Positions 1 through 64,000 are shown, counted from the first letter of the stretch. The stretch: DNA of 64,000 nucleotides from Psychrobacillus sp. FSL K6-2836 (GCF_038003085.1 NZ_JBBOOM010000001.1:124001-188000), one strand, 5' to 3'. Notes: generated from the sequence alone by a model not told the origin. Translations and numbers: made by a program.

Positions 1-573
1 TTCTGTCCCTTTATTTCCACGAATAAGTAATACGGCTTCAGACGCGCTATATCCTTTAATATCCTTACCATCTACTGCTATGATTTTGTCATTTGGCATT
101 AATCCAGCTTTTTCAGCAGGTGAGTTTTTAATAGGAGACACGATGTTAATAACACCATCTCTTTCTTGAATCTCTGCACCTATACCTTGAAAACTAGAAG
201 ATATATTCTCATTGAATTGGGAAGCCTCATCTTGGTTCATATAATCGGAATAAGGATCCTCTAACGCATCGATCATTCCGTTAATAGCGCCATTAATCAC
301 TGCTTCTTCATCAACTTCTTTATAGTATTCTTCCTCTAATTTATCATATGCCAAATACAATTTAGAGAACTCAGAGCGCTCACTCTGATTAACTGGATTT
401 ACATTTACAACCTTCTCGTCACCCCATGTTAAAGCAATCATGGTAACAGCTGCAGTCGCTACAACTAGGGCAAAAATACTTAATAGGAAAACAAATGGTT
501 TCATTTTTATATATTTTGATGCTGGTTTTATTTCCGTTATCTCTTCTTCATTATTTTGTTTTTGTTCATCCAA
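1..573 (-). CDS. S41 C-terminal processing peptidase (CtpA/CtpB type), 5' part only
   Basis: This is the N-terminal 191 codons of a carboxy-terminal processing serine protease; the catalytic domain lies beyond the window edge. The visible part has an acidic cytoplasmic tail, one membrane anchor (about residues 24-44), a linker, then a PDZ domain opening with FQGIGAEI and continuing through SPAEKAGL, which in this family binds substrate C-termini. The start is a TTG: an in-frame TGA lies two codons upstream, and GGGTG stands seven bases before the TTG. Family members act outside the membrane in envelope or spore proteolysis. The boundary is firm; the exact paralogue is not. Confidence 0.85.
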   Translation of the reverse strand, partial: MDEQKQNNEEEITEIKPASKYIKMKPFVFLLSIFALVVATAAVTMIALTWGDEKVVNVNPVNQSERSEFSKLYLAYDKLEEEYYKEVDEEAVINGAINGMIDALEDPYSDYMNQDEASQFNENISSSFQGIGAEIQERDGVINIVSPIKNSPAEKAGLMPNDKIIAVDGKDIKGYSASEAVLLIRGNKGTE

Positions 574-652
574 ATTCCTTCACCCTTTTCAGAAAAAACT
601 TCCCTTAATACTATATGTAGTATTAAATACTTTAAGTCATCGTTTCATTTTA

Positions 653-683
653 AAAATAGACTGTCATATATATGACAGTCTAT
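653..683 (-). terminator. Intrinsic terminator of deoD
   Basis: A perfect hairpin (arms AGACTGTCATA and its complement) is followed on the minus strand by a T run. It lies about 40 bases past the deoD stop. Confidence 0.75.
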
Positions 684-720
684 TTATGATTGTTATCTAA
701 TTCAAAGCCAAAAATATAAT

Positions 721-1425
721 TTAGTCTTGAATTGCCGCTTCTAAAGCAACAACAATCATATCATTGAACGTAGTTTGACGTTCCTCAGAAGAAGTTGCTT
801 CTCCTGTGATAATATGATCACTAACTGTTAAAATAGACAATGCTTGACGACCGAATTTAGCAGCAAGCGTATATAAAGCTGCGGATTCCATTTCTACAGC
901 AAGAACGCCATAGTCAGCCCACTTCTCATTTTGAGCGTTTTCATTGTAGAATAAATCAGCTGTGAATACATTTCCTACTCTTAAGTTTAGACCAGCTTCT
1001 TTACCCGCGTTATATGCTTTGTATAATAGATCAAAGTCAGCAGTTGGAGCATAACTGATATCATCTAATAACACTTTATTTAATGTAGAGTCTGTTGATG
1101 CACTTTGAGCAAGAATTACGTCACGAACTTTTACATCTTTTTGGATTGCTCCACATGTTCCAACTCGGATTAACTTTTGTACATCATAGTCATTCATTAA
1201 TTCATGAACATAAATAGATATAGAAGGAACACCCATTCCAGTACCTTGTACAGAAATCCTTTTTCCTTTATATGTTCCAGTATATCCGAACATATTACGA
1301 ACCTCATTATATTGAACAGCATCCTCTAAGAATGTTTCGGCAATATACTTTGCACGCAATGGATCTCCTGGAAGTAAGATTGTGTCTGCAATTTCACCTT
1401 TTTTTGCGCTAATATGAATACTCAT
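721..1425 (-). CDS. deoD: Purine-nucleoside phosphorylase DeoD
   Basis: This 234-residue cytoplasmic enzyme cleaves purine (deoxy)nucleosides with phosphate, giving the free base and (deoxy)ribose 1-phosphate for salvage. The hexameric PNP/UDP family shows in the start [14 protein letters not shown], the phosphate-loop region [10 protein letters not shown] (about residues 18-27), the GTGMGVPS motif, RVGTCGA, and the base/ribose-binding VEMESAAL. The SDHI segment holds the Asp expected in DeoD-type rather than human-type PNPs. Length is full. It is followed by its own terminator; the YozE gene lies 71 bp upstream on the same strand and may be co-transcribed. Confidence 0.95.
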
Positions 1426-1496
1426 TTAAATAACCTCATTTCTAATACGTTTCGGCTTAATGATACCGTTTTTTTCCTTCAATTGCAATGAACTTG

Positions 1497-1718
1497 CTAC
1501 TTTGAATCTTCTATATAATACTCCCATATTTCATCAAATACAGCTGCTGGCATATTCGGGTCTGCAAGCTCTTCAATATATAACGAAATTTTATCAAAAG
1601 AAGTTTCTGCTTTTGGAAAATCGTGATGGTTAAACATGCTGTTGGCAAATTTTGACTTTTTGTCTTCCTTTTGACCCCCACGAAATTTTAAAGTAAACAA
1701 ATAAAACGATTGTCGCAT
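1497..1718 (-). CDS. YozE family (SAM-like fold) protein
   Basis: This 73-residue cytoplasmic protein matches the Bacillus YozE/DUF1250 family: an N-terminal SFY..LLK-like segment, then FA......HDFPK and a C-terminal segment with FDEIWEYY. The family has a sterile-alpha-motif-like fold and no established role. A strong ribosome site (AAAGGAGG) precedes the ATG. Same strand as deoD. Confidence 0.85.
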   Translation of the reverse strand: MRQSFYLFTLKFRGGQKEDKKSKFANSMFNHHDFPKAETSFDKISLYIEELADPNMPAAVFDEIWEYYIEDSK

Positions 1719-1838
1719 AAAAATAATCCTCCTTTAGTCGTGAAGACTCATGAAAATGAAATAAATGTAGATAATTCAAACCAAAACAAGTAAACTTAAA
1801 AATGTTAATAGTTTGACATTTCGAAAGGATTGATATAG

Positions 1839-3704
1839 TTGATAAATAACATTTCAAAGAAACTAAAATCAATGAAATTCCCCAAAATAAAAGCAGATAG
1901 AAAGAAAGATGGGAAACCGAAAAGAAGCAAAGCTATTTCCCTATTCAAAAAATCTAGGAAGGAGGATAAAAGGATAAACCCAAACCATACAATCAAAGCC
2001 AATTTTCTTCATTCCATACGCGGTCGTGTTCTTATAATCTTCACAGTTCTTATAATAGTTTTAATATCGATGCTTGTCCTAACATCTACAAAAATGTTTT
2101 CCGCTCAACAAGCATTAGAGAAATTTACAAATGTCGACATTAAAGAGCAGATGATGGTAAACCAAATCGCAACGGAGATTGCACAACTTGCGAATGCAGA
2201 GCAAAGTTATATAATAACCGGTAAAAACAATTATATGGCAAGCTATAGAAAATATAAAGATTCAACTATTACAAATATTAAAGAACTGTATAAAACGTAC
2301 GAAAATCGCCCGGATGAATTACAAAAAATTCAGTCTATCGACCAGTTTTTTACAACTTATTTACAATACTCTGAACGTGTTATTGACATTCGCAATGAGA
2401 ACGGTATAGAATCTGCTCAAAAGTTAGTCAATACTGGAAACGGTAAAACCGCAATGGATTATGTGAATGTACATATCGCAGCTATAAACGAACTTCTTGA
2501 AAAGAATAATGCAAATCAGATTGCACTATTAAAAAAAGAAAATAATACTTCGCTAATTATTTTTATTGCGCTAACCGTTTTCTCTGTAGTACTTACCCTA
2601 TCCTTTGGTATTTTCTTGTTCTATTCTATTAAACGAAATACCTATGCTATTAATCGCTCTATTTTGGATATTGCACAAGCTGGCGGAGATTTAACGAGAC
2701 GAGTAAAAGTTAGATCAAAAGATGAATTTTCAGAGATAGCAACTAGTACAAATGTATTGATAGCATCAATAGCCGACTTAGTAAGAAGAGTTAGAGAACT
2801 TACAGTAAATGTTTCAGCAAGTGGACAAGAATTGATGGCCTCATCAGATGAGACTGCTTTAACAATTCAATCTATCGCTGATTCAACCAATGAAATCGCT
2901 GCTGGCAGTGATCAAACATTAAGAAGCATGACAGAAGCGATTCAAAAAATGAATTCCTTAGAAGAAGCAACAAGATATTTGAACAATGATGCACAGTCAG
3001 TAAAAGAAGCAACTGATCAAATGATTCAAGCTGCTCATAAAGGAGGAGAATCCGTACAACATTCGTCTAATGTCATGATGAGTATCGAAGAAACAATGGC
3101 AAATACGACGCAAACTGTAGAATCACTTGGTACAAAATCAAATGAAATCACCTCTATTATCAAAACAATTACAGCTATCGCAGAGCAAACGAATTTGCTA
3201 GCATTAAATGCTGCAATCGAGGCTGCTCGCGCTGGTGAACATGGTAGAGGGTTTGCTGTAGTTGCAGATGAGGTAAGAAAGCTGGCAGAACAATCCCAAA
3301 GAGCTGCAAAAGAGGTTACAGGAATTGTTACTTCTATACAATCTGAAGTTACGTCGATTGTTAAACAAAATCATGAGGGGGTTGAAAGTGTGATTCGGGG
3401 GGTTGAAGTAGCAAATGAAACGAATGCTTCTCTTGACCAAATCATGAATCAAACAAATGAAACGATTTCTATTATTGATAAAATGGTGAAACAAATCGAA
3501 GAAACACTTAACTTTAGTCAAGAAGTTGCTGCATCGTTTATAGAAGTAACTCAAATTGCAGAAAATACAGCATCTAATACAGAAACTTCCGCTGCTGCTG
3601 CTGAACAAGGATCTGCAGCCATGGAAGAAATTAATGCATCTGCTGTAGAATTATCCCACCAAGCGGATGAACTAAGTAAAGTTGTAAATGAATTTAAACT
3701 ATAA
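1839..3704 (+). CDS. Methyl-accepting chemotaxis protein
   Basis: A 621-residue transmembrane chemoreceptor that passes an extracellular signal to the CheA/CheW array. In order: an unusually long, very basic cytoplasmic N-terminus (about residues 1-58, rich in K and R), TM1 (about 64-84), an extracellular helical sensor of about 150 residues (CHASE3/four-helix-bundle-like), TM2 (about 238-262), a HAMP linker, and the methylation/signalling coiled coil. The invariant hairpin tip spans about 448-484 ([19 protein letters not shown]). No CheR-tethering pentapeptide is seen at the C-terminus. The start is TTG with AAAGGA nine bases upstream. The ligand cannot be told. Confidence 0.93.
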
Positions 3705-3756
3705 TATCCTATTATCATAAGAAAAACGAGCAAAAAGACATGACCGGTCCTTTATT

Positions 3757-4262
3757 GTCAAAACCTGTTACTATCGTTTTCAAAGGGCTTTGGACAGACG
3801 TTTTGCTATATGATTACCGAGTGAATTTTTAGGGATGTTGGTTGGTTGTGACGGACGTCACAACCAACCAACATCCCTATTTTTCGGTAATCTTATGTCT
3901 ATCCGTTGCCCTCTTACAACTCTTAGAAACAGGTAAGTGCGGTTTTGGATAACTAGAGAAAAAACCTTTCCTATTCATAGAAGAAGCTCTCGAAGATGCA
4001 ATTTCGTTCGCTATTTCGCTTCTTTATATAGTGAACACTTACTATTTCACTGTATTTCCACTTGTATAAAAGAAAATCTACTTTCTTCATCCTTCATTAC
4101 AGAATAGTATCCTTGATGAATTAAATGATACTACTGATTTCCGTTTCAGGTGGACGCGTTCCGCGGGGTGAGCGATGAGCTATCACCGTCGCTGCGCGTC
4201 GTTGTGATATCCCATCTGTCTCACTCATCCCGCCGGAGTCGCCACCTTTCACTCCAATCAAT
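3757..4262. repeat. Interspersed repeat family A, copy 1
   Basis: Fills most of the gap between the convergent receptor and msrB genes. It opens with a block shared with 32106-32460 and 42071-42863 (including AAAACCTGTT and CTTTGGACAGACGTT), then a long hairpin, then a shared ATGCAATTTCG segment. It ends in a GC-rich core (GGTGGACGCGTTCCGCGGGG ... GGAGTCGCCACC ... CTCCAATCAA) of the kind common in Bacillaceae genomes. No ORF with a ribosome site is seen inside. Boundaries are approximate, judged by eye. Confidence 0.7.
3831..3878 (+). terminator. 23-bp perfect inverted repeat, probable terminator
   Basis: Two perfect 23-base arms are separated by only two bases, with a GTGACG/CGTCAC centre and a following TATTTTT. 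It lies 126 bp past the receptor stop, inside repeat copy A1, and could end transcription of that gene. The long stem is unusual for a simple terminator. Confidence 0.6.
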
Positions 4263-4405
4263 AAAGGGTGTAGTACTCAACAATAAGATTTTGCATAGCC
4301 TATCGCTAAGATGATTATAGTGGTCAAAGTTAATATAGCGATAAAACCGTCTGTTGAATTTAAAGCACTATGAACACTTGATCCGCAGTACAATAACTTA
4401 TCCTT

Positions 4406-4440
4406 TAAAAAAAGGAAGTGGATTATCCACTTCCTTTTTA
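4406..4440. terminator. Bidirectional terminator after msrB
   Basis: AAAAAAAGGAAGTGG-atta-CCACTTCCTTTTT is flanked by A and T runs, so it can work on both strands. It sits 13 bp from the msrB stop and ends the minus-strand ypmR-ypmS-msrA-msrB unit. Confidence 0.85.
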
Positions 4441-4452
4441 ATCATTCATCTA

Positions 4453-4863
4453 TTAAAACAATTTGCTATACGCTTCATAGCCTTCTTCTTCTAATTTATC
4501 TTTCGGTACAAAACGCAGTGCCGCAGAATTGATACAGTAGCGTAGACCTGTTTCTTCCTTAGGACCATCTGGGAATACATGACCAAGATGTGAGTCTGCT
4601 GTTTTACTTCGAACTTCTACTCGTCTCATGCCATGACTATCATCAAATTTCTCTAAAACCTCATGTTCTTCAATTGGACGCGTAAAGCTTGGCCAACCAC
4701 AGCCAGCATCATATTTATCCTTTGAATGAAACAAAGGTTTGCCAGATACTACATCTACATATATTCCTTCATCAAAATGCTTATCATATTCACCTTGAAA
4801 TGGTGGTTCTGTGCCATTTTGTTGCGTAACATAATATTGCATTTCTGTTAAATTCTCTTTCAT
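4453..4863 (-). CDS. msrB: Peptide-methionine (R)-S-oxide reductase MsrB
   Basis: This 136-residue cytoplasmic enzyme reduces the R-epimer of methionine sulfoxide in oxidised proteins. Signature blocks are GTEPPF, CGWPSF (about 55-60), ADSHLGHVF (about 90-97), and [11 protein letters not shown] with the catalytic Cys at 110; Cys55 is the other cysteine and a possible resolving residue. The zinc CxxC pairs of some MsrBs are absent, as in the B. subtilis protein. Its ATG abuts the msrA stop codon (TAAATG), and its ribosome site GGAGGGG lies inside msrA, so the two are translationally coupled. Confidence 0.95.
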
Positions 4864-5385
4864 TTATAGCCCCTCCTTCATTCTTTCAACAAATGCAGCT
4901 CTGCCGGATCCAGTAAAGTATCGATTATAGTGGCCAGGATTTTTCTTATAATAATCTTGATGATAATCCTCTGCTGGGTAAAACTCAGCTGCAGGTAGTA
5001 TTTTCACCGCAATTTTCACATTAAATTTCCCAGAAGCATCTAAAGCATCCTTAGACGCTATCGCTTTTTCTTTTTGCTCTTCGGTATGATAAAAAATGGC
5101 AGTTTGATACGAGGAGCCTCTATCAAAAAATTGACCATTATCATCAGTTGGATCCACATTCAGCCAAAAAATTTCTAATAAACGATCATATGAAAATACA
5201 GCTGGATCAAAAGTGATTTGTACTGCTTCGTAATGTCCAGTTGCATTGGAGCAAACCTGCTCGTATGTTGGATTAGGTACATGTCCACCCGTATATCCAG
5301 AAACCACTTTTTCAATTCCATCGTACGAATCAAAAGGCTTTACCATACACCAAAAACAGCCGCCTGCAAAAGTTGCTTTTTCCAT
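4864..5385 (-). CDS. msrA: Peptide-methionine (S)-S-oxide reductase MsrA
   Basis: This 173-residue enzyme reduces the S-epimer of methionine sulfoxide and complements MsrB. The active-site motif GCFWC lies at residues 9-13, with the nucleophile Cys10. Other family blocks are [22 protein letters not shown], and [17 protein letters not shown]. Length is typical of a stand-alone MsrA. It is followed directly by msrB and preceded by ypmS with an 11-bp gap, the same order as in B. subtilis. Confidence 0.96.
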
Positions 5386-5396
5386 TGTTTCGCCCC

Positions 5397-5969
5397 CTAT
5401 TCTGTTGGTATTACAATTTCAAGCGTAATGATATCCTCTGCTAAATTCAACTCTTTTGCTCGTACATGAACACCTGATGCCATCGGAATATCGGATAGCT
5501 GGATGAGAACTTCCTCTTCCGCAGGATTCACAACCATCCAGTTAGGAAGCTCCACTGAATCCCTCAATAGCTTTAAAATCATTTCAGGCTCCATTTTTTG
5601 TGGTCCAATTTCAACAGATGATTGCTCTAATCGAATATTACCGTTCTTTTCTACATGTGGTTCAAAAAACATTTTTACGGGTAAATTAATAGAAAAAACA
5701 GTAAACTCTGACGATAAAACAATTTGATCATCAACTGTAAGTTGAAGTGGAAGAGGCTTTCCACCTATCTCTTTTTTTATATACGAATTTGCAATAGCTT
5801 GAAAATCCTCCTTAGTTGCATTTACAGTTAACACATTCCCTTCTGGAGGTGTGCTCGCTTCCTCAATCCATACAGATTCTACAGGAGTTGTTATCCAATA
5901 AACGAAGGTTCCAATACTGCCGATAATAATTAGTACTAATAAAAAAAATGCAATTTTCCACTTATTCAT
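5397..5969 (-). CDS. ypmS: YpmS family (DUF2140) membrane-anchored protein
   Basis: A 190-residue protein with one N-terminal membrane segment (about 5-26) and an outer domain matching B. subtilis YpmS: the [11 protein letters not shown] strand region, [15 protein letters not shown], and the ending [20 protein letters not shown]. Function is unestablished. It lies between the ypmR-type lipoprotein gene (13 bp) and msrA (11 bp) in a four-gene unit, so co-expression with methionine sulfoxide repair is expected. Confidence 0.85.
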
Positions 5970-5981
5970 TCCTTCAACTCC

Positions 5982-6788
5982 TTAAAACAACAATTCCCTA
6001 CTATCGGCATCTATTAAACCACATTCCTGCATTGTACTAACTATTTCTTCAATGACAAGTTGATATCCTTTACTGTTTGGATGGAAGAAGTCCGTATGAT
6101 ACACCAAATTAGCATTTGTCACAAAAAGATGATCTATTGGTACATAACAAGCATTGCTATCACTATCAGCCATTTCCTGAATGACCTCATTCCAATCATT
6201 TAAAATTAGATCAAACTCACTTTTTTCATCTGTAACAATCGTAATAGGATTATATAAACCCATTATAATAATCGGAGCAGTACTATTAATCTCCCGAATT
6301 TCATGAAGAATTTGATCATAATTCCTTTCAAACTTTTCTAATTCCTTTTCAAATGCCTCTACTTTTAGATTAAACAAATCTTTCTTAATGACCTTCATAA
6401 TGTCATTTCCACCAATGGTTAAAGTAATTATATTGGCTTTTCGGATTTGGTGGTCAATTTCTCCATTCTTTAACATTTTTAAAAGTTGATCGCTTCTACG
6501 ACCTCTTTTTGCAGTATTGGTTAATGGAACGTCTTCTATTCCATTATATTGTAAAAAATGTTGTTGCAGACGTCCTAAATAACCTTCTCTCCCTAACTCA
6601 TCTCCTACTCCTTGTGTCAAAGAATCACCAAGGCCAACTACTTCTATCGTTCTCGGAAAAAATTGAAAGGGTATAACATAATCTTCAAAAAGAACCTCTT
6701 GTTTTTCTGAAAAACTGACTTCTACCAGGTCATTGGAATTACACCCTATTAGAAAAATAACACAAATAATCATTATAAAATATTTCAT
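5982..6788 (-). CDS. ypmR: SGNH/GDSL-type esterase lipoprotein (YpmR-like)
   Basis: A 268-residue exported lipoprotein with lipobox LIGC at residues 13-16. The SGNH hydrolase blocks are all present: GDSLTQG (nucleophile Ser), a Gly in block II, GGND (block III), and DFFHPNSKGY near the C-terminus giving the Asp-His pair. The substrate is unknown; family members deacylate lipids, esters or wall polymers. First gene of the minus-strand unit with ypmS, msrA and msrB. Ribosome site AAAGGGG is six bases before ATG. Confidence 0.87.
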   Translation of the reverse strand: MKYFIMIICVIFLIGCNSNDLVEVSFSEKQEVLFEDYVIPFQFFPRTIEVVGLGDSLTQGVGDELGREGYLGRLQQHFLQYNGIEDVPLTNTAKRGRRSDQLLKMLKNGEIDHQIRKANIITLTIGGNDIMKVIKKDLFNLKVEAFEKELEKFERNYDQILHEIREINSTAPIIIMGLYNPITIVTDEKSEFDLILNDWNEVIQEMADSDSNACYVPIDHLFVTNANLVYHTDFFHPNSKGYQLVIEEIVSTMQECGLIDADSRELLF

Positions 6789-6932
6789 TAGAAACCCCTT
6801 TTTTTAAAAGTAAAACTTCAATGAGGAGGTCTTCATCCACACTGATGAAACAAGGAACTCAGGAAAAAAACCACGTCCTGCGGCAATGCATGAGAAACCA
6901 ACAACCTGATGGCCCGTAGCATTCGGGATAAA

Positions 6933-6969
6933 ACAAAAGCAGGGATAAGTATTCCTCCCTGCCTTTTGT
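6933..6969 (-). terminator. Intrinsic terminator of degV
   Basis: Arms ACAAAAGGCAGGGA and TCCCTGCTTTTGT, with a TTTT tail on the minus strand, start directly after the DegV stop codon. Confidence 0.85.
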
Positions 6970-7809
6970 CTATTCTGTCATGTACATAAATCCAATAGCA
7001 CCTGGTCCTGTATGTGTACTAATGACAGGTGATGTAAATGAAACTTTGATATCTAGGAATCCCGACTCCTTTATGAGATTCATCAAAGGAGTAGCCATAG
7101 AAAAACCATTTGCATGAGAAATACCAACCGCTTTGACAACTTTTCCTTTTGTATCTGCAATATATCGGTCAAATAAGTAATTGACAACTTGTTTGTGGCT
7201 TCTTACCTTTGCAATTGGTGTATACTCTCCACCTGCTAAACTTGCGATTGGCTTAATAGAAAGTAAAGAACCGAGCATTGCCTTTCCTTTTCCAATTCGG
7301 CCACCTTTAACGAGGTTATCCAAAGTATCTACGACGACAAACAAATCAGACTTCCTGCGAATATCTTCTAATTTTTGAATAATAGCTTCTTTTGTTTCGC
7401 CATTTGAAGCCATTTTAGCCGCTTCCTCAACTTGGAACAATAATGCAAAGGAAATAAATTTCGAATCGATTACTGTAACATCTGATTCTGACATCGCAGC
7501 AGCAGCTTGAGCTGATTTTACAGTCCCACTCATACCACCAGTCATATGTATAGAGATAACATGATCACCATCTTTACCAAGTTCGTCGTATAATTCCTTA
7601 AAGACCCCCGCTGATGGCTGTGAAGATTTTGGCAATTCCTTAGAGGTCGCCATTTTTTCTAGAAATTCTTCTGGATTAATATCCACTCCGTCAATATATG
7701 ATTCGTCATCAATTTGAATTGTCAAAGGTACGACATGTATATTGTATTGCTCAATAAGTTCTGTTGTTAAGTCAGCTGTGGAATCTGTTACAATGTGAAC
7801 GTTCGGCAT
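6970..7809 (-). CDS. DegV family fatty-acid-binding protein
   Basis: This 279-residue cytoplasmic protein shows VTDSTADL at the N-terminus, the middle IHMTGGMSGTV, KSDLFVVVDTLDNLVKGGRIG, and the ending SPVISTHTGPGAIGFMY, all hallmarks of DegV/FakB proteins. These bind a long-chain fatty acid and, in Firmicutes with FakA, present it for phosphorylation. No fakA lies in this window, so pairing is not shown. It is monocistronic between the ypmR unit and dfrA. Ribosome site AAGGAAGGG precedes the ATG. Confidence 0.92.
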   Translation of the reverse strand: MPNVHIVTDSTADLTTELIEQYNIHVVPLTIQIDDESYIDGVDINPEEFLEKMATSKELPKSSQPSAGVFKELYDELGKDGDHVISIHMTGGMSGTVKSAQAAAAMSESDVTVIDSKFISFALLFQVEEAAKMASNGETKEAIIQKLEDIRRKSDLFVVVDTLDNLVKGGRIGKGKAMLGSLLSIKPIASLAGGEYTPIAKVRSHKQVVNYLFDRYIADTKGKVVKAVGISHANGFSMATPLMNLIKESGFLDIKVSFTSPVISTHTGPGAIGFMYMTE

Positions 7810-8050
7810 GTGCTATCCCTTCCTTCCTACTTAATACTATTATAAGAAGAATACCTGCGTTCTGTAAACTATTTGCTAGTAGATCTTATCAATTCCATTT
7901 TCCTGCTTTAGATGGATGGAAATCCTCTATAAGTTTCTTGGTATCATTTCACGCAATTCTTACTCTAGTGTATGAATGGAAAAAGCTTATTTGAACGTTT
8001 GCAGAGCAGATTTATTAATATTTTTTTATTTTGATCGATAAATTATTCAC

Positions 8051-8530
8051 TTACTTTTTTTCATAAACCAAATAAACATACGAAATACCATCTGGAGTTT
8101 TCATATCTTCAGTTGTTTCTACTAGCACCCATTCATCACCGTATTGAGGGAAAAAAGTATCCCCTTCAAAAGTTTGTTGTATAAATGTTATATAAAGTCT
8201 GTCTGCTTTTGGCAAAATAGCACGGAAAATTTGTTCACCACCAATAACCATTACTTCTTCATGATGAGCTGTGGCCATTTCAATAGCTTTTGTTAAATCC
8301 GTCACTACCTCAGCACCATCTACATGATAATCGTCATTTCTTGTGACAATAATATTTTTACGTCCTGGTAACACTCTTCCAATGGATTCAAATGTTTTTC
8401 TTCCCATTACCATTGCTTTATCCATCGTGGTTTCTTTAAAATAAGCTAGGTCCCCTGGAATATGCCATGGCATTTTGTTTTCAAATCCGATTACTCTGTT
8501 AGGGTCATGTGCAACAATAAGTGATATCAT
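8051..8530 (-). CDS. dfrA: Dihydrofolate reductase
   Basis: A 159-residue enzyme reducing dihydrofolate to tetrahydrofolate with NADPH. Motifs: ISLIVAHDPNRVIGFENKMPWHIPGDL (substrate and Met20-loop region, no more than the usual N-terminus), MGRKTFESIGRVLPGRKNI (cofactor), and VIGGEQIF. Full length. It lies 21 bp downstream of thyA, the classic pairing in which thymidylate synthase makes dihydrofolate and DHFR recycles it. Ribosome site AGGAGG before ATG. Confidence 0.97.
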   Translation of the reverse strand: MISLIVAHDPNRVIGFENKMPWHIPGDLAYFKETTMDKAMVMGRKTFESIGRVLPGRKNIIVTRNDDYHVDGAEVVTDLTKAIEMATAHHEEVMVIGGEQIFRAILPKADRLYITFIQQTFEGDTFFPQYGDEWVLVETTEDMKTPDGISYVYLVYEKK

Positions 8531-8551
8531 GTACTTCCTCCTATAATATAT

Positions 8552-9496
8552 TTAAACGGCAATTGGTGCTTTAATTCGCGGGTGTGGATCATAGCCCTCT
8601 ATTTTAATGTCTTCTATTTCAAAATCAAAAATAGACTCTTTTTCATCATTTAATAGTAGTTGTGGTAAAGTTTTTGGGTCTCTTTCTAATTGCGTTGTAA
8701 CCTGTTCCATATGATTTATATATAAATGAGCGTCTCCTAAAGTATGGACAAATTCTCCGACTTCTAACTGGCACTCTTTTGCTATTAAATGAGTTAATAA
8801 TGCATAAGAGGCAATATTAAAGGGAACTCCTAGGAACACATCAGCACTACGTTGATAAAGCTGACAAGATAATTTCCCATTTGCCACATAAAATTGCATG
8901 AAGGCGTGACATGGCGGTAAAGCCATTTCATCTACCTCCGCTGGGTTCCAAGCAGTAATAATATGTCTTCTAGAGTCAGGATTTTTCTTAATCTGCTCTA
9001 TGACATTTCGTAATTGATCTATCGTTTGTCCATCCTTAGAAGGCCAGGATCTCCATTGACGACCATATACTGGACCTAAATCACCAAACTTTTCTGAAAA
9101 ATCATCATCCGTTAAGATTTTTTCACAAAAGATATCCATTTGCTGTTGCACGATTTCGTTAAATTCAGGGTCCTTTGCAGCTCGAACTCCAAAATTTGTC
9201 ATGTCTGGTCCTGTATATTCCACACTGTTCACCCATTTTTCAAATGCCCACTCATCCCAAATATGATTATTAGCTTGAATAAGTGTTTTAACATTCGTAT
9301 CACCCTTTAAAAACCAAAGAAGTTCGGTTGCAACTAAACGAAAAGCTGTCTTTTTCGTTGTGAGAAGCGGGAAACCATCAGACAGATCAAATCGCATTTG
9401 ATATCCAAAGACACTTTTCGTACCAGTTCCCGTCCGATCTCCTTTTTCAACTCCATTATTCATAATATGCCTACACAAAGTAAGGTACTGCTCCAT
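8552..9496 (-). CDS. thyA: Thymidylate synthase
   Basis: Makes dTMP from dUMP and methylene-tetrahydrofolate. The start is set at 9496 ([12 protein letters not shown]), because GAGGG lies seven bases upstream; an upstream in-frame ATG at 9526 lacks a good site. The resulting 314-residue protein is the longer Lactobacillus-type form with an insert (about residues 85-135), not the 264-residue form. Motifs: [20 protein letters not shown], the catalytic [11 protein letters not shown], and [18 protein letters not shown]. Confidence 0.97.
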
Positions 9497-9539
9497 ATCA
9501 TATCCCTCTTTTCTTTTCTCATGCAAAAAAAGCTCTCAA

Positions 9540-10109
9540 CTAGGAGAGCCATTTTGGTGGTGTGTTTTTGGACCAATATATGTCACCTAGAACATAATGT
9601 TTTGAATACTTATCTTCCGCCAAGTGATAGTGAAAATTGAAATAATACCCATCTTGCGGTTTTTTATCCGTTCTTACATGAAAACGGATCAAATCTTTTT
9701 TAGTTGTATCATTATAAATATTAAAAATCTTTTCGTGGTAATCTCCAGATGGCTGCTCGGAAATAGCTAAACGAGTTATTTTTTCATCAGTTGCTTTAGC
9801 AATTGTCATATCAATTGCTTCTTGCATCTTCGGAAAGATAATATCATCAAATTCATGTTGAATCACAGGCCCTATTCGATTACCGAACTTTATGTATGCT
9901 TGTTCCTTGGCAGCATCAGCCATGTTTTCATAAACGGAGGATTCATCTGTTATTGTTACTTGTTCATAATCATGTGCATCAGAAGAAATAGCCCTAGAAG
10001 GACTTTTGGTATCTAATAATTGCTCCCATATGAAATGGTTAGGAGATATTAGACCAAATGTTAAGAGTGCAACTGTTATGATTATTGACTTTTGGAACCA
10101 TTTTTTCAT
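9540..10109 (-). CDS. ypjP: YpjP family secreted or anchored protein
   Basis: Matches B. subtilis YpjP: an N-terminal hydrophobic segment (about 6-24), KFGNRIGPVI, KIFNIYNDTTK.DLIRFHVR, and a strongly conserved end DGYYFNFHYHLAEDKY....GDIYWSKNTPPKWLS. The ATG at 10109 is chosen (GAAGGTG six bases upstream) over the TTG at 10124. The protein has 189 residues. Function is unknown. It lies just upstream of thyA on the same strand, as in B. subtilis. Confidence 0.85.
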   Translation of the reverse strand: MKKWFQKSIIITVALLTFGLISPNHFIWEQLLDTKSPSRAISSDAHDYEQVTITDESSVYENMADAAKEQAYIKFGNRIGPVIQHEFDDIIFPKMQEAIDMTIAKATDEKITRLAISEQPSGDYHEKIFNIYNDTTKKDLIRFHVRTDKKPQDGYYFNFHYHLAEDKYSKHYVLGDIYWSKNTPPKWLS

Positions 10110-10261
10110 CCTATTCACCTTCAATATTGGACAATTTTAGTAAAACTCTTCATTCTATTAAACGTTTTGACGAACTAAAGGTTTCATCTTCTTACTATTC
10201 ATTGTACAATAAAATGTGTAAACATACCACAGAGCTTTTTGAACAAAGGAGGAAAATCACG

Positions 10262-10339
10262 ATGGACGCAGGATTAGTTATAGGTATCGGATTTTTGTTT
10301 TTATTAGCATATTTAACATCACTTAACTTTACAGATTGA
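10262..10339 (+). CDS. Small single-span membrane protein, 25 aa
   Basis: ATG with an excellent ribosome site (AAAGGAGG, about nine bases upstream) opens a 25-residue ORF: MDAGLVIGIGFLFLLAYLTS, then five polar/acidic residues. Residues 4-20 would form one membrane helix. It lies between ypjP (divergent) and the methyltransferase gene (convergent) and is followed by a hairpin. I do not recognise a family. The ribosome site plus hydrophobic composition make translation likely, but there is no homology evidence here. Confidence 0.5.
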   Translation: MDAGLVIGIGFLFLLAYLTSLNFTD

Positions 10340-10365
10340 TTTAAATTTATTACCAAAAGTTTCAG

Positions 10366-10400
10366 CAGGAGTCGTGGTTTTTTTCACGGCTCTGTTCTTG
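10366..10400. terminator. Possible terminator between convergent genes
   Basis: GAGTCGTG-gttttttt-CACGGCTC is an eight-base stem with one mismatch and a T-rich loop. It is followed on the plus strand by TGTTCTTGTTTATTTT and could end the 25-aa ORF and/or the minus-strand methyltransferase gene. Confidence 0.4.
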
Positions 10401-10425
10401 TTTATTTTAATGTAGATTAGCTTGT

Positions 10426-11232
10426 CTATTCATCGTATGCTGCTTTAGTTACTTCTAAATCTATAATTCCATAATGAAATTTAGAAGTTAATCTAATTCC
10501 TCTTTTAAAATCGAATTGATCAAATAAGGGAGATCGGAAATGTGCTTTTAAAACAACTCTTTTTCTTGCAAGTCTCTTTGCCTCTGCCATCCACTCATCA
10601 CTCAAAGATTCATGAACACCAGCTTCTCTTAAAACATAGAAATTGGTAGACTCCTCAATTACTTCTTCGAACATTGGATCTATATAGACTACATCATAGG
10701 AATTGGAAGCCACTGTTTTCATATAGGCAACTGCATCTTGATGGATTAGATCGATATTTTGCATACTTTTTAGTAATGACTCATTATTCGTTTCATAATT
10801 TTTTAAACCTACATCCACTATATATGCAATAGTCGGTTCCTTTTCACATGCATGTACAATTCCTGAGCCCCCTACTGCATAAGAGGCAATTATACTATCT
10901 GAGCAAAGGCCAGCAGTAGTATCTAAAAAATGATCACCCTCTTCTAATCCTGCAGCTTCTAAAAAGGAATCTTGTTCTCCATTTAATAGCCTCTTAATAC
11001 GAAATGCAGCAGAATTAGGGTGAAAGAAAAAAGGAGAAGTGGAACCGTAAGTATACAGTTCCAATCTCTCTTTGCTCACAACGAGTACATTTGCACGCTG
11101 CTCCTGTTGTATAGTAGAAACGGATTTCTTTTGACGTTTTATATATGGTAAATTTAGTAAGTTAGAAATCTCATTTGCTTTTAACATATATTCTTCATTT
11201 GTTCTACCAGCCGTGGTAACTACAGTGTTCAT
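10426..11232 (-). CDS. Class I SAM-dependent methyltransferase, YpiP/RsmJ-like
   Basis: A 268-residue protein with a Rossmann methyltransferase core. DHFLDTTAGLCSDSI is the SAM-binding motif I, ACEKEP fits motif II, and YDVVYIDPMFEE is motif IV; the DPMF form is like RsmJ, which methylates a guanine of 16S rRNA. An RNA substrate is therefore likely but not proven. Its ATG overlaps the brxA stop by four bases (ATGA), so the two are coupled. Confidence 0.8.
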   Translation of the reverse strand: MNTVVTTAGRTNEEYMLKANEISNLLNLPYIKRQKKSVSTIQQEQRANVLVVSKERLELYTYGSTSPFFFHPNSAAFRIKRLLNGEQDSFLEAAGLEEGDHFLDTTAGLCSDSIIASYAVGGSGIVHACEKEPTIAYIVDVGLKNYETNNESLLKSMQNIDLIHQDAVAYMKTVASNSYDVVYIDPMFEEVIEESTNFYVLREAGVHESLSDEWMAEAKRLARKRVVLKAHFRSPLFDQFDFKRGIRLTSKFHYGIIDLEVTKAAYDE

Positions 11233-11666
11233 GAAGAAACGACTTGTGAAAGTACGCCAGATAGATGATCCTTAATAGTCTCCATCGAGTTGCTTTCAAT
11301 TTGTTCGCGTGGGATGAAATATGCTAACTGATCATCTTTCCAAATGGCAATTGATGGTGAACTTGGCGGTACATCCTCAAAATATCCTCGCATTGTTGCA
11401 GTAGCCTCTTGGTCTTGTCCAGCAAATACAGTGACTAAGTTCTCAGGTTTTACTTCCAACTCATTTAATGCATTAACAACAGCAGGTCTAGCAAGTCCTG
11501 CAGCACAGCCACATACCGAATTTATCACGATTAAGGAAACTCCACTTGCAGTTGACATATGTTCTTGTACATCCTCAGGTGTAATAAGTTCTTTAAATCC
11601 AGCTCCTGTTAGTTCACTTCTCATTGGTCCTACAATACCTCTCATATACTCATCGTAAGCATTCAT
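11229..11666 (-). CDS. brxA: Bacilliredoxin (YphP/BrxA family)
   Basis: A 145-residue thioredoxin-fold protein with the NSVCGCAAGLARPA motif; the CGC active site is diagnostic of bacilliredoxins, which remove bacillithiol from S-bacillithiolated proteins after oxidative stress. Other blocks: MRSELTGAGF, VTVFAGQDQEATA, and PSSPSIAIWK. BrxA (YphP) rather than BrxB (YqiW) is inferred from resemblance. Ribosome site AAAGAGGG. First gene of a two-gene unit with the methyltransferase. Confidence 0.92.
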   Translation of the reverse strand: MNAYDEYMRGIVGPMRSELTGAGFKELITPEDVQEHMSTASGVSLIVINSVCGCAAGLARPAVVNALNELEVKPENLVTVFAGQDQEATATMRGYFEDVPPSSPSIAIWKDDQLAYFIPREQIESNSMETIKDHLSGVLSQVVSS

Positions 11667-12269
11667 GATTTCGCCCTCTTTCTATTAGTTTCACATAACC
11701 TATTATAACAACATTTTTACAACATAAGCCAATTCCCTGTTTTCGTCTTTTTTTGCATACTCTTTCAGAATTTTTGTGACTTTTTTGTTAAAATATTTTT
11801 TATGCAACATATTAACCAACGTTCAATTGTTAAAAATACCATATCTAAAAAAAATCAAATAGACCTCCCTCTGTTCATTATGGTTGGTGGTTTTTAGCTT
11901 CTTCAGCTCTATTCATGATTTCACAAATACTTCTAAGCGCTAAATATTCTAGTGAACATAACTGCTGTCTCTGTTTATAAATTACAAATAGAGTATATGA
12001 AGACTTAAATTTATTGAATTAAGTTATGAGTATGCCCAATTCACTTAGAAATGGTCTCTTTTGAGTTGTACATTGTTTTAAAAATATACTTAAAGTTCAC
12101 TTCATATTTGTCCGATATAATACAGATTATCGTTTAAAGTAACTGTTGTTTTCATTTTAACTTTGATTGACTAAAGTATCCTTTTTTAATAGTGTTTAGA
12201 TTTTCAATTTGTTCAATAAAAGAAATTGACTAAGTATACAAAACTCTTTAAAAAATATATTTTCGATTA
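11667..12269. other. AT-rich intergenic stretch, no gene seen
   Basis: About 600 bp upstream of brxA. I see short A/T runs and no ORF with a credible ribosome site, and no clear riboswitch fold. Promoter elements for brxA presumably lie near 11700-11760 but are not distinct enough to call. Confidence 0.5.
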
Positions 12270-12401
12270 TTATTTGCTCCATCTTATCATTAGCCCCTCA
12301 CTTTTTACCACTTCTTCAACTAATTCATCTATGCTTGTTGAATTAAATAAAAAAGCCCCCACAATTAGTAGCAGTGCTAAGGAAAAATTATTTAGTTTCA
12401 T
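12270..12401 (-). CDS. Small membrane or secreted protein, 43 aa
   Basis: ATG with AAGGGGA six bases upstream opens a 43-residue ORF: a polar start (MKLNNF), a hydrophobic helix (about 7-19), then an acidic amphipathic segment (SIDELVEEVVKSEG) and a short basic end. No family recognised. It stands alone in a gene-poor region. The signal-anchor layout and ribosome site support expression. Confidence 0.45.
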   Translation of the reverse strand: MKLNNFSLALLLIVGAFLFNSTSIDELVEEVVKSEGLMIRWSK

Positions 12402-12667
12402 CAATCGTCCCCTTTTTTTATTTAACATTCGAACAATAGTTGGATTTCACAACTTATATTTAATGTTAATTTTTGGATAAATAAAAAAGAGACCAACTCA
12501 ATTAAGAGAAGATCGCTTTTTTAGAAGGAAGGTAGTAAATAGGAGGCACCTATCATTTTACTAACCGTTTTTTAAAGTAGTAGGTGTTGCGGACAAATTT
12601 ACCCGATGACAAAATAGTATGTTTTCTTGGCTAAACTTTCTCTCTTAATCTCGAAAGTATTAGTTTT

Positions 12668-12769
12668 CTAATAAATAAAACTTGCTCCTACAATAATTAG
12701 CAAGATAAACAACACTACAATCAGCACGAAGCCAGAGCCGCTTTGACCATTTCCACCGTATTCAGACAT
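12668..12769 (-). CDS. YjcZ family small sporulation protein
   Basis: A 33-residue peptide: a Gly-rich head (MSEYGGNGQSGSGF), then VLIVVLFILLIIVGASF, the near-invariant membrane tail of YjcZ-type small spore proteins that accumulate during sporulation. AAAGGAGGAG precedes two consecutive ATGs; the second (12769, eight-base spacing) is chosen, with 12772 possible. Confidence 0.8.
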   Translation of the reverse strand: MSEYGGNGQSGSGFVLIVVLFILLIIVGASFIY

Positions 12770-12943
12770 CATATACTCCTCCTTTCCAATTACTATTTAT
12801 ACATTATGCAGAGATAATAAAATGGTAAAGGTAATTTATCTTGTATTATGAATTTTATTTTTTTCTTTCTGTGGTGAACCGTTACTAAGCTTCTTTAAAA
12901 TAAAAAAAGACCTACTTAAATGAACAGGACTTTAATCACTTAT

Positions 12944-13176
12944 TTAAATCATCATATACTCGTTTAATACAGTTGCAAGTCGTTCTCTTGTAATTGGATC
13001 CTTAGGATATTGAACAATTAGGTATTCTTTTCCTTAGTCCACTTCCAAGCTGCTGCGTGAGTTTCGATACTTACAGGCCCCTTACTATCCTGTCCTGCAG
13101 ATAAGGCTACATATTCAACTGCCATAGCGATACCGATCAAAACAAAAATAGCAACGTTCTGAATAATTCCTGACAT
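12944..13176 (-). pseudogene. Frameshifted small membrane protein
   Basis: Read from ATG at 13176, the first frame gives MSGIIQNVAIFVLIGIAMAV, YVALSAGQDSKGPVS and AAAWKWTKE, then stops. A -1 shift near AAGGAAAAG (about 13035) opens KEYLIVQYPKDPITRERLA and reaches a stop at 12944. Both halves look protein-like, so this is one interrupted gene of about 77 codons (or a sequence error). One membrane helix at the N-terminus. No family recognised and the ribosome site is weak. Confidence 0.4.
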
Positions 13177-13182
13177 GCTTCG

Positions 13183-13326
13183 CTACTGCTCCAACTTTTC
13201 TTGTGAAATTACCGCATTATCCCTGTCAGCATCAACATATGAAGCAACATAAAAAACGAGGATCACTATAGCCTCGTTTACGATTTGTAGCATATACATC
13301 GCAAAACTTGCAACTAGCACTCCCAC
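13183..13326 (-). CDS. Possible small membrane ORF, 47 aa
   Basis: A reading frame from GTG at 13326 encodes two hydrophobic stretches and an acidic tail (DADRDNAVISQEKLEQ); it ends six bases before the start of the frameshifted ORF at 13176. No clear ribosome site is present, so it may be the 3' remnant of a longer gene. Function unknown. Confidence 0.25.
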   Translation of the reverse strand: MGVLVASFAMYMLQIVNEAIVILVFYVASYVDADRDNAVISQEKLEQ

Positions 13327-13411
13327 TGATTTAGTAATTGTTCACTTCAATCTCGACACTAGCTCTCGGTCATTCCATCACTCTTACCTTCTATTAATAT
13401 GTATGGCAACT

Positions 13412-13433
13412 AAAAAAACGCCCGGATGGACGT
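13412..13433 (-). terminator. Intrinsic terminator of the 80-aa ORF
   Basis: On the minus strand ACGTCC-atcc-GGGCGT followed by seven T, 16 bp past the stop of the ORF at 13449. A similar hairpin recurs at about 15515-15535. Confidence 0.7.
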
Positions 13434-13448
13434 CCTTCTGTTGATCAC

Positions 13449-13691
13449 TTATTTGTTTTTAATATAGTCCATACCTTGCGCTGTTATTGCTAAAACTAGG
13501 TTATCTGACCCTTGCCCGCTATCTATGACATATTCCTTTTCGATAAGGTATTCAATAGCTTGTTTGCTATTGACGTCAGCATTTACCATTGCTTTAGGTA
13601 GTGTATAACTTCCGCCATTATTAGCAAAATGATAATCATACAGACTTTGTAACAAAATATCTGATAGTTTATTAATTTCTTCATTAATCAT
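13449..13691 (-). CDS. Hypothetical protein, winged-helix-like
   Basis: Start set at 13691 (MINEEINKLSDILL) because GAGGAGGG lies seven bases upstream; an in-frame upstream start at 13772 has none. The 80-residue protein has an N-terminal helix, YTLPKAMVNADVNSKQAIEYLIEKEYVI (helix-turn-helix plus wing pattern) and a strand ending in ITAQGMDYIKNK. This layout is seen in YjcQ-like and phage-encoded wHTH proteins, but I cannot name the family. Own terminator. Confidence 0.6.
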   Translation of the reverse strand: MINEEINKLSDILLQSLYDYHFANNGGSYTLPKAMVNADVNSKQAIEYLIEKEYVIDSGQGSDNLVLAITAQGMDYIKNK

Positions 13692-13838
13692 GAATAATCC
13701 CTCCTCAATATTCAATATACAACACAAGAGGAGAAAATACTTGATTTTCGCTTTCGACACATAATCCTTCAAATCGCCTTACTCTTCGGTACAGCTAATA
13801 ACATATCCGAATAAAGGAAAAGGAATTCTTCTATAAAC

Positions 13839-14129
13839 TCATGCGAATAACCCGGCTACAACAATAACAACCACAATTATTACCGATAACCCAAGCGAAA
13901 GAATTATTGAAAAATAACTTCTCAACATTAATAATCCACTACTAGCGGTTCCAAGACCACCTACCGCAAGGAGTAAAGTAATTATAGTTAATACTAAAAC
14001 TATATATAGTGGATGAATCCCAATATCTAGTGATAAAGTATAGAAAAAATTCTTTGATGTAGAAACGAAAAATAAAGCTACTGACAATAAAGATAAGAAA
14101 AATGATCAGAAGTTTAAATCTTTTTTCAT
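13839..14129 (-). pseudogene. Small multi-span membrane protein, interrupted by an in-frame TGA
   Basis: AAAGGAG precedes ATG at 14129, which opens MKKDLNF and then meets TGA at codon 8 (14106-14108). The same frame continues for 88 more codons with three hydrophobic segments (LYIVLVLTIITLLLAV; a Gly/Ser-rich turn; IILSLGLSVIIVVVIVVAGL). A restart at TTG 14087 would lack a good ribosome site. Either a recent nonsense mutation, an error in a TGG, or real reinitiation. No family recognised. Confidence 0.45.
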
Positions 14130-14484
14130 CTCGCTAACTCTCCTTTATTTCTATCAGTCTTCTTCGATACTACAATATAGACAACTAACTTAATACCATT
14201 AATAATAAGACGAGTATAAGCTCTGATTGGTTTCTAAGATTCTATTTTTCCTAAACATATACGTTTGCTTACTGAAGCTGGAGCCTGAATTGAATTGTAT
14301 TCCAAATGCTTCTTCTAATGATATTGTGGTCGCCCTAGCATCATGTAGTTTATTGCAAAAGTTATGGCAATCGCTACAACACACGGAGTATAACGTAGAT
14401 CCGGATCTTTTGTAAATCATCAAATATTCCAATCAAATGAATAAATTTAAGCAGAATGGTTCATGCTTATAAAAAAAGAAGTAG

Positions 14485-14673
14485 GTGAACGCTATTACTA
14501 AATTAGAAGTAACGTTGAATAATTTTTATGTTGAAACACTCCACGATTTAGTTAGACAATTCAACGAACTAGTTCCTGAGCATGCTCCTTATAAATATTC
14601 GACGCAAGACGTTTTGGAATTACTAATCCTAAAGGAGTATGTAAACGGTGAAATAAATACTACTAGACCTTGA
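14485..14673 (+). CDS. Hypothetical 62-aa protein
   Basis: Small soluble acidic protein (TKLEVTLNNFYVETLHDLVR ... YSTQDVLELLILKEYVNGE), helical by composition. The GTG at 14485 has only a weak AGAAG; an ATT three codons later has AGGTG six bases upstream, so the true start is unsettled. A strong terminator follows, which supports a real gene. Family unknown. Confidence 0.5.
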   Translation: MNAITKLEVTLNNFYVETLHDLVRQFNELVPEHAPYKYSTQDVLELLILKEYVNGEINTTRP

Positions 14674-14690
14674 AAAGGGTCTATTTTTTT
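14664..14690 (+). terminator. Intrinsic terminator
   Basis: TAGACCTT-gaa-AAGGGTCTA followed by seven T. It overlaps the stop region of the 62-aa ORF. Confidence 0.85.
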
Positions 14691-14795
14691 GTAGGGACGT
14701 TATTTGTTTGAAATTCGTATTTTCTAAACAAATTATCTTCTTTTTCCATTATGATATAATTATTTAGGTAAATTTATAATAGAAAGGAAGATTAG

Positions 14796-15335
14796 ATGTC
14801 CAAAACCTTAAATATATACATAAGACCACTTGTACTCTCAGATGCTGTTGAACTACTAAATTTAGAAAAAAGAAATCGAGCTTTTTTTAAAAACTATTCT
14901 ATAACTCATCCAGAAAATTACTGGACTCTAGAAACCCATAAAGAATTAATTGAAAAATGGGAACAAAATACAAAAAAGGAGATAGAATATCGATTTGGAA
15001 TTTTTACAATCAATGGAGACGTTCTTATAGGTACAATCGGCTTATTTCAAGTTTTCCGTGGACCTCGTCAAAGTGCACTTTTGGGCTATTCTCTAGACCA
15101 AGAACAAAATGGCAAGGGCTATGCTACCGAAGCTACTAATCTGGTTGTTAATTATGCCTTTGAAGTGCTAAATTTGCATCGAATTGAAGCAGGAGTGATG
15201 CCAGATAACATAGGATCCATTCGAGTTTTAGAAAAAGTTGGCTTTCATAAAGAAGGAATAGCAAGGAAAAATGTTGAAATTAACGGACGTTGGGAAGATC
15301 ATCAAATGTTAGCAATATTAAATCCAAATCACTAA
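14796..15335 (+). CDS. RimJ/RimL-type GNAT N-acetyltransferase
   Basis: A 179-residue acetyl-CoA-dependent acetyltransferase. The acetyl-CoA loop appears as QNGKGYATEAT (about 104-114); LGYSLDQE, LHRIEAGVMPDNIGSIRVLEKVGF and EGIARKNVEINGRWEDHQML are typical of the RimJ/YdaF subgroup that modifies protein N-termini or small amines. Substrate unknown. Ribosome site AAAGGAAG; monocistronic with its own terminator. Confidence 0.9.
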   Translation: MSKTLNIYIRPLVLSDAVELLNLEKRNRAFFKNYSITHPENYWTLETHKELIEKWEQNTKKEIEYRFGIFTINGDVLIGTIGLFQVFRGPRQSALLGYSLDQEQNGKGYATEATNLVVNYAFEVLNLHRIEAGVMPDNIGSIRVLEKVGFHKEGIARKNVEINGRWEDHQMLAILNPNH

Positions 15336-15380
15336 CTTAACTTTATTAATTCTTAGCAGTGCTTTAATATACTTAATTCC

Positions 15381-15416
15381 CCCACTCCCATGTGATAACT
15401 ATGAGTGGGTTTCTTT
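15381..15416 (+). terminator. Terminator after the GNAT gene
   Basis: CCCACTC ... GAGTGGG followed by TTTCTTTATTT on the plus strand, 45 bp past the stop codon. Confidence 0.65.
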
Positions 15417-15621
15417 ATTTCTAGGCACCAGATGCTAATACCCCATCCGATAAAAGGTCCACCCAAAACACTGGATTTATGAAAAGGATAATTAGCTAAT
15501 TTCTTATGCTGAAAAAGAACGCCCGCAATGGACGTTCCTAGGTAACTTATTAAATTGATTTGCATAGTGAAGAGCTTAAATGTATCTTCAAAAAAGACTA
15601 GGTTCATTATTCACGAATAAA

Positions 15622-16458
15622 TTAGATAAGAAACTCTTTCAATGCACGTTCAACATTTGTAGCTACCTTTATTCCACTGAAATCAATTCCAAGACCAATC
15701 ATAGTTTGCGCAACTTCAGGTCGTACTCCAGTTAGAATTGTCTCAACACCTAATAGCTTGAGCGCAGCAATTAGTTTAAAAATCTGATCTGCTACCATCG
15801 TATCTACAATATATACCCCAGATATATCAATAATCAGTTTTTCTAGATTTAATTTTAAAGCAGTACTCGTTGTCTCTTCCAACAAGATTTTCGCTCGTTC
15901 AGTATCTAAATTTCCGATTAACGGCAAAATTGCATAGCCTTTTTTTAGAGGAACTACAGGAACTGATAACTCTATTAGGGCTTCTTTTGCTTTAGTGAGT
16001 GTTGATTCGAAATTTTTAATATAGGTCAAACTAAATGCATACGCCGCGTGATCCATTAACGGATCAATTATCGATCCAATTTTAAAAACAATATCCAATG
16101 TCATATTATTTGCCATGACCTCAGCTTTAATCCCTCTCCAAATATATGAACGGTAATACCTCGTATCCTTTAACGCTTCTTCAAGAGGAGCACCAGACAT
16201 AAAAATCATTTCGCCAGTTTCCTTGCCCCAGTTTGAAATAATTTCAAATGATTCTTCTTCTCCCAATTGATTTTTAAGAATTTCACCAAAAAGTCCAATA
16301 AAATTAGCCCGAATATTAATAATTTCCTGTTCAAAAGGAGCAACTTGCCCCCTTTCTAACTCGGTGTATTCAGCAAGTCTGGTATCGTTTACTTCTTTTG
16401 CAATATGGAATCTATTTGCAATAATCCTTTCCCCTAAAAATACTATTTCATTTTTCAT
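15622..16458 (-). CDS. RsbR-type STAS domain regulator
   Basis: A 278-residue protein with an N-terminal RsbR-like globin-fold half (about 1-150) and a C-terminal STAS domain (about 160-275) carrying PVVPLKKGYAILPLIG, LIIDISGVYIVDTMVADQI and VETILTGVRPEVAQT. The Thr in DTMVAD and the Ser/Thr region near GVRPE match the positions phosphorylated by RsbT in stressosome proteins. ATG at 16458 is chosen (AGGGGG seven bases upstream) over GTG at 16479. No rsbS/rsbT neighbours, so this is an orphan RsbR paralogue, probably feeding the general stress response. Confidence 0.87.
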   Translation of the reverse strand: MKNEIVFLGERIIANRFHIAKEVNDTRLAEYTELERGQVAPFEQEIINIRANFIGLFGEILKNQLGEEESFEIISNWGKETGEMIFMSGAPLEEALKDTRYYRSYIWRGIKAEVMANNMTLDIVFKIGSIIDPLMDHAAYAFSLTYIKNFESTLTKAKEALIELSVPVVPLKKGYAILPLIGNLDTERAKILLEETTSTALKLNLEKLIIDISGVYIVDTMVADQIFKLIAALKLLGVETILTGVRPEVAQTMIGLGIDFSGIKVATNVERALKEFLI

Positions 16459-16561
16459 TAGTTTACCCCCTGTATTCACTCTCTCTCTATAATAACTCTA
16501 CTATAGAAAAGAAAGTTCGACAAAAGAGGTTGGGAATCCTTCCAAACTGGTAAATCTATAA

Positions 16562-16987
16562 TTATTTAGACAATTCCTTATAAGCTAGAACTTTTAAAGC
16601 AAGCATTTCTTCTTCAGTCAGATTGCTTTCTAGCTTATTAAAAATTTTTTGTTTTTCCTCTGCCGTCATTCCATTTTGTGCTTTGGATTGTATTTCTCGG
16701 ATTTCCCCAATGCCAAATTTAGTAATTAGAGCTCTTGTGGCTTCTTCTTTTGTTTGGTAAGGAAGCTTACTACTATCTACATCCTTACCCTCTGCTATAA
16801 ATTCCTGTAGCTCAGGATCATTTTCAATTTCCTCTTTTATCGTTTCCAGCTGCCCGCTATCCTGTAGCTCTACAGATACCTTTTCCATCACTTGATCGGC
16901 AACAAGCTTTGGCCCAAAATAATAAGCTGCTACCACGATAATACCTAAAAAAATGACTATGCCAAAAAGTACTTTGATAAACTTCAA
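16562..16987 (-). CDS. Membrane-anchored hypothetical protein
   Basis: Start set at TTG 16987 (GGGAGG seven bases upstream), giving 141 residues. One N-terminal membrane helix (about 5-24) is followed by a highly charged, helical outer or cytoplasmic part with ENDPELQEFIAEG and LTEEEMLALKVLAYKELSK. No family recognised with confidence. Between the STAS gene and the esterase gene on the same strand. Confidence 0.7.
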   Translation of the reverse strand: MKFIKVLFGIVIFLGIIVVAAYYFGPKLVADQVMEKVSVELQDSGQLETIKEEIENDPELQEFIAEGKDVDSSKLPYQTKEEATRALITKFGIGEIREIQSKAQNGMTAEEKQKIFNKLESNLTEEEMLALKVLAYKELSK

Positions 16988-17040
16988 CTGTATTCCTCCC
17001 AGAACATGATTACTACATATCATACTACAATCACCATAAT

Positions 17041-17095
17041 AAAAAACCTTTTACATATCTAGCGGATTTAGACGCTCAATAGTAAAAGGTTTTTA
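17041..17095. terminator. Bidirectional terminator downstream of the esterase gene
   Basis: AAAAACCTTTTAC ... GTAAAAGGTTTTT encloses a small AGCG/CGCT hairpin, with A and T runs on both sides; ten bases past the esterase stop. Confidence 0.75.
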
Positions 17096-17104
17096 AAGAA
17101 GTTA

Positions 17105-17854
17105 TTAAGAAGCAATCCATTCAACTTGATTGAGAAATTCGTATACATCCTCGCATACTTTGTCTTTCTCTTTTCCAACGGTAATTATATGACCAGATTC
17201 TTTATACCAAATAATTTCTTTTTCATCCGTTTCTACTTGCTCATGAATGTAGGAAGCACTTTCTTTATAGACCTCATCATCTAACGAACCCTGCAGGACT
17301 AAAGTTGGTGAATGGATGAAAGCTAGTCCACCACTAGTCATTTCTGTTATTTCCTGCACCCCGTTTAAGGATTCTCTGTTTATGTTCTTTAATTTTTCTA
17401 GTTCCTCTATTATTTCTTCTTTTGATTTGCCTTCAAATGATTTATAGATTTTAGCATAATTATATAACCGTTCAAATAACCCATCCGTGCTGTTTCGCTT
17501 TATAGGAGCACACATCGATACAACAGCTTTTACAGGAAACTCTTCTGCTACCTTCAGGGAGAAAACTCCCCCTAGCGAAATTCCTGCTACCGCAATTTCT
17601 TCATATCCTAGTTTTTTTAAATGATTATACCCATTCACTACATCTTGCCACCACTCAGCTGGACTTGTTAATAACAATTCTTCCGGTGTAACACCGTGTC
17701 CTTTGTACAGAGGTGCATGACAAGTATAGCCTTTTTTTTGTAAATACTGACCTAATCTTTTTACATCCTTTGTGCTCCCTGTAAATCCATGGAGCAATAA
17801 TACTGCTCTTTTCCCGCCTTCTAATGTGAAAGATTTAGGTGCTACAACTTTCAT
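17105..17854 (-). CDS. Est30-type alpha/beta-hydrolase carboxylesterase
   Basis: A 249-residue cytoplasmic esterase. LLHGFTGSTKDV forms the oxyanion region, AGISLGG the nucleophile elbow (Ser93), LQGSLDDEV the Asp, and ESGHIITV the His. Length and motifs fit the Geobacillus Est30/monoacylglycerol lipase-like group acting on short-chain esters. Physiological substrate unknown. Divergent from the LysR-type regulator gene 137 bp away, which might control it. Confidence 0.9.
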   Translation of the reverse strand: MKVVAPKSFTLEGGKRAVLLLHGFTGSTKDVKRLGQYLQKKGYTCHAPLYKGHGVTPEELLLTSPAEWWQDVVNGYNHLKKLGYEEIAVAGISLGGVFSLKVAEEFPVKAVVSMCAPIKRNSTDGLFERLYNYAKIYKSFEGKSKEEIIEELEKLKNINRESLNGVQEITEMTSGGLAFIHSPTLVLQGSLDDEVYKESASYIHEQVETDEKEIIWYKESGHIITVGKEKDKVCEDVYEFLNQVEWIAS

Positions 17855-17991
17855 TTGAATATCCCCTTTATTTCATTAAAGTATTAAACTATTGAACTAA
17901 TAGTAGCATTGACTATTTATAATGTATAATTTATTATTCTTATTAAAACGATACCTTTTGTGCATCAATTAGACAGGAAGGAAATGATTGA

Positions 17992-18867
17992 ATGGAATGG
18001 CAACGATTAGAATATTTCCAAACACTTGCAAAGATTCAACATATGACGAAAGCCGCAGAAATACTAGCTATTTCTCAGCCAGCTTTAAGTAGATCCATCG
18101 CAAGTTTGGAGCAGGAAATTGGAGTTCCATTATTTGATCGACAAGGCCGCTCTATCATTTTGAATAAATACGGACAGCTGTTTTTAAAAAGAGTCAATAA
18201 AATTATGAAAGAAATGGAGGATGGTTTAGAAGAAATCCAGCATATTATAAATCCTGAACACGGAGAAGTTTCGCTTGGTTTTTTACATACTTTAGGTACA
18301 AGCACTGTTCCTAATATTATACGTGCGTTTCATAAGGAGCATCCACATATCACCTTCCAATTTCAACAAAATCATACTCATACCCAATTGAAAGAACTAA
18401 AACAGGGGAACTTAGATCTATGTTTGGTTGCGTCCATGGAAAACGAAAATCCGATTGAATGGACGGAGCTTTGGCGAGATGAATTGTTTGTGATAGTTCA
18501 GGCAAACCACCCACTTTCTTCACGTAGGAGCATTCGGCTAAAAGAAATAGCGAATGAGTCATTTATAGGGTTGAAAAAAGGCTATGCACTTCGAAAAACA
18601 ACAGATGAAATATTCGAGAATGAAGGATTAAAGCCAATTATTTCCTTTGAAGGAGATGAAGTCGCAACTGTTGCAGGCTTCATCGCTGCTGGACTGGGGT
18701 ATTCCATTTTACCGTATGGAGGAGAAATGGATAGGATGACTAAATTGAGGATGGAAGATGCTACATATGAACGTGTGATTGGTGTGGCCGTAGTAAAAGA
18801 TCGCTATCTATCCCCAGCTGCGAAGTTATTTCATCAGTTCGTTTTGGATTATTTTTTGGCTAGGTAA
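17992..18867 (+). CDS. LysR family transcriptional regulator
   Basis: A 291-residue regulator with an N-terminal winged HTH (residues 4-62; MTKAAEILAISQPALSRSIA) and a periplasmic-binding-protein-like effector domain (about 90-290; GEVSLGFLHTLGTSTVP, AGLGYSILP). LysR proteins usually regulate a divergent neighbour: here the esterase gene, though that is only inferred from layout. Effector unknown. It ends ten bases from the convergent GNAT gene. Confidence 0.93.
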   Translation: MEWQRLEYFQTLAKIQHMTKAAEILAISQPALSRSIASLEQEIGVPLFDRQGRSIILNKYGQLFLKRVNKIMKEMEDGLEEIQHIINPEHGEVSLGFLHTLGTSTVPNIIRAFHKEHPHITFQFQQNHTHTQLKELKQGNLDLCLVASMENENPIEWTELWRDELFVIVQANHPLSSRRSIRLKEIANESFIGLKKGYALRKTTDEIFENEGLKPIISFEGDEVATVAGFIAAGLGYSILPYGGEMDRMTKLRMEDATYERVIGVAVVKDRYLSPAAKLFHQFVLDYFLAR

Positions 18868-18876
18868 TGGTTTTGC

Positions 18877-19293
18877 TTACTCATATGATTTGCTAAATAC
18901 ACATTGAAATCGTTCAATGCCTGGATACTTTTCACCAAGACTTGTTATATTAAATCCGATAGAAGCATAGAATTCCACTGCATCCTTATCCGTTTCTACA
19001 ATGATAGAATCTATTTGAAATTTCTCGATAATAAAATAGATCATATTACTACCAATTTGCTGCTTCCTATTATTTGGGTTAACAGCAATATGCTTAATCT
19101 CACATACACTCGGAGAAACAAATTCTATTCCTATACAACCAACAATATCATTATCAATAATCTTTCCATACAACATTTTATTTGGTACTGATAAGTAAGA
19201 ATGATACTCCATATCCACCTTCTCTTTGGATGTAGCAAAGCATAATAGCTCCTCTATCTGAGGGGGTATCTTTTTCGACTCGATTTGTAGCAT
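18877..19293 (-). CDS. GNAT N-acetyltransferase
   Basis: A 138-residue acetyltransferase; VCEIKHIAVNPNNRKQQIG (about 88-106) is the acetyl-CoA-binding block, followed by DKDAVEFYASIGF. The open frame runs back to 19539, but only the ATG at 19293 has a proper ribosome site (GGAGG, eight bases). The 82 upstream codons hold a heptad repeat caused by a 21-bp tandem DNA repeat and probably are not part of the enzyme. Substrate unknown. Confidence 0.82.
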   Translation of the reverse strand: MLQIESKKIPPQIEELLCFATSKEKVDMEYHSYLSVPNKMLYGKIIDNDIVGCIGIEFVSPSVCEIKHIAVNPNNRKQQIGSNMIYFIIEKFQIDSIIVETDKDAVEFYASIGFNITSLGEKYPGIERFQCVFSKSYE

Positions 19294-19406
19294 AAGTTCT
19301 TCCTCCAATTTCTGTGATTGCGACTGGCAAGCTGCACGAGCGATATTCTTTGGGGCAAATGTATAGATGTAGAAACCATAACCAAGATTTCTTAGTAGAA
19401 GACCGG

Positions 19407-19518
19407 TTACTTGCTTGCGTATGTCATTTACTTGCGTCCACTCAATTGTTACTTGTTTACCTATATAATTTACTTGCGCTAACTGGTTGTTTACTTGCTC
19501 AAGATACTGATTTACTTG
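19407..19518. repeat. Minisatellite with exact 21-bp period, six units
   Basis: TTACTTG (mostly TTTACTTGCG) starts at 19407, 19428, 19449, 19470, 19491 and 19512, always 21 bp apart, with a variable half between. On the minus strand it reads as GCAAGTAAA units and, in the frame leading into the GNAT gene, as repeated QVN/QVT heptads. It lies upstream of the likely GNAT start. Confidence 0.9.
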
Positions 19519-19644
19519 CGTAACAGTAAATTTATCCATTAATGATGTGAATATATATGTGATGGTTGATTTATAAAATGAGGGTTTTTCCTATACAGCC
19601 AACATCCGTGTAGAATATTTGATTATAGCTGGTTTTTTTAAATC

Positions 19645-19693
19645 AAAACGCAAAAAAGTTGTTCCTTATAGCGAACAACTCTTTTGCGTTTTT
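19645..19693. terminator. Bidirectional terminator after ypgR
   Basis: AAAACGCAAAAAAGTTGTTC ... GAACAACTCTTTTGCGTTTTT forms a long stem four bases past the ypgR-type gene. Confidence 0.85.
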
Positions 19694-19697
19694 CAAT

Positions 19698-20813
19698 CTA
19701 TTTTCTTGCTTCACTCATTTGTTTCCAAACGGATCCTCTAGCTTCCTCGCCTCCTTCAATACGGGCAATAGCCATTAGCACTTGAAGTTTTACTTCGTAT
19801 TCTTTATCATCCATTGCGTCTTTAAGAGCTGGTAGTGCTTCAGTATCACCAACCTCGTAAAAATACATTGCTGCTCTCCAGCGAACTAGTTTGTTTTTAT
19901 CGAAAAGAGCAATCTTCATCGCATCTGCAAATTGTTCGAATCCTAAGTCACTCATTGCATCGCCAGCTGTTCTTCTAACTGCTGAACTTTTGTCTTTTAG
20001 AGCAATTTCTAAATAAGGTACAACTGCTTCATCCTCTATTAATCCAAGGTAAACTGTAGCTAGTCGTCTAATAGATACTTGCTCATCTTGTATTGCTCGT
20101 TCCAGTATAGGCAGATCCTCTATTTCTGGGTTGATCAGGTTATTTAGTAATTGAAAACGTCGCTCCCATTCACTTACTTCAAATTGGTCCAATGTAAATG
20201 GTACTCTTATAGGCTTTTTGTCTTCTTCGTTTATATCTTTATCTGCAATAAGTTGACCTAGCTTGCTTTCCGGAAAAGTTGCTTCTAGCTCTTTTACTAA
20301 CTGTTCTCCTATTTCCTTCTGATCACCATAACGAACGCCATAATCTACCCACTTACGTAGCAAAATATAGTTTTCTTTATCGCCCTCCATCGCTTCATCC
20401 AACGCCTTAATAAAGCGTTCGGATAGTCCATATCTCGATTCGGATTCACTATCGAAAACCTTCACCTGCAGAGGAATACCTTTATATTGCTGAACATGTA
20501 CATAAACTTCTCCGTAATGCTCTAATGGTTTATCTGTATCGTTTGCTTCATCATTTTCAGCACCGAAAACATTTTCGACACTCGCTAAAATTGTTTCCCA
20601 AGCAAACTTCGCAATACGCTCAATTGCAAGAAAGTCTGCCACATGGTAAACACCTTTAACGCCTTCAATATCAAAGATAGCTTGAATTTCCTTTGGAGCA
20701 TCGGCTATATTGTCTTTTTTATAGTTATGGCTTTTGCCAAAAGGCAACTCCTGATCTATAACCACTTTCATCGTATTTGGACTTGGTGTCGGCTCAATCG
20801 TTACTATTTTCAT
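19698..20813 (-). CDS. ypgR: YpgR/CvfC family protein: NFU-N domain plus HEAT repeats
   Basis: A 371-residue cytoplasmic protein. The N-terminal about 90 residues resemble the scaffold Nfu/NifU N domain (EPTPSPNTMKVVID ... IFDIEGVKGVYHVADFLAI), and the last third is made of HEAT-like repeats (RRLATVYLGLIEDEAVVPYL; RRTAGDAMSDLG; RWRAAMYFYEVGD). This matches B. subtilis YpgR and S. aureus CvfC, a conserved virulence factor of unknown mechanism. ATG at 20813 is chosen; the ATG at 20822 is too close to GGAGG. Follows the ABC-F gene. Confidence 0.87.
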   Translation of the reverse strand: MKIVTIEPTPSPNTMKVVIDQELPFGKSHNYKKDNIADAPKEIQAIFDIEGVKGVYHVADFLAIERIAKFAWETILASVENVFGAENDEANDTDKPLEHYGEVYVHVQQYKGIPLQVKVFDSESESRYGLSERFIKALDEAMEGDKENYILLRKWVDYGVRYGDQKEIGEQLVKELEATFPESKLGQLIADKDINEEDKKPIRVPFTLDQFEVSEWERRFQLLNNLINPEIEDLPILERAIQDEQVSIRRLATVYLGLIEDEAVVPYLEIALKDKSSAVRRTAGDAMSDLGFEQFADAMKIALFDKNKLVRWRAAMYFYEVGDTEALPALKDAMDDKEYEVKLQVLMAIARIEGGEEARGSVWKQMSEARK

Positions 20814-20839
20814 CCTGTACATACCTCCAGTAAGTTAAG

Positions 20840-22720
20840 TTAAGAAGATGCTATTTCTTCCAAATAGGACCATCTTTCAATTAACTGCTCATATTTGGCG
20901 TTAGCTTCTGCTAACTCATTCGTTATATCTTGCAGTAAAGTAAAATCAGAACCAGCTGTTTGCATTTTACCTTCTAATCGCTCTATTAACTGTTCTGTTT
21001 GTTCAATTTCTTGCCCTATAGTTTCCCATTCTCTTTGTTCTTTATAGGAAAATTTCTTCTTTTCTTTTACTACTTTTTCAGGTGATTCCACTTTTATTTG
21101 TTCTACTATTTCCTTTGGAGTTTCTTTTGGTGCATCAAGCATATCTGAATATACCCCAAGCCATTCAGTTACTGTACCATCACCATTTAATAGCCAAAGC
21201 TTTTTGGCAATGCGGTCCAAGAAGAAACGGTCATGGGAAATCGTAATAATTACACCTGGAAAAGATTCCATGAAATCTTCCAGAACAGATAATGTTTGAA
21301 TATCTAAATCATTTGTAGGCTCATCTAGGAAAAGAACATTGGGCTGCTCCATTAACATTTTTAATAGTACTAGTCGTTTCTTTTCCCCACCAGATAGTTT
21401 TCCGATTTGGGTACCATGTGTGTTTAATGGGAACAAGAATCGCTCTAACATTTGAGCAGCAGAGAATTTTTCTCCAGAACCAGTTTCTATTAAATCGGAT
21501 GATTCACGAACATATTCAATCATTCTTGTTTGTGGATTCAACTCTGGTAACTGTTGAGTAAAGTGCATTAACTTAACCGTGGAACCTTTAATTATTTCAC
21601 CTGAATCCATTGGAACTTCCCCGGCAAGCATTTTAAGGAGCGTACTTTTCCCTACACCATTAGGACCTACAATACCAATGCGATCTCCCGCTTGCAGTAA
21701 AAAAGAAAAGTCTTCAACAATTTTCTTCTCATCAAAGCTTTTGGTAATACCTTTTCCTTCTAACACTTGTTTTCCGAGTCTTGTTGTCACCATTTCCAAT
21801 TCTAAATTTAGGGCGGAATTATCACGATCAATACTTGCGTCTATCTCTTCAAATCGGTCTTTTCTTGCTTTTTGTTTTGTAGATCTTGCTTTAGCCCCTC
21901 TGCGAATCCATTTTAATTCATTACGGTATAAATTTTGAAGTTTTTGCTGGGATGCAGCATTCATTTCTTCACGCAATGCTTTTGACTCTAAATAGTCTGC
22001 ATAATTTCCAGTGTGCGTATATAAGGTTTTATCTGCAAGCTCATAAATATGTGTTGCAACGGTATCTAAAAAGTATCGATCATGTGTTACAAAAATGATA
22101 GAACCTTCAACTCTTTGTAGCATTTCCTGTAACCAATCAGTTGACTCTTTATCTAAATGGTTTGTTGGCTCATCCAACAATAAAAGATCTGCTGGTTCGA
22201 TTAATACTTTCGCTAGTGCTACTCTTTTTTGCTGACCTCCAGATAGATGAAGGATAGATTCCTCAAATTGAGTTATACCCAATTTAGTTAAAGCAGTCTT
22301 TGCCAATGAATTGACATCCCATGCTTGTAAATCATCCATTTTCTGCTGCAGATCCATCAATCTATTTTGTAGTTCAGTCGAATCCGAGTTTTCCATTAAC
22401 GCTATTAAGGCTTCCTCGTACTCTCGATTAATCTTTAATATTGGAGAATCCCCACCAAATACGGTTTGGATTACTGTTTCATCCTTTTCAAAAGTTGGTT
22501 GCTGCTCCAAATAGGCAATACGATATTTGTTTGGGTGATCTCGTTCAATAGAATCTGCTTCTAATTCACCTGCAATAATAGATAGAAAGGTAGATTTACC
22601 TGTACCATTTATACCGATTAAACCCGCCCGATTTTGGTTGTTAATAGTAAAGGATATATTTTCAAATAAGGTCTTTTCACCGACTGTTTTTGTTAAATTA
22701 GAAATGATTAAATGACTCAT
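20840..22720 (-). CDS. ABC-F family ATPase (YfmR/Uup-like)
   Basis: A 626-residue soluble protein with two ABC ATPase domains and no membrane part. Walker A motifs are GINGTGKST and GPNGVGKST; signatures are LSGGQQKRVALAK and LSGGEKKRLVLLK; Walker B motifs are LLLLDEPTNHLD and VLFLDEPTNDLD. The linker has ELKWIRRGAKARSTKQKAR, typical of ABC-F factors that bind the ribosomal E site. A C-terminal coiled coil (about 560-620) matches the YfmR/Uup group, which helps ribosomes stalled on difficult sequences. Overlaps the HD gene stop by four bases, so coupled. Confidence 0.93.
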   Translation of the reverse strand: MSHLIISNLTKTVGEKTLFENISFTINNQNRAGLIGINGTGKSTFLSIIAGELEADSIERDHPNKYRIAYLEQQPTFEKDETVIQTVFGGDSPILKINREYEEALIALMENSDSTELQNRLMDLQQKMDDLQAWDVNSLAKTALTKLGITQFEESILHLSGGQQKRVALAKVLIEPADLLLLDEPTNHLDKESTDWLQEMLQRVEGSIIFVTHDRYFLDTVATHIYELADKTLYTHTGNYADYLESKALREEMNAASQQKLQNLYRNELKWIRRGAKARSTKQKARKDRFEEIDASIDRDNSALNLELEMVTTRLGKQVLEGKGITKSFDEKKIVEDFSFLLQAGDRIGIVGPNGVGKSTLLKMLAGEVPMDSGEIIKGSTVKLMHFTQQLPELNPQTRMIEYVRESSDLIETGSGEKFSAAQMLERFLFPLNTHGTQIGKLSGGEKKRLVLLKMLMEQPNVLFLDEPTNDLDIQTLSVLEDFMESFPGVIITISHDRFFLDRIAKKLWLLNGDGTVTEWLGVYSDMLDAPKETPKEIVEQIKVESPEKVVKEKKKFSYKEQREWETIGQEIEQTEQLIERLEGKMQTAGSDFTLLQDITNELAEANAKYEQLIERWSYLEEIASS

Positions 22721-23349
22721 ATATATTCTCCTGTTTCTTTACGTAAGTTTTCTAGAAATAGTTCCATGAAGGCATGTCGCTCTACTGCAAGTTCTTTCCC
22801 TTTTTGCGTTTGCATTCCTTCTGATAGCTTTAATAATTTTTCATAAAAATGTGTAACCGATGCTGTTTTTTTCGTTCGATATTCTTCTACGGACATATTT
22901 TCCCTTGGAGTTTCAGAAGCGTCATAAAGTAGTCTTCCTTTTGCACCGCCATATGCGAACGTTCGTGCAATACCAACTGCTCCAATTGCGTCTAATCTAT
23001 CCGCATCTCGAACAATTTTCGCTTCTAAAGTATCCGCTTTTACCTCATGACCTCCATTAAATGATATTGCTTTAATCACTTCTTTTACCTTAGCTATTTT
23101 TTCTTCCGATAGATTTAGCTGTTTAATGATTCTTTCTTCCTCTTGCTTTTCAGCTGTAGAATATTTAGGATCACTCACATCATGAAGTAATACTGCAAGT
23201 TCAATAATCTCCCTATCTGCAATAGGCTCTGTATCCGCAATTTCAAATGCATTTTTACGCACTCTTTCTATATGTTGAAAATCGTGACTAGCATCAAAAT
23301 GCATGTACACGTCTTTAACCAAATTCTCACATAGCTCAATAAGATTCAT
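22717..23349 (-). CDS. ypgQ: HD domain phosphohydrolase (YpgQ-like)
   Basis: A 210-residue metal-dependent hydrolase. The HD residues are SHDFQHIERV (His22, His26), LLHDVSD (His56-Asp57) and RDADRLDAIGA (distal Asp). The pattern fits the YpgQ/YedJ group; the B. subtilis protein has dNTP pyrophosphohydrolase activity. First gene of the unit with the ABC-F and YpgR-type genes, with a four-base stop/start overlap. Confidence 0.85.
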   Translation of the reverse strand: MNLIELCENLVKDVYMHFDASHDFQHIERVRKNAFEIADTEPIADREIIELAVLLHDVSDPKYSTAEKQEEERIIKQLNLSEEKIAKVKEVIKAISFNGGHEVKADTLEAKIVRDADRLDAIGAVGIARTFAYGGAKGRLLYDASETPRENMSVEEYRTKKTASVTHFYEKLLKLSEGMQTQKGKELAVERHAFMELFLENLRKETGEYI

Positions 23350-23624
23350 CTTTTTATTCTCCTCAAGTTTGATTCATCACCTCTATTATATACAATAAAG
23401 CTCTTTGACTGTAATATTTGCATTTATTTTAATGGACTTGAATACAAATTCATTCTCCCATAGGTTTTTCATATATAGCAAAAAGCTTTCTAGCACTCAT
23501 TTAAAATAGTTTTATTAGTTTAGTCAAATAAACTATATCCTTTTTTTAAAAGCTCATATGTTATATAAATCCGGTTGTAAAATTATTGCAACCTGGAAAA
23601 ACAATTGAGGAAGGAGTTTATAAA
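23350..23624. other. Leader region of the spore coat cluster
   Basis: AT-rich and divergent between ypgQ and the first coat gene. A CATATGTTA at 23555 resembles a SigK -10 (CATA-N3-TA), as expected for coat genes, but no AC -35 at the right spacing is clear. Confidence 0.35.
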
Positions 23625-24131
23625 ATGAGTCATTGGAAATGCACGCATTGTAAGTATGTTTGTGAAAAACCTGCTAAAAAATGCACACGATGCAATAATC
23701 ATCATTGGGAGCAGGAGGAAGAAGATAAAAACTGGCATCACTCTGAAAAAAACGAGGATGCAACAGTTTTTCAAGGTGGTGGTCAGTTTTCATCTGTCGA
23801 CCAAGAGTCCGACGAATTAATCTGGATAAAAGATTCTTGTAACGTAACTGTTCGATCAACAGATACACAAGCAGCTGTTTCGCTACAAGTAGGCTTACAA
23901 CTTGCTATAGCGCTTGTAATTAGCATAGCAATCGGTAATACAACTCAAGGTCAAGCTGTATCTCAAGAATTGTTCCAAAAGTTTAATGATGAGCAAACGA
24001 ACAAACAGAAAATTTATGTAGATAATTCAAAAGACGTCAATATTGTAACTACTGATACGGACTTATCAGTTAATATCGAAGCTATGTTACAAATTTTGGT
24101 AGCATTAGTTGCGAAATTGGATATTTTTTAA
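23625..24131 (+). CDS. Spore coat protein X/V-domain protein with N-terminal zinc-ribbon-like motif
   Basis: A 168-residue protein with two parts. Residues 1-30 carry C6-x2-C9 ... C20-x2-C23 (WKCTHCKYVC ... KKCTRCNNHHW), a rubredoxin/zinc-ribbon-like knuckle pair. The rest is the coat X/V domain in two halves: IWIKDSCNVTVRSTDTQAA with a hydrophobic segment, then IYVDNSKDVNIVTTDTDLSV and LQILVALVAKLDIF. CotX-type proteins belong to the insoluble outer coat or crust. Start 23625 is set by GAGGAAGGAG; the frame opens further upstream without a site. The Cys head is not part of the CotX I know. Confidence 0.85.
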   Translation: MSHWKCTHCKYVCEKPAKKCTRCNNHHWEQEEEDKNWHHSEKNEDATVFQGGGQFSSVDQESDELIWIKDSCNVTVRSTDTQAAVSLQVGLQLAIALVISIAIGNTTQGQAVSQELFQKFNDEQTNKQKIYVDNSKDVNIVTTDTDLSVNIEAMLQILVALVAKLDIF

Positions 24132-24159
24132 TCAAAAATAAAAGAGGTGAATAAATATA

Positions 24160-24591
24160 ATGGAGAAAAGAAAATGGAGAGCATTAGATCATTGCGATAC
24201 TTCCTGTAATAATAATAACAGTGATGTCCTACAAGACGGGGAACAAGTAGTATCTACAAAACAACAATCATTTGAACGGATTATCGTTAAGGATTCCGAA
24301 TGCATTGAAGTACGATCGACAGATACACAAGCAGCGATTTCGCTACAACTAGGAATACAAGCAGCAATTGCAGCTGTTATAAGTGTCACTATCGGGGATT
24401 CTGAACAAGGAAGAGCTGTAACTCAAGATCTCAACCAATTTATCAAAACAAAACAAAGAAATGTTCAAACAACAATAATTGAAGGCTCTAAAAATATTAC
24501 CGTGGTAACTACAGATACCGACTTGGCAGTTAATATCCAGGCTTTGCTTCAAATACTTGTGGCTATCGTTGCAAAATTAGATATCCTATAG
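24160..24591 (+). CDS. Spore coat protein CotX-like
   Basis: A 143-residue outer-coat/crust protein of the CotX/CotV domain family, a tandem paralogue of the preceding gene. Two repeated halves: RIIVKDSECIEVRSTDTQAA with LQLGIQAAIAAVISV, and IEGSKNITVVTTDTDLAVNI with LQILVAIVAKLDIL. A short N-terminus with two Cys (C..SC) replaces the zinc-ribbon-like head. Preceded by GAGGTG; 28 bp after the first coat gene, so probably one transcript made in the mother cell. Confidence 0.88.
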   Translation: MEKRKWRALDHCDTSCNNNNSDVLQDGEQVVSTKQQSFERIIVKDSECIEVRSTDTQAAISLQLGIQAAIAAVISVTIGDSEQGRAVTQDLNQFIKTKQRNVQTTIIEGSKNITVVTTDTDLAVNIQALLQILVAIVAKLDIL

Positions 24592-24791
24592 TTTTTACGC
24601 GAAAATATAAAAACGATTTGAATAAATTTAGTTGGATTTTTCAGTGTACTAGAGAAAAGCCTTACTTTGAACACTTAAGAAAGTAACTTACCGGATATTT
24701 TTATAGAAAAAACCGCTCATTTATACTGTTCAATTTTCCTATAGTTGCATATGTTACTATTGAGCAGATTTTAAGTGAAGGAGTGAACAAT

Positions 24792-25010
24792 GTGAGTAAT
24801 TTACCAGAAAAACCAAATTCTATTTCAAACAAAGTAATTGATCTTCTAGTGGATGATACACTTAGAAGAAATGGTATAGATCCGGAAAACATTAAAGAAA
24901 AGTTAACAGCTCAACAAAAAAAGCAATTAAAGGAATTAGTTGAAGATTTAACTCATCAAGTTAACACATTTACTGATCAACCAACTACGGATAACAAGAG
25001 CTCAAAATAA
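24792..25010 (+). CDS. Spore coat protein CotW-like
   Basis: A 72-residue charged helical protein. The segment from KVIDLLVDDTLRRNGIDPEN through QQKKQLKELVEDLTHQV has the same pattern as the central part of B. subtilis CotW (a HG/NG turn followed by a K/E-rich helix), and the position after cotX-like genes fits the cotVWXYZ crust cluster. GTG at 24792 has GAAGGAG eight bases upstream; the GTG at 24783 overlaps that site. Family call is by pattern, moderately sure. Confidence 0.65.
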   Translation: MSNLPEKPNSISNKVIDLLVDDTLRRNGIDPENIKEKLTAQQKKQLKELVEDLTHQVNTFTDQPTTDNKSSK

Positions 25011-25395
25011 ACTATATATGACAGCCAAATATTTAAGGCTAGGAAAAAAGATTAATTGATTTTATTCCTAGTCTTTTATATTTTGTTGTTTAGTTATTAT
25101 GCACCTTACACACTACCTGACAATAAAAAAAGTGGCAGGGCTAGGCACCAAATCAATTTCTGTCATAAATTTAAAACATGCTCAGAGGGATATTTTGTCT
25201 TGGAAATTACTTTTCCAATAGTATTATATACTAAGCAATTTATTAATAATTTCATTATTTAGATCTACAAACTATAATTGTGCACAGAGAAGCGGAAAAG
25301 CTAAAATTCGACATATTATTGACGAAGACTGACAATTCAAGTATAGTTTATGTATCCATTTATAGAATCTTCAGTGGATTAAGGGAGGAACGTTT
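25011..25395. other. Intergenic: terminator after cotW-like gene and csp promoter
   Basis: A GGCTAGGAA ... TTCCTAGTC hairpin (about 25037-25072) followed by TTTTATATTTTG ends the coat cluster. The middle (25080-25300) shows only a short frame without a ribosome site. The cold-shock promoter lies at 25319-25347. Confidence 0.6.
25319..25347 (+). promoter_or_regulatory. SigA-type promoter of the cold-shock gene
   Basis: TTGACG, 17-base spacer, TATAGT, leaving a leader of about 40 bases before the start codon. Confidence 0.7.
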
Positions 25396-25599
25396 ATGCA
25401 ACAGGGGAAAGTAAAATGGTTTAATAATGAAAAAGGGTATGGTTTCATCGAATACAACGATGGAGAAGATGTATTTGTCCATTTTACAGGAATTCAAGGT
25501 GATGGATTTCGAGCATTAGACGAAGGTCAACAAGTAACGTTCGAAATAGTTGAAGGAAACCGTGGACCTCAAGCTGCAAACGTGATAAAAAACGAATAG
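25396..25599 (+). CDS. cspD: Cold-shock protein, CspD-like
   Basis: A 67-residue single OB-fold RNA/ssDNA-binding protein. [17 protein letters not shown] contains RNP-1 (KGYGFI) and DVFVHF is RNP-2. It melts mRNA structure and tunes translation, especially in the cold. It has a short leader and a strong terminator. The place beside ypeQ matches cspD in B. subtilis. A paralogue lies at 27634-27834. Confidence 0.93.
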
Positions 25600-25610
25600 A
25601 AACGCTTCTT

Positions 25611-25642
25611 CCCGCGACAAAATTAGTCGTGGGGCTTTTTTA
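25611..25642 (+). terminator. Terminator of the cold-shock gene
   Basis: CCCGCGAC-aaaatta-GTCGTGGGG followed by CTTTTTTATTTT. Confidence 0.85.
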
Positions 25643-25828
25643 TTTTGAACCCTTTAGGTTACTACCTATTCGTTTAATACTTTCACCAACCGTGCATTGT
25701 TCTATGCAAAATCTATACGCAATTGATTTGCCGCTTTCTTTTCGTAATTGCTTCCGAACAAAGCAGCCATCACAATAAGTATCTGATAAATAATCAATTT
25801 CATTTATAAGCTGTGTATTTTTCAACAT
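25640..25828 (-). CDS. ypeQ: Zinc-finger protein, YpeQ-like
   Basis: A 62-residue protein with YCDGCFV and FCIEQCTVGE, the C-x2-C ... H/R-F-C-x3-C pattern of the short zf-C2HCIx2C family (B. subtilis YpeQ). Likely binds one zinc through four Cys. Function unknown. The ATG lies in AT-rich sequence with a GAGGAG ribosome site. Convergent with the cold-shock gene, divergent from the RNase H-like gene. Confidence 0.8.
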   Translation of the reverse strand: MLKNTQLINEIDYLSDTYCDGCFVRKQLRKESGKSIAYRFCIEQCTVGESIKRIGSNLKGSK

Positions 25829-25940
25829 TTCTACTCCTCACTATTTCATAATTGTACTATTATGTTACTTTTATTTGCAACTATCCCTTTAATCATTCAA
25901 ACTAGATGTATCCATTATTCTTTTTTAAAAAGGTGATTAT

Positions 25941-26339
25941 ATGTTAGAAGTTTATATTGACGGGTCGACCACTGGCAATCCAGGACCAAGTGGCATTGGT
26001 GTGTTCATAAAAGGTGAAGGACACCATGTAAAAATAAGTGAATTTATCGGAGAATACTCCAATCACACGACGGAATTTATCGCATTACAAAGAGGTTTAG
26101 AAGAGGCAAAAAAACTATCTCCTTCCATTGTTTCAGCACGTACTGATTCACAAATCGTTTGTGCAGCAGTAGAAAAAAGGTATGCCAAGAATCCCGAATT
26201 TGCAGCTATATTGGAGAAAATTTTAGCCACTATAGAAGGGTTTGATCTGTTTTTTATCAAATGGATCCCTGACGATCAAAACAAAGCAGCCCATGCTCTT
26301 GCACGAGAGGCTGTATTAAAACAACTGCCTAAAAAGTAA
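25941..26339 (+). CDS. RNase HI-like protein (YpdQ type)
   Basis: A 132-residue RNase H-fold protein: VYIDGSTTGNPGPSGIG (Asp7), NHTTEFIALQRGLEEA (Glu45), ARTDSQIV (Asp69). The fourth catalytic acid, normally the Asp in a KADxLA-type motif, is His118 here (NKAAHALAREA), and the basic handle region is absent. B. subtilis YpdQ lacks RNase HI activity in tests; this one may also be inactive or a reduced-activity homologue. Terminator overlaps the stop. Confidence 0.85.
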   Translation: MLEVYIDGSTTGNPGPSGIGVFIKGEGHHVKISEFIGEYSNHTTEFIALQRGLEEAKKLSPSIVSARTDSQIVCAAVEKRYAKNPEFAAILEKILATIEGFDLFFIKWIPDDQNKAAHALAREAVLKQLPKK

Positions 26340-26354
26340 AAGGCAGTTGTTTTT
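26321..26354 (+). terminator. Terminator of the RNase H-like gene
   Basis: ACAACTGCCT ... AGGCAGTTGT followed by TTTT; the stop codon lies in the loop. Confidence 0.85.
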
Positions 26355-26366
26355 AGCTCTATGAAT

Positions 26367-26843
26367 TTATAGCTCTTCATTATTTTGCAATTGTTCAAAA
26401 TCCAATTCAATCGCTGTTTTTGCTTTGTTTAAAAAATTTACAATGACCTCGTCACTGCCAAACAATTGAAAAATAGAAAGCAGTGGATTTTTCGGTTTAT
26501 TTATAGAAGTATAGATGAATTTTGTTATTTTGTCACCTTGACTTACTAATTCATATTCCGTTGTCATATTAAATCGGTTATTTAGAAGAAAACTTTCCTG
26601 AATAGCTTTGTAGTTAGGCTCATTTGTATATTTTTTTATCGTAATTTCATACTGCTCTATCAAAGATCCATTTTGATAGCTTTGATTTATCATTGTACCT
26701 ATAATTTCTTCCGTTTGATCAATGATTTCCTCATCTACTACTTTTGGAAATATCTTTTTCTTTTTGGATATGTCTCCGTAAAAATAAGACCACGCAAATT
26801 CAATAGGTACATGGAGTAAAATTTCTTTTTTCCATTTTTTCAT
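26367..26843 (-). CDS. SRPBCC-fold (START/Bet v1-like) protein
   Basis: A 158-residue protein beginning KKWKKEILLHVPIEFAWSYFYGD, the usual first strand and helix of polyketide-cyclase/START-like ligand-binding proteins, with a long C-terminal helix (FLNKAKTAIELDFEQL). No signal peptide. Ligand and role unknown. Sixteen bases downstream of the MOSC gene on the same strand, so probably co-transcribed. Confidence 0.65.
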   Translation of the reverse strand: MKKWKKEILLHVPIEFAWSYFYGDISKKKKIFPKVVDEEIIDQTEEIIGTMINQSYQNGSLIEQYEITIKKYTNEPNYKAIQESFLLNNRFNMTTEYELVSQGDKITKFIYTSINKPKNPLLSIFQLFGSDEVIVNFLNKAKTAIELDFEQLQNNEEL

Positions 26844-26859
26844 TGGTTTTCATCCTATT

Positions 26860-27510
26860 CTATTCTAGCTTCGATAACATCTTTTGGAGTTTGACTCTCC
26901 ACTCATCTGCTAGCTCATTTACTTTCAGAACATTTTCTATTCCTTCTTTTGAGTCTTTTTGATAAAAATAAATGGAATGAGCATAGGAAACAGTAATTTT
27001 TTCCGGATGTTCGAAAACTCGTTCGATACGATCTGCGTTAGTAATTCGACCTTCTTTAATAACACGACATAAATAACCAGTGTGACCAGTTTCAATCATT
27101 CGTTTCATCAGGGGTTTTACACCAGTTCTTTTATTGATCGTATTACAAGGTATTCTTCCTTGAGTTACTTCAATAATTGCCTCCCCAATGGAAAAGCGAT
27201 CTCCAATATGTATATTTTCTTCTAGCATATTTTCTACTAGCAAGTTTTCACCAATTGCACTTATGGGAAAATTCATTTGAAATTCCTTTGACCAGCTTCT
27301 GTAATGTTCCATGCTGTACATGCAAACCGCCCTGTCTAGACCACCGTGATGCTTTAAATCTGCCACCCCGTCATTATTAAAGCCATCCTTTGTCAAATAT
27401 GCTTCAGTTACTTGATTTTTAAATATTCCTGAACGAAGCTCTTCTCCTAACTCGTTCCTCACAGTTCTAGGTTTACCTATTGAAATTGCAATTAGTTTCA
27501 TTTCCTCCAA
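26860..27510 (-). CDS. MOSC domain protein (YiiM/YflK-like)
   Basis: A 216-residue protein with DLKHHGGLDRAVCMYSMEHY, AIGENLLVENM, IHIGDRFSIGEAIIEVTQGRIPCNTI (conserved Cys) and a C-terminal alpha-helical 3-alpha region. MOSC proteins bind molybdenum cofactor sulfur; E. coli YiiM detoxifies N-hydroxylated bases. The frame opens with TTG; GGAGGTG sits eight bases before it, while GGAGG is too near the later ATG (27501). Confidence 0.87.
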   Translation of the reverse strand: MEEMKLIAISIGKPRTVRNELGEELRSGIFKNQVTEAYLTKDGFNNDGVADLKHHGGLDRAVCMYSMEHYRSWSKEFQMNFPISAIGENLLVENMLEENIHIGDRFSIGEAIIEVTQGRIPCNTINKRTGVKPLMKRMIETGHTGYLCRVIKEGRITNADRIERVFEHPEKITVSYAHSIYFYQKDSKEGIENVLKVNELADEWRVKLQKMLSKLE

Positions 27511-27579
27511 TTTTCAAACACCTCCAAAATATTACTATAATCATAGCATATTATCGAAATAATCGATTACTTTTAATGC

Positions 27580-27611
27580 AAAAAAACAGACTCTCTTTTG
27601 AGAGCCTGTTA
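27580..27611 (-). terminator. Terminator of the second cold-shock gene
   Basis: On the minus strand AACAGGCTCTC-aaaa-GAGAGTCTGTT followed by TTTTT. Confidence 0.85.
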
Positions 27612-27633
27612 AAGTTAAGTTTTAGGTTTAAAA

Positions 27634-27834
27634 TTAAGCTTTAACTACGTTAGTAGCTTGAAGGCCACGTTGACCTTGCTCGATTTCAAAAGTTACTTCT
27701 TGACCTTCGTCAAGAGATTTGAAACCTTCGCTTTGAATAGCTGAGAAATGTACGAATACGTCGTCTCCGCCTTCACGTTCGATAAATCCGAATCCTTTTT
27801 CTGAGTTAAACCATTTTACTTTACCTTGTTCCAT
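27634..27834 (-). CDS. Cold-shock protein, CspB/CspA-like
   Basis: A 66-residue OB-fold RNA chaperone ([17 protein letters not shown] with RNP-1; DVFVHFSAI with RNP-2). ATG at 27834 is preceded by GAGGAGGAAA. The frame runs upstream to 27960 through the untranslated leader and should not be used. Highly expressed composition; the long leader is typical of cold-inducible csp genes. Paralogue of 25396-25599. Confidence 0.94.
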
Positions 27835-27944
27835 GTGTATTTCCTCCTCGTATGCAGCAGCTGCACACATTGTGTTACTATCCTTGCTCAACACTGTTAA
27901 GTAAAAGTGTTGCCACCTACTAACTAACCGAACAAAAATAATCC
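27835..27944 (-). promoter_or_regulatory. Long 5' leader of the cold-shock gene
   Basis: About 110 bases between the predicted start of transcription and the ATG, with a small AACACTG.../...AGTGTT hairpin. Long structured leaders in csp mRNAs switch shape with temperature; that role is inferred here. Confidence 0.5.
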
Positions 27945-27950
27945 TCTTTA

Positions 27951-27979
27951 AATATAACATGCATTCTAGGAATATGCAA
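27951..27979 (-). promoter_or_regulatory. SigA-type promoter of the second cold-shock gene
   Basis: Minus strand: TTGCAT, 17-base spacer, TATATT. Confidence 0.75.
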
Positions 27980-27994
27980 CAATTATACCCAATA

Positions 27995-28819
27995 TTATTT
28001 AGTGTTTTCTAATAATGCACCTATCGCTCCGCTATAGCCATGTTTATCTAAAAAGATTGGTTTTTTTAGCTTTAAAATCGTATAGGATTCAATGATTTGC
28101 TGGAGTAATTCATTGTCCTCCAAGGTAGTACCTATGTATATAATATCCTCCACTTGATGTGCATCTGCGACTTGGATACAAAGTGAAGCAACTACTTCTC
28201 CTATTATTCCTTGGACACCAGCTAACAAATCGGAAGAGCTATTATTGTTGTCAGTATTCAATGAAATACCACCAAAATTACTGGCTGTTAAGGTACCTTT
28301 TAAAGGGAGCTTATTATTTTTGTAAATGTCGCTTACTAATACATCAATTTTAGTCCTACTTCCTGCTAGAGATTGTTTTATGATCTCTTCAAAATCGGAT
28401 ATACCTGTTAATGCCATACCCAAACCAAGAAGAGTTCCACCTCCAATACCTGTACCGCCTAATCGTTTATGTATATTTTCTTCCATAATATGTATAGAGG
28501 TACCCGTACCAATATTCGCTATAATAGCAGCTTTAGGCTCAATTGATCCTAGCTTCATTTGATACATGACACCATTCATAGTCGCATCAAACTCAACTAT
28601 ATATGGTATTTCTTCACTTGAGCTAAAATGTACTTTTAATTGCTCCGCACGACCACCAGTGACGCAGATAGAAGCATTCGGATGATTAGTTTCAATCCAA
28701 TCCTTAACTTGTCGGAAATCTGATGAATGAAATCGTTCAAAGTTCATCTCATTATGTTCATTCCAATAAGCTATTTTTGTTAATGTTCCACCTGCATCAA
28801 TACCGATTCTAGTAGTCAT
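27995..28819 (-). CDS. coaW: Type II pantothenate kinase
   Basis: A 274-residue ASKHA-fold kinase phosphorylating pantothenate, the first step to coenzyme [13 protein letters not shown] (phosphate 1), [21 protein letters not shown] (phosphate 2) and [16 protein letters not shown] match the staphylococcal type II enzyme, which is not feedback-inhibited by CoA. A short Asn/Ser-rich insert (about residues 190-196) is seen. Same strand as the DUF4870 gene upstream. Confidence 0.9.
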
Positions 28820-28844
28820 TCTAATTCCCCTTTATGTTATGACA

Positions 28845-29153
28845 CTACTTTATCCATGATCCTACAATAGGATAGTTAAAGGTGTCTCCTGTAATCGCTT
28901 TAACAATTCCAATAATCGGAACTACAAATGCCATTATACCAAAAATGATAAGCATCGGAATACCGATTAGAAGAATAATTAAAAAGAAGGAAATAGTTAA
29001 CAATACAGCCATTACTAATTGAAACAGTACAGCTTGTATGGATAGCTTTTTAATTTCTTCGTCATTTACTACTAAAAATAAAATAAATGGTACTAGAAAA
29101 GGGGCAAACCATGTACTTGCATGAAGCAAGATTTTAAAACCTGTGTTTTCCAT
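28845..29153 (-). CDS. DUF4870 membrane protein
   Basis: A 102-residue protein with three or four hydrophobic segments (about 12-28, 40-60, 62-85), the layout of the DUF4870 family: a start LLHASTWFAPFLVPF, a middle NDEEIKKLSIQAVLFQL, and an end GDTFNYPIVGSWI. No known function. Between coaW and the amidohydrolase gene, same strand. Confidence 0.8.
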   Translation of the reverse strand: MENTGFKILLHASTWFAPFLVPFILFLVVNDEEIKKLSIQAVLFQLVMAVLLTISFFLIILLIGIPMLIIFGIMAFVVPIIGIVKAITGDTFNYPIVGSWIK

Positions 29154-29204
29154 TTTTATCTCACTCCTCTCCTACTTTTATACGGTTGCACTAGATGAAT
29201 AGTT

Positions 29205-30722
29205 TCACTTTTTCTTTTCATATACTACTTTACCCGCTACAACTGTCTTTTCTACCACAGTGGATAGAATGTTTTCTTTTTCAAGCACATTATCTAAAAT
29301 AGTAAAATCTGCATCAAAACCAGGTAATATTAATCCTCGCTTATTTTCTTCCCCTATAGCTTTTGCACTACCGGATGTATATAAGGATATTGCTTCAAAT
29401 ACTGTTAACTCCTGTTCTGGCAAATATGAATTATTAACAGCTGCATCTATACCAAGCAACGGGTCTGCTAGTTCGATTGGTGAATCAGATCCTCCTGCAC
29501 AATCGAAACCTTTCTTAAGTAGCGATTTCCAAGCATAAGCCCATTGTAATCTGGAAGATCCAATTCTTTCTTTTACCCATGGAAAATCGGAAGTGACAAA
29601 TATTGGTTGTATATCCAGTATTATTGGCAGCTTTTTCATTCGCTCAACAAGGTCAGCACGCAATACATTTACATGTATTAATCGATCTTTCTTCCCCTTT
29701 GGTACAGGATGTTTTTCTATTAAATCTAATATTTTCTCAACAGCTAGATCACCAATTACATGCACTGCAATATTTTCATTATAGCTGCGAGCCAATTTTA
29801 CTAGATCCTCTAGCTTTTCTGGGCTATGGACCTCAACGCCTTTTGTTCCTGTGTCGTCTGCGTAGTCTTCAGATAATAACGCTGTCCTGCCACCTAATGA
29901 ACCGTCAACAAATATTTTCATCGCTCCAAATTCGATAAAAGATGACGTTTGTTCTCCCTGCATTTGTTCAAAAACCGCATGATGTCGCAACAGATGAACT
30001 CTAAAGCCTTCTTGTACCGTTTCTCGATATGCTTGTAAAGGACCTTCATATGGTCCGTAATAGGCCATATCCTCTGTGTGAACCCCGGTTATACCTTTTG
30101 ACTTTAAGTCTTCTATACTAGTAGCTATAACCTTTTTCAAATGTTCAGTAGTATTCAATGGTATATGTTCTGTTATTAATTGCTGTGCTTCATCATAGAA
30201 AAGACCATTAAGTTCCCCGTTTTCATCTTTACCAATTACCCCTCCAATTGGGTCAGGAGTTTCTTTAGAAATACCAGCTAAATTCATTGCGGCTGTATTC
30301 GCTACTAAAACATGTCGACATACCCTTTTTAACACTATCGCCGTTTCAGCTATGAAGTCAATATCCGTACAAGTTAGCGGTCTGCCTTCTTCCAGTTTAT
30401 TGTCGTTCCACCCTTCCGTTATATACCATTTTTCGTTCGTAATATGAGAAGCTATGGTTTCTCTTATTTGTTTAATAGAAGTAAAAGTAGACAAGTCTAT
30501 ATAGGATAGCTTCTCCCCATGACCAATTAAGTGAATATGGCTATCAACAAAACCTGGATACATAGCACACCCATCTAGTGATTCCACATGATCCGCTAGT
30601 GGAAGAAGATCTTTTTTTAAACCGGTTTTGAGAATGATTCCATCTTCTACTAACACCGCTTCCGCAAAATCCTCTTCTGCTTTCATTGTGATAATATTTC
30701 CATTTGTCCATAGTGTTTTCAC
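29205..30722 (-). CDS. YtcJ-like metal-dependent amidohydrolase
   Basis: A 505-residue amidohydrolase-3 family enzyme: N-terminal composite sheet, then GFVDSHIHLIGHG (metal His pair), a (beta/alpha)8 barrel with GVHTEDMAYYG, IFVDGSLGGRTALL, AVHVIGDLAV, and GGSDSPIELADPLLGI (catalytic Asp), and a C-terminal FDADFTILD strand. Substrate unknown; relatives hydrolyse exocyclic amides or esters. Its start overlaps the stop of the DUF1836 gene by four bases, so the two are translated together. Confidence 0.9.
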   Translation of the reverse strand: MKTLWTNGNIITMKAEEDFAEAVLVEDGIILKTGLKKDLLPLADHVESLDGCAMYPGFVDSHIHLIGHGEKLSYIDLSTFTSIKQIRETIASHITNEKWYITEGWNDNKLEEGRPLTCTDIDFIAETAIVLKRVCRHVLVANTAAMNLAGISKETPDPIGGVIGKDENGELNGLFYDEAQQLITEHIPLNTTEHLKKVIATSIEDLKSKGITGVHTEDMAYYGPYEGPLQAYRETVQEGFRVHLLRHHAVFEQMQGEQTSSFIEFGAMKIFVDGSLGGRTALLSEDYADDTGTKGVEVHSPEKLEDLVKLARSYNENIAVHVIGDLAVEKILDLIEKHPVPKGKKDRLIHVNVLRADLVERMKKLPIILDIQPIFVTSDFPWVKERIGSSRLQWAYAWKSLLKKGFDCAGGSDSPIELADPLLGIDAAVNNSYLPEQELTVFEAISLYTSGSAKAIGEENKRGLILPGFDADFTILDNVLEKENILSTVVEKTVVAGKVVYEKKK

Positions 30723-31288
30723 TGCCTTGTCCCCTTTCTTAGTTCCGTTAATTCATCTACTAGAAGTTCAGCTGCTTTTCGATAAGCATTACTCATATTC
30801 GAAAGCGAAGCAATGAGTAAAATTAGTTTATCAGTTTCCTCTGTTTCCTGATTTTCCACTTCTATTTCATGGCTTTTCATTTCCTCAAGAAAGTTCTGAG
30901 CATTTTTTTGTTGGAGTTTCACCCAGGAATGATAAAATTTTTCTAATGGAAAGTCTTCCGTATCGATCTTTTCATTTATCGGCTCTAATACAGATTTAAT
31001 ATCCTTAATAGAAAGTGCGCCTTTTAACTGATATATCAAGCTGATCATCATAATATGGTCTTTGGAGTATTTTTTGTTTTTAATGGGTATAAATAATTTT
31101 CCTTTTGCATAATTATTGATCATCGTTTTGGTCAATACCTTTTCTTCTTCATTACGTAAAGACTCACTATATGTTGCATCAAATAACTGAATCACTTGGT
31201 CCATATACAAGTCGATAGTTGGAATATCTGCTTCATGTATAGTGGACTCCAAACCCAATTTTTGTGTGATTTCCTCAGATTTGCTCAC
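30719..31288 (-). CDS. DUF1836 domain regulator
   Basis: A 189-residue protein. The first two-thirds fit DUF1836 (B. subtilis YkrK type): an N-terminal MerR-like DNA-binding part (VLTKTMINNYAKGKLFIPIKNKKYSKDHIMMISLIYQLKG, counted as a motif across about 50-90) and a helical tail. Likely a transcriptional regulator of its own operon; overlaps the amidohydrolase gene (ATGA). Confidence 0.8.
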   Translation of the reverse strand: MSKSEEITQKLGLESTIHEADIPTIDLYMDQVIQLFDATYSESLRNEEEKVLTKTMINNYAKGKLFIPIKNKKYSKDHIMMISLIYQLKGALSIKDIKSVLEPINEKIDTEDFPLEKFYHSWVKLQQKNAQNFLEEMKSHEIEVENQETEETDKLILLIASLSNMSNAYRKAAELLVDELTELRKGTRQ

Positions 31289-31422
31289 TAAAATACCTCC
31301 AGTTTATACATTACGTTTATCATAACTTAAAATACATTCAAGGTAAACCTTGACTAAGTGTCATAATAGTAATACATTTATACGTAGTTACTGAAACTAC
31401 ATGAAGAGGTGGAGATATTTAC

Positions 31423-32070
31423 ATGAATACATATATTAGAGAGCCGTTTAATAGTCTGTCACACTTATTGGGAGCGTTATTAGGGGTAGTTGGACTAATC
31501 CTAATGTTAATGAAGGGATTTGAACTCGATAGTCCTCCCCTAACTTTAACTGCAATAGTTGTTTTTGGTGTTAGCATGATTTTGCTTTATACAGCATCTG
31601 CTACTTATCACTGGTTGATAGGAAAAGCTCACCATATACAATTTTTAAGACGACTAGATCATTCCATGATATATATTTTAATCGCTGGCACCTATGCACC
31701 ATTTTGCTTAATCACCTTGAATAACACTTCTGGATATGTCTTGTTTACTATTATTCTATTACTAGCAGCAAGTGGTATTTTGTTTAAAATGATTTGGTTT
31801 GATTGTCCGAGATGGGTTTCTACGGCTATTTATATCGGCATGGGCTGGATGATAATTTTCTTAGCACCTACACTAGCTGACTCTCTAGGTTCTACAGGAT
31901 TATTTTATCTAATTTTAGGAGGAGTCTCTTATACTATTGGAGGAATCATATATGGGGTAAAGCCAAATATTCCATTCATAAAGAAATTAGGATTTCATGA
32001 AATCTTTCATATGTTTATATTGTTTGGGACGTTGTTTCACTTTATCTGTATTTATGTATATGTATTGTAA
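31423..32070 (+). CDS. Hemolysin III/TrhA family seven-span membrane protein
   Basis: A 215-residue integral membrane protein with seven helices and the PAQR-fold metal ligands: SHLLGALLG at the start, SATYHW (His about 67), RRLDHSMIYILIAGTYAPF, and GFHEIFHMFILFGTLFHF at the end. Bacterial relatives take part in membrane-lipid/fluidity control; a hemolytic role is not implied. Ribosome site GAGGTGGAG. Monocistronic; convergent with the OsmC gene. Confidence 0.9.
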   Translation: MNTYIREPFNSLSHLLGALLGVVGLILMLMKGFELDSPPLTLTAIVVFGVSMILLYTASATYHWLIGKAHHIQFLRRLDHSMIYILIAGTYAPFCLITLNNTSGYVLFTIILLLAASGILFKMIWFDCPRWVSTAIYIGMGWMIIFLAPTLADSLGSTGLFYLILGGVSYTIGGIIYGVKPNIPFIKKLGFHEIFHMFILFGTLFHFICIYVYVL

Positions 32071-32105
32071 GAAGAACAGTGCAAAAAGTGGTTTGATCCT
32101 CTAAT

Positions 32106-32460
32106 TTCAAAACCTGTTTCTATCGTTTCAAAGTGCTTTGGACAGACGTTTTACTATAGAATTACCGAGTGAATTTTTAGTGAGTAATGGTTGTGACGGT
32201 CGCCTGCGCATCGTTCTCCCACAACTTTTAGAAAAAGGTTAGTGCGTTTTAAATAACTAGAAAACTGATAATTCCCTATTCATAAAGGAAGCTCAGTAAG
32301 ATGCAATTTCGTAAGCTAATTCGCTTATTTATTCGATATATACTAACAATTTTATTTATTTTCAATTGAAAAAGAAAAGGAGACCCCGCAGTAGCGTAGC
32401 GAAAGAGAAGGAACTGCCCTCGCTCAGCTAGAAAGCGTCCACATGTACCGGAAATCAGCA
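32106..32460. repeat. Interspersed repeat family A, copy 2 (degenerate)
   Basis: Shares with the copies at 3757 and 42071 the AAAACCTGTT...TATCG block, GCTTTGGACAGACGTT, ATTACCGAGT, and GATGCAATTTCG. It ends in a reverse-oriented GC-rich core (GAAAGCGTCCACATGTACCG). The central hairpin is decayed: TTGTGACGG is kept, the other arm is lost. It fills the gap between two convergent genes and contains no gene. Confidence 0.65.
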
Positions 32461-32526
32461 GGATTTGTTCCTTTTTGAAAGTTTTGTGAACACAGTGTTC
32501 AAGCTACTTTTTATATACTTTATTCT

Positions 32527-32568
32527 AAAAAAACTGCTTGTTGTGACATCCATCACAGCAAGCAGCTT
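32527..32568 (-). terminator. Terminator of the OsmC gene
   Basis: CTGCTTG-TTGTGA ... TCACAG-CAAGCAG, followed on the minus strand by seven T. The TTGTGA/TCACA core resembles the stems in repeat family A. Confidence 0.85.
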
Positions 32569-32582
32569 TCTTTGCGCTTATT

Positions 32583-33032
32583 TTATGGCGTTTGAACTCC
32601 CACTAGCAGTGTGGGTTCAAGCTCAATTTCTACATTGCCTTTTAGAGCTTTACTTATCATACAAGTATCTTCTGCTTTCACTAGTAATCGATTAGCCATT
32701 TTGGAGTCTTTTTCATTAACTATTACTAGTTTAGGTCGATGAATTATTTTTTTGTATGTAAAAATGCCATTCGTCACATCTACTACAGCAGATGATTCAA
32801 CAACGAGTGATACCTTTTCTATCTGACTTCTCTCTAGCATGGCAGCAAGTGTAATAATATAACATGTCGTGGCTGCTCCAAGGAGCATTTCGTCCGGATT
32901 TGTACCTACTCCTGGACCATCCATTTCTGGTGGGATTGAAATGTTTGTTTGAAGATTCCGCGCATGAACAGTTCCTATATCATTGCGGTTACCTGGCCAA
33001 TCTGCTTTTAAATGAAAATAATGTTCTGTCAT
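32583..33032 (-). CDS. OsmC/Ohr family peroxide-detoxifying protein
   Basis: A 149-residue protein with the two redox Cys of the family: Cys57 (GAATTCYIITLAAMLE) and Cys124 (KAEDTCMISKAL). It would reduce organic hydroperoxides with thiols. The MDGPGVGTNPDEMLLGA block fits the SACOL1771-like subgroup. ATG 33032 is preferred, because AGAGG is too close to the ATG at 33041. Own terminator. Confidence 0.87.
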   Translation of the reverse strand: MTEHYFHLKADWPGNRNDIGTVHARNLQTNISIPPEMDGPGVGTNPDEMLLGAATTCYIITLAAMLERSQIEKVSLVVESSAVVDVTNGIFTYKKIIHRPKLVIVNEKDSKMANRLLVKAEDTCMISKALKGNVEIELEPTLLVGVQTP

Positions 33033-33120
33033 CAATACCATTCCTCTCGTTCTTTTGCATATTCTATTGGAAATAATATAAAGTTCCAGTATGATTAATA
33101 AATGAAGGTAGGCGAATCAA

Positions 33121-33498
33121 TTGTTAAAAAATTATGGGAAAATTGCAATTTCGATTATTTTTATTTCTATGTTTTTACTTATTTTAGGTATTAAATATGT
33201 GTTGGGTCAAGACTTGGTTATTATGAACTTGCTTGCATTCGCAGCATTTTCAATAGTAATCGGTGTTTTAGCAGGTGCTATGTTGCTTTATAAGTTACGT
33301 AAAGCCTTTTATATATTCGCTATTGGATTACTAATTGGATTTTTTGAAATGTATCGTTCATTTATTACTGGACCAGAAGAATTTGGAGACCTTGCGGGAA
33401 TTCTTTCCTTATTTATCTTCACTGCATTTGGATTTGTGATTGGGTTAATCGTTGACGCTATATATTATTTACTAAGAAAGAACGAGCAAAAGGATTAG
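33121..33498 (+). CDS. Hypothetical four-span membrane protein
   Basis: A 125-residue protein with four hydrophobic helices (about 8-28, 37-58, 62-80, 92-118) and a short basic cytoplasmic tail (LLRKNEQKD). TTG start with GAAGGTAGG upstream. No family recognised. Its terminator overlaps the stop codon. Confidence 0.65.
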   Translation: MLKNYGKIAISIIFISMFLLILGIKYVLGQDLVIMNLLAFAAFSIVIGVLAGAMLLYKLRKAFYIFAIGLLIGFFEMYRSFITGPEEFGDLAGILSLFIFTAFGFVIGLIVDAIYYLLRKNEQKD

Positions 33499-33527
33499 AT
33501 ACTTTGATCCTTCCGCTCGTTTTTGCT
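33481..33527 (+). terminator. Terminator after the four-span protein
   Basis: AACGAGC...AGGAT ... ATCCT...GCTCGTT followed by TTTGCTTTT; usable on both strands. Confidence 0.75.
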
Positions 33528-33552
33528 TTTAAGTCGATATTCAATTGTTCTT

Positions 33553-35088
33553 TCATGATTTTGCAATTACTATATTATTACGCCCATTTGATTTTGCTTC
33601 ATAAAGAGCAATATCAATTCTTTGCATAGATTGGGTTAGCGTTTCCCCACATTTATATTCACCAACCCCTAAAGAAATAGTAAGTCTTTTATGAATAGGT
33701 GAAACAGAATCCTCTACAGTCATTCTTATACGTTCTCCCAGTATATATGCTTCTTGAATCTCCTTCTCTGGAAGAAAAATGAGAAATTCTTCCCCTCCAA
33801 GTCGAATACACTCTTCTTGTTCGACACAAAAGTCCTTCAAAATTTTAGAGATAAATTTGAGAACTTCATCTCCGGCAATATGTCCAAATTGATCATTAAC
33901 TTTCTTAAAATGATCGATATCTAGAATAAGTAAAGAAAACTTTACTTTTTGATCGAGAAATTTATCGAATAAAATATCTGCATATCTTCTATTTTTCAAT
34001 CCTGTCAATGGGTCTGTTACGGATATTGTCTTCATATTATCTACAGTTTCTTCCTGACGTTTCCTATAATTTTCAATCGTCTCCGTAAGTTGTTTTGCCT
34101 CGAAATACCAAGTAGGGATATCGAGGGATTCTTCTTGTTCATCCCTACCCCGTAACGTGTAAATGGCAAGTTTACGTAATGGTGAAGATAACTTAGTTGA
34201 TACGTAAAAAGCTGCAACTATAAAAATAAGTATAAACGGCAAAGAAAATGTAAAAATCGTTAACATTATTCCAGATAAAGGTTTTAAAGCACTTTTAAAT
34301 GGGGTCTGTGAGACTACCCCCCACCTACTTTTCTCAATGTATGTATAACCTGCCAGAAAGTTACTTCCAAGTGAATTATCTATTTGCAGAGCCCCACTTT
34401 TCTCTTCTATTAACTTTTGAACAACAGGGTTACTTTCAACAGATTCCCCTATTCTCGTTTTATCAGGATGATAAATCAGAGTTCCATCCCGATCAACTAC
34501 ATAAACGTAGGAACCGTCTTTAGAATAATGATCGGCAAGGATATGATGGATAAAGCTTTCTTCCTCCAAATAAATTGTTCCATTCAACATTCCTACATAT
34601 TCATTACTTCCATTAAATAATGGGGTAGAAATAAGTATTAGTAGTCTTCCTGTTTGCGCATAATACGGTTTAGAAATAAATGGTTCCTTCTTTATTAAGC
34701 CTTCCTTAACAGCATTGGAGTTAATTTTATTGCCAACAAGGCCTATATTGGGTGCGGTTGCAATCGCAATTCCTTGATGATCGATAACGGATAAAGAGTT
34801 GAAGTTCTTGCCGCTTATATTTAGTTGTTCTAATATATTGGTAACTGTATTAGGATTTTCTATATTCTTAACCACATCTGACTTTCGAGCTTCCAAGTTA
34901 TTTTGCAGAGATGAAAAAACTTCTTCCGTCATTTGAGCCAATTTCATAGAATACACTCTATTTTGCTCTAACGAATTTTCAATCAATATTTTCTTCGTTA
35001 CAAAATAACTTGAAGTTAGAGTGCTGAATACTATCCCAAGCATAGTAAAACAAATAAGCGATAAAATCCAAAACCTTAAAGTTCTCAA
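33553..35088 (-). CDS. Membrane diguanylate cyclase with dCache sensor
   Basis: A 511-residue protein: TM1 (about 8-30), an extracellular double-Cache sensor of about 240 residues (ends near FKSALKPLSG), TM2 (about 272-296), a short linker, and a C-terminal GGDEF domain starting VTDPLTGLKNRR. The active-site loop is GGEEF (431-435), so it should make cyclic di-GMP from GTP. No RxxD inhibitory site sits five residues before it, so product inhibition may be absent. Ligand unknown. Confidence 0.92.
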   Translation of the reverse strand: MRTLRFWILSLICFTMLGIVFSTLTSSYFVTKKILIENSLEQNRVYSMKLAQMTEEVFSSLQNNLEARKSDVVKNIENPNTVTNILEQLNISGKNFNSLSVIDHQGIAIATAPNIGLVGNKINSNAVKEGLIKKEPFISKPYYAQTGRLLILISTPLFNGSNEYVGMLNGTIYLEEESFIHHILADHYSKDGSYVYVVDRDGTLIYHPDKTRIGESVESNPVVQKLIEEKSGALQIDNSLGSNFLAGYTYIEKSRWGVVSQTPFKSALKPLSGIMLTIFTFSLPFILIFIVAAFYVSTKLSSPLRKLAIYTLRGRDEQEESLDIPTWYFEAKQLTETIENYRKRQEETVDNMKTISVTDPLTGLKNRRYADILFDKFLDQKVKFSLLILDIDHFKKVNDQFGHIAGDEVLKFISKILKDFCVEQEECIRLGGEEFLIFLPEKEIQEAYILGERIRMTVEDSVSPIHKRLTISLGVGEYKCGETLTQSMQRIDIALYEAKSNGRNNIVIAKS

Positions 35089-35187
35089 TAAAGCCCTCCT
35101 TTCTATGTAATTCTGATAAATATTTAATACCTATCATATAACATTAACACGAAAAAAACTACGACTAAACATAGTCGTAGTTTACGA

Positions 35188-35901
35188 TTAATGACCACCA
35201 AGGTAGGCCAGTTTAACTTCTTCACTATTTTGTAATTCCTGTGCTGAACCAGAAAGTACAACTCTTCCTGTTTCAATAACATATCCTCGACTTGCTATAG
35301 ATAGGGCCATATTAGCATTTTGTTCAACCAATAAAACGGTTGTTCCTTCACGATTAATATCCTCAATTACTTGAAATATTGTTTTGACCATTAACGGAGC
35401 AAGTCCCATAGAAGGTTCATCTAATAATACGAGTTTAGGCTTCGCCATAATAGCCCTTCCCATGGCTAGCATCTGCTGTTCTCCTCCAGAAAGAGTTCCA
35501 GAATGCTGTTTTTTACGTTCTAGTAATCTTGGGAAGATTTCATATACTTTTTGCATATCTTGGTGAATTCCTTGTTTATCTTTCCTAAGAAATGCACCTA
35601 ATTCTAAGTTTTCTTCTACAGTTAAGTTTGCAAAAACACGTCTTCCCTCTGGAACATGAGATATCCCAGCTTTAACAATTGATTGTACCTGTTTACCAGA
35701 AATTGATTTGTCAAGAAATTCTATTTTCCCATTTTTGGGTTTCAACAAGCCTGAGAGAGTTTTTAGCAAAGTACTTTTCCCTGCTCCATTAGCACCAATC
35801 AAGGAAACAATCTCCCCTTCATTAACTGTAATCGAAACATCACGCAGTGCTTGAATATTCCCATAAAACACATCTATGTTTTCCACTTTAAGCATTGTCA
35901 T
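35188..35901 (-). CDS. livF: Branched-chain amino acid ABC transporter ATPase LivF
   Basis: A 237-residue ATPase: Walker A GANGAGKST, signature TLSGGEQQMLAMGRA, Walker B LVLLDEPSMGLAP; the SMGLAP sequence is typical of LivF. Last gene of livK-livH-livM-livG-livF. Its start overlaps livG by 14 bases; ribosome site GAGGAAG. Confidence 0.95.
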   Translation of the reverse strand: MTMLKVENIDVFYGNIQALRDVSITVNEGEIVSLIGANGAGKSTLLKTLSGLLKPKNGKIEFLDKSISGKQVQSIVKAGISHVPEGRRVFANLTVEENLELGAFLRKDKQGIHQDMQKVYEIFPRLLERKKQHSGTLSGGEQQMLAMGRAIMAKPKLVLLDEPSMGLAPLMVKTIFQVIEDINREGTTVLLVEQNANMALSIASRGYVIETGRVVLSGSAQELQNSEEVKLAYLGGH

Positions 35902-36676
35902 CGTGAACTTCCTCCCCTAAATAAGCCTCTATAACCTTAGGATGGTTACGGATCTCTTCTGGTGATCCTTCCGCAAGAAGTTGACCATGATCGAGTACAT
36001 ATATTCTTTCACAAACTCCCATTACTAAATTCATGTCATGCTCTATTAACAAAATAGTTAAATCGAATTTTTCACGAACAAATGCTATTAAGTTCATTAA
36101 ATCCTTTGTTTCCTGAGGATTCATACCAGCTGCTGGCTCATCAAGTAACAATAATTTAGGACCCGCTGCAAGTGCTCTAGCAATTTCCAATCTTCTTTGC
36201 TGACCATATGGAAGATTTTTTGCTAGTTCATCTTTATATTTTTCAAGCTTGAAAATCTTTAGAAATTCTAATGATTTTTCTTCCATCTCTTTTTCACCTT
36301 TGAAATGAGAAGGCAAACGAAGTATAGAGCTTAACATTGTATGTGTTGCAAGAGAATGATAAGCAACCTTTACATTATCTAATACAGACAATTCATTAAA
36401 GAGACGAATGTTTTGGAAAGTACGGCTTATCCCTTTTCTCGTAACTTTAAAAGGAGCTAAACCATTTATACGTTCACCATTGAACAAAATATCTCCTTCA
36501 GTAGGTACATAAACACCTGTTAGTAAATTAAAGCTAGTAGTCTTACCAGCACCATTTGGACCGATCAAGCCAACAAGTTCTCCCTGATTTAGCTTAAGGT
36601 TTAGGTTTTGAACTGCCTTTAGACCACCAAATTGTATTCCTGCATTTTTTACTTCTAATAATGTTTTACTTTCCAT
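35888..36676 (-). CDS. livG: Branched-chain amino acid ABC transporter ATPase LivG
   Basis: A 262-residue ATPase: Walker A GPNGAGKTT, signature NLPYGQQRRLEIARAL, Walker B LLLLDEPAAGMNP. The NPQET segment and the long insert between Walker A and signature are LivG hallmarks. Pairs with LivF on the cytoplasmic side of LivHM. Overlaps livM by 11 bases. Confidence 0.95.
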   Translation of the reverse strand: MESKTLLEVKNAGIQFGGLKAVQNLNLKLNQGELVGLIGPNGAGKTTSFNLLTGVYVPTEGDILFNGERINGLAPFKVTRKGISRTFQNIRLFNELSVLDNVKVAYHSLATHTMLSSILRLPSHFKGEKEMEEKSLEFLKIFKLEKYKDELAKNLPYGQQRRLEIARALAAGPKLLLLDEPAAGMNPQETKDLMNLIAFVREKFDLTILLIEHDMNLVMGVCERIYVLDHGQLLAEGSPEEIRNHPKVIEAYLGEEVHDDNA

Positions 36677-37616
36677 GCTGACCGCCTCCTTTTGGCGTTC
36701 TCCAGAGTTTGAAATAATCTGTAATTTCCATCGTCCCCATCAATCCTTTTGGACGATAAAGCATTACTAAGATTAAAACAAGACTATAGATAATCATACG
36801 TGTTTCCGGATATCCCTGTAGATAGGTAGAAACAACGGTCAATAGAATTGCAGAAAGTATCGCACCTGATAAACTTCCTAGTCCGCCGAGTACTACAAAT
36901 ATTAAAATATCAAATGACTTTAAGAAACCAAATTGTCCTGGTTGAATAATATAGAAATTATGCGAGAATAAGGCACCAGCAACTCCCGCAAAGAAGGAGC
37001 CAATGGCAAATGCTGCAACTTTATAATAAGTTGTATTAATACCCATTGCATCTGCAGCAATCTCATTTTCTCTTACCGAAATAGCAGCTATACCGTGTCG
37101 TGAATTTGTAAAGTTTACAATAACTATCACCGTAATTAGTAAACAAACAAACGAGTATGTCCAAGTAGTAAGATGTGATACCTGCATACCGGCAGCCCCA
37201 CCAACATAGTCGATATTTAAAAATACGATTCGGATTATTTCAGCGAATCCTAAAGTTGCGATTGCTAAATAATCTCCTTTTAAACGCAAGCTCGGAATAC
37301 CTACAATCAGCCCCGCCAATGCCGCAACTAGACCACCGACTAATATAGCTAATATAAAAGGTAAATCCAATTTCATTGTAATAATTGCAGAGACATATGC
37401 TCCTATTGCCAAAAACCCAGCGTGACCTATGGAAAACTGACCAGTAATACCTATTACTAAATGTAAGCTGACTGCTAAAATTATATTAATAGCTATGAAG
37501 ATTAGCGTATTTGAGTAGAATTGATTCATCATACCGTTCATTATTAGAACTTGAACCACTACATAAACGATGATAGCAACTGCTATATATGACCAAAACT
37601 GTTTGGATTTTTTCAT
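36666..37616 (-). CDS. livM: Branched-chain amino acid ABC permease LivM
   Basis: A 316-residue membrane protein with eight or more helices; FSIGHAGFLAIGAYVSA, LRLKGDYLAIATLGFAEIIR (split here at KG/DY only by length) and RENEIAADAMGIN are the LivM family blocks. Forms the channel with LivH. Downstream of livH by 11 bp and overlapping livG. Confidence 0.94.
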   Translation of the reverse strand: MKKSKQFWSYIAVAIIVYVVVQVLIMNGMMNQFYSNTLIFIAINIILAVSLHLVIGITGQFSIGHAGFLAIGAYVSAIITMKLDLPFILAILVGGLVAALAGLIVGIPSLRLKGDYLAIATLGFAEIIRIVFLNIDYVGGAAGMQVSHLTTWTYSFVCLLITVIVIVNFTNSRHGIAAISVRENEIAADAMGINTTYYKVAAFAIGSFFAGVAGALFSHNFYIIQPGQFGFLKSFDILIFVVLGGLGSLSGAILSAILLTVVSTYLQGYPETRMIIYSLVLILVMLYRPKGLMGTMEITDYFKLWRTPKGGGQHGK

Positions 37617-37627
37617 ATCTCTACCAC

Positions 37628-38503
37628 CTACACTTTCTCTCGTGTATTTTTACCGAAAATTCCAGATGGTCTAAAGATAAGGATAAGTATTAAAATGATG
37701 AATGCAGCAGCATCTCTCCATAAAGAAAATCCTAAAGCACTAACAATCGATTCTACTACCCCAAGGACAAGACCACCTACCATTGCTCCAGGAATTATTC
37801 CAATGCCCCCTAAAACGGCTGCGATAAACGCTTTTAAACCAGGAATTATACCCATCAATGGATCAATTTTTGTATAATACACACCGAAAATCACACCGGC
37901 AGCACCTGCTAGAGCAGATCCGATTGCAAAAGTAGCAGAAATTGTGTTATCTACATTGATACCCATAAGTTTTGCAGCTTCTGTATCATGAGAAACTGCT
38001 CGCATTGCTTTACCTGTTTTTGTTTTATGTACGATAAATTGTAGAAGTATCATTAGAATGACAGAAACAGACAGGATTAAAATGGACTGAATGCTAATCT
38101 GTGCTCCAAGAAAATCGAAAGTTCTATAAGCAAAAACATCTGGATAAGCTTCAGGCTGAGCACCACGAATATAAATTACACCATACTCGATTAATAGTGA
38201 CACACCAATTGCCGTAATAAGTGCAGCAATTCTAGTAGCATTACGCAGTCGTTTATATGCAATACGTTCAATTATGACTCCAAATAATGCACATGCAGCC
38301 ATTGAAATAATTAGTGCTGGAAAGAATCCTAAATTAAATACAGTAATTGAATAGAATCCAATGAAGGAACCTACCATAAAAACATCACCATGTGCAAAGT
38401 TAATAAGTTTAATAATTCCATAAACCATCGTATAACCGAGTGCGATTAATGCGTAAATACTTCCGAGTGAAATACCGTTTATCAGCTGTTGTATCCATTC
38501 CAT
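37628..38503 (-). CDS. livH: Branched-chain amino acid ABC permease LivH
   Basis: A 291-residue membrane protein with about eight helices; NGISLGSIYALIALGYTMVYG at the N-terminus, NFAHGDVFMVG, and MRAVSHDTEAAKLMGIN in the cytoplasmic loop are typical. Follows the binding-protein gene by about 86 bp. The transported ligand could be branched-chain amino acids or a related compound; the name follows family usage. Confidence 0.94.
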   Translation of the reverse strand: MEWIQQLINGISLGSIYALIALGYTMVYGIIKLINFAHGDVFMVGSFIGFYSITVFNLGFFPALIISMAACALFGVIIERIAYKRLRNATRIAALITAIGVSLLIEYGVIYIRGAQPEAYPDVFAYRTFDFLGAQISIQSILILSVSVILMILLQFIVHKTKTGKAMRAVSHDTEAAKLMGINVDNTISATFAIGSALAGAAGVIFGVYYTKIDPLMGIIPGLKAFIAAVLGGIGIIPGAMVGGLVLGVVESIVSALGFSLWRDAAAFIILILILIFRPSGIFGKNTREKV

Positions 38504-38589
38504 GAAGTTTCACTCCTTTTACATTCAAATTTTTTCTCTTGATACAAAGAAAAGGAGGGATAATAATCCCCCCATTTTACTGGTTAATC

Positions 38590-39771
38590 TTAAGGATTAA
38601 CTTTAGTGTTAAATACTTGAGCACCATCAACGAACTCTAGAATTGTTGCAGATTTTACTGGATGATGCTTATCATCCACTGAGTATAATCCTGTAACTAG
38701 TTCTAATCCGTCTGTTGCTTCTAAAGCTTCTTTAATTTTTGTACCATCTGTAGAACCCGCACGTTCAACAGCATCTTTTAATAAGTAAACTGTGTCATAA
38801 CCAAGAGCGTTGAATGAGTTTGGAGCTTTCCCAAATTTTTCATTGTATTTATCTGCGAATTCTTTTGCTTTGCCATCAGGATCTTCAGCAGAATAGTGAT
38901 TGATGATGAATGTATTATTCAAAGCATCAGCACCTGCTAGATCAACGATTGTTGGAGAATCCCAACCATCAGCACCCATTAGCGGAACAGTAATACCAAG
39001 TTCGCGAGCTTGTTTTACAATTAGTCCAACTTCTTCATAATATCCTGGGATAAAGATGAAGTCTGGGTTAGTTGCTTTAATACGAGTTAAAGTTGAACGG
39101 AAGTCTGTGTCTTTTGCAACGTAAGATTCTTCTGAGACAATTGATCCACCTGCTTTTTCAAAATCAGTAATGAATGATGCTGCTAAGCCTTTTGCATAAT
39201 CACTGGCATTGTCTGCAAATACTGCAGCATTTTTTACTTTTAATTCATTAGCTGCGAAATTAGCTGCTACCGTCCCTTGGAACGGATCTATGAAAGAGGT
39301 ACGGAAAGTAAATTCATTTACTGAACCATCATCTGCTACTGTAACTGATGGACTTGTTCCAGATGGTGAAATCATTGGAGTTTTACTATCCGCAGCAATT
39401 TGAACTTGCGCTACTGAGTTACCACTTGTAGCTGCACCAATAATTGCTGCTACTTTATCTTGACTTGTCAATTTGATAGCTGCGTTCGTTGCTTCTGCAG
39501 CATCTGATTTATTATCAACTTTTTCTAAAACGATTTCTTTACCATTAATCCCGCCATCAGCATTAATTTCTTCCACTGCAAGATTGATACCATCTAATTC
39601 TGAAGAACCATAGGATGCAACCGCACCTGATAATTCAAGATTGACACCTATTTTAATAGTGTCTCCGCCTTCTGAACTAGTTCCTGCCTCTTCCCCGCTT
39701 CCGCAACCAGCAAGAATTCCGATCAATAATGATGATGACAGGAAAAGTGAAGCAAATTTCGATTTCTTCAT
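38590..39771 (-). CDS. livK: ABC transporter substrate-binding lipoprotein LivK-like
   Basis: A 393-residue lipoprotein: signal MKKSKFASLFLSSSLLIGI, lipobox LAGC (about 22-25), then a type I periplasmic-binding fold (IKIGVNLELSGAVASYGSSE ... GINLAVEEINADGGINGK ... IIGAATSGNSVA). ATG 39771 is chosen (GGGGGT seven bases upstream) over 39786. First gene of the liv operon; the gap to livH lets a partial terminator raise its dose. Substrate unproven. Confidence 0.92.
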   Translation of the reverse strand: MKKSKFASLFLSSSLLIGILAGCGSGEEAGTSSEGGDTIKIGVNLELSGAVASYGSSELDGINLAVEEINADGGINGKEIVLEKVDNKSDAAEATNAAIKLTSQDKVAAIIGAATSGNSVAQVQIAADSKTPMISPSGTSPSVTVADDGSVNEFTFRTSFIDPFQGTVAANFAANELKVKNAAVFADNASDYAKGLAASFITDFEKAGGSIVSEESYVAKDTDFRSTLTRIKATNPDFIFIPGYYEEVGLIVKQARELGITVPLMGADGWDSPTIVDLAGADALNNTFIINHYSAEDPDGKAKEFADKYNEKFGKAPNSFNALGYDTVYLLKDAVERAGSTDGTKIKEALEATDGLELVTGLYSVDDKHHPVKSATILEFVDGAQVFNTKVNP

Positions 39772-40206
39772 AAAAATAACCCCCATTTTGTTTGATAATT
39801 CTGAATTTATAAGGTAGACTACTTGCTTTCTCTATTTAGCAAGTATAAACTCAAACACTATCATTTTGTAAGAACAACCCTATTGTAAAACAAACTTTAA
39901 ATTCAGTCTACATTAATTTTTCTTCATTTTTAGAAAATTTACAAAATTACATTTAAATAAATTTTTTGAACGGTCAAAAAGTCCTTATAAAATAAGGATT
40001 CATAGGTCAAATTTCTCGTAAACTACTTCCATTATTTTCATAAAAATAATTTTTATAATTTAAGTTTATGCAATATATTTTATTATTTATACTGATATTT
40101 CGTTCTATTGATAGAAAACTTAGAAACTATTTATTGTTTTTACTTTTCTGTTATTTTTATATATACTATTATTAGTTCGAAATCCGTAATAATAAGGAGA
40201 GATAAA
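39772..40206. other. AT-rich divergent promoter region liv/pepF
   Basis: About 435 bp with long A/T tracts upstream of both livK and pepF. I see no ORF with a ribosome site and no clear riboswitch or T-box; promoters for both genes must lie here but are not distinct. Confidence 0.45.
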
Positions 40207-42021
40207 ATGGTAAACCAAATGCCAAGACGTGATCAAGTACAAGTAGAAGAAACGTGGAATTTATACGATTTATTTGAATCTGAAAACGATTTTGAAGATG
40301 CGTTAAAAGAGATAGAAAGCGGAGCATTGGAGTTTAGTAGTCGCTTCCATGGCACAATCCGAAATGCTATCGATGTAGTTAATGCCCTTATAGAATATAC
40401 GAAATTATACGAGAAAATAGTACCAGCAGGAGCATTTGCTAGTCTTTCCTTAAGTACTGATCAAACTAATACGGACGCTCAGATGAGGGCAAGTAGATTT
40501 GGTTCACTATCCGCAAAGGTAAGCAGTCAATTATCTTTTTTAAATAGTGAGTTAGTAGAACTCCCAGATAGTATAATTGAAGAAGCTATCAAAAAATCTC
40601 CATCCCACCAACTTTACTTAGACAAGTTACTTAAAAAGAAAAAATACCAACTTCATCCTGAAGTAGAAAAAACACTTGCTGCCTACTCTGCTTCTTTTGG
40701 AGCACCATACAAATTGTATGATACAACTAAAATGCTTGATATTTCGTTTGAAAATTTTGAGGTAAATGGCAGGGAGTATCCCCTTAGTTATGTGTCATTT
40801 GAGAATGACTGGGAAGCCGAAACTGATCCAGAAATAAGAAGAGCAGCATTTGTGGCTTTCTCCAAAAAATTAAAAGAATATCAGCATACGACAGCTAAAA
40901 CGTACGATATGCATTTACAAATGGAAAAAACATCATCAGATTTGCGAGGCTATGATTCTATTTATGATTATTTATTATTCAACCAGGAAGTTGACCGTTC
41001 CTTATATAATAGACAAATTGATTTGATCACGAAGGAACTTGCACCCCATATGCGCAAGTACGCAAAATTACTTCAAAAAGAACACGGGCTGGACAAAATG
41101 ACGTTTGCGGACTTGAAAATTTCTTTAGACCCAACGTATGAGCCCACAATTTCCGTGGAAGAATCCAAAAAATATATTGATGATGCTCTATCAGTTATGG
41201 GTGAAGAATATATCGAGATGGTCAATCGGGCATATGAAGAACGGTGGATTGATTTTCCTCAAAACGTTGGAAAATCAACGGGTGCCTTTTGTTCTAGTCC
41301 GTACGGAAGTCACCCATATATCCTAATTTCATGGTCTAGTCGGATGAATGAGGTCTTTGTTCTTGCACATGAATTAGGTCATGCCGGTCATTTCTATTAT
41401 GCAAATAAAGAGCAGAACATTTTTAATGCTCGTCCTTCTCTTTATTTCATCGAAGCTCCATCAACGATGAATGAAATGCTAGTAGCCAATCATCTACTGA
41501 AAAGTTCGGATGACCCTAAATTTAAACGTTGGGTTATTTCTTCTATTGTAGCTCGTACGTATTATCATAATTTTGTAACACATCTATTGGAAGCTGCCTA
41601 TCAACGTAAAGTTTATGACCGAATTGATCAAGGGTTAAATGTAAATGCACAAATCCTAAATGAATATAAACGAAGTGTATTAGAAGAATTCTGGGGAGAT
41701 ACAGTAGAAATTACAGATGGTGCGGAGCTTACTTGGATGCGCCAACCGCATTATTATATGGGATTGTATCCGTACACATATAGCGCTGGGTTAACTATCT
41801 CCACTCAAGTATCTAAGCGAATATTGAATGAAGGTCAAACTGCTGTAGATGAATGGACAGAGGTATTGAAAGCAGGGGGCACTAAATCCCCTGTAGATCT
41901 AGCTCAAATGGCTGGTGTCGATATTACGACGGATGAACCATTAAAGGATACGATTGCATATATCGGTTCGTTAATAGATGAGTTAGAATCATTAACAGAG
42001 GAAATAAATCAAAACCTATAA
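40207..42021 (+). CDS. pepF: Oligoendopeptidase F (M3 family)
   Basis: A 604-residue cytoplasmic zinc peptidase. The metal site is HELGH (388-392) within VLAHELGHAGHF, with the third ligand Glu about 25 residues on (FIEAPSTMNE). ETWNLYDLFESEND at the start is typical of PepF. It trims short peptides. Start 40207 (AAGGAG seven bases upstream); the frame extends to 40108 without a site. Divergent from the liv operon. Confidence 0.94.
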   Translation: MVNQMPRRDQVQVEETWNLYDLFESENDFEDALKEIESGALEFSSRFHGTIRNAIDVVNALIEYTKLYEKIVPAGAFASLSLSTDQTNTDAQMRASRFGSLSAKVSSQLSFLNSELVELPDSIIEEAIKKSPSHQLYLDKLLKKKKYQLHPEVEKTLAAYSASFGAPYKLYDTTKMLDISFENFEVNGREYPLSYVSFENDWEAETDPEIRRAAFVAFSKKLKEYQHTTAKTYDMHLQMEKTSSDLRGYDSIYDYLLFNQEVDRSLYNRQIDLITKELAPHMRKYAKLLQKEHGLDKMTFADLKISLDPTYEPTISVEESKKYIDDALSVMGEEYIEMVNRAYEERWIDFPQNVGKSTGAFCSSPYGSHPYILISWSSRMNEVFVLAHELGHAGHFYYANKEQNIFNARPSLYFIEAPSTMNEMLVANHLLKSSDDPKFKRWVISSIVARTYYHNFVTHLLEAAYQRKVYDRIDQGLNVNAQILNEYKRSVLEEFWGDTVEITDGAELTWMRQPHYYMGLYPYTYSAGLTISTQVSKRILNEGQTAVDEWTEVLKAGGTKSPVDLAQMAGVDITTDEPLKDTIAYIGSLIDELESLTEEINQNL

Positions 42022-42142
42022 AAATGTATACTAAGAAAAATAAAGTATAAATAGCACCAATCCATTAAGATCAAAACCTGTTTTTATCGTTTTCGAAGGG
42101 CTTTGGACAGACGTTCTGCTATATTATTACCGAGTATTTTTA

Positions 42143-42178
42143 AGAGTCTGTTTGTGACTGACGTCACAAACAGACTCT
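42143..42178 (+). terminator. 16-bp perfect inverted repeat, probable pepF terminator
   Basis: AGAGTCTGTTTGTGAC-tgac-GTCACAAACAGACTCT, followed by CCTTTTTTTG. The core is the same as in the 23-bp inverted repeat at 3831-3878, but the outer stem differs. Confidence 0.75.
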
Positions 42179-42206
42179 CCTTTTTTTGTATTTTTATGGC
42201 GTTTGT

Positions 42207-42356
42207 CCCGCATTAACGGGCGGTAGATAACTGCCCTTTAAAGCCCAAATGGTTCGGGCCAACAGGATGTTGGTCACTCAGGCTTTGCCGCACAACGCGG
42301 CGTTATTTGCCTGAGTTCAATTTGTCAATTAGTAGTGGATGAAGCCCCACTAATTG
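42207..42356 (+). ncRNA. Candidate structured RNA element (unassigned)
   Basis: At least five non-overlapping hairpins follow each other in 150 bases: GGGCGGT/ACTGCCC (alternative to CCCG/CGGG at 42207), GCCC/GGGC, CCAACA-gga-TGTTGG, ACTCAGGC/GCCTGAGT enclosing GCCGC/GCGGC, and CAATT..AGTGG/CCACT..AATTG. The block is GC-rich for this genome, between repeat-A segments and downstream of pepF. Strand is a guess. It may be a mobile structured repeat of the bcr kind known in the B. cereus group rather than an independent RNA gene. Confidence 0.35.
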
Positions 42357-42946
42357 AAGTTCCACTTTTTCTTTCCGTCGCCCTCCCTCAACTGTAAAAA
42401 TGAGCTTAAGACCTTTTTGGATAACTAGAGATAAGATACTTTCTAATTTAGAGTGGGGATAACATTCTTTGTACGCGACATCGTGGTACTCCTGCGCAAA
42501 GCTCGTCGCAAAATAAAAAAACATTTCGCAACGAATGTCCGAACCACATCGTGCTGCCCCCATAGATGCAATTTCGTTCGCTATTTCGCTTCTTTATTGG
42601 AAAAACACTTACTACCTCACTTTATTTCCACTAGAATAAAAGAAAATCTGCTTTCTCCTTCTATTATTGGATAATAGCATTTCTAATTCAACTGACTATC
42701 TAAAACTTAACTAATCTTATCATCTTAGCTGTAGGCTATACTATAGCCTTGATTGGAGTGAAAGGTGGCGACTCTAGCAGGAACAGTGAGAAAGTCAAGA
42801 ACCGCCGGAGCGTAGTGAATGAGGTGGCCAGTGGAAAGTGTCCACCTGAAACGGAAATCCGCAATAACATTGGATGAATTTTATTCTTCTAAATACTTTC
42901 AAAATTGGATTTATCAAACCGAACAATATACAATTTCTTCAATATT

Positions 42947-42976
42947 AAAAGCACTTGCTTTCGCAAGTGCTTTTTT
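42947..42976. terminator. Terminator of the MFS efflux gene
   Basis: AAAAGCACTTGC-tttc-GCAAGTGCTTTTTT; A and T runs allow both directions. Four bases from the minus-strand stop. Confidence 0.8.
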
Positions 42977-42980
42977 GTGT

Positions 42981-44462
42981 TTATTCTACATTTGTATGTT
43001 TTTTAGATATATCTACTCGTTTTACAAATAAGGATAGTATTAACGCTACGACTGTTACAAGCGTTGCGATAAAGAACGAGAAGTTGATCCCTTCTAACAT
43101 TGCTTGCAAACCAATTTGGTTTTGAAACTGTTCTAATGCATCAGCAGCCGTAGGCACATTACCTGCCTTCGCAGCTTCTTCGAATAAACTAGCGCCTTTG
43201 GATTCCATTCTTGCATTCATAATGGTGATGAATATTGCTGCTCCTATAGCACCTGATACTTGTTGCAAGGTGTTATTTACTGCAGTCCCATGTGGGTTCA
43301 TTTTCATAGGTAATTCATTTAAACCGTTTGTCATGATAGGCATCATTACCATCGACATACCAAACATTCGAATCGTATAAACAATCATGATGTAATAATA
43401 ATCTGAATCTGCAGCTAAATTACTCATCATATATGTCGCAATGGCAGTTATTGTTAAACCTATAACTGCTAGAGAACGAGCACCATATTTATCAAATAAC
43501 TTTCCTGTAACAGGAGACATTAACCCCATTGCCAGAGCACCTGGGAGCATTAATAAACCTGAATCTAGTGGTGAAATGCCATGAATAGTTTGAACGTATA
43601 AAGGTGTTAAAATCATTCCTGAAAACATCGCAGCCGAAACTACTATAGAAATAATAGAAGCTAAAGCAAACATAGGATATTTATAAATACGTAGATTTAA
43701 CAATGGTTCATCTAGTTTTAATTGTCTAATGACAAAAATTACTAGAGCGATGACTCCTATTGCAATCGTACTATATACAATCGGAGCATCCCAGCCCTTA
43801 TCTCCTGCAGTACTAAATCCGTATAATAGACCTCCAAAACCGATGGTCGATAATCCTAGCGATAAAAAATCAAGTTTCATATCATTATTTGGTGTAATAT
43901 TTTTTAGTTTGAATATCGCGAATAATAATACGATTACAGCTAATGGCAATATTAACTCAAACAATACTCTCCAATTATAATGTTCGATGATGAATCCAGA
44001 CAATGTTGGTCCGATGGCTGGAGCCATAATCATTACTAAACCGAATAACCCCATTGCTGCCCCTCTTCGTTCAATAGGGAATGCAGTCAACATAACATTC
44101 ATTAGTAATGGCATCATCATAGCCGAGCCTGCTGCCTGAATCATACGAGCTAAGATAAGAACCCAAAATTCTGGTGCTATAGCAGCTAATAATGTACCCA
44201 ATGAAAATAATGACATTGCGGTAATAAATAGCTTTCTATTTGAGAACTTAGTTACAAAATACGCGCTAGCTGGTATTAAAATACCATTTATAAGCATATA
44301 ACCAGTTGTTAACCATTGAACAACAGAAGCTTTAACTGCAAATTCAGTCATGATAGTAGGCAAAGCTACATTTAATAACGTATTATTTAAAAATGCTATG
44401 AATGCTCCTACAAATAGGATAGCAATCATGGCATATGGTGGCTTTTGTTGCGTTTCTTTCAT
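42981..44462 (-). CDS. DHA2 family MFS drug efflux transporter (EmrB/LmrB-like)
   Basis: A 493-residue proton-driven exporter with 14 predicted helices: FVGAFIAFLNNTLLNVALP (TM1), LTTGYMLINGILIPASAYF, ARMIQAAGSAMMMPLLM (motif C region), and RRGAAMGLFGLVMIMAPAIG. Start 44462 is preferred (GGAGG ten bases upstream); the frame extends to 44525. Divergent from a TetR regulator gene, the standard layout for an inducible pump. Substrate unknown. Confidence 0.92.
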   Translation of the reverse strand: MKETQQKPPYAMIAILFVGAFIAFLNNTLLNVALPTIMTEFAVKASVVQWLTTGYMLINGILIPASAYFVTKFSNRKLFITAMSLFSLGTLLAAIAPEFWVLILARMIQAAGSAMMMPLLMNVMLTAFPIERRGAAMGLFGLVMIMAPAIGPTLSGFIIEHYNWRVLFELILPLAVIVLLFAIFKLKNITPNNDMKLDFLSLGLSTIGFGGLLYGFSTAGDKGWDAPIVYSTIAIGVIALVIFVIRQLKLDEPLLNLRIYKYPMFALASIISIVVSAAMFSGMILTPLYVQTIHGISPLDSGLLMLPGALAMGLMSPVTGKLFDKYGARSLAVIGLTITAIATYMMSNLAADSDYYYIMIVYTIRMFGMSMVMMPIMTNGLNELPMKMNPHGTAVNNTLQQVSGAIGAAIFITIMNARMESKGASLFEEAAKAGNVPTAADALEQFQNQIGLQAMLEGINFSFFIATLVTVVALILSLFVKRVDISKKHTNVE

Positions 44463-44580
44463 TCTTCTCTTTCCTCCTAATATTTTGGGAATATAATTGC
44501 ACGTGTCGTACACTACTTTGAACATTTTATACCCTTAGTTCAAGAAAAGCAATAACTAAATACTCTTACCCTCTTAATCA

Positions 44581-44609
44581 TTGATATAACAAACTTTATT
44601 CTGTATTAT
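44581..44609 (+). promoter_or_regulatory. Promoter of the TetR-family gene
   Basis: TTGATA, 17-base spacer, TATTAT (an overlapping TATAAT sits at 44607). GACTAGTA-like sequence just downstream might be part of an autoregulatory operator, uncertain. Confidence 0.6.
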
Positions 44610-44644
44610 AATGGTTAGACTAGTAGTATAAAAGGTGAGTTAAT

Positions 44645-45514
44645 ATGAAAAACAGAAAACATCAGGTGTTACTAATTGCACAAAAGTTATTTATAGAAAA
44701 AGGATATATAGCTACCTCGGTTCAAGATATTATAAATGAAAGTAAAATTTCAAAAGGCACTTTTTATAATTATTTTTCTTCAAAAGATGAATGCATAATT
44801 GCAATAATTGAAGCTGCCAAAGAAGAAACTGCACTTAAACGTAGAGAGTTGTTAATACAGCAAGACGTAGCCGATAAAAATATATTAATACAGCAATTGA
44901 TAGCTCGAATGAAAGTATATAAAGAGAGAAACCTTATCCCTCTTTTTGTTGCAATCTTTTACTCCCAGGATTCTGGTCTTAGAAATGTAGTGAAGGAAAA
45001 CCATTACGAGGAAGTAAAGTGGTTAGCTAGACGTTTAGTTGATGTTTTTGGAACAAAGCTTCATAAATTTTCTGTTGACAGTGCTATTTTGATGCTAGGG
45101 ATGATTCAACAATTGCAGCATCCATGGACGATAAAGTCAAGGACTCTAACTTCTGAAGAATTAATCAAATATATTATGAAGCGGATGGAATCCTTTATCC
45201 CTGATTTAATAGAATCTGATGAGATTCTTATTGATACTTTTGTATTTGATCATTTCTATGATGAAGTCGACATCACAAAAGAGCATGTCATTCAATTGAT
45301 TGAAACATATAAAGAAACCAATGAGAAGAAATTGAAGTTAGAGGAAATCGAGTTAATTGACTTCATAGTGGAAGAACTAAAAAATAGTAAACCGAGGAAA
45401 TATTTATTGGAAACTGTTTTAAATAGTTTCTCTAATATTTTAAAAGATACTGCCCATAATCATGAAATAAAAGAAATTTCCTCAAATATATGGCGGGTAA
45501 TTGACTCTCTTTAA
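44645..45514 (+). CDS. TetR/AcrR family transcriptional regulator
   Basis: A 289-residue repressor. The N-terminal HTH is clear (QVLLIAQKLFIEKGYIATS, then KISKGTFYNYFSSKDE). The effector part is long for TetR (the usual length is about 190-220), with an extra C-terminal helical region of about 80 residues (HVIQLIETYKETNEKKL onward). Probably represses the divergent MFS pump. Followed 14 bp later by a small co-transcribed gene. Confidence 0.9.
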   Translation: MKNRKHQVLLIAQKLFIEKGYIATSVQDIINESKISKGTFYNYFSSKDECIIAIIEAAKEETALKRRELLIQQDVADKNILIQQLIARMKVYKERNLIPLFVAIFYSQDSGLRNVVKENHYEEVKWLARRLVDVFGTKLHKFSVDSAILMLGMIQQLQHPWTIKSRTLTSEELIKYIMKRMESFIPDLIESDEILIDTFVFDHFYDEVDITKEHVIQLIETYKETNEKKLKLEEIELIDFIVEELKNSKPRKYLLETVLNSFSNILKDTAHNHEIKEISSNIWRVIDSL

Positions 45515-45528
45515 TACGGAGGTATGAA

Positions 45529-45804
45529 ATGAAAAATAAAGTAATTGAACAATATGAAGCAGATGAAAATATGATGATTCAAATCTACGTGCAGTGGTGT
45601 GCTAACCATGATATAAACCCAATAGACCTTTATGGGAAAGCTTATCCAACTCAAGCTTCCAATGAGGTTTTAATAGAGGTAACGGAAAATACTGAAAAGA
45701 ACGCTTTAGATGTAGATACCCAATCAGTTCTGTATGTACTCCAGTTATTCGGAAATGATGATTTAGCATTTGAAGTTTCTGAAGTTGCGAAAACTTTTAA
45801 ATAA
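45529..45804 (+). CDS. Hypothetical 91-aa protein downstream of tetR
   Basis: Small acidic soluble protein (MIQIYVQWCANHDINPIDLYGKAYP is one continuous conserved-looking block, then a Glu-rich tail ending in AFEVSEVAKTFK). GGAGG precedes ATG. No family recognised; coupling to the TetR gene suggests a related regulatory or stress role, inferred only. Confidence 0.7.
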   Translation: MKNKVIEQYEADENMMIQIYVQWCANHDINPIDLYGKAYPTQASNEVLIEVTENTEKNALDVDTQSVLYVLQLFGNDDLAFEVSEVAKTFK

Positions 45805-45818
45805 GTAATATATCACCT

Positions 45819-45862
45819 TAAGAGCCGTACCCAAAATGTCATTTGGGTACGACTCTTATTTT
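45819..45862. terminator. Bidirectional terminator between the 91-aa gene and ppk1
   Basis: TAAGAGCCGTACCCAAA ... TTTGGGTACGACTCTTATTTTA; overlaps the ppk1 stop. Confidence 0.85.
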
Positions 45863-47966
45863 ACTCCTCTGGAATATGCTTTAAGGATTTTTCCAACAAA
45901 ATTTGTTGGCTGTTTACTTTAGTATTATCTGTTTTCCTATAATGATATTTCCCATATTCATCCTGTACTCGGGCTTTAGCAGTGTCTTGTAACTCCAAAT
46001 CAAGAATTTCCATTACTCTTCTTTTAATAGGTGGTGATAAAACTGGAAATAATATTTCTACTCGTTTCACCATATTTCTAGTCATCATATCCGCTGAGGA
46101 AAGATATAATCTAGAACCTCCATTACGATGAAACCAATAGATTCTGGAATGCTCCAAAAATCTCCCAACAATGCTCGTTACAGTTATATTTTCACTAACT
46201 CCAGGAATTTGAGGAAGTAAACAGCATGTTCCCCTTACTATTAGATCAACTTTTACTCCAACTGAAGAGGCTTCATAAAGCTTACATATTAAATCTTTAT
46301 CCGTAAGAGAATTCATTTTTAGTTTAATATGTCCGTTATGAAATGCTTGATGAAACTCAATTTCTTCATCTATCAAACGAACAAATTTATCTCGTATATC
46401 ATATGGTGAAACGACTAAATTATCGTAATTGGGTTTATCTGTATACCCACTTAGGAAATTAAAAAATTGTGTCGCATCTGATCCAATTTTTTTATTTGCT
46501 GTTATGATTCCCATATCTGTATATATCCTTGCTGTTTGGTCGTTATAGTTGCCAGTCCCCAAGTGAACATATTGCTCTATTCTATTATTTCTTCTACGGA
46601 TTACTAATGTTATTTTCGAGTGTGTTTTTAAATTATGCATCCCATATATGACAAGACAGCCAGCTTTCTCTAACTCCTTAGCCCACTGCACGTTATTTTC
46701 CTCATCAAAACGAGCTTTTAATTCTACTAAAACTGTAACCTGTTTTCCATTTTCGGCTGCGCGCTTCAACGCAAGTATGACAGGAGAATTACCACTTACC
46801 CGGTATAGTGTTTGCTTTATAGCCAAAACAGATGGATCGTCAGCAGCTTTTTCGATAAAATCTATAATCGGTTGAAAGGATTCATAGGGATGGTGAAAAA
46901 ATAGATCCTGCTTCTGCACTTTATCAAAAATGTCTTCATCACTAGCTATATCTAATGGCGGCTGAGGAATGAAAGGTTCATAGAAAAGATCCATATATTT
47001 TCCTTCAAAATTTTTAATAAAGGAGAATAAAAACGTCGTATCTAAAGGTCCATCTATTTTATAAACATCCTCTGACGTTATTTCTAACTCATCTAGTAAA
47101 TAATTTAGTAGCTTTGGTTTTATTTCACTTATCTTTACTTCTAATCTACTAACTGCTCCCCATTTACGCTTTTTTAACTCTTTCTCAATTTCTATTAGTA
47201 AATCTCGTGCACCCTCTTCATGAATTGTTAAATCCGCATTGCGTGTAATTCGGAAAGGGTTGGCATGCTTCACATGAAAACCACGAAACAACTTGGATAT
47301 ATGTTCAATTATGACATCCTCTAGCAGTACGGCAACAAACGAACCATCCTCCGTAGAAAGTTGGATAAAACGCTTTAATACGGAAGGAACCTGTACGATA
47401 GCGATTTTATTTTGTTCAACATGGTCATCCTGATGATCCTCAATCATAACTAAAATATTCATCGTTTTACTTAATAATATTGGAAATGGACGATATGCAT
47501 CCACAGCAATTGGTGTTAAAACAGGAAATATTGCTTCTTCAAACAGCTTTTGCATTTCCTTCTTTTGGCTATCAGTTAATTCGGCATACTTAACTAAAGA
47601 AATAGCATGTTCAGGAAGTTGTTTCTCAATAAGCTCTTTGTAAATTTTCATTTGTCTACTTACTAATTTCCTTGTAATAGAAGCGATTTTATTTAACTGT
47701 ACTTTTGGTGTAAGTCCAGCTTTGTTTTCCGGTTTATTAAAACCTGCTCTCACCTGATCCTGTAATCCTGCTACACGCACCATAAAAAACTCATCCAGAT
47801 TGGAGCTGAAAATAGCTAAAAATTTCAACCGTTCCAACAAGGGATTCGTTTCGTCCTCGGCTTCTTCAAGTACTCGCTCATTAAAAGCAAGCCAACTTAT
47901 TTCCCTGTTATTGTAGTAAGCATAGTTGTTAAAAGGGTGTTTTTCTACAGTGCTGTCCATCTTCAC
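45861..47966 (-). CDS. ppk1: Polyphosphate kinase 1
   Basis: A 701-residue enzyme building inorganic polyphosphate from ATP. Four-domain PPK1: N-terminal NREISWLAFNERVLEEA, a head domain, then two PLD-like catalytic domains with the phosphorylated His in MHNLKTHSKITLV and a second in FLEHSRIYWFHR. Length typical. GTG 47966 is seven bases from GGAGG; the ATG at 47972 overlaps the ppx stop (ATGA) but is too near the ribosome site. Coupled to ppx. Confidence 0.95.
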   Translation of the reverse strand: MKMDSTVEKHPFNNYAYYNNREISWLAFNERVLEEAEDETNPLLERLKFLAIFSSNLDEFFMVRVAGLQDQVRAGFNKPENKAGLTPKVQLNKIASITRKLVSRQMKIYKELIEKQLPEHAISLVKYAELTDSQKKEMQKLFEEAIFPVLTPIAVDAYRPFPILLSKTMNILVMIEDHQDDHVEQNKIAIVQVPSVLKRFIQLSTEDGSFVAVLLEDVIIEHISKLFRGFHVKHANPFRITRNADLTIHEEGARDLLIEIEKELKKRKWGAVSRLEVKISEIKPKLLNYLLDELEITSEDVYKIDGPLDTTFLFSFIKNFEGKYMDLFYEPFIPQPPLDIASDEDIFDKVQKQDLFFHHPYESFQPIIDFIEKAADDPSVLAIKQTLYRVSGNSPVILALKRAAENGKQVTVLVELKARFDEENNVQWAKELEKAGCLVIYGMHNLKTHSKITLVIRRRNNRIEQYVHLGTGNYNDQTARIYTDMGIITANKKIGSDATQFFNFLSGYTDKPNYDNLVVSPYDIRDKFVRLIDEEIEFHQAFHNGHIKLKMNSLTDKDLICKLYEASSVGVKVDLIVRGTCCLLPQIPGVSENITVTSIVGRFLEHSRIYWFHRNGGSRLYLSSADMMTRNMVKRVEILFPVLSPPIKRRVMEILDLELQDTAKARVQDEYGKYHYRKTDNTKVNSQQILLEKSLKHIPEE

Positions 47967-47968
47967 TC

Positions 47969-49510
47969 TCATTCCTCCGTAATTACAAACTTCAGCTTCA
48001 CTTCCAATTGCACTATTTTCTCTATAAGTTTTTTTAATTTTTCTGCTTGATATTGCTCAAGCATATAATTGCCAACCACACCAAATATAAATTCAATTTT
48101 AAAATCAGATTTTGTTAAGGAGACACTTTTTATACGAGATCTCCCCAAAACATCCATCCCTTTTATGAAACGGATTAATGCACCGATATCTCTAAGCTGC
48201 TTATTTTCCCCATTACTAATAATATGTTTGTACGGTCCTACATATTGTCTAAATGTATCCTTATTTTTATAAGAAGCTAGTAACGCAATTTTAAGTCGCT
48301 CTTCATTTGATACTCCGTCAATTGTTAAATTTGTTATGAGATAAAACGTATGTTGACTGAAAGTATTTTGATCAATTTCCTTACCGATATGAAAGAGTTG
48401 AAACGCATAACGTAGTAATTGATCGTTTTGGAGGGGAGTAATATAGTTCCATTCTGTGAAAGTATGATAGATAGATGAAAATATTTCATATAGTTGTAGT
48501 GATTTATTTTCATTCACATTAAACTTACCTAATACATGCCGAATTGCATTCGTTGTCACATCGTTCACATTAAAATCATCCGGAAATTGTTCTATAAGCT
48601 GAGCAAAAATAACTCCTTCTCTTAATCCCTTTTGGCTATATATAAATGCAGGACCTTTTACTACCTCCGAAAATACTCGAAAGGTTTCTAATGCTGGCAC
48701 AATAATATCTGTTCGGTCACTGGAAAGTCCTTCTACTTTCTTTAAATCCTCTAGGGTTGATGTGGCGAATTCACAGCTAATCTCCTTTAAATCCAACGCA
48801 CTTAGCTCATATTGATGTATTCCATGTAGTGAAAAATCTTTACGTTGCTGATCTACCTGCGCTAAATTCCGTGCACTTCCGCCAATAGCAACAATTGGTA
48901 CTTGCAAGTCTAACAACCATGTTAATGTGTGAAATTGTTCCCGCACATATGCAATAAGATTTTCTTTTTCTTCCAATGTGATGGAACTAGCATGTATAAA
49001 TTTCTTTTTTAACGAAACTGCTCCAAAGGGAAAACTATGTGAGTACTTTATTTCTTTGTTTTCAAAGTATGTAACTTCCGTACTTCCTCCACCCATATCT
49101 ATCGTTACTGCTGTTTGAATATTCGTGGAGTGAATAACAGCCAGATACCCATAATATGCTTCCTGCTCTGCAGATAATAATGTAATATCAATTCCCGTTT
49201 GTTTTTCAGCCTCTTTTAAAATAGTGTCACGATTGTTTGCCTGTCTAATAGCGGCAGTAGCAGCTGCAAATACATCATTCACTGAAATATCATTTAATAT
49301 TTTTTTGAATTTCAATAAAGTATCTATTAATATATGTATGCCTTCTTCACTCAAGTTCCCTTTTATATCTATATGCATACTTAATCTAGCGACCATTTTA
49401 AAGTTATGATGTTCTATTAAGCCAACTGATCTATTGTAACTATAAACAACAAGTCGTATGGAGTTAGACCCTATATCTATGATTGCTTTTTGTTTGCTAT
49501 TAGTTTCCAT
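47969..49510 (-). CDS. ppx: Exopolyphosphatase / guanosine pentaphosphate phosphohydrolase
   Basis: A 513-residue Ppx/GppA enzyme degrading polyphosphate or pppGpp. ASKHA motifs: IIDIGSNSIRLVVYS, AVTIDMGGGSTEVTYF, FGAVSLKKKF; then an HD-like helical part and a C-terminal tail. The start at 49510 has GAGGAG eight bases upstream. Together with ppk1 it forms a polyphosphate-turnover operon. Confidence 0.94.
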   Translation of the reverse strand: METNSKQKAIIDIGSNSIRLVVYSYNRSVGLIEHHNFKMVARLSMHIDIKGNLSEEGIHILIDTLLKFKKILNDISVNDVFAAATAAIRQANNRDTILKEAEKQTGIDITLLSAEQEAYYGYLAVIHSTNIQTAVTIDMGGGSTEVTYFENKEIKYSHSFPFGAVSLKKKFIHASSITLEEKENLIAYVREQFHTLTWLLDLQVPIVAIGGSARNLAQVDQQRKDFSLHGIHQYELSALDLKEISCEFATSTLEDLKKVEGLSSDRTDIIVPALETFRVFSEVVKGPAFIYSQKGLREGVIFAQLIEQFPDDFNVNDVTTNAIRHVLGKFNVNENKSLQLYEIFSSIYHTFTEWNYITPLQNDQLLRYAFQLFHIGKEIDQNTFSQHTFYLITNLTIDGVSNEERLKIALLASYKNKDTFRQYVGPYKHIISNGENKQLRDIGALIRFIKGMDVLGRSRIKSVSLTKSDFKIEFIFGVVGNYMLEQYQAEKLKKLIEKIVQLEVKLKFVITEE

Positions 49511-49678
49511 ATTTTCTACTCCTCTATATATATATATTATTCCTAATATCACTTGCAAAATGTTAAAAGTATGTAAATTTTTCATTGTAAAATTTAGGTT
49601 ACTTTACCGAATTATTATACTACCCTCGGTTTATTTGATGTACAATACTTAATAACAATGGTTGGAGGGATGAATATC

Positions 49679-50956
49679 TTGAAAAAATTCACGAAAGAAG
49701 AGAATAGTTGGTCTCTTTATGATTGGGGCTCTTCCGCCTATTCAATCATCATTACTACAGCTGTTCTCCCAATCTTTTTTAAGGAATCTGCAAAAGCTGG
49801 GGGAGTAGATGCAGCAGATTCTACAGCTTATCTCGGATATACGATTGCCATTTTTACTTTTATACTTGCCATGATAGGACCTATTTTAGGAACAATTGCA
49901 GACTATCGTGGTATGAAAAAGAAATTTTTTACTTTTTTCTTTGTACTAGGTGTTACCTTTACTACAATGCTAGCATTCGTACCTTTTGATAATTGGCTAT
50001 TATTATTAATCTTTTATACACTTGCTGCACTTGGTGCAACTGGAGCGAATGTCTTCTATGACGGCTTTATAGTCGATGTAACAACCAATGAACGAATGCA
50101 CAAGGTATCCGCACGTGGATATAGTCTTGGCTATATAGGTTCAACTATTCCTTTTTTACTTAGTATCATTATTATTTTGTTAGCCGGGAAAGAAATTATT
50201 CCAATTTCAACAACTAACGCAAGCCGAGCTGCATTTGTGATAACGGCTGCTTGGTGGGTGATATTCTCCATCCCAATGTTCAAAAATGTGAAACAAATTC
50301 ACTTTATTGAAAAAGAAGGAAATATAATTAAAGAAAGCTTTAAACGATTAGGAAATACGTTCAAGGAAATACGGCAATACCGAACTGTGTTTCTATTTTT
50401 ATTAGCTTACTTTTTTTATATTGATGGAGTAGGCACCATTATCTCCATGTCAACAGCTTATGGTTCTGATTTAGGTTTGGATTCTACGAGTTTGCTAATC
50501 GTATTATTTGCCACACAAGTTGTAGCAGCTCCATTTGCTCTATTATATGGGAAATTAGCAACTAAATTTTCTGAAAAGAAAATGCTTTATGTTGGAATAA
50601 TTGTTTATATTATTGTATGTACTTATGCATTTTTCTTAGACACTATAGTAGATTTCTGGATCTTAGCAATGCTTGTGGCAACTTCTCAAGGCGGTATACA
50701 AGCGCTTAGTAGATCTTACTTCGGTAAATTAGTTCCAAAAGAAAATTCAAACGAGTTTTTTGGATTTTATAATATCTTCGGTAAATTTGCGTCGATTATG
50801 GGACCATTATTAGTAGCTGTTACTGCTCAGTTAACTGGAAACTCTGCGTATGGAGTTTTTAGTCTAGTAATCTTATTCATCATTGGCTTTATCATATTAT
50901 CGAGAGTTCCGGAACCAAAAGAGGCACCTCCCGTAGATGAAATAGTGAACACTTAA
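49679..50956 (+). CDS. UMF1-type MFS transporter (Atg22/BtlA-like)
   Basis: A 425-residue, about 12-span membrane protein. [22 protein letters not shown] is the UMF1/Atg22-like first helix, with [12 protein letters not shown] after TM2 and [15 protein letters not shown]. Likely a metabolite exporter; substrate unknown. TTG 49679 is chosen (GGAGGG nine bases upstream); the earlier ATGs at 49658 and 49670 are badly placed. Ends ten bases before repeat B1. Confidence 0.85.
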
Positions 50957-50965
50957 ATTTGCAAG

Positions 50966-51203
50966 GAGGCTGGGACAGAACCCCAAAACAGCATTTTTCT
51001 CTGTGAGAAAAATGCTGTTTTTTTGCTGTTAACAAAATTGATTTCCATTCCAGGGACGCTTTCCACGGGCGTGGCCTGAGCCTGTAGTCTCAGGCGCCAC
51101 GCTATTCACGTAGGAGTCGCCACTCCATTCCAATCAATTTTATTAAATATCCATTATTTAGTAAAGGTTTCTCCTTAAAAATTTCTACTTCTGTCCCAGC
51201 CTC
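50966..51203 (+). repeat. Interspersed repeat family B, copy 1
   Basis: A 238-bp element with terminal inverted repeats GAGGCTGGGACAGAA ... TTCTGTCCCAGCCTC. Inside: a terminator hairpin (CAGCATTTTTCTC-tgt-GAGAAAAATGCTG plus T7) and a GC-rich core (GGGACGCTTTCCACGGGCG ... GAGTCGCCACTCCATTCC). Near-identical at 56104 and, reversed, at 63061. Between convergent genes. Confidence 0.92.
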
Positions 51204-51216
51204 TTCTATGCTGAAA

Positions 51217-51885
51217 CTATTTAGTATTTAGCTGATTTGATATCAACCGTCGTTTAGTCCAAATCAAAGTGAAAATCAAAAATAATTCAAATGCGTTCGT
51301 CAATGCTCCACTACCTACATTAATAGGTACTGCACTTCCAACAGTCATAACCACTGCACCTATAAAAAAAACTGGCCATTTTGTTTTTTTCCATAAGATT
51401 GCACTTGCTACAATGAGAATTAGAGAAACTAATAGCACCATAATCGGAGGACCAGTAGCTTCTTCTACATTTGAATAGCTAATGACCCCGTATTCCTTTA
51501 CTACCTCAATTTCCAATCCTACAACCTCTATAGAAAATTCTAATACCATTAAGCCAATCGTATAAATAATACCTAAGGTAATTAACCACTTTTTCTTTGC
51601 CCATTCGATTCCACTTTCCTGCAAAGTTCCTATAGAATACAAAACTAGTAATGGTGTAAATAATGCATGTAAGCAAAAACGAGAGAAGTTAAGTCTTTCC
51701 AATAATTCCCCTTCTCCAATCCACTTACCTGTGGCTAGAATTCCGTTATCATAAATCAAAGGCAGGAGGACTAAATAGATAACACTTGTCCATTTTGCTA
51801 AGTCATACTTTCTTATACCAATTAGTCCCCAGATTAATAGTGCTATATACAAAACTGCAAATATAAAATATAAAATTGTATCCAT
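51217..51885 (-). CDS. Hypothetical seven-span membrane protein
   Basis: A 222-residue integral membrane protein, about seven helices (first at 3-22) and a basic end (TKRRLISNQLNTK). ATG 51885 follows GGAGG; the frame extends to 51951. No family recognised. Its stop lies 13 bp from repeat B1. Confidence 0.65.
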   Translation of the reverse strand: MDTILYFIFAVLYIALLIWGLIGIRKYDLAKWTSVIYLVLLPLIYDNGILATGKWIGEGELLERLNFSRFCLHALFTPLLVLYSIGTLQESGIEWAKKKWLITLGIIYTIGLMVLEFSIEVVGLEIEVVKEYGVISYSNVEEATGPPIMVLLVSLILIVASAILWKKTKWPVFFIGAVVMTVGSAVPINVGSGALTNAFELFLIFTLIWTKRRLISNQLNTK

Positions 51886-52027
51886 TACTATCGACCTCCT
51901 TTTCATTTTATTCCCAAATTTCGAATGTTTTAATCGTATGGGCAATTTCATTGAAAATGAAGACCATATTAAAGTTATTTGGCGATTTTGGACATAAAAT
52001 ATTACATCGGAAAATATTTATGTACAT

Positions 52028-52066
52028 AAAAAATGAGCTGGAAAATGCATCTCCAAGCTCATGTAT
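52028..52066 (-). terminator. Terminator of the alpha/beta-hydrolase gene
   Basis: Minus strand ATGAGCTTGG-agatgcatttt-CCAGCTCAT followed by TTTTT, about 100 bp past the stop. Confidence 0.65.
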
Positions 52067-52163
52067 TTTACTGCCTTTTTTTGAGTATAACATCTCACAC
52101 TGAACGTCCGAAATTCACTTGATGTTCTTAACCTAAAACAGAACCCCTAAATGATCACATTGT

Positions 52164-53132
52164 TTAATTAAAGCTTTCGTCAGGATAAAAAGGACTTTTT
52201 TTATCTAGTTCGTTTATAACTTCCTTTATAGTATTTATTACAATATCTGGATTTTCTAAATGAATTGAGTGGCTATTGTCAGCTTTAATTTGAATTGTAT
52301 TATTTGTTAAATTTGAAAGAAGATTTTGATGTTCTATCCAAGAAATATCATTATTATTAGAACTTAAAACAGTTATTGGTAGTTCTTTTTTTAATGGTTT
52401 TGACCCTTTTAATTGAAAGGCAGATTCTTCACTATAAAAAAATTCTTTATATACAGCTTCGAATGATTTTGGATTATACCCAATATAGTTTATATATTTT
52501 TGATAAGGGTCTGGAAAACGTTTCCTGCCAACTGGTTGTTTAAGTAATCTAGCAATACCTATGCTTGAAGTTATATACCCTAATCTAAATAACCTCAAGT
52601 TTTTCTTATGAATGTTCTTGCGTTCTGCATCCCATTCACTACTTAAATATCTATTTTCGTGTACTGAATCTATTAAAATTAAAGCTGCCACTTTCTCTGG
52701 ATATTTACTAGCAAACAATCGCATATTTAAACCTCCAAATGAATGTCCTACTAATATGTACGGAGGTTTTGCGTTTATTTTTTCTAAAACTTTTATCAAA
52801 TCCTCAACCACGTTTTCACTTGTATATTTTCCTTTTGCAGATGAGCTCCATCCATATCCTGCCCTATCGAATGAAATAACCTGCGAAAACTCAGAAACTT
52901 TTGGTTGAATATAATACCAATCAATTGAACAACAACTTAATCCAGCATCTAAAATTACTGTATATTTCGAATCATTTCTTCCAGTATCAATAGTATGGAT
53001 TAATCTATCATTTATTTTCACTAGACTACCTAATCCACTTACTTTATGTTTCTTATTAGAGTACATATTTGCTAACATTAATGGAAATCCAATGATTGCA
53101 AGCGTGGTTTTAAAAACCTTTTCATATTTCAT
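52164..53132 (-). CDS. Alpha/beta-hydrolase, membrane-anchored
   Basis: A 322-residue hydrolase with an N-terminal membrane segment (about 9-25). Motifs: VILDAGLSCCSIDW, SFDRAGYGWS, LVGHSFGGLNMR (nucleophile Ser), LLIDSVH-like strand, and a C-terminal DNSHSIHLENPD (His). Start 53132 (AGGAGAGG upstream); the frame extends to 53180. Substrate unknown. More AT-rich in codon use than its neighbours, perhaps acquired, not tested. Confidence 0.8.
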   Translation of the reverse strand: MKYEKVFKTTLAIIGFPLMLANMYSNKKHKVSGLGSLVKINDRLIHTIDTGRNDSKYTVILDAGLSCCSIDWYYIQPKVSEFSQVISFDRAGYGWSSSAKGKYTSENVVEDLIKVLEKINAKPPYILVGHSFGGLNMRLFASKYPEKVAALILIDSVHENRYLSSEWDAERKNIHKKNLRLFRLGYITSSIGIARLLKQPVGRKRFPDPYQKYINYIGYNPKSFEAVYKEFFYSEESAFQLKGSKPLKKELPITVLSSNNNDISWIEHQNLLSNLTNNTIQIKADNSHSIHLENPDIVINTIKEVINELDKKSPFYPDESFN

Positions 53133-53526
53133 ATAACCTCTCCTAGTGTCATGTAGTGATATGATAGCATAATTTAACAAAATTGTAAGAAAAGAAATTA
53201 AACATTGTTTAATGCTATTGCGACATAAAATCTGTAGATTTAGGGATATATGTTTCTTGCAAGAGTAACATCTTTATATATATTTCAAAGAAAAAAATGC
53301 GGACAATTAAACAGAAAATTCCAGTATCCTAAGCATGGGTCGTTTACATTTTATAGGATTTGAGTGTTTATTAATTTTCATGGGAGACTAATTTATCCGT
53401 ATTTCAACATTAGGTGATTCTTAGCTATTAAGGAGAGGATTGGTATCATAATACCAATTAACATAACCAAAATAAAAAGAACCTGCTATTAAAAAATATG
53501 TTTTATTAGCAGGTTCTCAAGATATT
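53133..53526. other. Intergenic region with a short palindrome and a terminator
   Basis: AT-rich. A perfect inverted repeat ATTGGTAT-cata-ATACCAAT lies at 53439-53458 after AAGGAGAGG, without an ORF; it could be an operator, unknown. The right end holds the thioesterase terminator. Confidence 0.4.
53472..53518 (-). terminator. Terminator of the thioesterase gene
   Basis: Minus strand AGAACCTGCTAATAAAA ... TTTTTTAATAGCAGGTTCT followed by TTTTATTTT. Confidence 0.8.
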
Positions 53527-54006
53527 TTATTGTTTTCCAAAAGTTGCAGGCATTAATACAGCGATAACTTCACCTCGAGCACAGAGCTCTTCTCCTGCAA
53601 AGACTTCAGTAGTGACTTTGAATTTCTTAGGATGGATCTCCTCCACTTTGCCAATTGCTTTTAGCGTAACTTTTTGCGGTGTTGGTTTTAGGAAATCTAC
53701 ATGTAAAGAACCTGTCACAAAGCGTGGCGGTATTTCTCCACTACCTGGTTCAAACCCATTCTTTCGGTGTAGTGCAAGTGACGCAGACCCTGTGCCATGA
53801 CAGTCGACTAATGCCCCAATTAGCCCACCATATACGAAACCAGGTATAGCGATATGTTCTTCCTTTGGTTCGTAAATCGTCACTGTTTGTTCCTCATCCC
53901 ATGCCGTACGAAAGCGATGTCCTTCCTTGTTCATTCTCCCGCAACCGTAGCACCATGCGAAATCCTCTGGGTATTCATCTTGAATAGCGTGAATTTTTTC
54001 TACCAT
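53527..54006 (-). CDS. PaaI-type hotdog thioesterase
   Basis: A 159-residue hotdog-fold protein: CYGCGRMNKEGHRF at the N-terminus, then GFVYGGLIGALVDCHGTGSA (catalytic Asp in the central helix), and LHVDFLKPTPQKVTLKAIG. It would hydrolyse acyl-CoA thioesters; substrate unknown. Downstream of the nitrilase-type gene but in its own transcript, as a terminator lies between. Confidence 0.85.
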   Translation of the reverse strand: MVEKIHAIQDEYPEDFAWCYGCGRMNKEGHRFRTAWDEEQTVTIYEPKEEHIAIPGFVYGGLIGALVDCHGTGSASLALHRKNGFEPGSGEIPPRFVTGSLHVDFLKPTPQKVTLKAIGKVEEIHPKKFKVTTEVFAGEELCARGEVIAVLMPATFGKQ

Positions 54007-54034
54007 TTATAATTCCCCCTTTAGAAAACCATAC

Positions 54035-54067
54035 AAAAAAGCTATCTGTACGTCAATACAGATAGCA
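54035..54067 (-). terminator. Terminator of the nitrilase-type gene
   Basis: Minus strand GCTATCTGTA-ttgacg-TACAGATAGC followed by TTTTTTG. Confidence 0.85.
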
Positions 54068-54076
54068 ATATAACTT

Positions 54077-54853
54077 TTAATATATATCTACTCTACGGTC
54101 TTTAAATATAGGAATTCTCTTTCTTACTTCTTCCACTTCCTCTATATTGATATCTACTAATCCGATTGTTTCTTCATCGGCTCCAATCCAAAGAACCTCT
54201 CCCCATGGTGCAATTACCATTGAGTTTCCGTTAAATGAATTATTAGGATCGTCTCCAACTCGGTTAACTGCAACGATGAAGCATTGATTTTCAATTGCTC
54301 GAGCCTGTAATAAGATTTTCCAATGATCAACTCTAGTTGCTGGCCATTGTGCAGGTACAAAAATTACTTTCGCTCCAGCCAATGAATGCATCCGGAACCA
54401 CTCTGGAAAGCGTAAATCATAACAAATAACGCCACCCATTTCGACATCATTCAGGGTGAATATATTTTTGTTCGATCCTGCTGCTAAATAAAGATGTTCA
54501 TCCATTAATTTAAATAAATGAGCTTTGTCATATTCTGCAATCAGCTCTCCAGTATTATTTACGATGTACATTGTATTAAAGAAATGATTATCTTTTTTCG
54601 TTGAAACTGATCCACCAATAATATGAATCTGTAACTCTTTTGCTAACCCCGTCAAGAGATTTTTGGTTTCTTCCCCGTTTATATCAGCTATTTCTTCAAG
54701 ATGTGTTAAATCATAACCAGTATTCCACATTTCAGGCAGTACAACGATTTCTGCATTTAACATCGCCGCTTTTCGAATCTTCTCTTCCACTTTTCTAAAA
54801 TTTTCTTTTGGATTCCCAAAAGCTATATTTAACTGGACACAAGCAATCCTCAT
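54077..54853 (-). CDS. mtnU: Nitrilase-superfamily omega-amidase (MtnU-like)
   Basis: A 258-residue carbon-nitrogen hydrolase with the Glu-Lys-Cys triad: Glu41 (VVLPEMWNTGY), Lys110 (AEYDKAHLF) and Cys144 (GVICYDLRFPEWF). Omega-amidases split alpha-ketoglutaramate or ketosuccinamate, the by-product when a glutamine-type donor feeds a transaminase. It is divergent from an MtnE-type aminotransferase gene, as mtnU lies beside mtnE in Bacillus, so it probably drives that transamination. Confidence 0.88.
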   Translation of the reverse strand: MRIACVQLNIAFGNPKENFRKVEEKIRKAAMLNAEIVVLPEMWNTGYDLTHLEEIADINGEETKNLLTGLAKELQIHIIGGSVSTKKDNHFFNTMYIVNNTGELIAEYDKAHLFKLMDEHLYLAAGSNKNIFTLNDVEMGGVICYDLRFPEWFRMHSLAGAKVIFVPAQWPATRVDHWKILLQARAIENQCFIVAVNRVGDDPNNSFNGNSMVIAPWGEVLWIGADEETIGLVDINIEEVEEVRKRIPIFKDRRVDIY

Positions 54854-54937
54854 TTTGACACCCCTATAGACATAATTATAAAAAGATTATAAGATTTGAC
54901 TAACAAATGCAACTAATTAGAAAACGAGGTTACGTAT

Positions 54938-56101
54938 ATGGAATTTTCAAACCGTTTAAAAAGTCTACCTTCGCAGTTTTTTGCTACACTAGTAAAAAAA
55001 GTAGGAGAAGCAGTTCTAGAAGGTAGAGATGTGATTAATTTAGGACAGGGTAATCCTGATCAGCCTACCCCCCCTCATATTGTACAAGCACTGCAAGAAG
55101 CTGCTGCTAATCCACTAAATCATAAGTATAGTCCATTTCGTGGAACTGGGGATTTTAAAAAAGCTGCAGCCAATTTCTATAAACGAGAATATAATGTGGA
55201 CATTGATCCTGAAACGGAAGTGGCAATTTTATTTGGAACTAAAATTGGTTTAGTCGAGCTTCCGTTAGCACTGATGAATGAAAATGATTTAATGCTTCTT
55301 CCAGACCCTGGCTATCCTGATTATTTGTCAGGGGTGGGACTTGCAAATGTTGAGTTTAACACGATGCCATTAATCGAGGAAAATAATTTCCTACCTGATT
55401 ACAGCTCTTTAACGGAGGAGCAAAAACAAAAAGCCAAACTGATGTATTTGAATTATCCTAATAACCCTACTGGGGCAATTGCTACTTTAGACTTTTTCCA
55501 AGAGACTGTTACGTTAGCGAAAGAGACTGATATTGCTATTGTTCATGATTTTGCATATGGAGGAATCGGATTTGATGACGTGAAGCCAGTAAGTTTTTTA
55601 CAGGCAGAAGGTGCGAAAGAAGTTGGCATAGAGATGTATACTCTATCCAAAACGTATAATATGGCCGGCTGGAGAGTTGGTTTTGCTGTAGGAAATGCTA
55701 AAATTATTGAAGCTATTAATATAATTCAAGACCATTTATTTGTTAGTCTTTTCCCTGCTATTCAAGACGCTGCCACTGCTGCGTTAAATGAAAGTCAGGA
55801 ATGTGTAGAAGAATTAGTGAATTTATATGAAGGTAGAAGAAATGCCCTAATCGAATCTTGCAACAGTATTGGCTGGCGGGTAAAGGCACCCAAAGGTTCC
55901 TTCTTCGCATGGTTACCTGTACCCAATAATTATACAAGTGAAGCTTTTGCAGATTTACTCTTGAAAGAAGCAGACGTAGCTGTTGCTGCCGGTAATGGAT
56001 TTGGTACTTACGGCGAAGGATATGTTCGAGTTGGTCTTTTAGTCGATGAAGAACGTTTGAAAGAAGCAATTACACGTATTGGAAAACTGAATTTATTTTA
56101 A
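54938..56101 (+). CDS. mtnE: Aminotransferase MtnE (methionine salvage)
   Basis: A 387-residue PLP-dependent fold-type I aminotransferase closely matching B. subtilis MtnE (YkrV): VINLGQGNPDQPTP, LPDPGYPDY, LMYLNYPNNPTGA, and the PLP lysine Lys238 in YTLSKTYNMAGWRVGFAVG. It converts 2-keto-4-methylthiobutyrate to methionine, the last step of 5'-methylthioadenosine recycling. No mtnKABD are in the window. Repeat B2 starts two bases after its stop. Confidence 0.93.
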   Translation: MEFSNRLKSLPSQFFATLVKKVGEAVLEGRDVINLGQGNPDQPTPPHIVQALQEAAANPLNHKYSPFRGTGDFKKAAANFYKREYNVDIDPETEVAILFGTKIGLVELPLALMNENDLMLLPDPGYPDYLSGVGLANVEFNTMPLIEENNFLPDYSSLTEEQKQKAKLMYLNYPNNPTGAIATLDFFQETVTLAKETDIAIVHDFAYGGIGFDDVKPVSFLQAEGAKEVGIEMYTLSKTYNMAGWRVGFAVGNAKIIEAINIIQDHLFVSLFPAIQDAATAALNESQECVEELVNLYEGRRNALIESCNSIGWRVKAPKGSFFAWLPVPNNYTSEAFADLLLKEADVAVAAGNGFGTYGEGYVRVGLLVDEERLKEAITRIGKLNLF

Positions 56102-56103
56102 AA

Positions 56104-56347
56104 GAGGCTGGGACAGAACCCCAAAACAGCATTTTTCTCTGTGAGAAAAATGCTGTTTTTTTGCTGTGCACAAAATTGATTTCCATTCCAGGGACGCTTT
56201 CCACTGGCGCGGCCTGAGCCTTTAGTCTCAAGCGTCACCCTATTCCAGTAGGAGTTGCCCCTCCATTTCAATCAATTTTATTAATTATCCATTATTTAGT
56301 AAAGGTTTCTCCTAATCCAATAAAATTTCTACTTCTGTCCCAGTCTC
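56104..56347 (+). repeat. Interspersed repeat family B, copy 2
   Basis: A 244-bp near-copy of 50966-51203 in the same orientation: same terminal inverted repeats (right end with one change, CAGTCTC), the same CAGCATTTTTCTC/GAGAAAAATGCTG terminator and a slightly diverged GC-rich core. Between the convergent mtnE and DUF296 genes. Confidence 0.92.
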
Positions 56348-56357
56348 TGTCATTTAT

Positions 56358-56864
56358 TCACTTAAGTAGCTGGTTAGGTGTTTCTTTATTTGTTTCTACT
56401 GGGTAAAACTGATTCGCACCTGTTTCTTCGTCAAACTGTCTTCGAAACTCCATTTCCATAGTTTCAGCTAATACTAGGTCTACTGTAATAACAGGATTTT
56501 CGCCTTTTATAAAATGACCACCAAAAATATTACCATTTTGGTCACATATCGAGCCGTGAAAATGTGTTTCAAACTGCCCATCTCTTTGGCATACAACCCC
56601 TGTTCCTTGCAAAAATTCAATTGGTCCCTCTTTTACAATAAGATTATTGTAGCCTACACCTATAGGCGAATCTTCGTTTGGGATCAAATAAACAAATCCA
56701 CTTCTTTGAAAACTACCAAAGCAGCTAAGAATAGTAGCGGAACTAATTCCATTTGTTTTACACAACTCCTCTATCCCTTCTAGTAGGTCAGTTCCATAAA
56801 CCAAACGTGCACCTACAACCTTCCCTAGCTGTCCTACCGCAAAATTTACTCTAATTTTTGACAA
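56358..56864 (-). CDS. PCC/DUF296 domain protein
   Basis: A 168-residue protein of the plants-and-prokaryotes conserved domain: ATILSCFGSFQRSGFVYL, EGPIEFLQGTGVVC, FETHFHGSICDQNGNIFGGHF (the His cluster that may hold a metal) and VLAETMEMEF. Cytoplasmic, function unknown in bacteria. Alone; its upstream region is shared with the divergent S-box promoter. Confidence 0.85.
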   Translation of the reverse strand: MSKIRVNFAVGQLGKVVGARLVYGTDLLEGIEELCKTNGISSATILSCFGSFQRSGFVYLIPNEDSPIGVGYNNLIVKEGPIEFLQGTGVVCQRDGQFETHFHGSICDQNGNIFGGHFIKGENPVITVDLVLAETMEMEFRRQFDEETGANQFYPVETNKETPNQLLK

Positions 56865-56950
56865 CGCTTACACACTCCTAATGTATAATTATTTATTGTT
56901 ATTAAACATAAACTATTTCGAATGTTATATGCAACAATAAAAAAAGTGTG

Positions 56951-56979
56951 TTGACTTTCATAAGTTGATGTAGTAAATT
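56951..56979 (+). promoter_or_regulatory. Promoter of the S-box operon
   Basis: TTGACT, 17-base spacer, TAAATT, about 36 bases before the riboswitch. Confidence 0.65.
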
Positions 56980-57014
56980 ATATTTTATGAACTGTTGGAA
57001 AACTTAATAGCTGA

Positions 57015-57134
57015 TATCTCTTATCAAGAGTAGCTGAGGGACTGGCCCGATGAAGCTCGGCAACCATCCACATACTAACAGTATGTGGAAAGGTGCTAAA
57101 TCCTGCAAAACATTTTGTTTTGATAGATAAGAGA
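57015..57134 (+). promoter_or_regulatory. SAM-I (S-box) riboswitch
   Basis: Classic SAM-I core: CTCTTATC and GATAAGAG form P1; AGAGTAGCTGAGGGA, CTGGCCCGATGAAGC, CGGCAACC and AAGGTGCTAAATCC are the conserved junction and kink-turn parts, with a variable ATACTAACAGTAT arm. S-adenosylmethionine binding stabilises P1 and allows the following terminator to form, turning the methionine operon off. Confidence 0.95.
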
Positions 57135-57152
57135 GGACAAACGTATATTTGC

Positions 57153-57186
57153 GCCTCTCTTTCTAATGGAAGAGAGGCTTTTATAT
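57153..57186 (+). terminator. S-box expression-platform terminator
   Basis: GCCTCTCT-ttctaatgga-AGAGAGGC-TTTTATATTT. The 5' arm can instead pair with AGAGAGG at the end of P1, the antiterminator. Confidence 0.9.
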
Positions 57187-57225
57187 TTATACAACGTTCT
57201 TAATAATTATTCGGAGGAATGAAAA

Positions 57226-58047
57226 ATGAAGAAATTAGGACTATTGTTATCAACTGTACTTTTAACTGGTACTCTTGCTGCTTGTGGAAGCGACGCAGAT
57301 TCACAAACAAAAGCGATTAACGAGGACAAAATAGTAGTAGGTGTAACTGCAGGACCACATGAACAAATTGTGGAAGTGGCTGCAGAAGTTGCAGCTAAAG
57401 ACGGATTAGAAGTCAAACTTCAAGTATTCTCAGATTATATTCTACCTAACACAGCATTATCAGAAGGTGATTTAGATGCGAATAGCTATCAACACGAACC
57501 TTTCCTAGACACGTTTAACGAGGATCACAATACTGACTTAGTACCAGTAGGAAAAACAATACTAAATCCGATGGGTGTATATTCAGAAAAATACAAGTCA
57601 ATTGATGATCTGCCAGACGGTGCAACTTTTGGTTTACCTAATGACCCAACAAACGGTGCTCGTGCTTTATATATCTTAGAAGAAGCTGGTTATATCAAAA
57701 TTAAAGAAGACAAAAGAGAGACAGCTAGTATTTATGACATTGAAGAGAATCCAAAAAACCTAGAATTCATTGAATTAGAAGCTGCTCAAATACCAAAACA
57801 ACTTAGTGAAGTAGATGCAGCTGCTATCAATACAAACTTTGCACTGGCTGCTGGAATCAGTCCAAAAGATGATTCTATTTTACTTGAATCATCAAACTCT
57901 CCTTATGTGAACTATATTGTAGTTCGTGCGGAAAACAAAGATGATCCAACGATTCAAAAGTTGGTAAAAGCATATCAATCTGAAGAAGTAAGAAAATTCA
58001 TCGAAGAAGAGTTTAAAGGTTCTGTATTAGCAAGCTGGGACGAATAA
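57226..58047 (+). CDS. metQ: Methionine ABC transporter binding lipoprotein MetQ
   Basis: A 273-residue NlpA-type lipoprotein: signal with lipobox LAAC (about 17-20), then IVVGVTAGPHEQI, GDLDANSYQHEPFL, FGLPNDPTNGARALYIL and EVDAAAINTNFALAAG, the methionine-binding folds. It delivers D- or L-methionine to MetNI. First gene of the S-box operon (metQ-metN-metI rather than the metNPQ order of B. subtilis). Ribosome site CGGAGG. Confidence 0.95.
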   Translation: MKKLGLLLSTVLLTGTLAACGSDADSQTKAINEDKIVVGVTAGPHEQIVEVAAEVAAKDGLEVKLQVFSDYILPNTALSEGDLDANSYQHEPFLDTFNEDHNTDLVPVGKTILNPMGVYSEKYKSIDDLPDGATFGLPNDPTNGARALYILEEAGYIKIKEDKRETASIYDIEENPKNLEFIELEAAQIPKQLSEVDAAAINTNFALAAGISPKDDSILLESSNSPYVNYIVVRAENKDDPTIQKLVKAYQSEEVRKFIEEEFKGSVLASWDE

Positions 58048-58055
58048 TGGACTTG

Positions 58056-58087
58056 AAAACGTTACCGACTTCGGTAGCGTTTTCTTT
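58056..58087 (+). terminator. Intercistronic hairpin between metQ and metN
   Basis: AAAACGTTACCGA-ctt-TCGGTAGCGTTTTCTTT. Probably a leaky terminator or mRNA-end stabiliser that makes binding protein exceed the pump components. Confidence 0.7.
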
Positions 58088-58104
58088 AGAAAGGAAGATA
58101 GTAA

Positions 58105-59130
58105 ATGATTATATTAGAAAATGTCTCGAAAGAGTTTAATAGCAAAAGTGGAACAGTAAAAGCAGTAAAGCAAGTGAACATTCAGGTAAATAAAGGAGAA
58201 ATCCACGGTGTCATTGGATATAGTGGTGCTGGTAAAAGTACCCTGATTCGATGCGTAAATTTACTTGAACAGCCAACGGAAGGGAAAGTTTTCATAAACG
58301 GAGTAGAACTTACTTCCCTTCCCTTTCCTAAACTGCGTGAAACCCGCAATAAAATCGGCATGATATTTCAAGGATTTAATCTATTAAAAACGGCTACTGT
58401 TTATGATAATATCGCCATTCCACTAAAGCTACTTGGCTATAATAAAGAGCAAGTAAAAAAACGTGTGGAACAATATTTGGAAATAGTTGGATTGACTGAC
58501 AAACATACGAACTACCCTAACCAGTTATCTGGTGGTCAAAAGCAGCGTGTCGCCATTGCCCGTGCACTAGCGCAGGAACCAGAAGTTTTGCTTAGTGATG
58601 AAGCAACAAGCGCACTTGACCCGGAAACAACTGATTCCATCTTGGATTTGCTTCTAAAGATAAATCGGGAATTAGGAATCACTATTCTATTAATCACCCA
58701 TGAAATGAATGTCATTCAAAAAATTTGTGATCATGTATATGTCATGGAAAATGGAGAAATTGTTGAACAAAATACAGCCATTAATCTTTTCACAAAACCT
58801 AACCACCCTACTACTAAAAAGTTTTTAAATACAATTAGTCAGCGTAATTTATCTTCCTCATTGATTTCTCAACTAAATGTTACGGGTGCGGTTACTCGCT
58901 TAACATTTGTCGGGGAAAGCACTGGAAAACCATTATTAGCTGAAGTTAGTCAGAAATTTAATGTCCAGCCTAATATTTTAACTGCCAATATTATTGAATT
59001 GAAAAATGGCATTGTTGGAAATATAGTCGTTCACTTAATAGGCGACAAAGAACAGGTTAGAAATGCTATCCACTATTTAGAATCACAAGGTGTAGCAACA
59101 GAAGAACTGGAGGGACAATCACATGAGTAG
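58105..59130 (+). CDS. metN: Methionine ABC transporter ATPase MetN
   Basis: A 341-residue ATPase: Walker A GYSGAGKST, signature QLSGGQKQRVAIARAL, Walker B VLLSDEATSALDP, and a C-terminal ACT-like domain (about 265-340; ANIIELKNGIVGNIVVHL) that in MetN binds methionine and inhibits the pump when the cell is full. Overlaps metI by eight bases. Confidence 0.95.
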   Translation: MIILENVSKEFNSKSGTVKAVKQVNIQVNKGEIHGVIGYSGAGKSTLIRCVNLLEQPTEGKVFINGVELTSLPFPKLRETRNKIGMIFQGFNLLKTATVYDNIAIPLKLLGYNKEQVKKRVEQYLEIVGLTDKHTNYPNQLSGGQKQRVAIARALAQEPEVLLSDEATSALDPETTDSILDLLLKINRELGITILLITHEMNVIQKICDHVYVMENGEIVEQNTAINLFTKPNHPTTKKFLNTISQRNLSSSLISQLNVTGAVTRLTFVGESTGKPLLAEVSQKFNVQPNILTANIIELKNGIVGNIVVHLIGDKEQVRNAIHYLESQGVATEELEGQSHE

Positions 59131-59794
59131 AATTGATCAATTTATCGAACAATGGCTGCCGATTATCGGCGAATCTGTTGTACAAACATTTCAAATGGTT
59201 GGTATTTCTCTCTTTTTCTCAGTATTAATAGGGATTCCATTAGGTATTTTAATCGTACTAACTAGACCTGGGCAGGCATTTGATAACAAAATTATTTATC
59301 AATTTAGTAATTTAATCATTAATATTGTACGCTCAGTTCCTTTCATCATTTTACTTTTTTTCATACTACCCTTTACAAAGTTGATAGTTGGAACATCTAT
59401 TGGTGTAAAAGGTGTTATTGTTCCATTAGTAATTTATTCTGCACCTTATATCGCACGTCTAATGGAGTCAGCTTTACTAGAAGTGGAAAATGGAGTAATT
59501 GAGGCATATACCGCAATGGGTATTAGTACACGCGCCATCATTTGGAATGTATTACTTCGAGAAGCTCGCCCTTCTATTATTTTAGGATTAACCATTTCAA
59601 CAGTCAGTTTAATCGGTGCTACAGCAATGGCTGGTATGGTTGGAGCAGGTGGTTTAGGTGACGTAGCATATCGTTTCGGTCACTTAAGATACGAAGTAGA
59701 CGTGATGTATGCGACTGTATTTATATTGATCATCCTTGTACAAAGTATCCAATCTATCGGAAACCGTATCGCAGCTAGTATTAAAAAAGATTAA
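59123..59794 (+). CDS. metI: Methionine ABC permease MetI
   Basis: A 223-residue permease with five or six helices; GESVVQTFQMVGISLFFS near the start, and the EAA loop EVENGVIEAYTAMGIS contacting MetN, then GAGGLGDVAYRFG. Also called MetP. Fifteen bases upstream of the crotonase gene. Confidence 0.95.
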   Translation: MSRIDQFIEQWLPIIGESVVQTFQMVGISLFFSVLIGIPLGILIVLTRPGQAFDNKIIYQFSNLIINIVRSVPFIILLFFILPFTKLIVGTSIGVKGVIVPLVIYSAPYIARLMESALLEVENGVIEAYTAMGISTRAIIWNVLLREARPSIILGLTISTVSLIGATAMAGMVGAGGLGDVAYRFGHLRYEVDVMYATVFILIILVQSIQSIGNRIAASIKKD

Positions 59795-59808
59795 TAGGAG
59801 GCTCCAAA

Positions 59809-60585
59809 ATGACAAATCTATTATATGTAGAGCGCAATGGTTCTATTGCGACGCTTGTCTTTAATCGAGCGGATAAGAAGAATTCATTCTCCCTGGCTAT
59901 GTTTAAGCAATTAGGTGAATTATTAAGTGAACTGGAGAAAGATCAGCAAGTTAAACTTTTAATACTTAAAGGAGCGGATGAAACTGCATTCTCCTCTGGT
60001 GCCGATATAACAGAGTTTCTAGAAAATCGCTTCTCTTCCCAAAAAGCAAAGGATTATAACGATGCAACACTTGAATCTATTGAAAAATTATATCGTTTCC
60101 CTAAACCTACCATTGCTCTTATTAAGACGTTAGCTATTGGGGGTGGATTGGAGCTTGCTAATTCCTGCGACTTCCGATTCGCATCTTCGGGTAGTAAACT
60201 TGGTATCACCGCTGCAAACATAGGCATTATTTATAATCTTGTTAGTACAAAACGGTTAGTAAATCTCATCGGAACTACAAAAGCAAAAGAGTTATTATAT
60301 ACAGCAAAACTAATCACTGCTGAAGAAGGACAAGAAATCGGCTTAATCGACTATATTTATCCCATGGAAGATTTAGAGAAAAAATGTCTCGAGTTTGCCA
60401 ATAAAATTATTCGTAAGTCTTCCGTTGCTAATAACGGTATTAAACAAGTAATTCAAGCAATTATTGATGGCGATAATGAAGAAACAAAAGAAATTGAGGA
60501 GCTTATCTTAGAGTCCTTTAGCTCCGATGACTATAAAGAAGGCATCCAAGCATTTTTAGAAAAAAGAAAACCAAATTTCTCATAA
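59809..60585 (+). CDS. Crotonase-fold protein (enoyl-CoA hydratase/isomerase family)
   Basis: A 258-residue acyl-CoA enzyme. Oxyanion-hole residues are AFSSGADITEF (about 60-70) and IGGGLELANSCDF (110-122). The first catalytic Glu position is kept (Glu115), but the second, usually Glu in a PExxLG motif, is Ala here (ITAANIGIIYNLVSTKRL, about 133-150). A simple hydratase would keep both, so the reaction may be isomerisation, hydrolysis or decarboxylation. Ribosome site AGGAGG. Fifteen bases after metI, in the S-box transcript. Confidence 0.85.
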   Translation: MTNLLYVERNGSIATLVFNRADKKNSFSLAMFKQLGELLSELEKDQQVKLLILKGADETAFSSGADITEFLENRFSSQKAKDYNDATLESIEKLYRFPKPTIALIKTLAIGGGLELANSCDFRFASSGSKLGITAANIGIIYNLVSTKRLVNLIGTTKAKELLYTAKLITAEEGQEIGLIDYIYPMEDLEKKCLEFANKIIRKSSVANNGIKQVIQAIIDGDNEETKEIEELILESFSSDDYKEGIQAFLEKRKPNFS

Positions 60586-60597
60586 GAGGTGTTCTAT

Positions 60598-61734
60598 ATG
60601 TCCACTAATGATTTATTATTAAAAAATATTGAGTCAAACGTCCATTATCCAATTAATTTTGCCGAATTAGAAGGAACGGCGAAACGAGCATTACAACCTG
60701 GTCCGTTTGGGTATATTCGTTCTTCTGCTGGTGGTGAAGAAACCTATAAAAAAAATACAGATTCTTTTTTAAAGTATTCGATTATCCCCCGTTTTTTAAC
60801 GGATGTATCGACTTTAAATACAGAAGTAACAATTTTAGGACATACATATCCCCATCCCCTTTTCATAGCTCCTGTTGGGGTAAATAAAATCGCCCATGAA
60901 GATGGCGAATTAGCGGTATCTAAAGCAGCTGCAAAATTTGAATTTCCTTATATCCAAAGCACGGTGTCTAGCTATTCTATTGAAGAAATTGCTGCAGAAA
61001 CAAAAGGTAGTTCAAAATGGTTCCAATTATATTGGTCCTCTCAAAATAAAGAAATCTCCTTTAGTATGGTAAAAAGAGCTGAGGCTGCTGGCTATGAAGC
61101 AATTGTAGTAACCGTTGATACAACGATGCTTGGTTGGCGAGAGGAAGATGTTCGTAATCAATACTCTCCATTAAAACAAGGATTTGGACAAGGAAACTAT
61201 GCATCAGATCCAGTATTCATGGCATCGCTTAGCGATCATTCTCAAGAAACCATCGTTAATAATATTATAGAAAATATATACCATCCTACTTTAAATTGGT
61301 CGAATATTTCAGAGTTACGCGAGCATACAACTTTACCGATTTTGATAAAGGGTATACTTCATCCTGAGGACGCTAAACTTGCCATAGAAAAAGGATTAGA
61401 TGGAGTAATCGTTTCTAACCACGGAGGTCGTCAATTAGATGGTGTAATTGCGAGCATCGATGCCCTTCCAGAAGTAGTTCGAGTTGTAAATGGTCGAATT
61501 CCTGTTTTATTTGATAGTGGAATAAGAAGAGGTTCTGACGCAGTAAAGGCTTTAGCACTTGGTGCAACTGCAGTCTGTATAGGCCGTCCAGTAATTTGGG
61601 GTTTAGCTGCTGGAGGTCAAGAAGGTGTAGAACGTGTTTTAGAGAATTTCCTACAAGAGACCAGAGTTTCCATTTCCTTGAGTGGTGCTCGTAATTTAGA
61701 GGAAGTAAAGAAACTTCAGCTATTAAAAGATTAA
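60598..61734 (+). CDS. FMN-dependent 2-hydroxyacid oxidase (lactate 2-monooxygenase-like)
   Basis: A 378-residue TIM-barrel flavoenzyme oxidising an L-2-hydroxy acid. Active-site residues: PLFIAPVGVNKIAH (FMN), Lys251 (PILIKGILH), His275 and Arg278 (VSNHGGRQLDG), and the FMN-phosphate loop FDSGIRRGSD. The N-terminus and TMLGWREEDVRNQY fit the lactate-monooxygenase branch, but substrate is not set by motif. ATG 60598 is chosen (AAGAGGTG six bases upstream). Twelve bases after the crotonase gene. Confidence 0.87.
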   Translation: MSTNDLLLKNIESNVHYPINFAELEGTAKRALQPGPFGYIRSSAGGEETYKKNTDSFLKYSIIPRFLTDVSTLNTEVTILGHTYPHPLFIAPVGVNKIAHEDGELAVSKAAAKFEFPYIQSTVSSYSIEEIAAETKGSSKWFQLYWSSQNKEISFSMVKRAEAAGYEAIVVTVDTTMLGWREEDVRNQYSPLKQGFGQGNYASDPVFMASLSDHSQETIVNNIIENIYHPTLNWSNISELREHTTLPILIKGILHPEDAKLAIEKGLDGVIVSNHGGRQLDGVIASIDALPEVVRVVNGRIPVLFDSGIRRGSDAVKALALGATAVCIGRPVIWGLAAGGQEGVERVLENFLQETRVSISLSGARNLEEVKKLQLLKD

Positions 61735-61760
61735 GGGAAAAATAAGGTGGTAGATAGACG

Positions 61761-62954
61761 ATGGAACAAGCATTAAAAGGTATGAAAGTACTGGATTTAT
61801 CACAGGTTCTCGCTGGACCCTATTGCACGATGGTTTTAGCAGATATGGGTGCGGATGTTATCAAAGTAGAAAAATACCCAAATGGTGACGACACTAGAAG
61901 CATGGGGCCGTATATAAATGAAGAAAGCTATATGTATATGATGGTAAATCGTAACAAACGCGGAATCTGTCTAAATTTAAAAACAGAACAAGGTTTAGAG
62001 GTATTATATAAACTTATTAAAGAGGCAGATGTTTTTATCGAAAATTATCGTCCAGGTGTTACGAAGAAACTTGGAATTGATTATGATACGTTGAAAGCTT
62101 TAAACCCGGCTTTGATATATTGTTCTATTTCCGGCTATGGTCAAACAGGCCCTTATAAAGATAAGGGTGGGTATGATATTATGGCCCAAGGGCTTTCTGG
62201 GCTGATCGATATGACTGGAGAAAAAGGAGGAAAACCTGTCAAAGTTGGTATTGCTATACATGATATTGCAGCAGCACAAACGGCCATCCAATCTATTTTA
62301 TCCGCCTATATTTATCGCCTCAAAAAAGGCACGGGACAATATATTGATGTCTCTTTAGTAGATTCGGGTCTAGCATGGACTGTGTGGGAAGCTGCAGCTT
62401 ATTTTGGTAAAGGTGAAGTACCCCAAAGAAATGGCACGGCACATCGTGTTTCTGCACCCTACCAAGGCTATAAAACAAAGGATGGATTTATCCTTATTGG
62501 TGCAGGAAATCAGAGGCTTTGGGAAAAGTTTTGCCTACATGTTGTCCAAAAACCAGAATGGCTTACAGATGAACGATTTTTAACAAATAGTATTCGAGCA
62601 AAAAATGCTAGTCAACTTGAGGTTGAAATAGAGGAAGTTTTCGGAGAACATCCCTCCTCATTCTGGCTAGAGTTATTAGATGCTGGCGGCGTCCCTTCTG
62701 GACCTATCTATTCGTATGATCAAACACTGAATGATGAACATATTTTATCGAGAGATATGATATTAGATTACGAGCATCCTGTAGCAGGAGCAATGAAAAC
62801 TCTAGGGTTTCCGGCTAAATTCTCCGAAACACCCGGACAATTCAAATATGCCGCCCCACTTCTTGGTCAGCATAACAAAGAAATACTTACGGAGCTTGGA
62901 TACACAGAAGACGAAGTACATACATTCATGTCTGATAAAGTTTTGAATGGATAA
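61761..62954 (+). CDS. Type III CoA-transferase (CaiB/BaiF family)
   Basis: A 397-residue enzyme moving CoA between carboxylic acids. LDLSQVLAGPYCTMVLADMGA at the N-terminus, ENYRPGVTKKLG, CSISGYGQTGPY, and the catalytic Asp168 (KVGIAIHDIAAAQ). The intertwined dimer fold has a C-terminal large-domain tail with VPSGPIYS. Last gene after the crotonase and 2-hydroxyacid oxidase genes; together a three-enzyme CoA cassette on the methionine-regulated transcript. Acid substrate unknown. Confidence 0.9.
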   Translation: MEQALKGMKVLDLSQVLAGPYCTMVLADMGADVIKVEKYPNGDDTRSMGPYINEESYMYMMVNRNKRGICLNLKTEQGLEVLYKLIKEADVFIENYRPGVTKKLGIDYDTLKALNPALIYCSISGYGQTGPYKDKGGYDIMAQGLSGLIDMTGEKGGKPVKVGIAIHDIAAAQTAIQSILSAYIYRLKKGTGQYIDVSLVDSGLAWTVWEAAAYFGKGEVPQRNGTAHRVSAPYQGYKTKDGFILIGAGNQRLWEKFCLHVVQKPEWLTDERFLTNSIRAKNASQLEVEIEEVFGEHPSSFWLELLDAGGVPSGPIYSYDQTLNDEHILSRDMILDYEHPVAGAMKTLGFPAKFSETPGQFKYAAPLLGQHNKEILTELGYTEDEVHTFMSDKVLNG

Positions 62955-62976
62955 TTGATGGGCGCTTAAAGCAGTT

Positions 62977-63051
62977 TTTATGGGCTATCTTGCTTAATTT
63001 AAGGACTATTTAGAGATATTTATGGGTTATTTTCAACACTTTATGGGTTAT
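62977..63051. repeat. Minisatellite with exact 21-bp period, four units
   Basis: TTTATGGGCTAT, TTTAAGGACTAT, TTTATGGGTTAT and TTTATGGGTTAT start at 62977, 62998, 63019 and 63040, always 21 bp apart, with variable nine-base halves. It lies just after the CoA-transferase gene and runs into repeat B3. Not in an ORF with a ribosome site. Confidence 0.85.
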
Positions 63052-63060
63052 ACAAAAAAA

Positions 63061-63305
63061 GAGACTGGGACAGAAGTAGAAATTTTATTGGATAAGGAGA
63101 AACCTTTACTAAATAATGGATATTTAATAAAATTGATTGAAATGGAGGGGCGACTCCTACGGGAATAGCGTGACGCCTGAGACTACAGGCTCAGGCCACG
63201 CCCGTGGAAAGCGTCCCTGGAATGGAAATCAATTTTGTGCACAGCAAAAAAAACAGCATTTTTCTCACAGAGAAAAATGCTGTTTTGGGGTTCTGTCCCA
63301 GCCTC
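63061..63305 (-). repeat. Interspersed repeat family B, copy 3 (inverted)
   Basis: A 245-bp reverse-complement copy of the elements at 50966 and 56104. Ends GAGACTGGGACAGAAG ... TTCTGTCCCAGCCTC; the last base is the first base of the TPR gene stop codon. Its hairpin plus T run faces the minus strand. Between convergent genes. Confidence 0.92.
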
Positions 63306-64000
63306 TAAATTATTGGCTGCAATAATGTCCAAATTACTTTTCCTTCTTCGGGACTATCTGGAGTTATAGCGATAGAATTTGGATATGGTAAAACGGGTGC
63401 TTTTATACGATAATAGTTTGCTACATATGAATTATCATCCATTGCCATTTCATAAGCATCCTGTGTTTCTTTCGAGAAGAAGCTTTTCTTTTTTTCTATT
63501 GTCCAACGGAACCAGCTAAAAAAAGCATTATCTGAATCCTGGTAATGACTCATTAAACTCTCTGCTTCCTCTATTTTGTTTAATGCAATTAATGTAGCAA
63601 CTGCAGGATAACGTGCGCCTTGATGATCAGATGGATTTAATTGTAGAATTTTATTTAATAGATTAAACGCCTCTTTGAATTTTTTCTGCTCAAAACACGA
63701 TATTCCGTATTTAAACAAGGCTCTTAAATAAGGTCTGTTCGGCAAATAACCCCATACAACTTCAAAATTTGGATCAAATTGCTTTTCTCCAATACGTATC
63801 GCTTCTTCGAAATGGGCAGACTGTTCTGTTTCTTCTATATAATCTATTTTTAACAATATCGCATCAACATTTTGTGGATCAAGCTCATAAGCAAGAGAAG
63901 CTAGTCGTCTCTTTTCTATCAAATCAGTAGATATATACGCTTCATACGCATACTTTTGCGATGCTTCTTTATCATTTGCTGGGTTAAATTCTTTGTCTTT
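63305..64000 (-). CDS. Tetratricopeptide-repeat protein, 3' part only
   Basis: The open frame runs off the window edge; 231 residues of the C-terminal part are visible, starting KDKEFNPANDKEAS. TPR-like helix pairs are seen at AYELDPQNVDAILLKIDYIE, LFKYGISCFEQKKFKEAFNL, LLNKILQLNPSDHQGARYPA and ATLIALNKIEEAESLM. It ends with a nonrepeat TLLQPII. Such proteins are scaffolds; partner unknown. An internal TTG at 63922 is not a start, since the frame continues. Confidence 0.8.
   Translation of the reverse strand, partial: KDKEFNPANDKEASQKYAYEAYISTDLIEKRRLASLAYELDPQNVDAILLKIDYIEETEQSAHFEEAIRIGEKQFDPNFEVVWGYLPNRPYLRALFKYGISCFEQKKFKEAFNLLNKILQLNPSDHQGARYPAVATLIALNKIEEAESLMSHYQDSDNAFFSWFRWTIEKKKSFFSKETQDAYEMAMDDNSYVANYYRIKAPVLPYPNSIAITPDSPEEGKVIWTLLQPII

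Follow-up and report, generated by a model that had tools for sequence, protein, structure and literature searches.

A SAM-I riboswitch operon in Psychrobacillus joins a methionine importer to two enzyme modules that may salvage relatives of methionine

Why should a SAM riboswitch stand ahead of genes for a crotonase-fold protein, a hydroxyacid oxidase and a CoA-transferase? The question is raised by the window, by which we mean the whole 64,000-nucleotide stretch of Psychrobacillus sp. FSL K6-2836 DNA that was analysed. Behind an S-box leader on its + strand lie, separated by short gaps, metQ, metN, metI and the genes for the crotonase (ECH), the oxidase (HAOX) and the CoA-transferase (CaiB), an order shared by the genus Psychrobacillus. 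The S-box-met-cassette operon of the original prediction is thereby confirmed as real, and the gene families it had assigned agree with the Pfam matches of all six genes: a methionine-type substrate-binding lipoprotein (metQ, 57226-58047, Lipoprotein_9), an ABC ATPase with a NIL domain (metN, 58105-59130, ABC_tran and NIL), a permease (metI, 59123-59794, BPD_transp_1), the crotonase-fold protein (59809-60585, ECH_1), an FMN-dependent L-2-hydroxyacid oxidase family protein (60598-61734 from its ATG, FMN_dh, with an alternative GTG start at 60589) and a class III (CaiB/BaiF) CoA-transferase (61761-62954, CoA_transf_3), all on the + strand. Gaps of 15, 12 and 26 bp had been given for the cassette; the second (12 bp from the ATG, 3 bp from the GTG) and the third stand, whereas the metI-crotonase gap measures 14 bp. 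A terminator scan of the + strand returned no site from metI to the end of CaiB, in keeping with the strong terminator said to be missing there, and no promoters above chance level were found between metI and CaiB. Between metQ and metN there is a hairpin that had gone unnoticed (58055-58084, + strand, 13 bp stem, z = -4.4); relatives show a stable hairpin at that place, with differing sequence.

The leader itself contains a full SAM-I (S-box) aptamer (57018-57133, + strand) that scores 96 bits against Rfam RF00162 (gathering threshold 44.4, E 7e-22) and covers positions 1-108 of the 108 in the covariance model. Downstream lies an intrinsic terminator (57153-57178, + strand) with an 11 bp stem followed by TTTTATATTT, and the stretch around it (57134-57190) has a predicted fold of -20 kcal/mol with z -4.4. 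The 3′ strand of P1 (57129-57136, + strand, AAGAGAGG) can also serve as the 5′ arm of an antiterminator, forming eight perfect pairs with the 5′ arm of the terminator (57154-57161, CCTCTCTT). The leader thus has both parts of an expression platform, an antiterminator that excludes P1 and a terminator with a T-run, and by these predicted pairings it is of the classic mutually exclusive type. Low SAM would then allow the whole unit to be transcribed, and high SAM would stop transcription at the leader. A promoter-like TTGACT-N17-TAAATT lies upstream of the leader (56951-56979, + strand), a consensus match only, of a kind that occurs in this region at no more than the chance rate.

This arrangement is not peculiar to the window. 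The same gene order recurs in Psychrobacillus, Lysinibacillus, Planococcus, Oceanobacillus, Peribacillus and others, and an S-box is found at the equivalent place in relatives with Rfam and with model R1. Such conservation in several families of Bacilli puts the arrangement far outside what chance would give. Outside one distant family (f22, which was left out of the count), the 38 distinct loci tested that carry the ECH cassette, whole or in part, all have an S-box upstream; they comprise those of 37 distinct related genomes and one further locus, L177. Loci carrying HAOX only also have an S-box before their met genes, both in Planococcaceae (with the exception of L202) and at L238, L244, L255 and L257. 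Therefore the S-box that had been placed at the head of a joint metQNI and cassette operon keeps this linkage in dozens of genomes. The proposed neighbourhood of met and mtn genes recurs as well, the met order in several families and an adjoining mtnE in some loci; a cassette always found beside fatty-acid or lactate genes without an S-box, which would have spoken against the idea, did not occur. In f22 the order metQNI-ECH(-HAOX)-CaiB is kept, whole or in part, and no S-box was found; SAM control is therefore not universal.

The same comparison bears on whether the three cassette genes form one pathway unit, as had been supposed. They come apart. At 12 loci, including some in distant families of Bacilli, metQNI or metNI is followed by HAOX with no adjacent ECH or CaiB, and at 4 loci the crotonase and CaiB lie behind metQ or metQNI without HAOX, three of these four genomes having no HAOX homologue at all. 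O. sojae has the operon in two parts, an S-box-metQ-ECH-CaiB unit and an S-box-metN-metI-HAOX unit, with mtnE just upstream of the latter. One indivisible three-enzyme pathway is thereby ruled out, and HAOX and crotonase-CaiB are, judged by this distribution, two separable modules that appear to have been gained and lost apart. Like the S-box importer operons of Bacillus (metNIQ or yusCBA type), the present one has a SAM-I riboswitch with a terminator before genes for MetN, MetI and MetQ; it differs in being ordered Q-N-I, in encoding a paralogous second importer and in continuing with HAOX and/or ECH-CaiB.

What does this importer carry? The genome has another S-box operon, metN-metI-metQ (L057), whose products are only 51, 42 and 41% identical to those of the window, so that the MetQ considered here is the second predicted S-box MetQ of the genome. 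MetN has both PF00005 and PF09383, the C-terminal NIL domain being present, and scores 375.8 against the equivalog TIGR02314, below the 499.7 cut-off. In MetQ, residues R156, N213 and N238 hold the alpha-amino and carboxyl groups of methionine (PMC6739813), and an alignment with E. coli MetQ shows that their equivalents are retained. Because this pocket is kept, methionine import is still likely, and it is methionine itself that the importer likely carries. That the pocket for the amino group is conserved speaks for methionine as the possible main ligand of MetQ, a point that counts against a hydroxyacid model; more broadly, MetQNI would take up methionine or a close alpha-substituted analogue.

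The first module nevertheless has the features of an L-2-hydroxyacid oxidase. HAOX matches PF01070 with 413.9 bits, and its catalytic Tyr148, Asp177, Lys254, His278 and Arg281 are invariant in 52 of 52 operon-linked copies, as expected of an FMN-dependent enzyme of this type. It scores 275 bits against the L-lactate oxidase family, far under the cut-off of 645.5. All 52 linked copies have a Gly (Gly97) in place of lactate-oxidase Ala95, which is a mark of lactate 2-monooxygenase. HAOX thus shares with lactate 2-monooxygenase (PDB 6DVH) and other FMN L-2-hydroxyacid oxidases the FMN_dh fold and the catalytic Tyr, Asp, Lys, His and Arg, with the former also this Gly and the motif SNHGGRQ, and given the Gly it may carry out oxidative decarboxylation. 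However, lactate 2-monooxygenases are distinguished by an elongated loop 4 (PMC8491902), for which 6DVH has an insertion of about nine residues relative to the HAOX family profile, and the loop of HAOX is not elongated; HAOX is therefore not assigned as a plain lactate 2-monooxygenase. In vitro, oxidases of this hydroxyacid family accept a broad range of substrates (PMC8491902), and relatives of the same sequence type that are not operon-linked are common in Bacilli; both points likewise count against a hydroxyacid salvage model.

Gene context points to a substrate. As originally predicted, an mtnU-type carbon-nitrogen hydrolase gene (54077-54853, - strand) and an mtnE-type aminotransferase gene (54938-56101, + strand), whose product converts 4-methylthio-2-oxobutyrate (KMTB) to methionine, lie upstream of the operon. 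The latter adjoins the operon in Psychrobacillus, Lysinibacillus and several HAOX-only loci and does not in Planococcus; MtnE scores above the cut-off of its family in all 14 cassette genomes tested, a count of little discriminating power as such aminotransferases are common. At L202, L204, L255 and L257 a hydroxyacid dehydrogenase resembling HcxA/YbdH adjoins metQ, although this protein is patchy (7 of 20 cassette genomes). E. coli hcxA is likewise the divergent neighbour of ybdL, which encodes a methionine transaminase, and in enterobacteria ybdH and mtnE have metboxes in common and are both repressed by MetJ (PMC3228920). The two systems would have in common SAM-dependent repression and the pairing of a methionine aminotransferase with a redox enzyme for hydroxyacids; here, in contrast, that redox enzyme is an FMN oxidase (joined at some loci by an HcxA-like enzyme), a riboswitch exerts the control and the operon includes an importer.

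We therefore favour, at even chances, an operon by which, at low SAM, methionine is obtained from methionine as well as from related compounds that are not amino acids. HAOX would oxidise L-2-hydroxy-4-methylthiobutyrate (HMTB) to KMTB with O2, the neighbouring MtnE would aminate KMTB to methionine, and the crotonase and CaiB would form a second, separately acquired module acting on the CoA ester of a related acid. The comparison of genomes suggests that, in many soil bacilli, starving cells can draw on hydroxy-methionine, which is widely added to animal feed, by means of the oxidase. The salvage first proposed for this locus is thus partly supported: its HMTB branch gains independent backing from gene context, namely operons of S-box, metQNI and HAOX that have no CoA genes, often lie beside mtnE and in some cases have an HcxA/YbdH-type enzyme. 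The other proposed branch, through 3-methylthiopropionate, is no more than a possibility. The standard Dmd-type route is not encoded: the operon contains neither a ligase gene nor one for an acyl-CoA dehydrogenase, hence no DmdB-DmdC-DmdD set, and the crotonase has no second Glu. The literature search returned nothing direct on this operon, on an S-box with a CoA-transferase or on a bacterial HMTB oxidase. The two modules would thus extend the textbook SAM riboswitch regulon of bacilli in a way not found described in the literature searched, and they would tie SAM sensing to the use of hydroxy-methionine in a way that is concrete and can be tested.

The second module is well bounded, with a conserved crotonase-CoA-transferase pair, a non-canonical active site and a regulation that is a strong clue to substrate class. 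CaiB matches PF02515 with 445.7 bits, as expected of a class III CoA-transferase, and has its catalytic Asp168 in 43 of 43 linked copies; it would shift CoA between acids without ATP. In ECH the equivalent of rat E144 (Glu115) is kept in 39 of 44 linked copies and is Asp in 5. The second catalytic Glu (rat E164) is Ala135 in the window and Ala or Pro in 44 of 44, so the two-Glu pattern of enoyl-CoA hydratases is missing and identity as a canonical enoyl-CoA hydratase or DmdD is ruled out. Tyr142, in a Y-N-L-V motif as in ScpB, is present in 44 of 44 linked copies and 18 of 18 non-met relatives. With the water-activating Glu lost and the oxyanion hole, one Glu and the Tyr kept, ECH would perform enolate chemistry other than hydration (its AlphaFold model is weak, pLDDT 65). 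E. coli ScpB and ScpC likewise combine a decarboxylase-type crotonase having the Y-N-L-V motif with a CoA-recycling transferase. However, ECH scores 157.6 bits against the methylmalonyl-CoA decarboxylase family, under the curated cut-off of 257, and has Ala at the position of the ScpB AGHD His, and ScpC is a CoA-transferase of another class than CaiB. Thioether acids are known to be used through CoA activation plus crotonases, in the Dmd and the Variovorax thiodipropionate pathways (PMC6370202), from which the operon differs in having no ligase, no acyl-CoA dehydrogenase and one catalytic Glu fewer in ECH. An S-box acyl-CoA-dehydrogenase-family gene found elsewhere (L061) is not supported as the missing DmdC partner, as 10 of the 11 ECH-CaiB-free genomes tested have it as well.

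Most plausibly, ECH and CaiB would either turn a D-hydroxy acid into its L form as the CoA ester or eliminate methanethiol from 3-methylthiopropionyl-CoA. Inversion of D-HMTB or another D-2-hydroxy acid, feeding the L-specific oxidase, is an unlikely though tenable account of the module. It would resemble the carnitine system, where CaiB and CaiD likewise pair a class III CoA-transferase with a crotonase; that crotonase differs, CaiD having Glu where ECH has Ala135 and ECH having Tyr142, and the Psychrobacillus operon has no ligase or dehydrogenase. CoA-ester chemistry at the alpha carbon needs at the least a CoA-transferase and a crotonase, the missing hydratase Glu would suit it, and ECH-CaiB pairs outside met operons lie beside 2-hydroxyacid dehydrogenases or oxidases as well as tricarboxylate (TTT) or TRAP-type transporters. 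Yet two genomes (G622 and G623) have S-box-met-ECH-CaiB and neither a HAOX homologue nor an HcxA-like protein, so that the L form would be useless to them by that route.

Elimination of methanethiol is part of a longer route that we consider improbable as a whole. HAOX, acting as a monooxygenase (or H2O2 decarboxylating KMTB), would yield 3-methylthiopropionate; CaiB would make its CoA ester; the crotonase would free methanethiol and leave acryloyl-CoA as CoA donor to the next acid; and S-box-controlled MetY would join methanethiol to O-acetylhomoserine to give methionine. The monooxygenase-like Gly97 and SNHGGRQ of HAOX are consistent with this, as are the O-acetylhomoserine sulfhydrylase in the genome's S-box regulon and the co-occurrence of CaiB and ECH in met-linked loci, and loss of the second Glu would fit the expulsion of a thiolate in place of water. 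Against it stand the loop 4, which is not elongated as in lactate 2-monooxygenase, the three genomes that have ECH and CaiB without any HAOX, and the HAOX-only operons beside mtnE, which do not need it. The narrower proposal of a new ATP-free, two-enzyme sulfur-release cycle, in which CaiB passes CoA from acryloyl-CoA to 3-methylthiopropionate and the methanethiol expelled by the crotonase with its missing second Glu reaches methionine through S-box-controlled MetY, we regard as quite doubtful; if true, it would add the cleavage of C-S bonds in thioether acids to the functions of SAM riboswitches.

We give a similarly low probability to a cassette that has no sulfur role, being a general catabolic set for 2-hydroxyacids or short dicarboxylates (for example by decarboxylation of a methylmalonate-type CoA ester) that settled behind metNI. 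The nearest named families favour it, namely lactate oxidase or monooxygenase for HAOX, enoyl-CoA hydratase and methylmalonyl-CoA decarboxylase-like crotonases for ECH, and succinate/glutarate or mesaconate CoA-transferases for CaiB. So do the TTT and TRAP transporters beside ECH-CaiB pairs outside met operons, around which no sulfur link was visible. However, gene order behind the S-box is kept across several families, the two modules are separately tied to the same met transporter, and SAM repression is ill-suited to the use of lactate or malonate. Very improbable is a cassette transcribed mainly from its own promoter, with the S-box effectively governing only metQ or metQNI: the strong hairpin after metQ in the window and relatives and the f22 loci that keep the order without an S-box would fit, but the absence of terminator-like sites and above-chance promoters from metI to CaiB, the gaps of 12-26 bp and the minimal S-box-metQ-ECH-CaiB operons, with enzymes directly behind metQ, argue otherwise.

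Divergent from the operon is a gene for a PCC/DUF296-domain protein (56358-56864, - strand) with an HxH...GGH motif and a fair AlphaFold model (pLDDT 78.5). It adjoins the operon only where the gene set is complete, and in the favoured salvage of methionine relatives its role would be accessory.

An S-box (57018-57133, forward strand, 96 bits) precedes metQ, metN and metI and, on the same strand, genes for a crotonase (ECH), an FMN-dependent 2-hydroxyacid oxidase (HAOX) and a class III CoA-transferase (CaiB). It has a full expression platform, in which eight perfect pairs can form between the 3′ strand of P1 and the 5′ arm of a terminator (57153-57178, forward strand) with a T-rich stretch at its end. 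The gaps after metI, ECH and HAOX measure 14, 12 and 26 bp, respectively, and a terminator scan of the window found no terminator-like site from metI to the end of CaiB. A stable hairpin separates metQ from metN, as it does with a different sequence in relatives, and could adjust how much of the binding protein is made. The original observation of an S-box-metQNI-cassette operon was right and indeed understated. This order, with a divergent gene for a DUF296 protein (PCC), recurs in 30/30 related Planococcaceae loci that were read and carry an ECH orthologue (two sets of 10 and 20; L052 and L053 were left out, their ECH being only 39-40% identical). Such orthologues, at roughly 60% identity or above, occur in most genomes of the genus, many Lysinibacillus and a few Planococcus. 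The operon extends to Bacillaceae (Oceanobacillus polygoni, Bacillus sp. REN16 and Peribacillus alkalitolerans), and Aquibacillus halophilus has the arrangement metQNI-HAOX-metQ-ECH-CaiB. A literature search, mostly without subscription papers, found no description of the operon.

Control of the cassette by a SAM riboswitch, the regulatory core of the earlier interpretation, held up. A search model built from 15 S-boxes (R1) placed an S-box just 5′ of the met genes for each of 37 distinct cassette genomes, and at none of the ECH or CaiB loci lacking met genes that were scanned with them; L177 likewise has one. In a distant Bacilli family (loci L178-L182), where the operon is whole or partly degraded, R1 found no S-box, nor did all of Rfam reveal a riboswitch at L180-L182; another methionine regulator may act there. 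Two neighbouring features were also observed. In A. halophilus, genes for an SsuC/TauC-like ABC transporter, an acetate-CoA-ligase-like enzyme and homoserine dehydrogenase lie directly 5′ of the S-box operon (L099:76-5072), and in Bacillus sp. REN16 a ZTP riboswitch (L090:6358-6435, reverse strand) precedes a gene next to the operon, named by eye as PGDH/2-hydroxyacid-dehydrogenase-like.

The three enzymes had been taken as one unit, which proved wrong. Among the loci read, whose counts fall short of a complete census, HAOX follows metNI without ECH, CaiB or PCC in 12 (L192-L195, L198-L200, L202, L238, L244, L255 and L257), each with an S-box upstream except L202. Conversely, ECH-CaiB follows metQ or metQNI without HAOX at L085, L087, L088 and L181, and three of these four genomes contain no HAOX homologue anywhere. 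In Oceanobacillus sojae the two modules coexist, each in an S-box operon of its own. ECH and CaiB were always found together in met-linked loci, save for a broken copy (L179) in the distant family, and PCC adjoins the operon only where all three enzymes occur. The three states (full, HAOX-only and unlinked) are intermixed on the HAOX tree, with 13 changes as compared to 23.3 in shuffles, and well-supported branches force at least five changes of linked state. Part of these changes are losses. An in-frame stop in HAOX behind an intact S-box-metQNI (L195:8530-9681) apparently marks a recent loss of the enzyme in one genome of the same genus. Therefore, the window contains one combination of two modules on a SAM-controlled methionine transporter.

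HAOX belongs to the FMN_dh proteins and retains its catalytic residues. Engineered tandem constructs aside, the best relative among natural proteins of solved structure is lactate 2-monooxygenase, with which it shares a Gly but not the elongated loop 4 (PMC8491902). The simplest substrate, judging by gene context, would be 2-hydroxy-4-methylthiobutyrate, oxidised to 4-methylthio-2-oxobutyrate (KMTB) and thence converted to methionine, so that this branch of the original prediction remains plausible. HAOX has met and mtn genes around it, and mtnE lies beside its operon in Psychrobacillus, Lysinibacillus and loci L086, L192-L195, L198, L199, L238 and L255. Genes for HcxA/YbdH-like dehydrogenases, all matching under the family's curated cut-off, lie beside HAOX at L202, L255 and L257 and beside a lone metQ at L204. 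In E. coli, hcxA is divergent to the methionine transaminase gene ybdL, and a comparative study of MetJ reported co-occurrence of ybdH with genes for methionine salvage, as well as metboxes and repression common to ybdH and mtnE (PMC3228920). Thus, in two unrelated SAM-sensing systems, a redox enzyme for hydroxyacids stands next to KMTB transamination. At L244 a sodium-symporter-like gene, named by eye, lies between the S-box and metQ and could encode an acid importer.

CaiB matches the class III family and has Asp168. In ECH the oxyanion glycines are retained, as are Glu115 and Tyr142; Tyr142 lines up with a Tyr that is conserved in methylmalonyl-CoA decarboxylase of E. coli. At the second hydratase Glu position, 44/44 met-linked copies have Ala or Pro. 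Distant ECH-CaiB pairs adjoin TTT or TRAP transporters, hotdog thioesterases, and 2-hydroxyacid dehydrogenases or oxidases. From this active-site pattern and these neighbours, ECH and CaiB probably make up a module for enolate chemistry on CoA esters that was recruited to an acid related to methionine. Candidate roles are decarboxylation, thiol elimination from methylthiopropionyl-CoA and inversion of a D-hydroxy acid. The methylthiopropionate route originally proposed is just one option among several; crotonase-family enzymes can be required for thioether acids, as in the Variovorax thiodipropionate pathway (PMC6370202). That the pair also occurs in genomes lacking HAOX argues against inversion being its only role. 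As for transport, alignment with E. coli MetQ shows that the window MetQ retains counterparts of R156, N213 and N238, the residues that bind alpha-amino/carboxyl groups (PMC6739813). Methionine or an analogue substituted at the alpha position is therefore a likelier MetQ ligand than methylthiopropionate. Separately, the PCC protein (56358-56864, reverse strand) has a conserved HxH...GGH motif, also present in bacterial PCC proteins of solved structure, which suggests a metal site and not DNA binding.

In Siminovitchia an S-box metQ-ECH-CaiB operon and a gene for an M20 amidohydrolase point away from each other, with GNAT and MR/MLE-superfamily genes nearby, and in Psychrobacillus soli a lone S-box metQ stands beside M20 and MR/MLE genes. 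These sets (L088:1971-5252 and L201:29-5142), whose MR/MLE members are N-acyl amino acid racemase-like, resemble systems for N-acyl amino acid racemisation and hint at a possible SAM-controlled route from D- to L-methionine.

The genome holds 11 S-boxes. Apart from the one above, they stand in front of metH together with a homocysteine methyltransferase-like gene, metA, a PLP operon of the metI/metC type, a metN-metI-metQ operon, metY-hom, a MetE-like gene, the divergent operons mtnKA-ABC and mtnWXBD, a gene of the acyl-CoA-dehydrogenase family accompanied by an amino-acid ABC transporter, and metK, some of these names being assigned by eye from protein sequence. The window MetQNI is therefore a second S-box importer, its MetN, MetI and MetQ being 51, 42 and 41% identical to those of the other. 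The acyl-CoA-dehydrogenase-family protein, encoded with its amino-acid-type transporter at G000:C1:2567689-2568867 (L061:5222-6400, reverse strand), is widespread among related bacilli. Of the named families, 3-sulfinopropanoyl-CoA desulfinase and SfnB come nearest to it, but each match falls far under cut-off.

Elsewhere in the window, a Bacillaceae-1 RNA (RF01690) lies at 42259-42325 on the reverse strand (61 bits). A repeat of about 250 bp, which has ends of the GAGGCTGGGACAGAA type and contains a 17-bp hairpin, is present in three copies that are 92-96% alike (50957-51205, 56095-56348 and, inverted, 63059-63306). Two of them flank the PCC-metQNI-cassette block, and one repeat hairpin forms the terminator-like site after mtnE.
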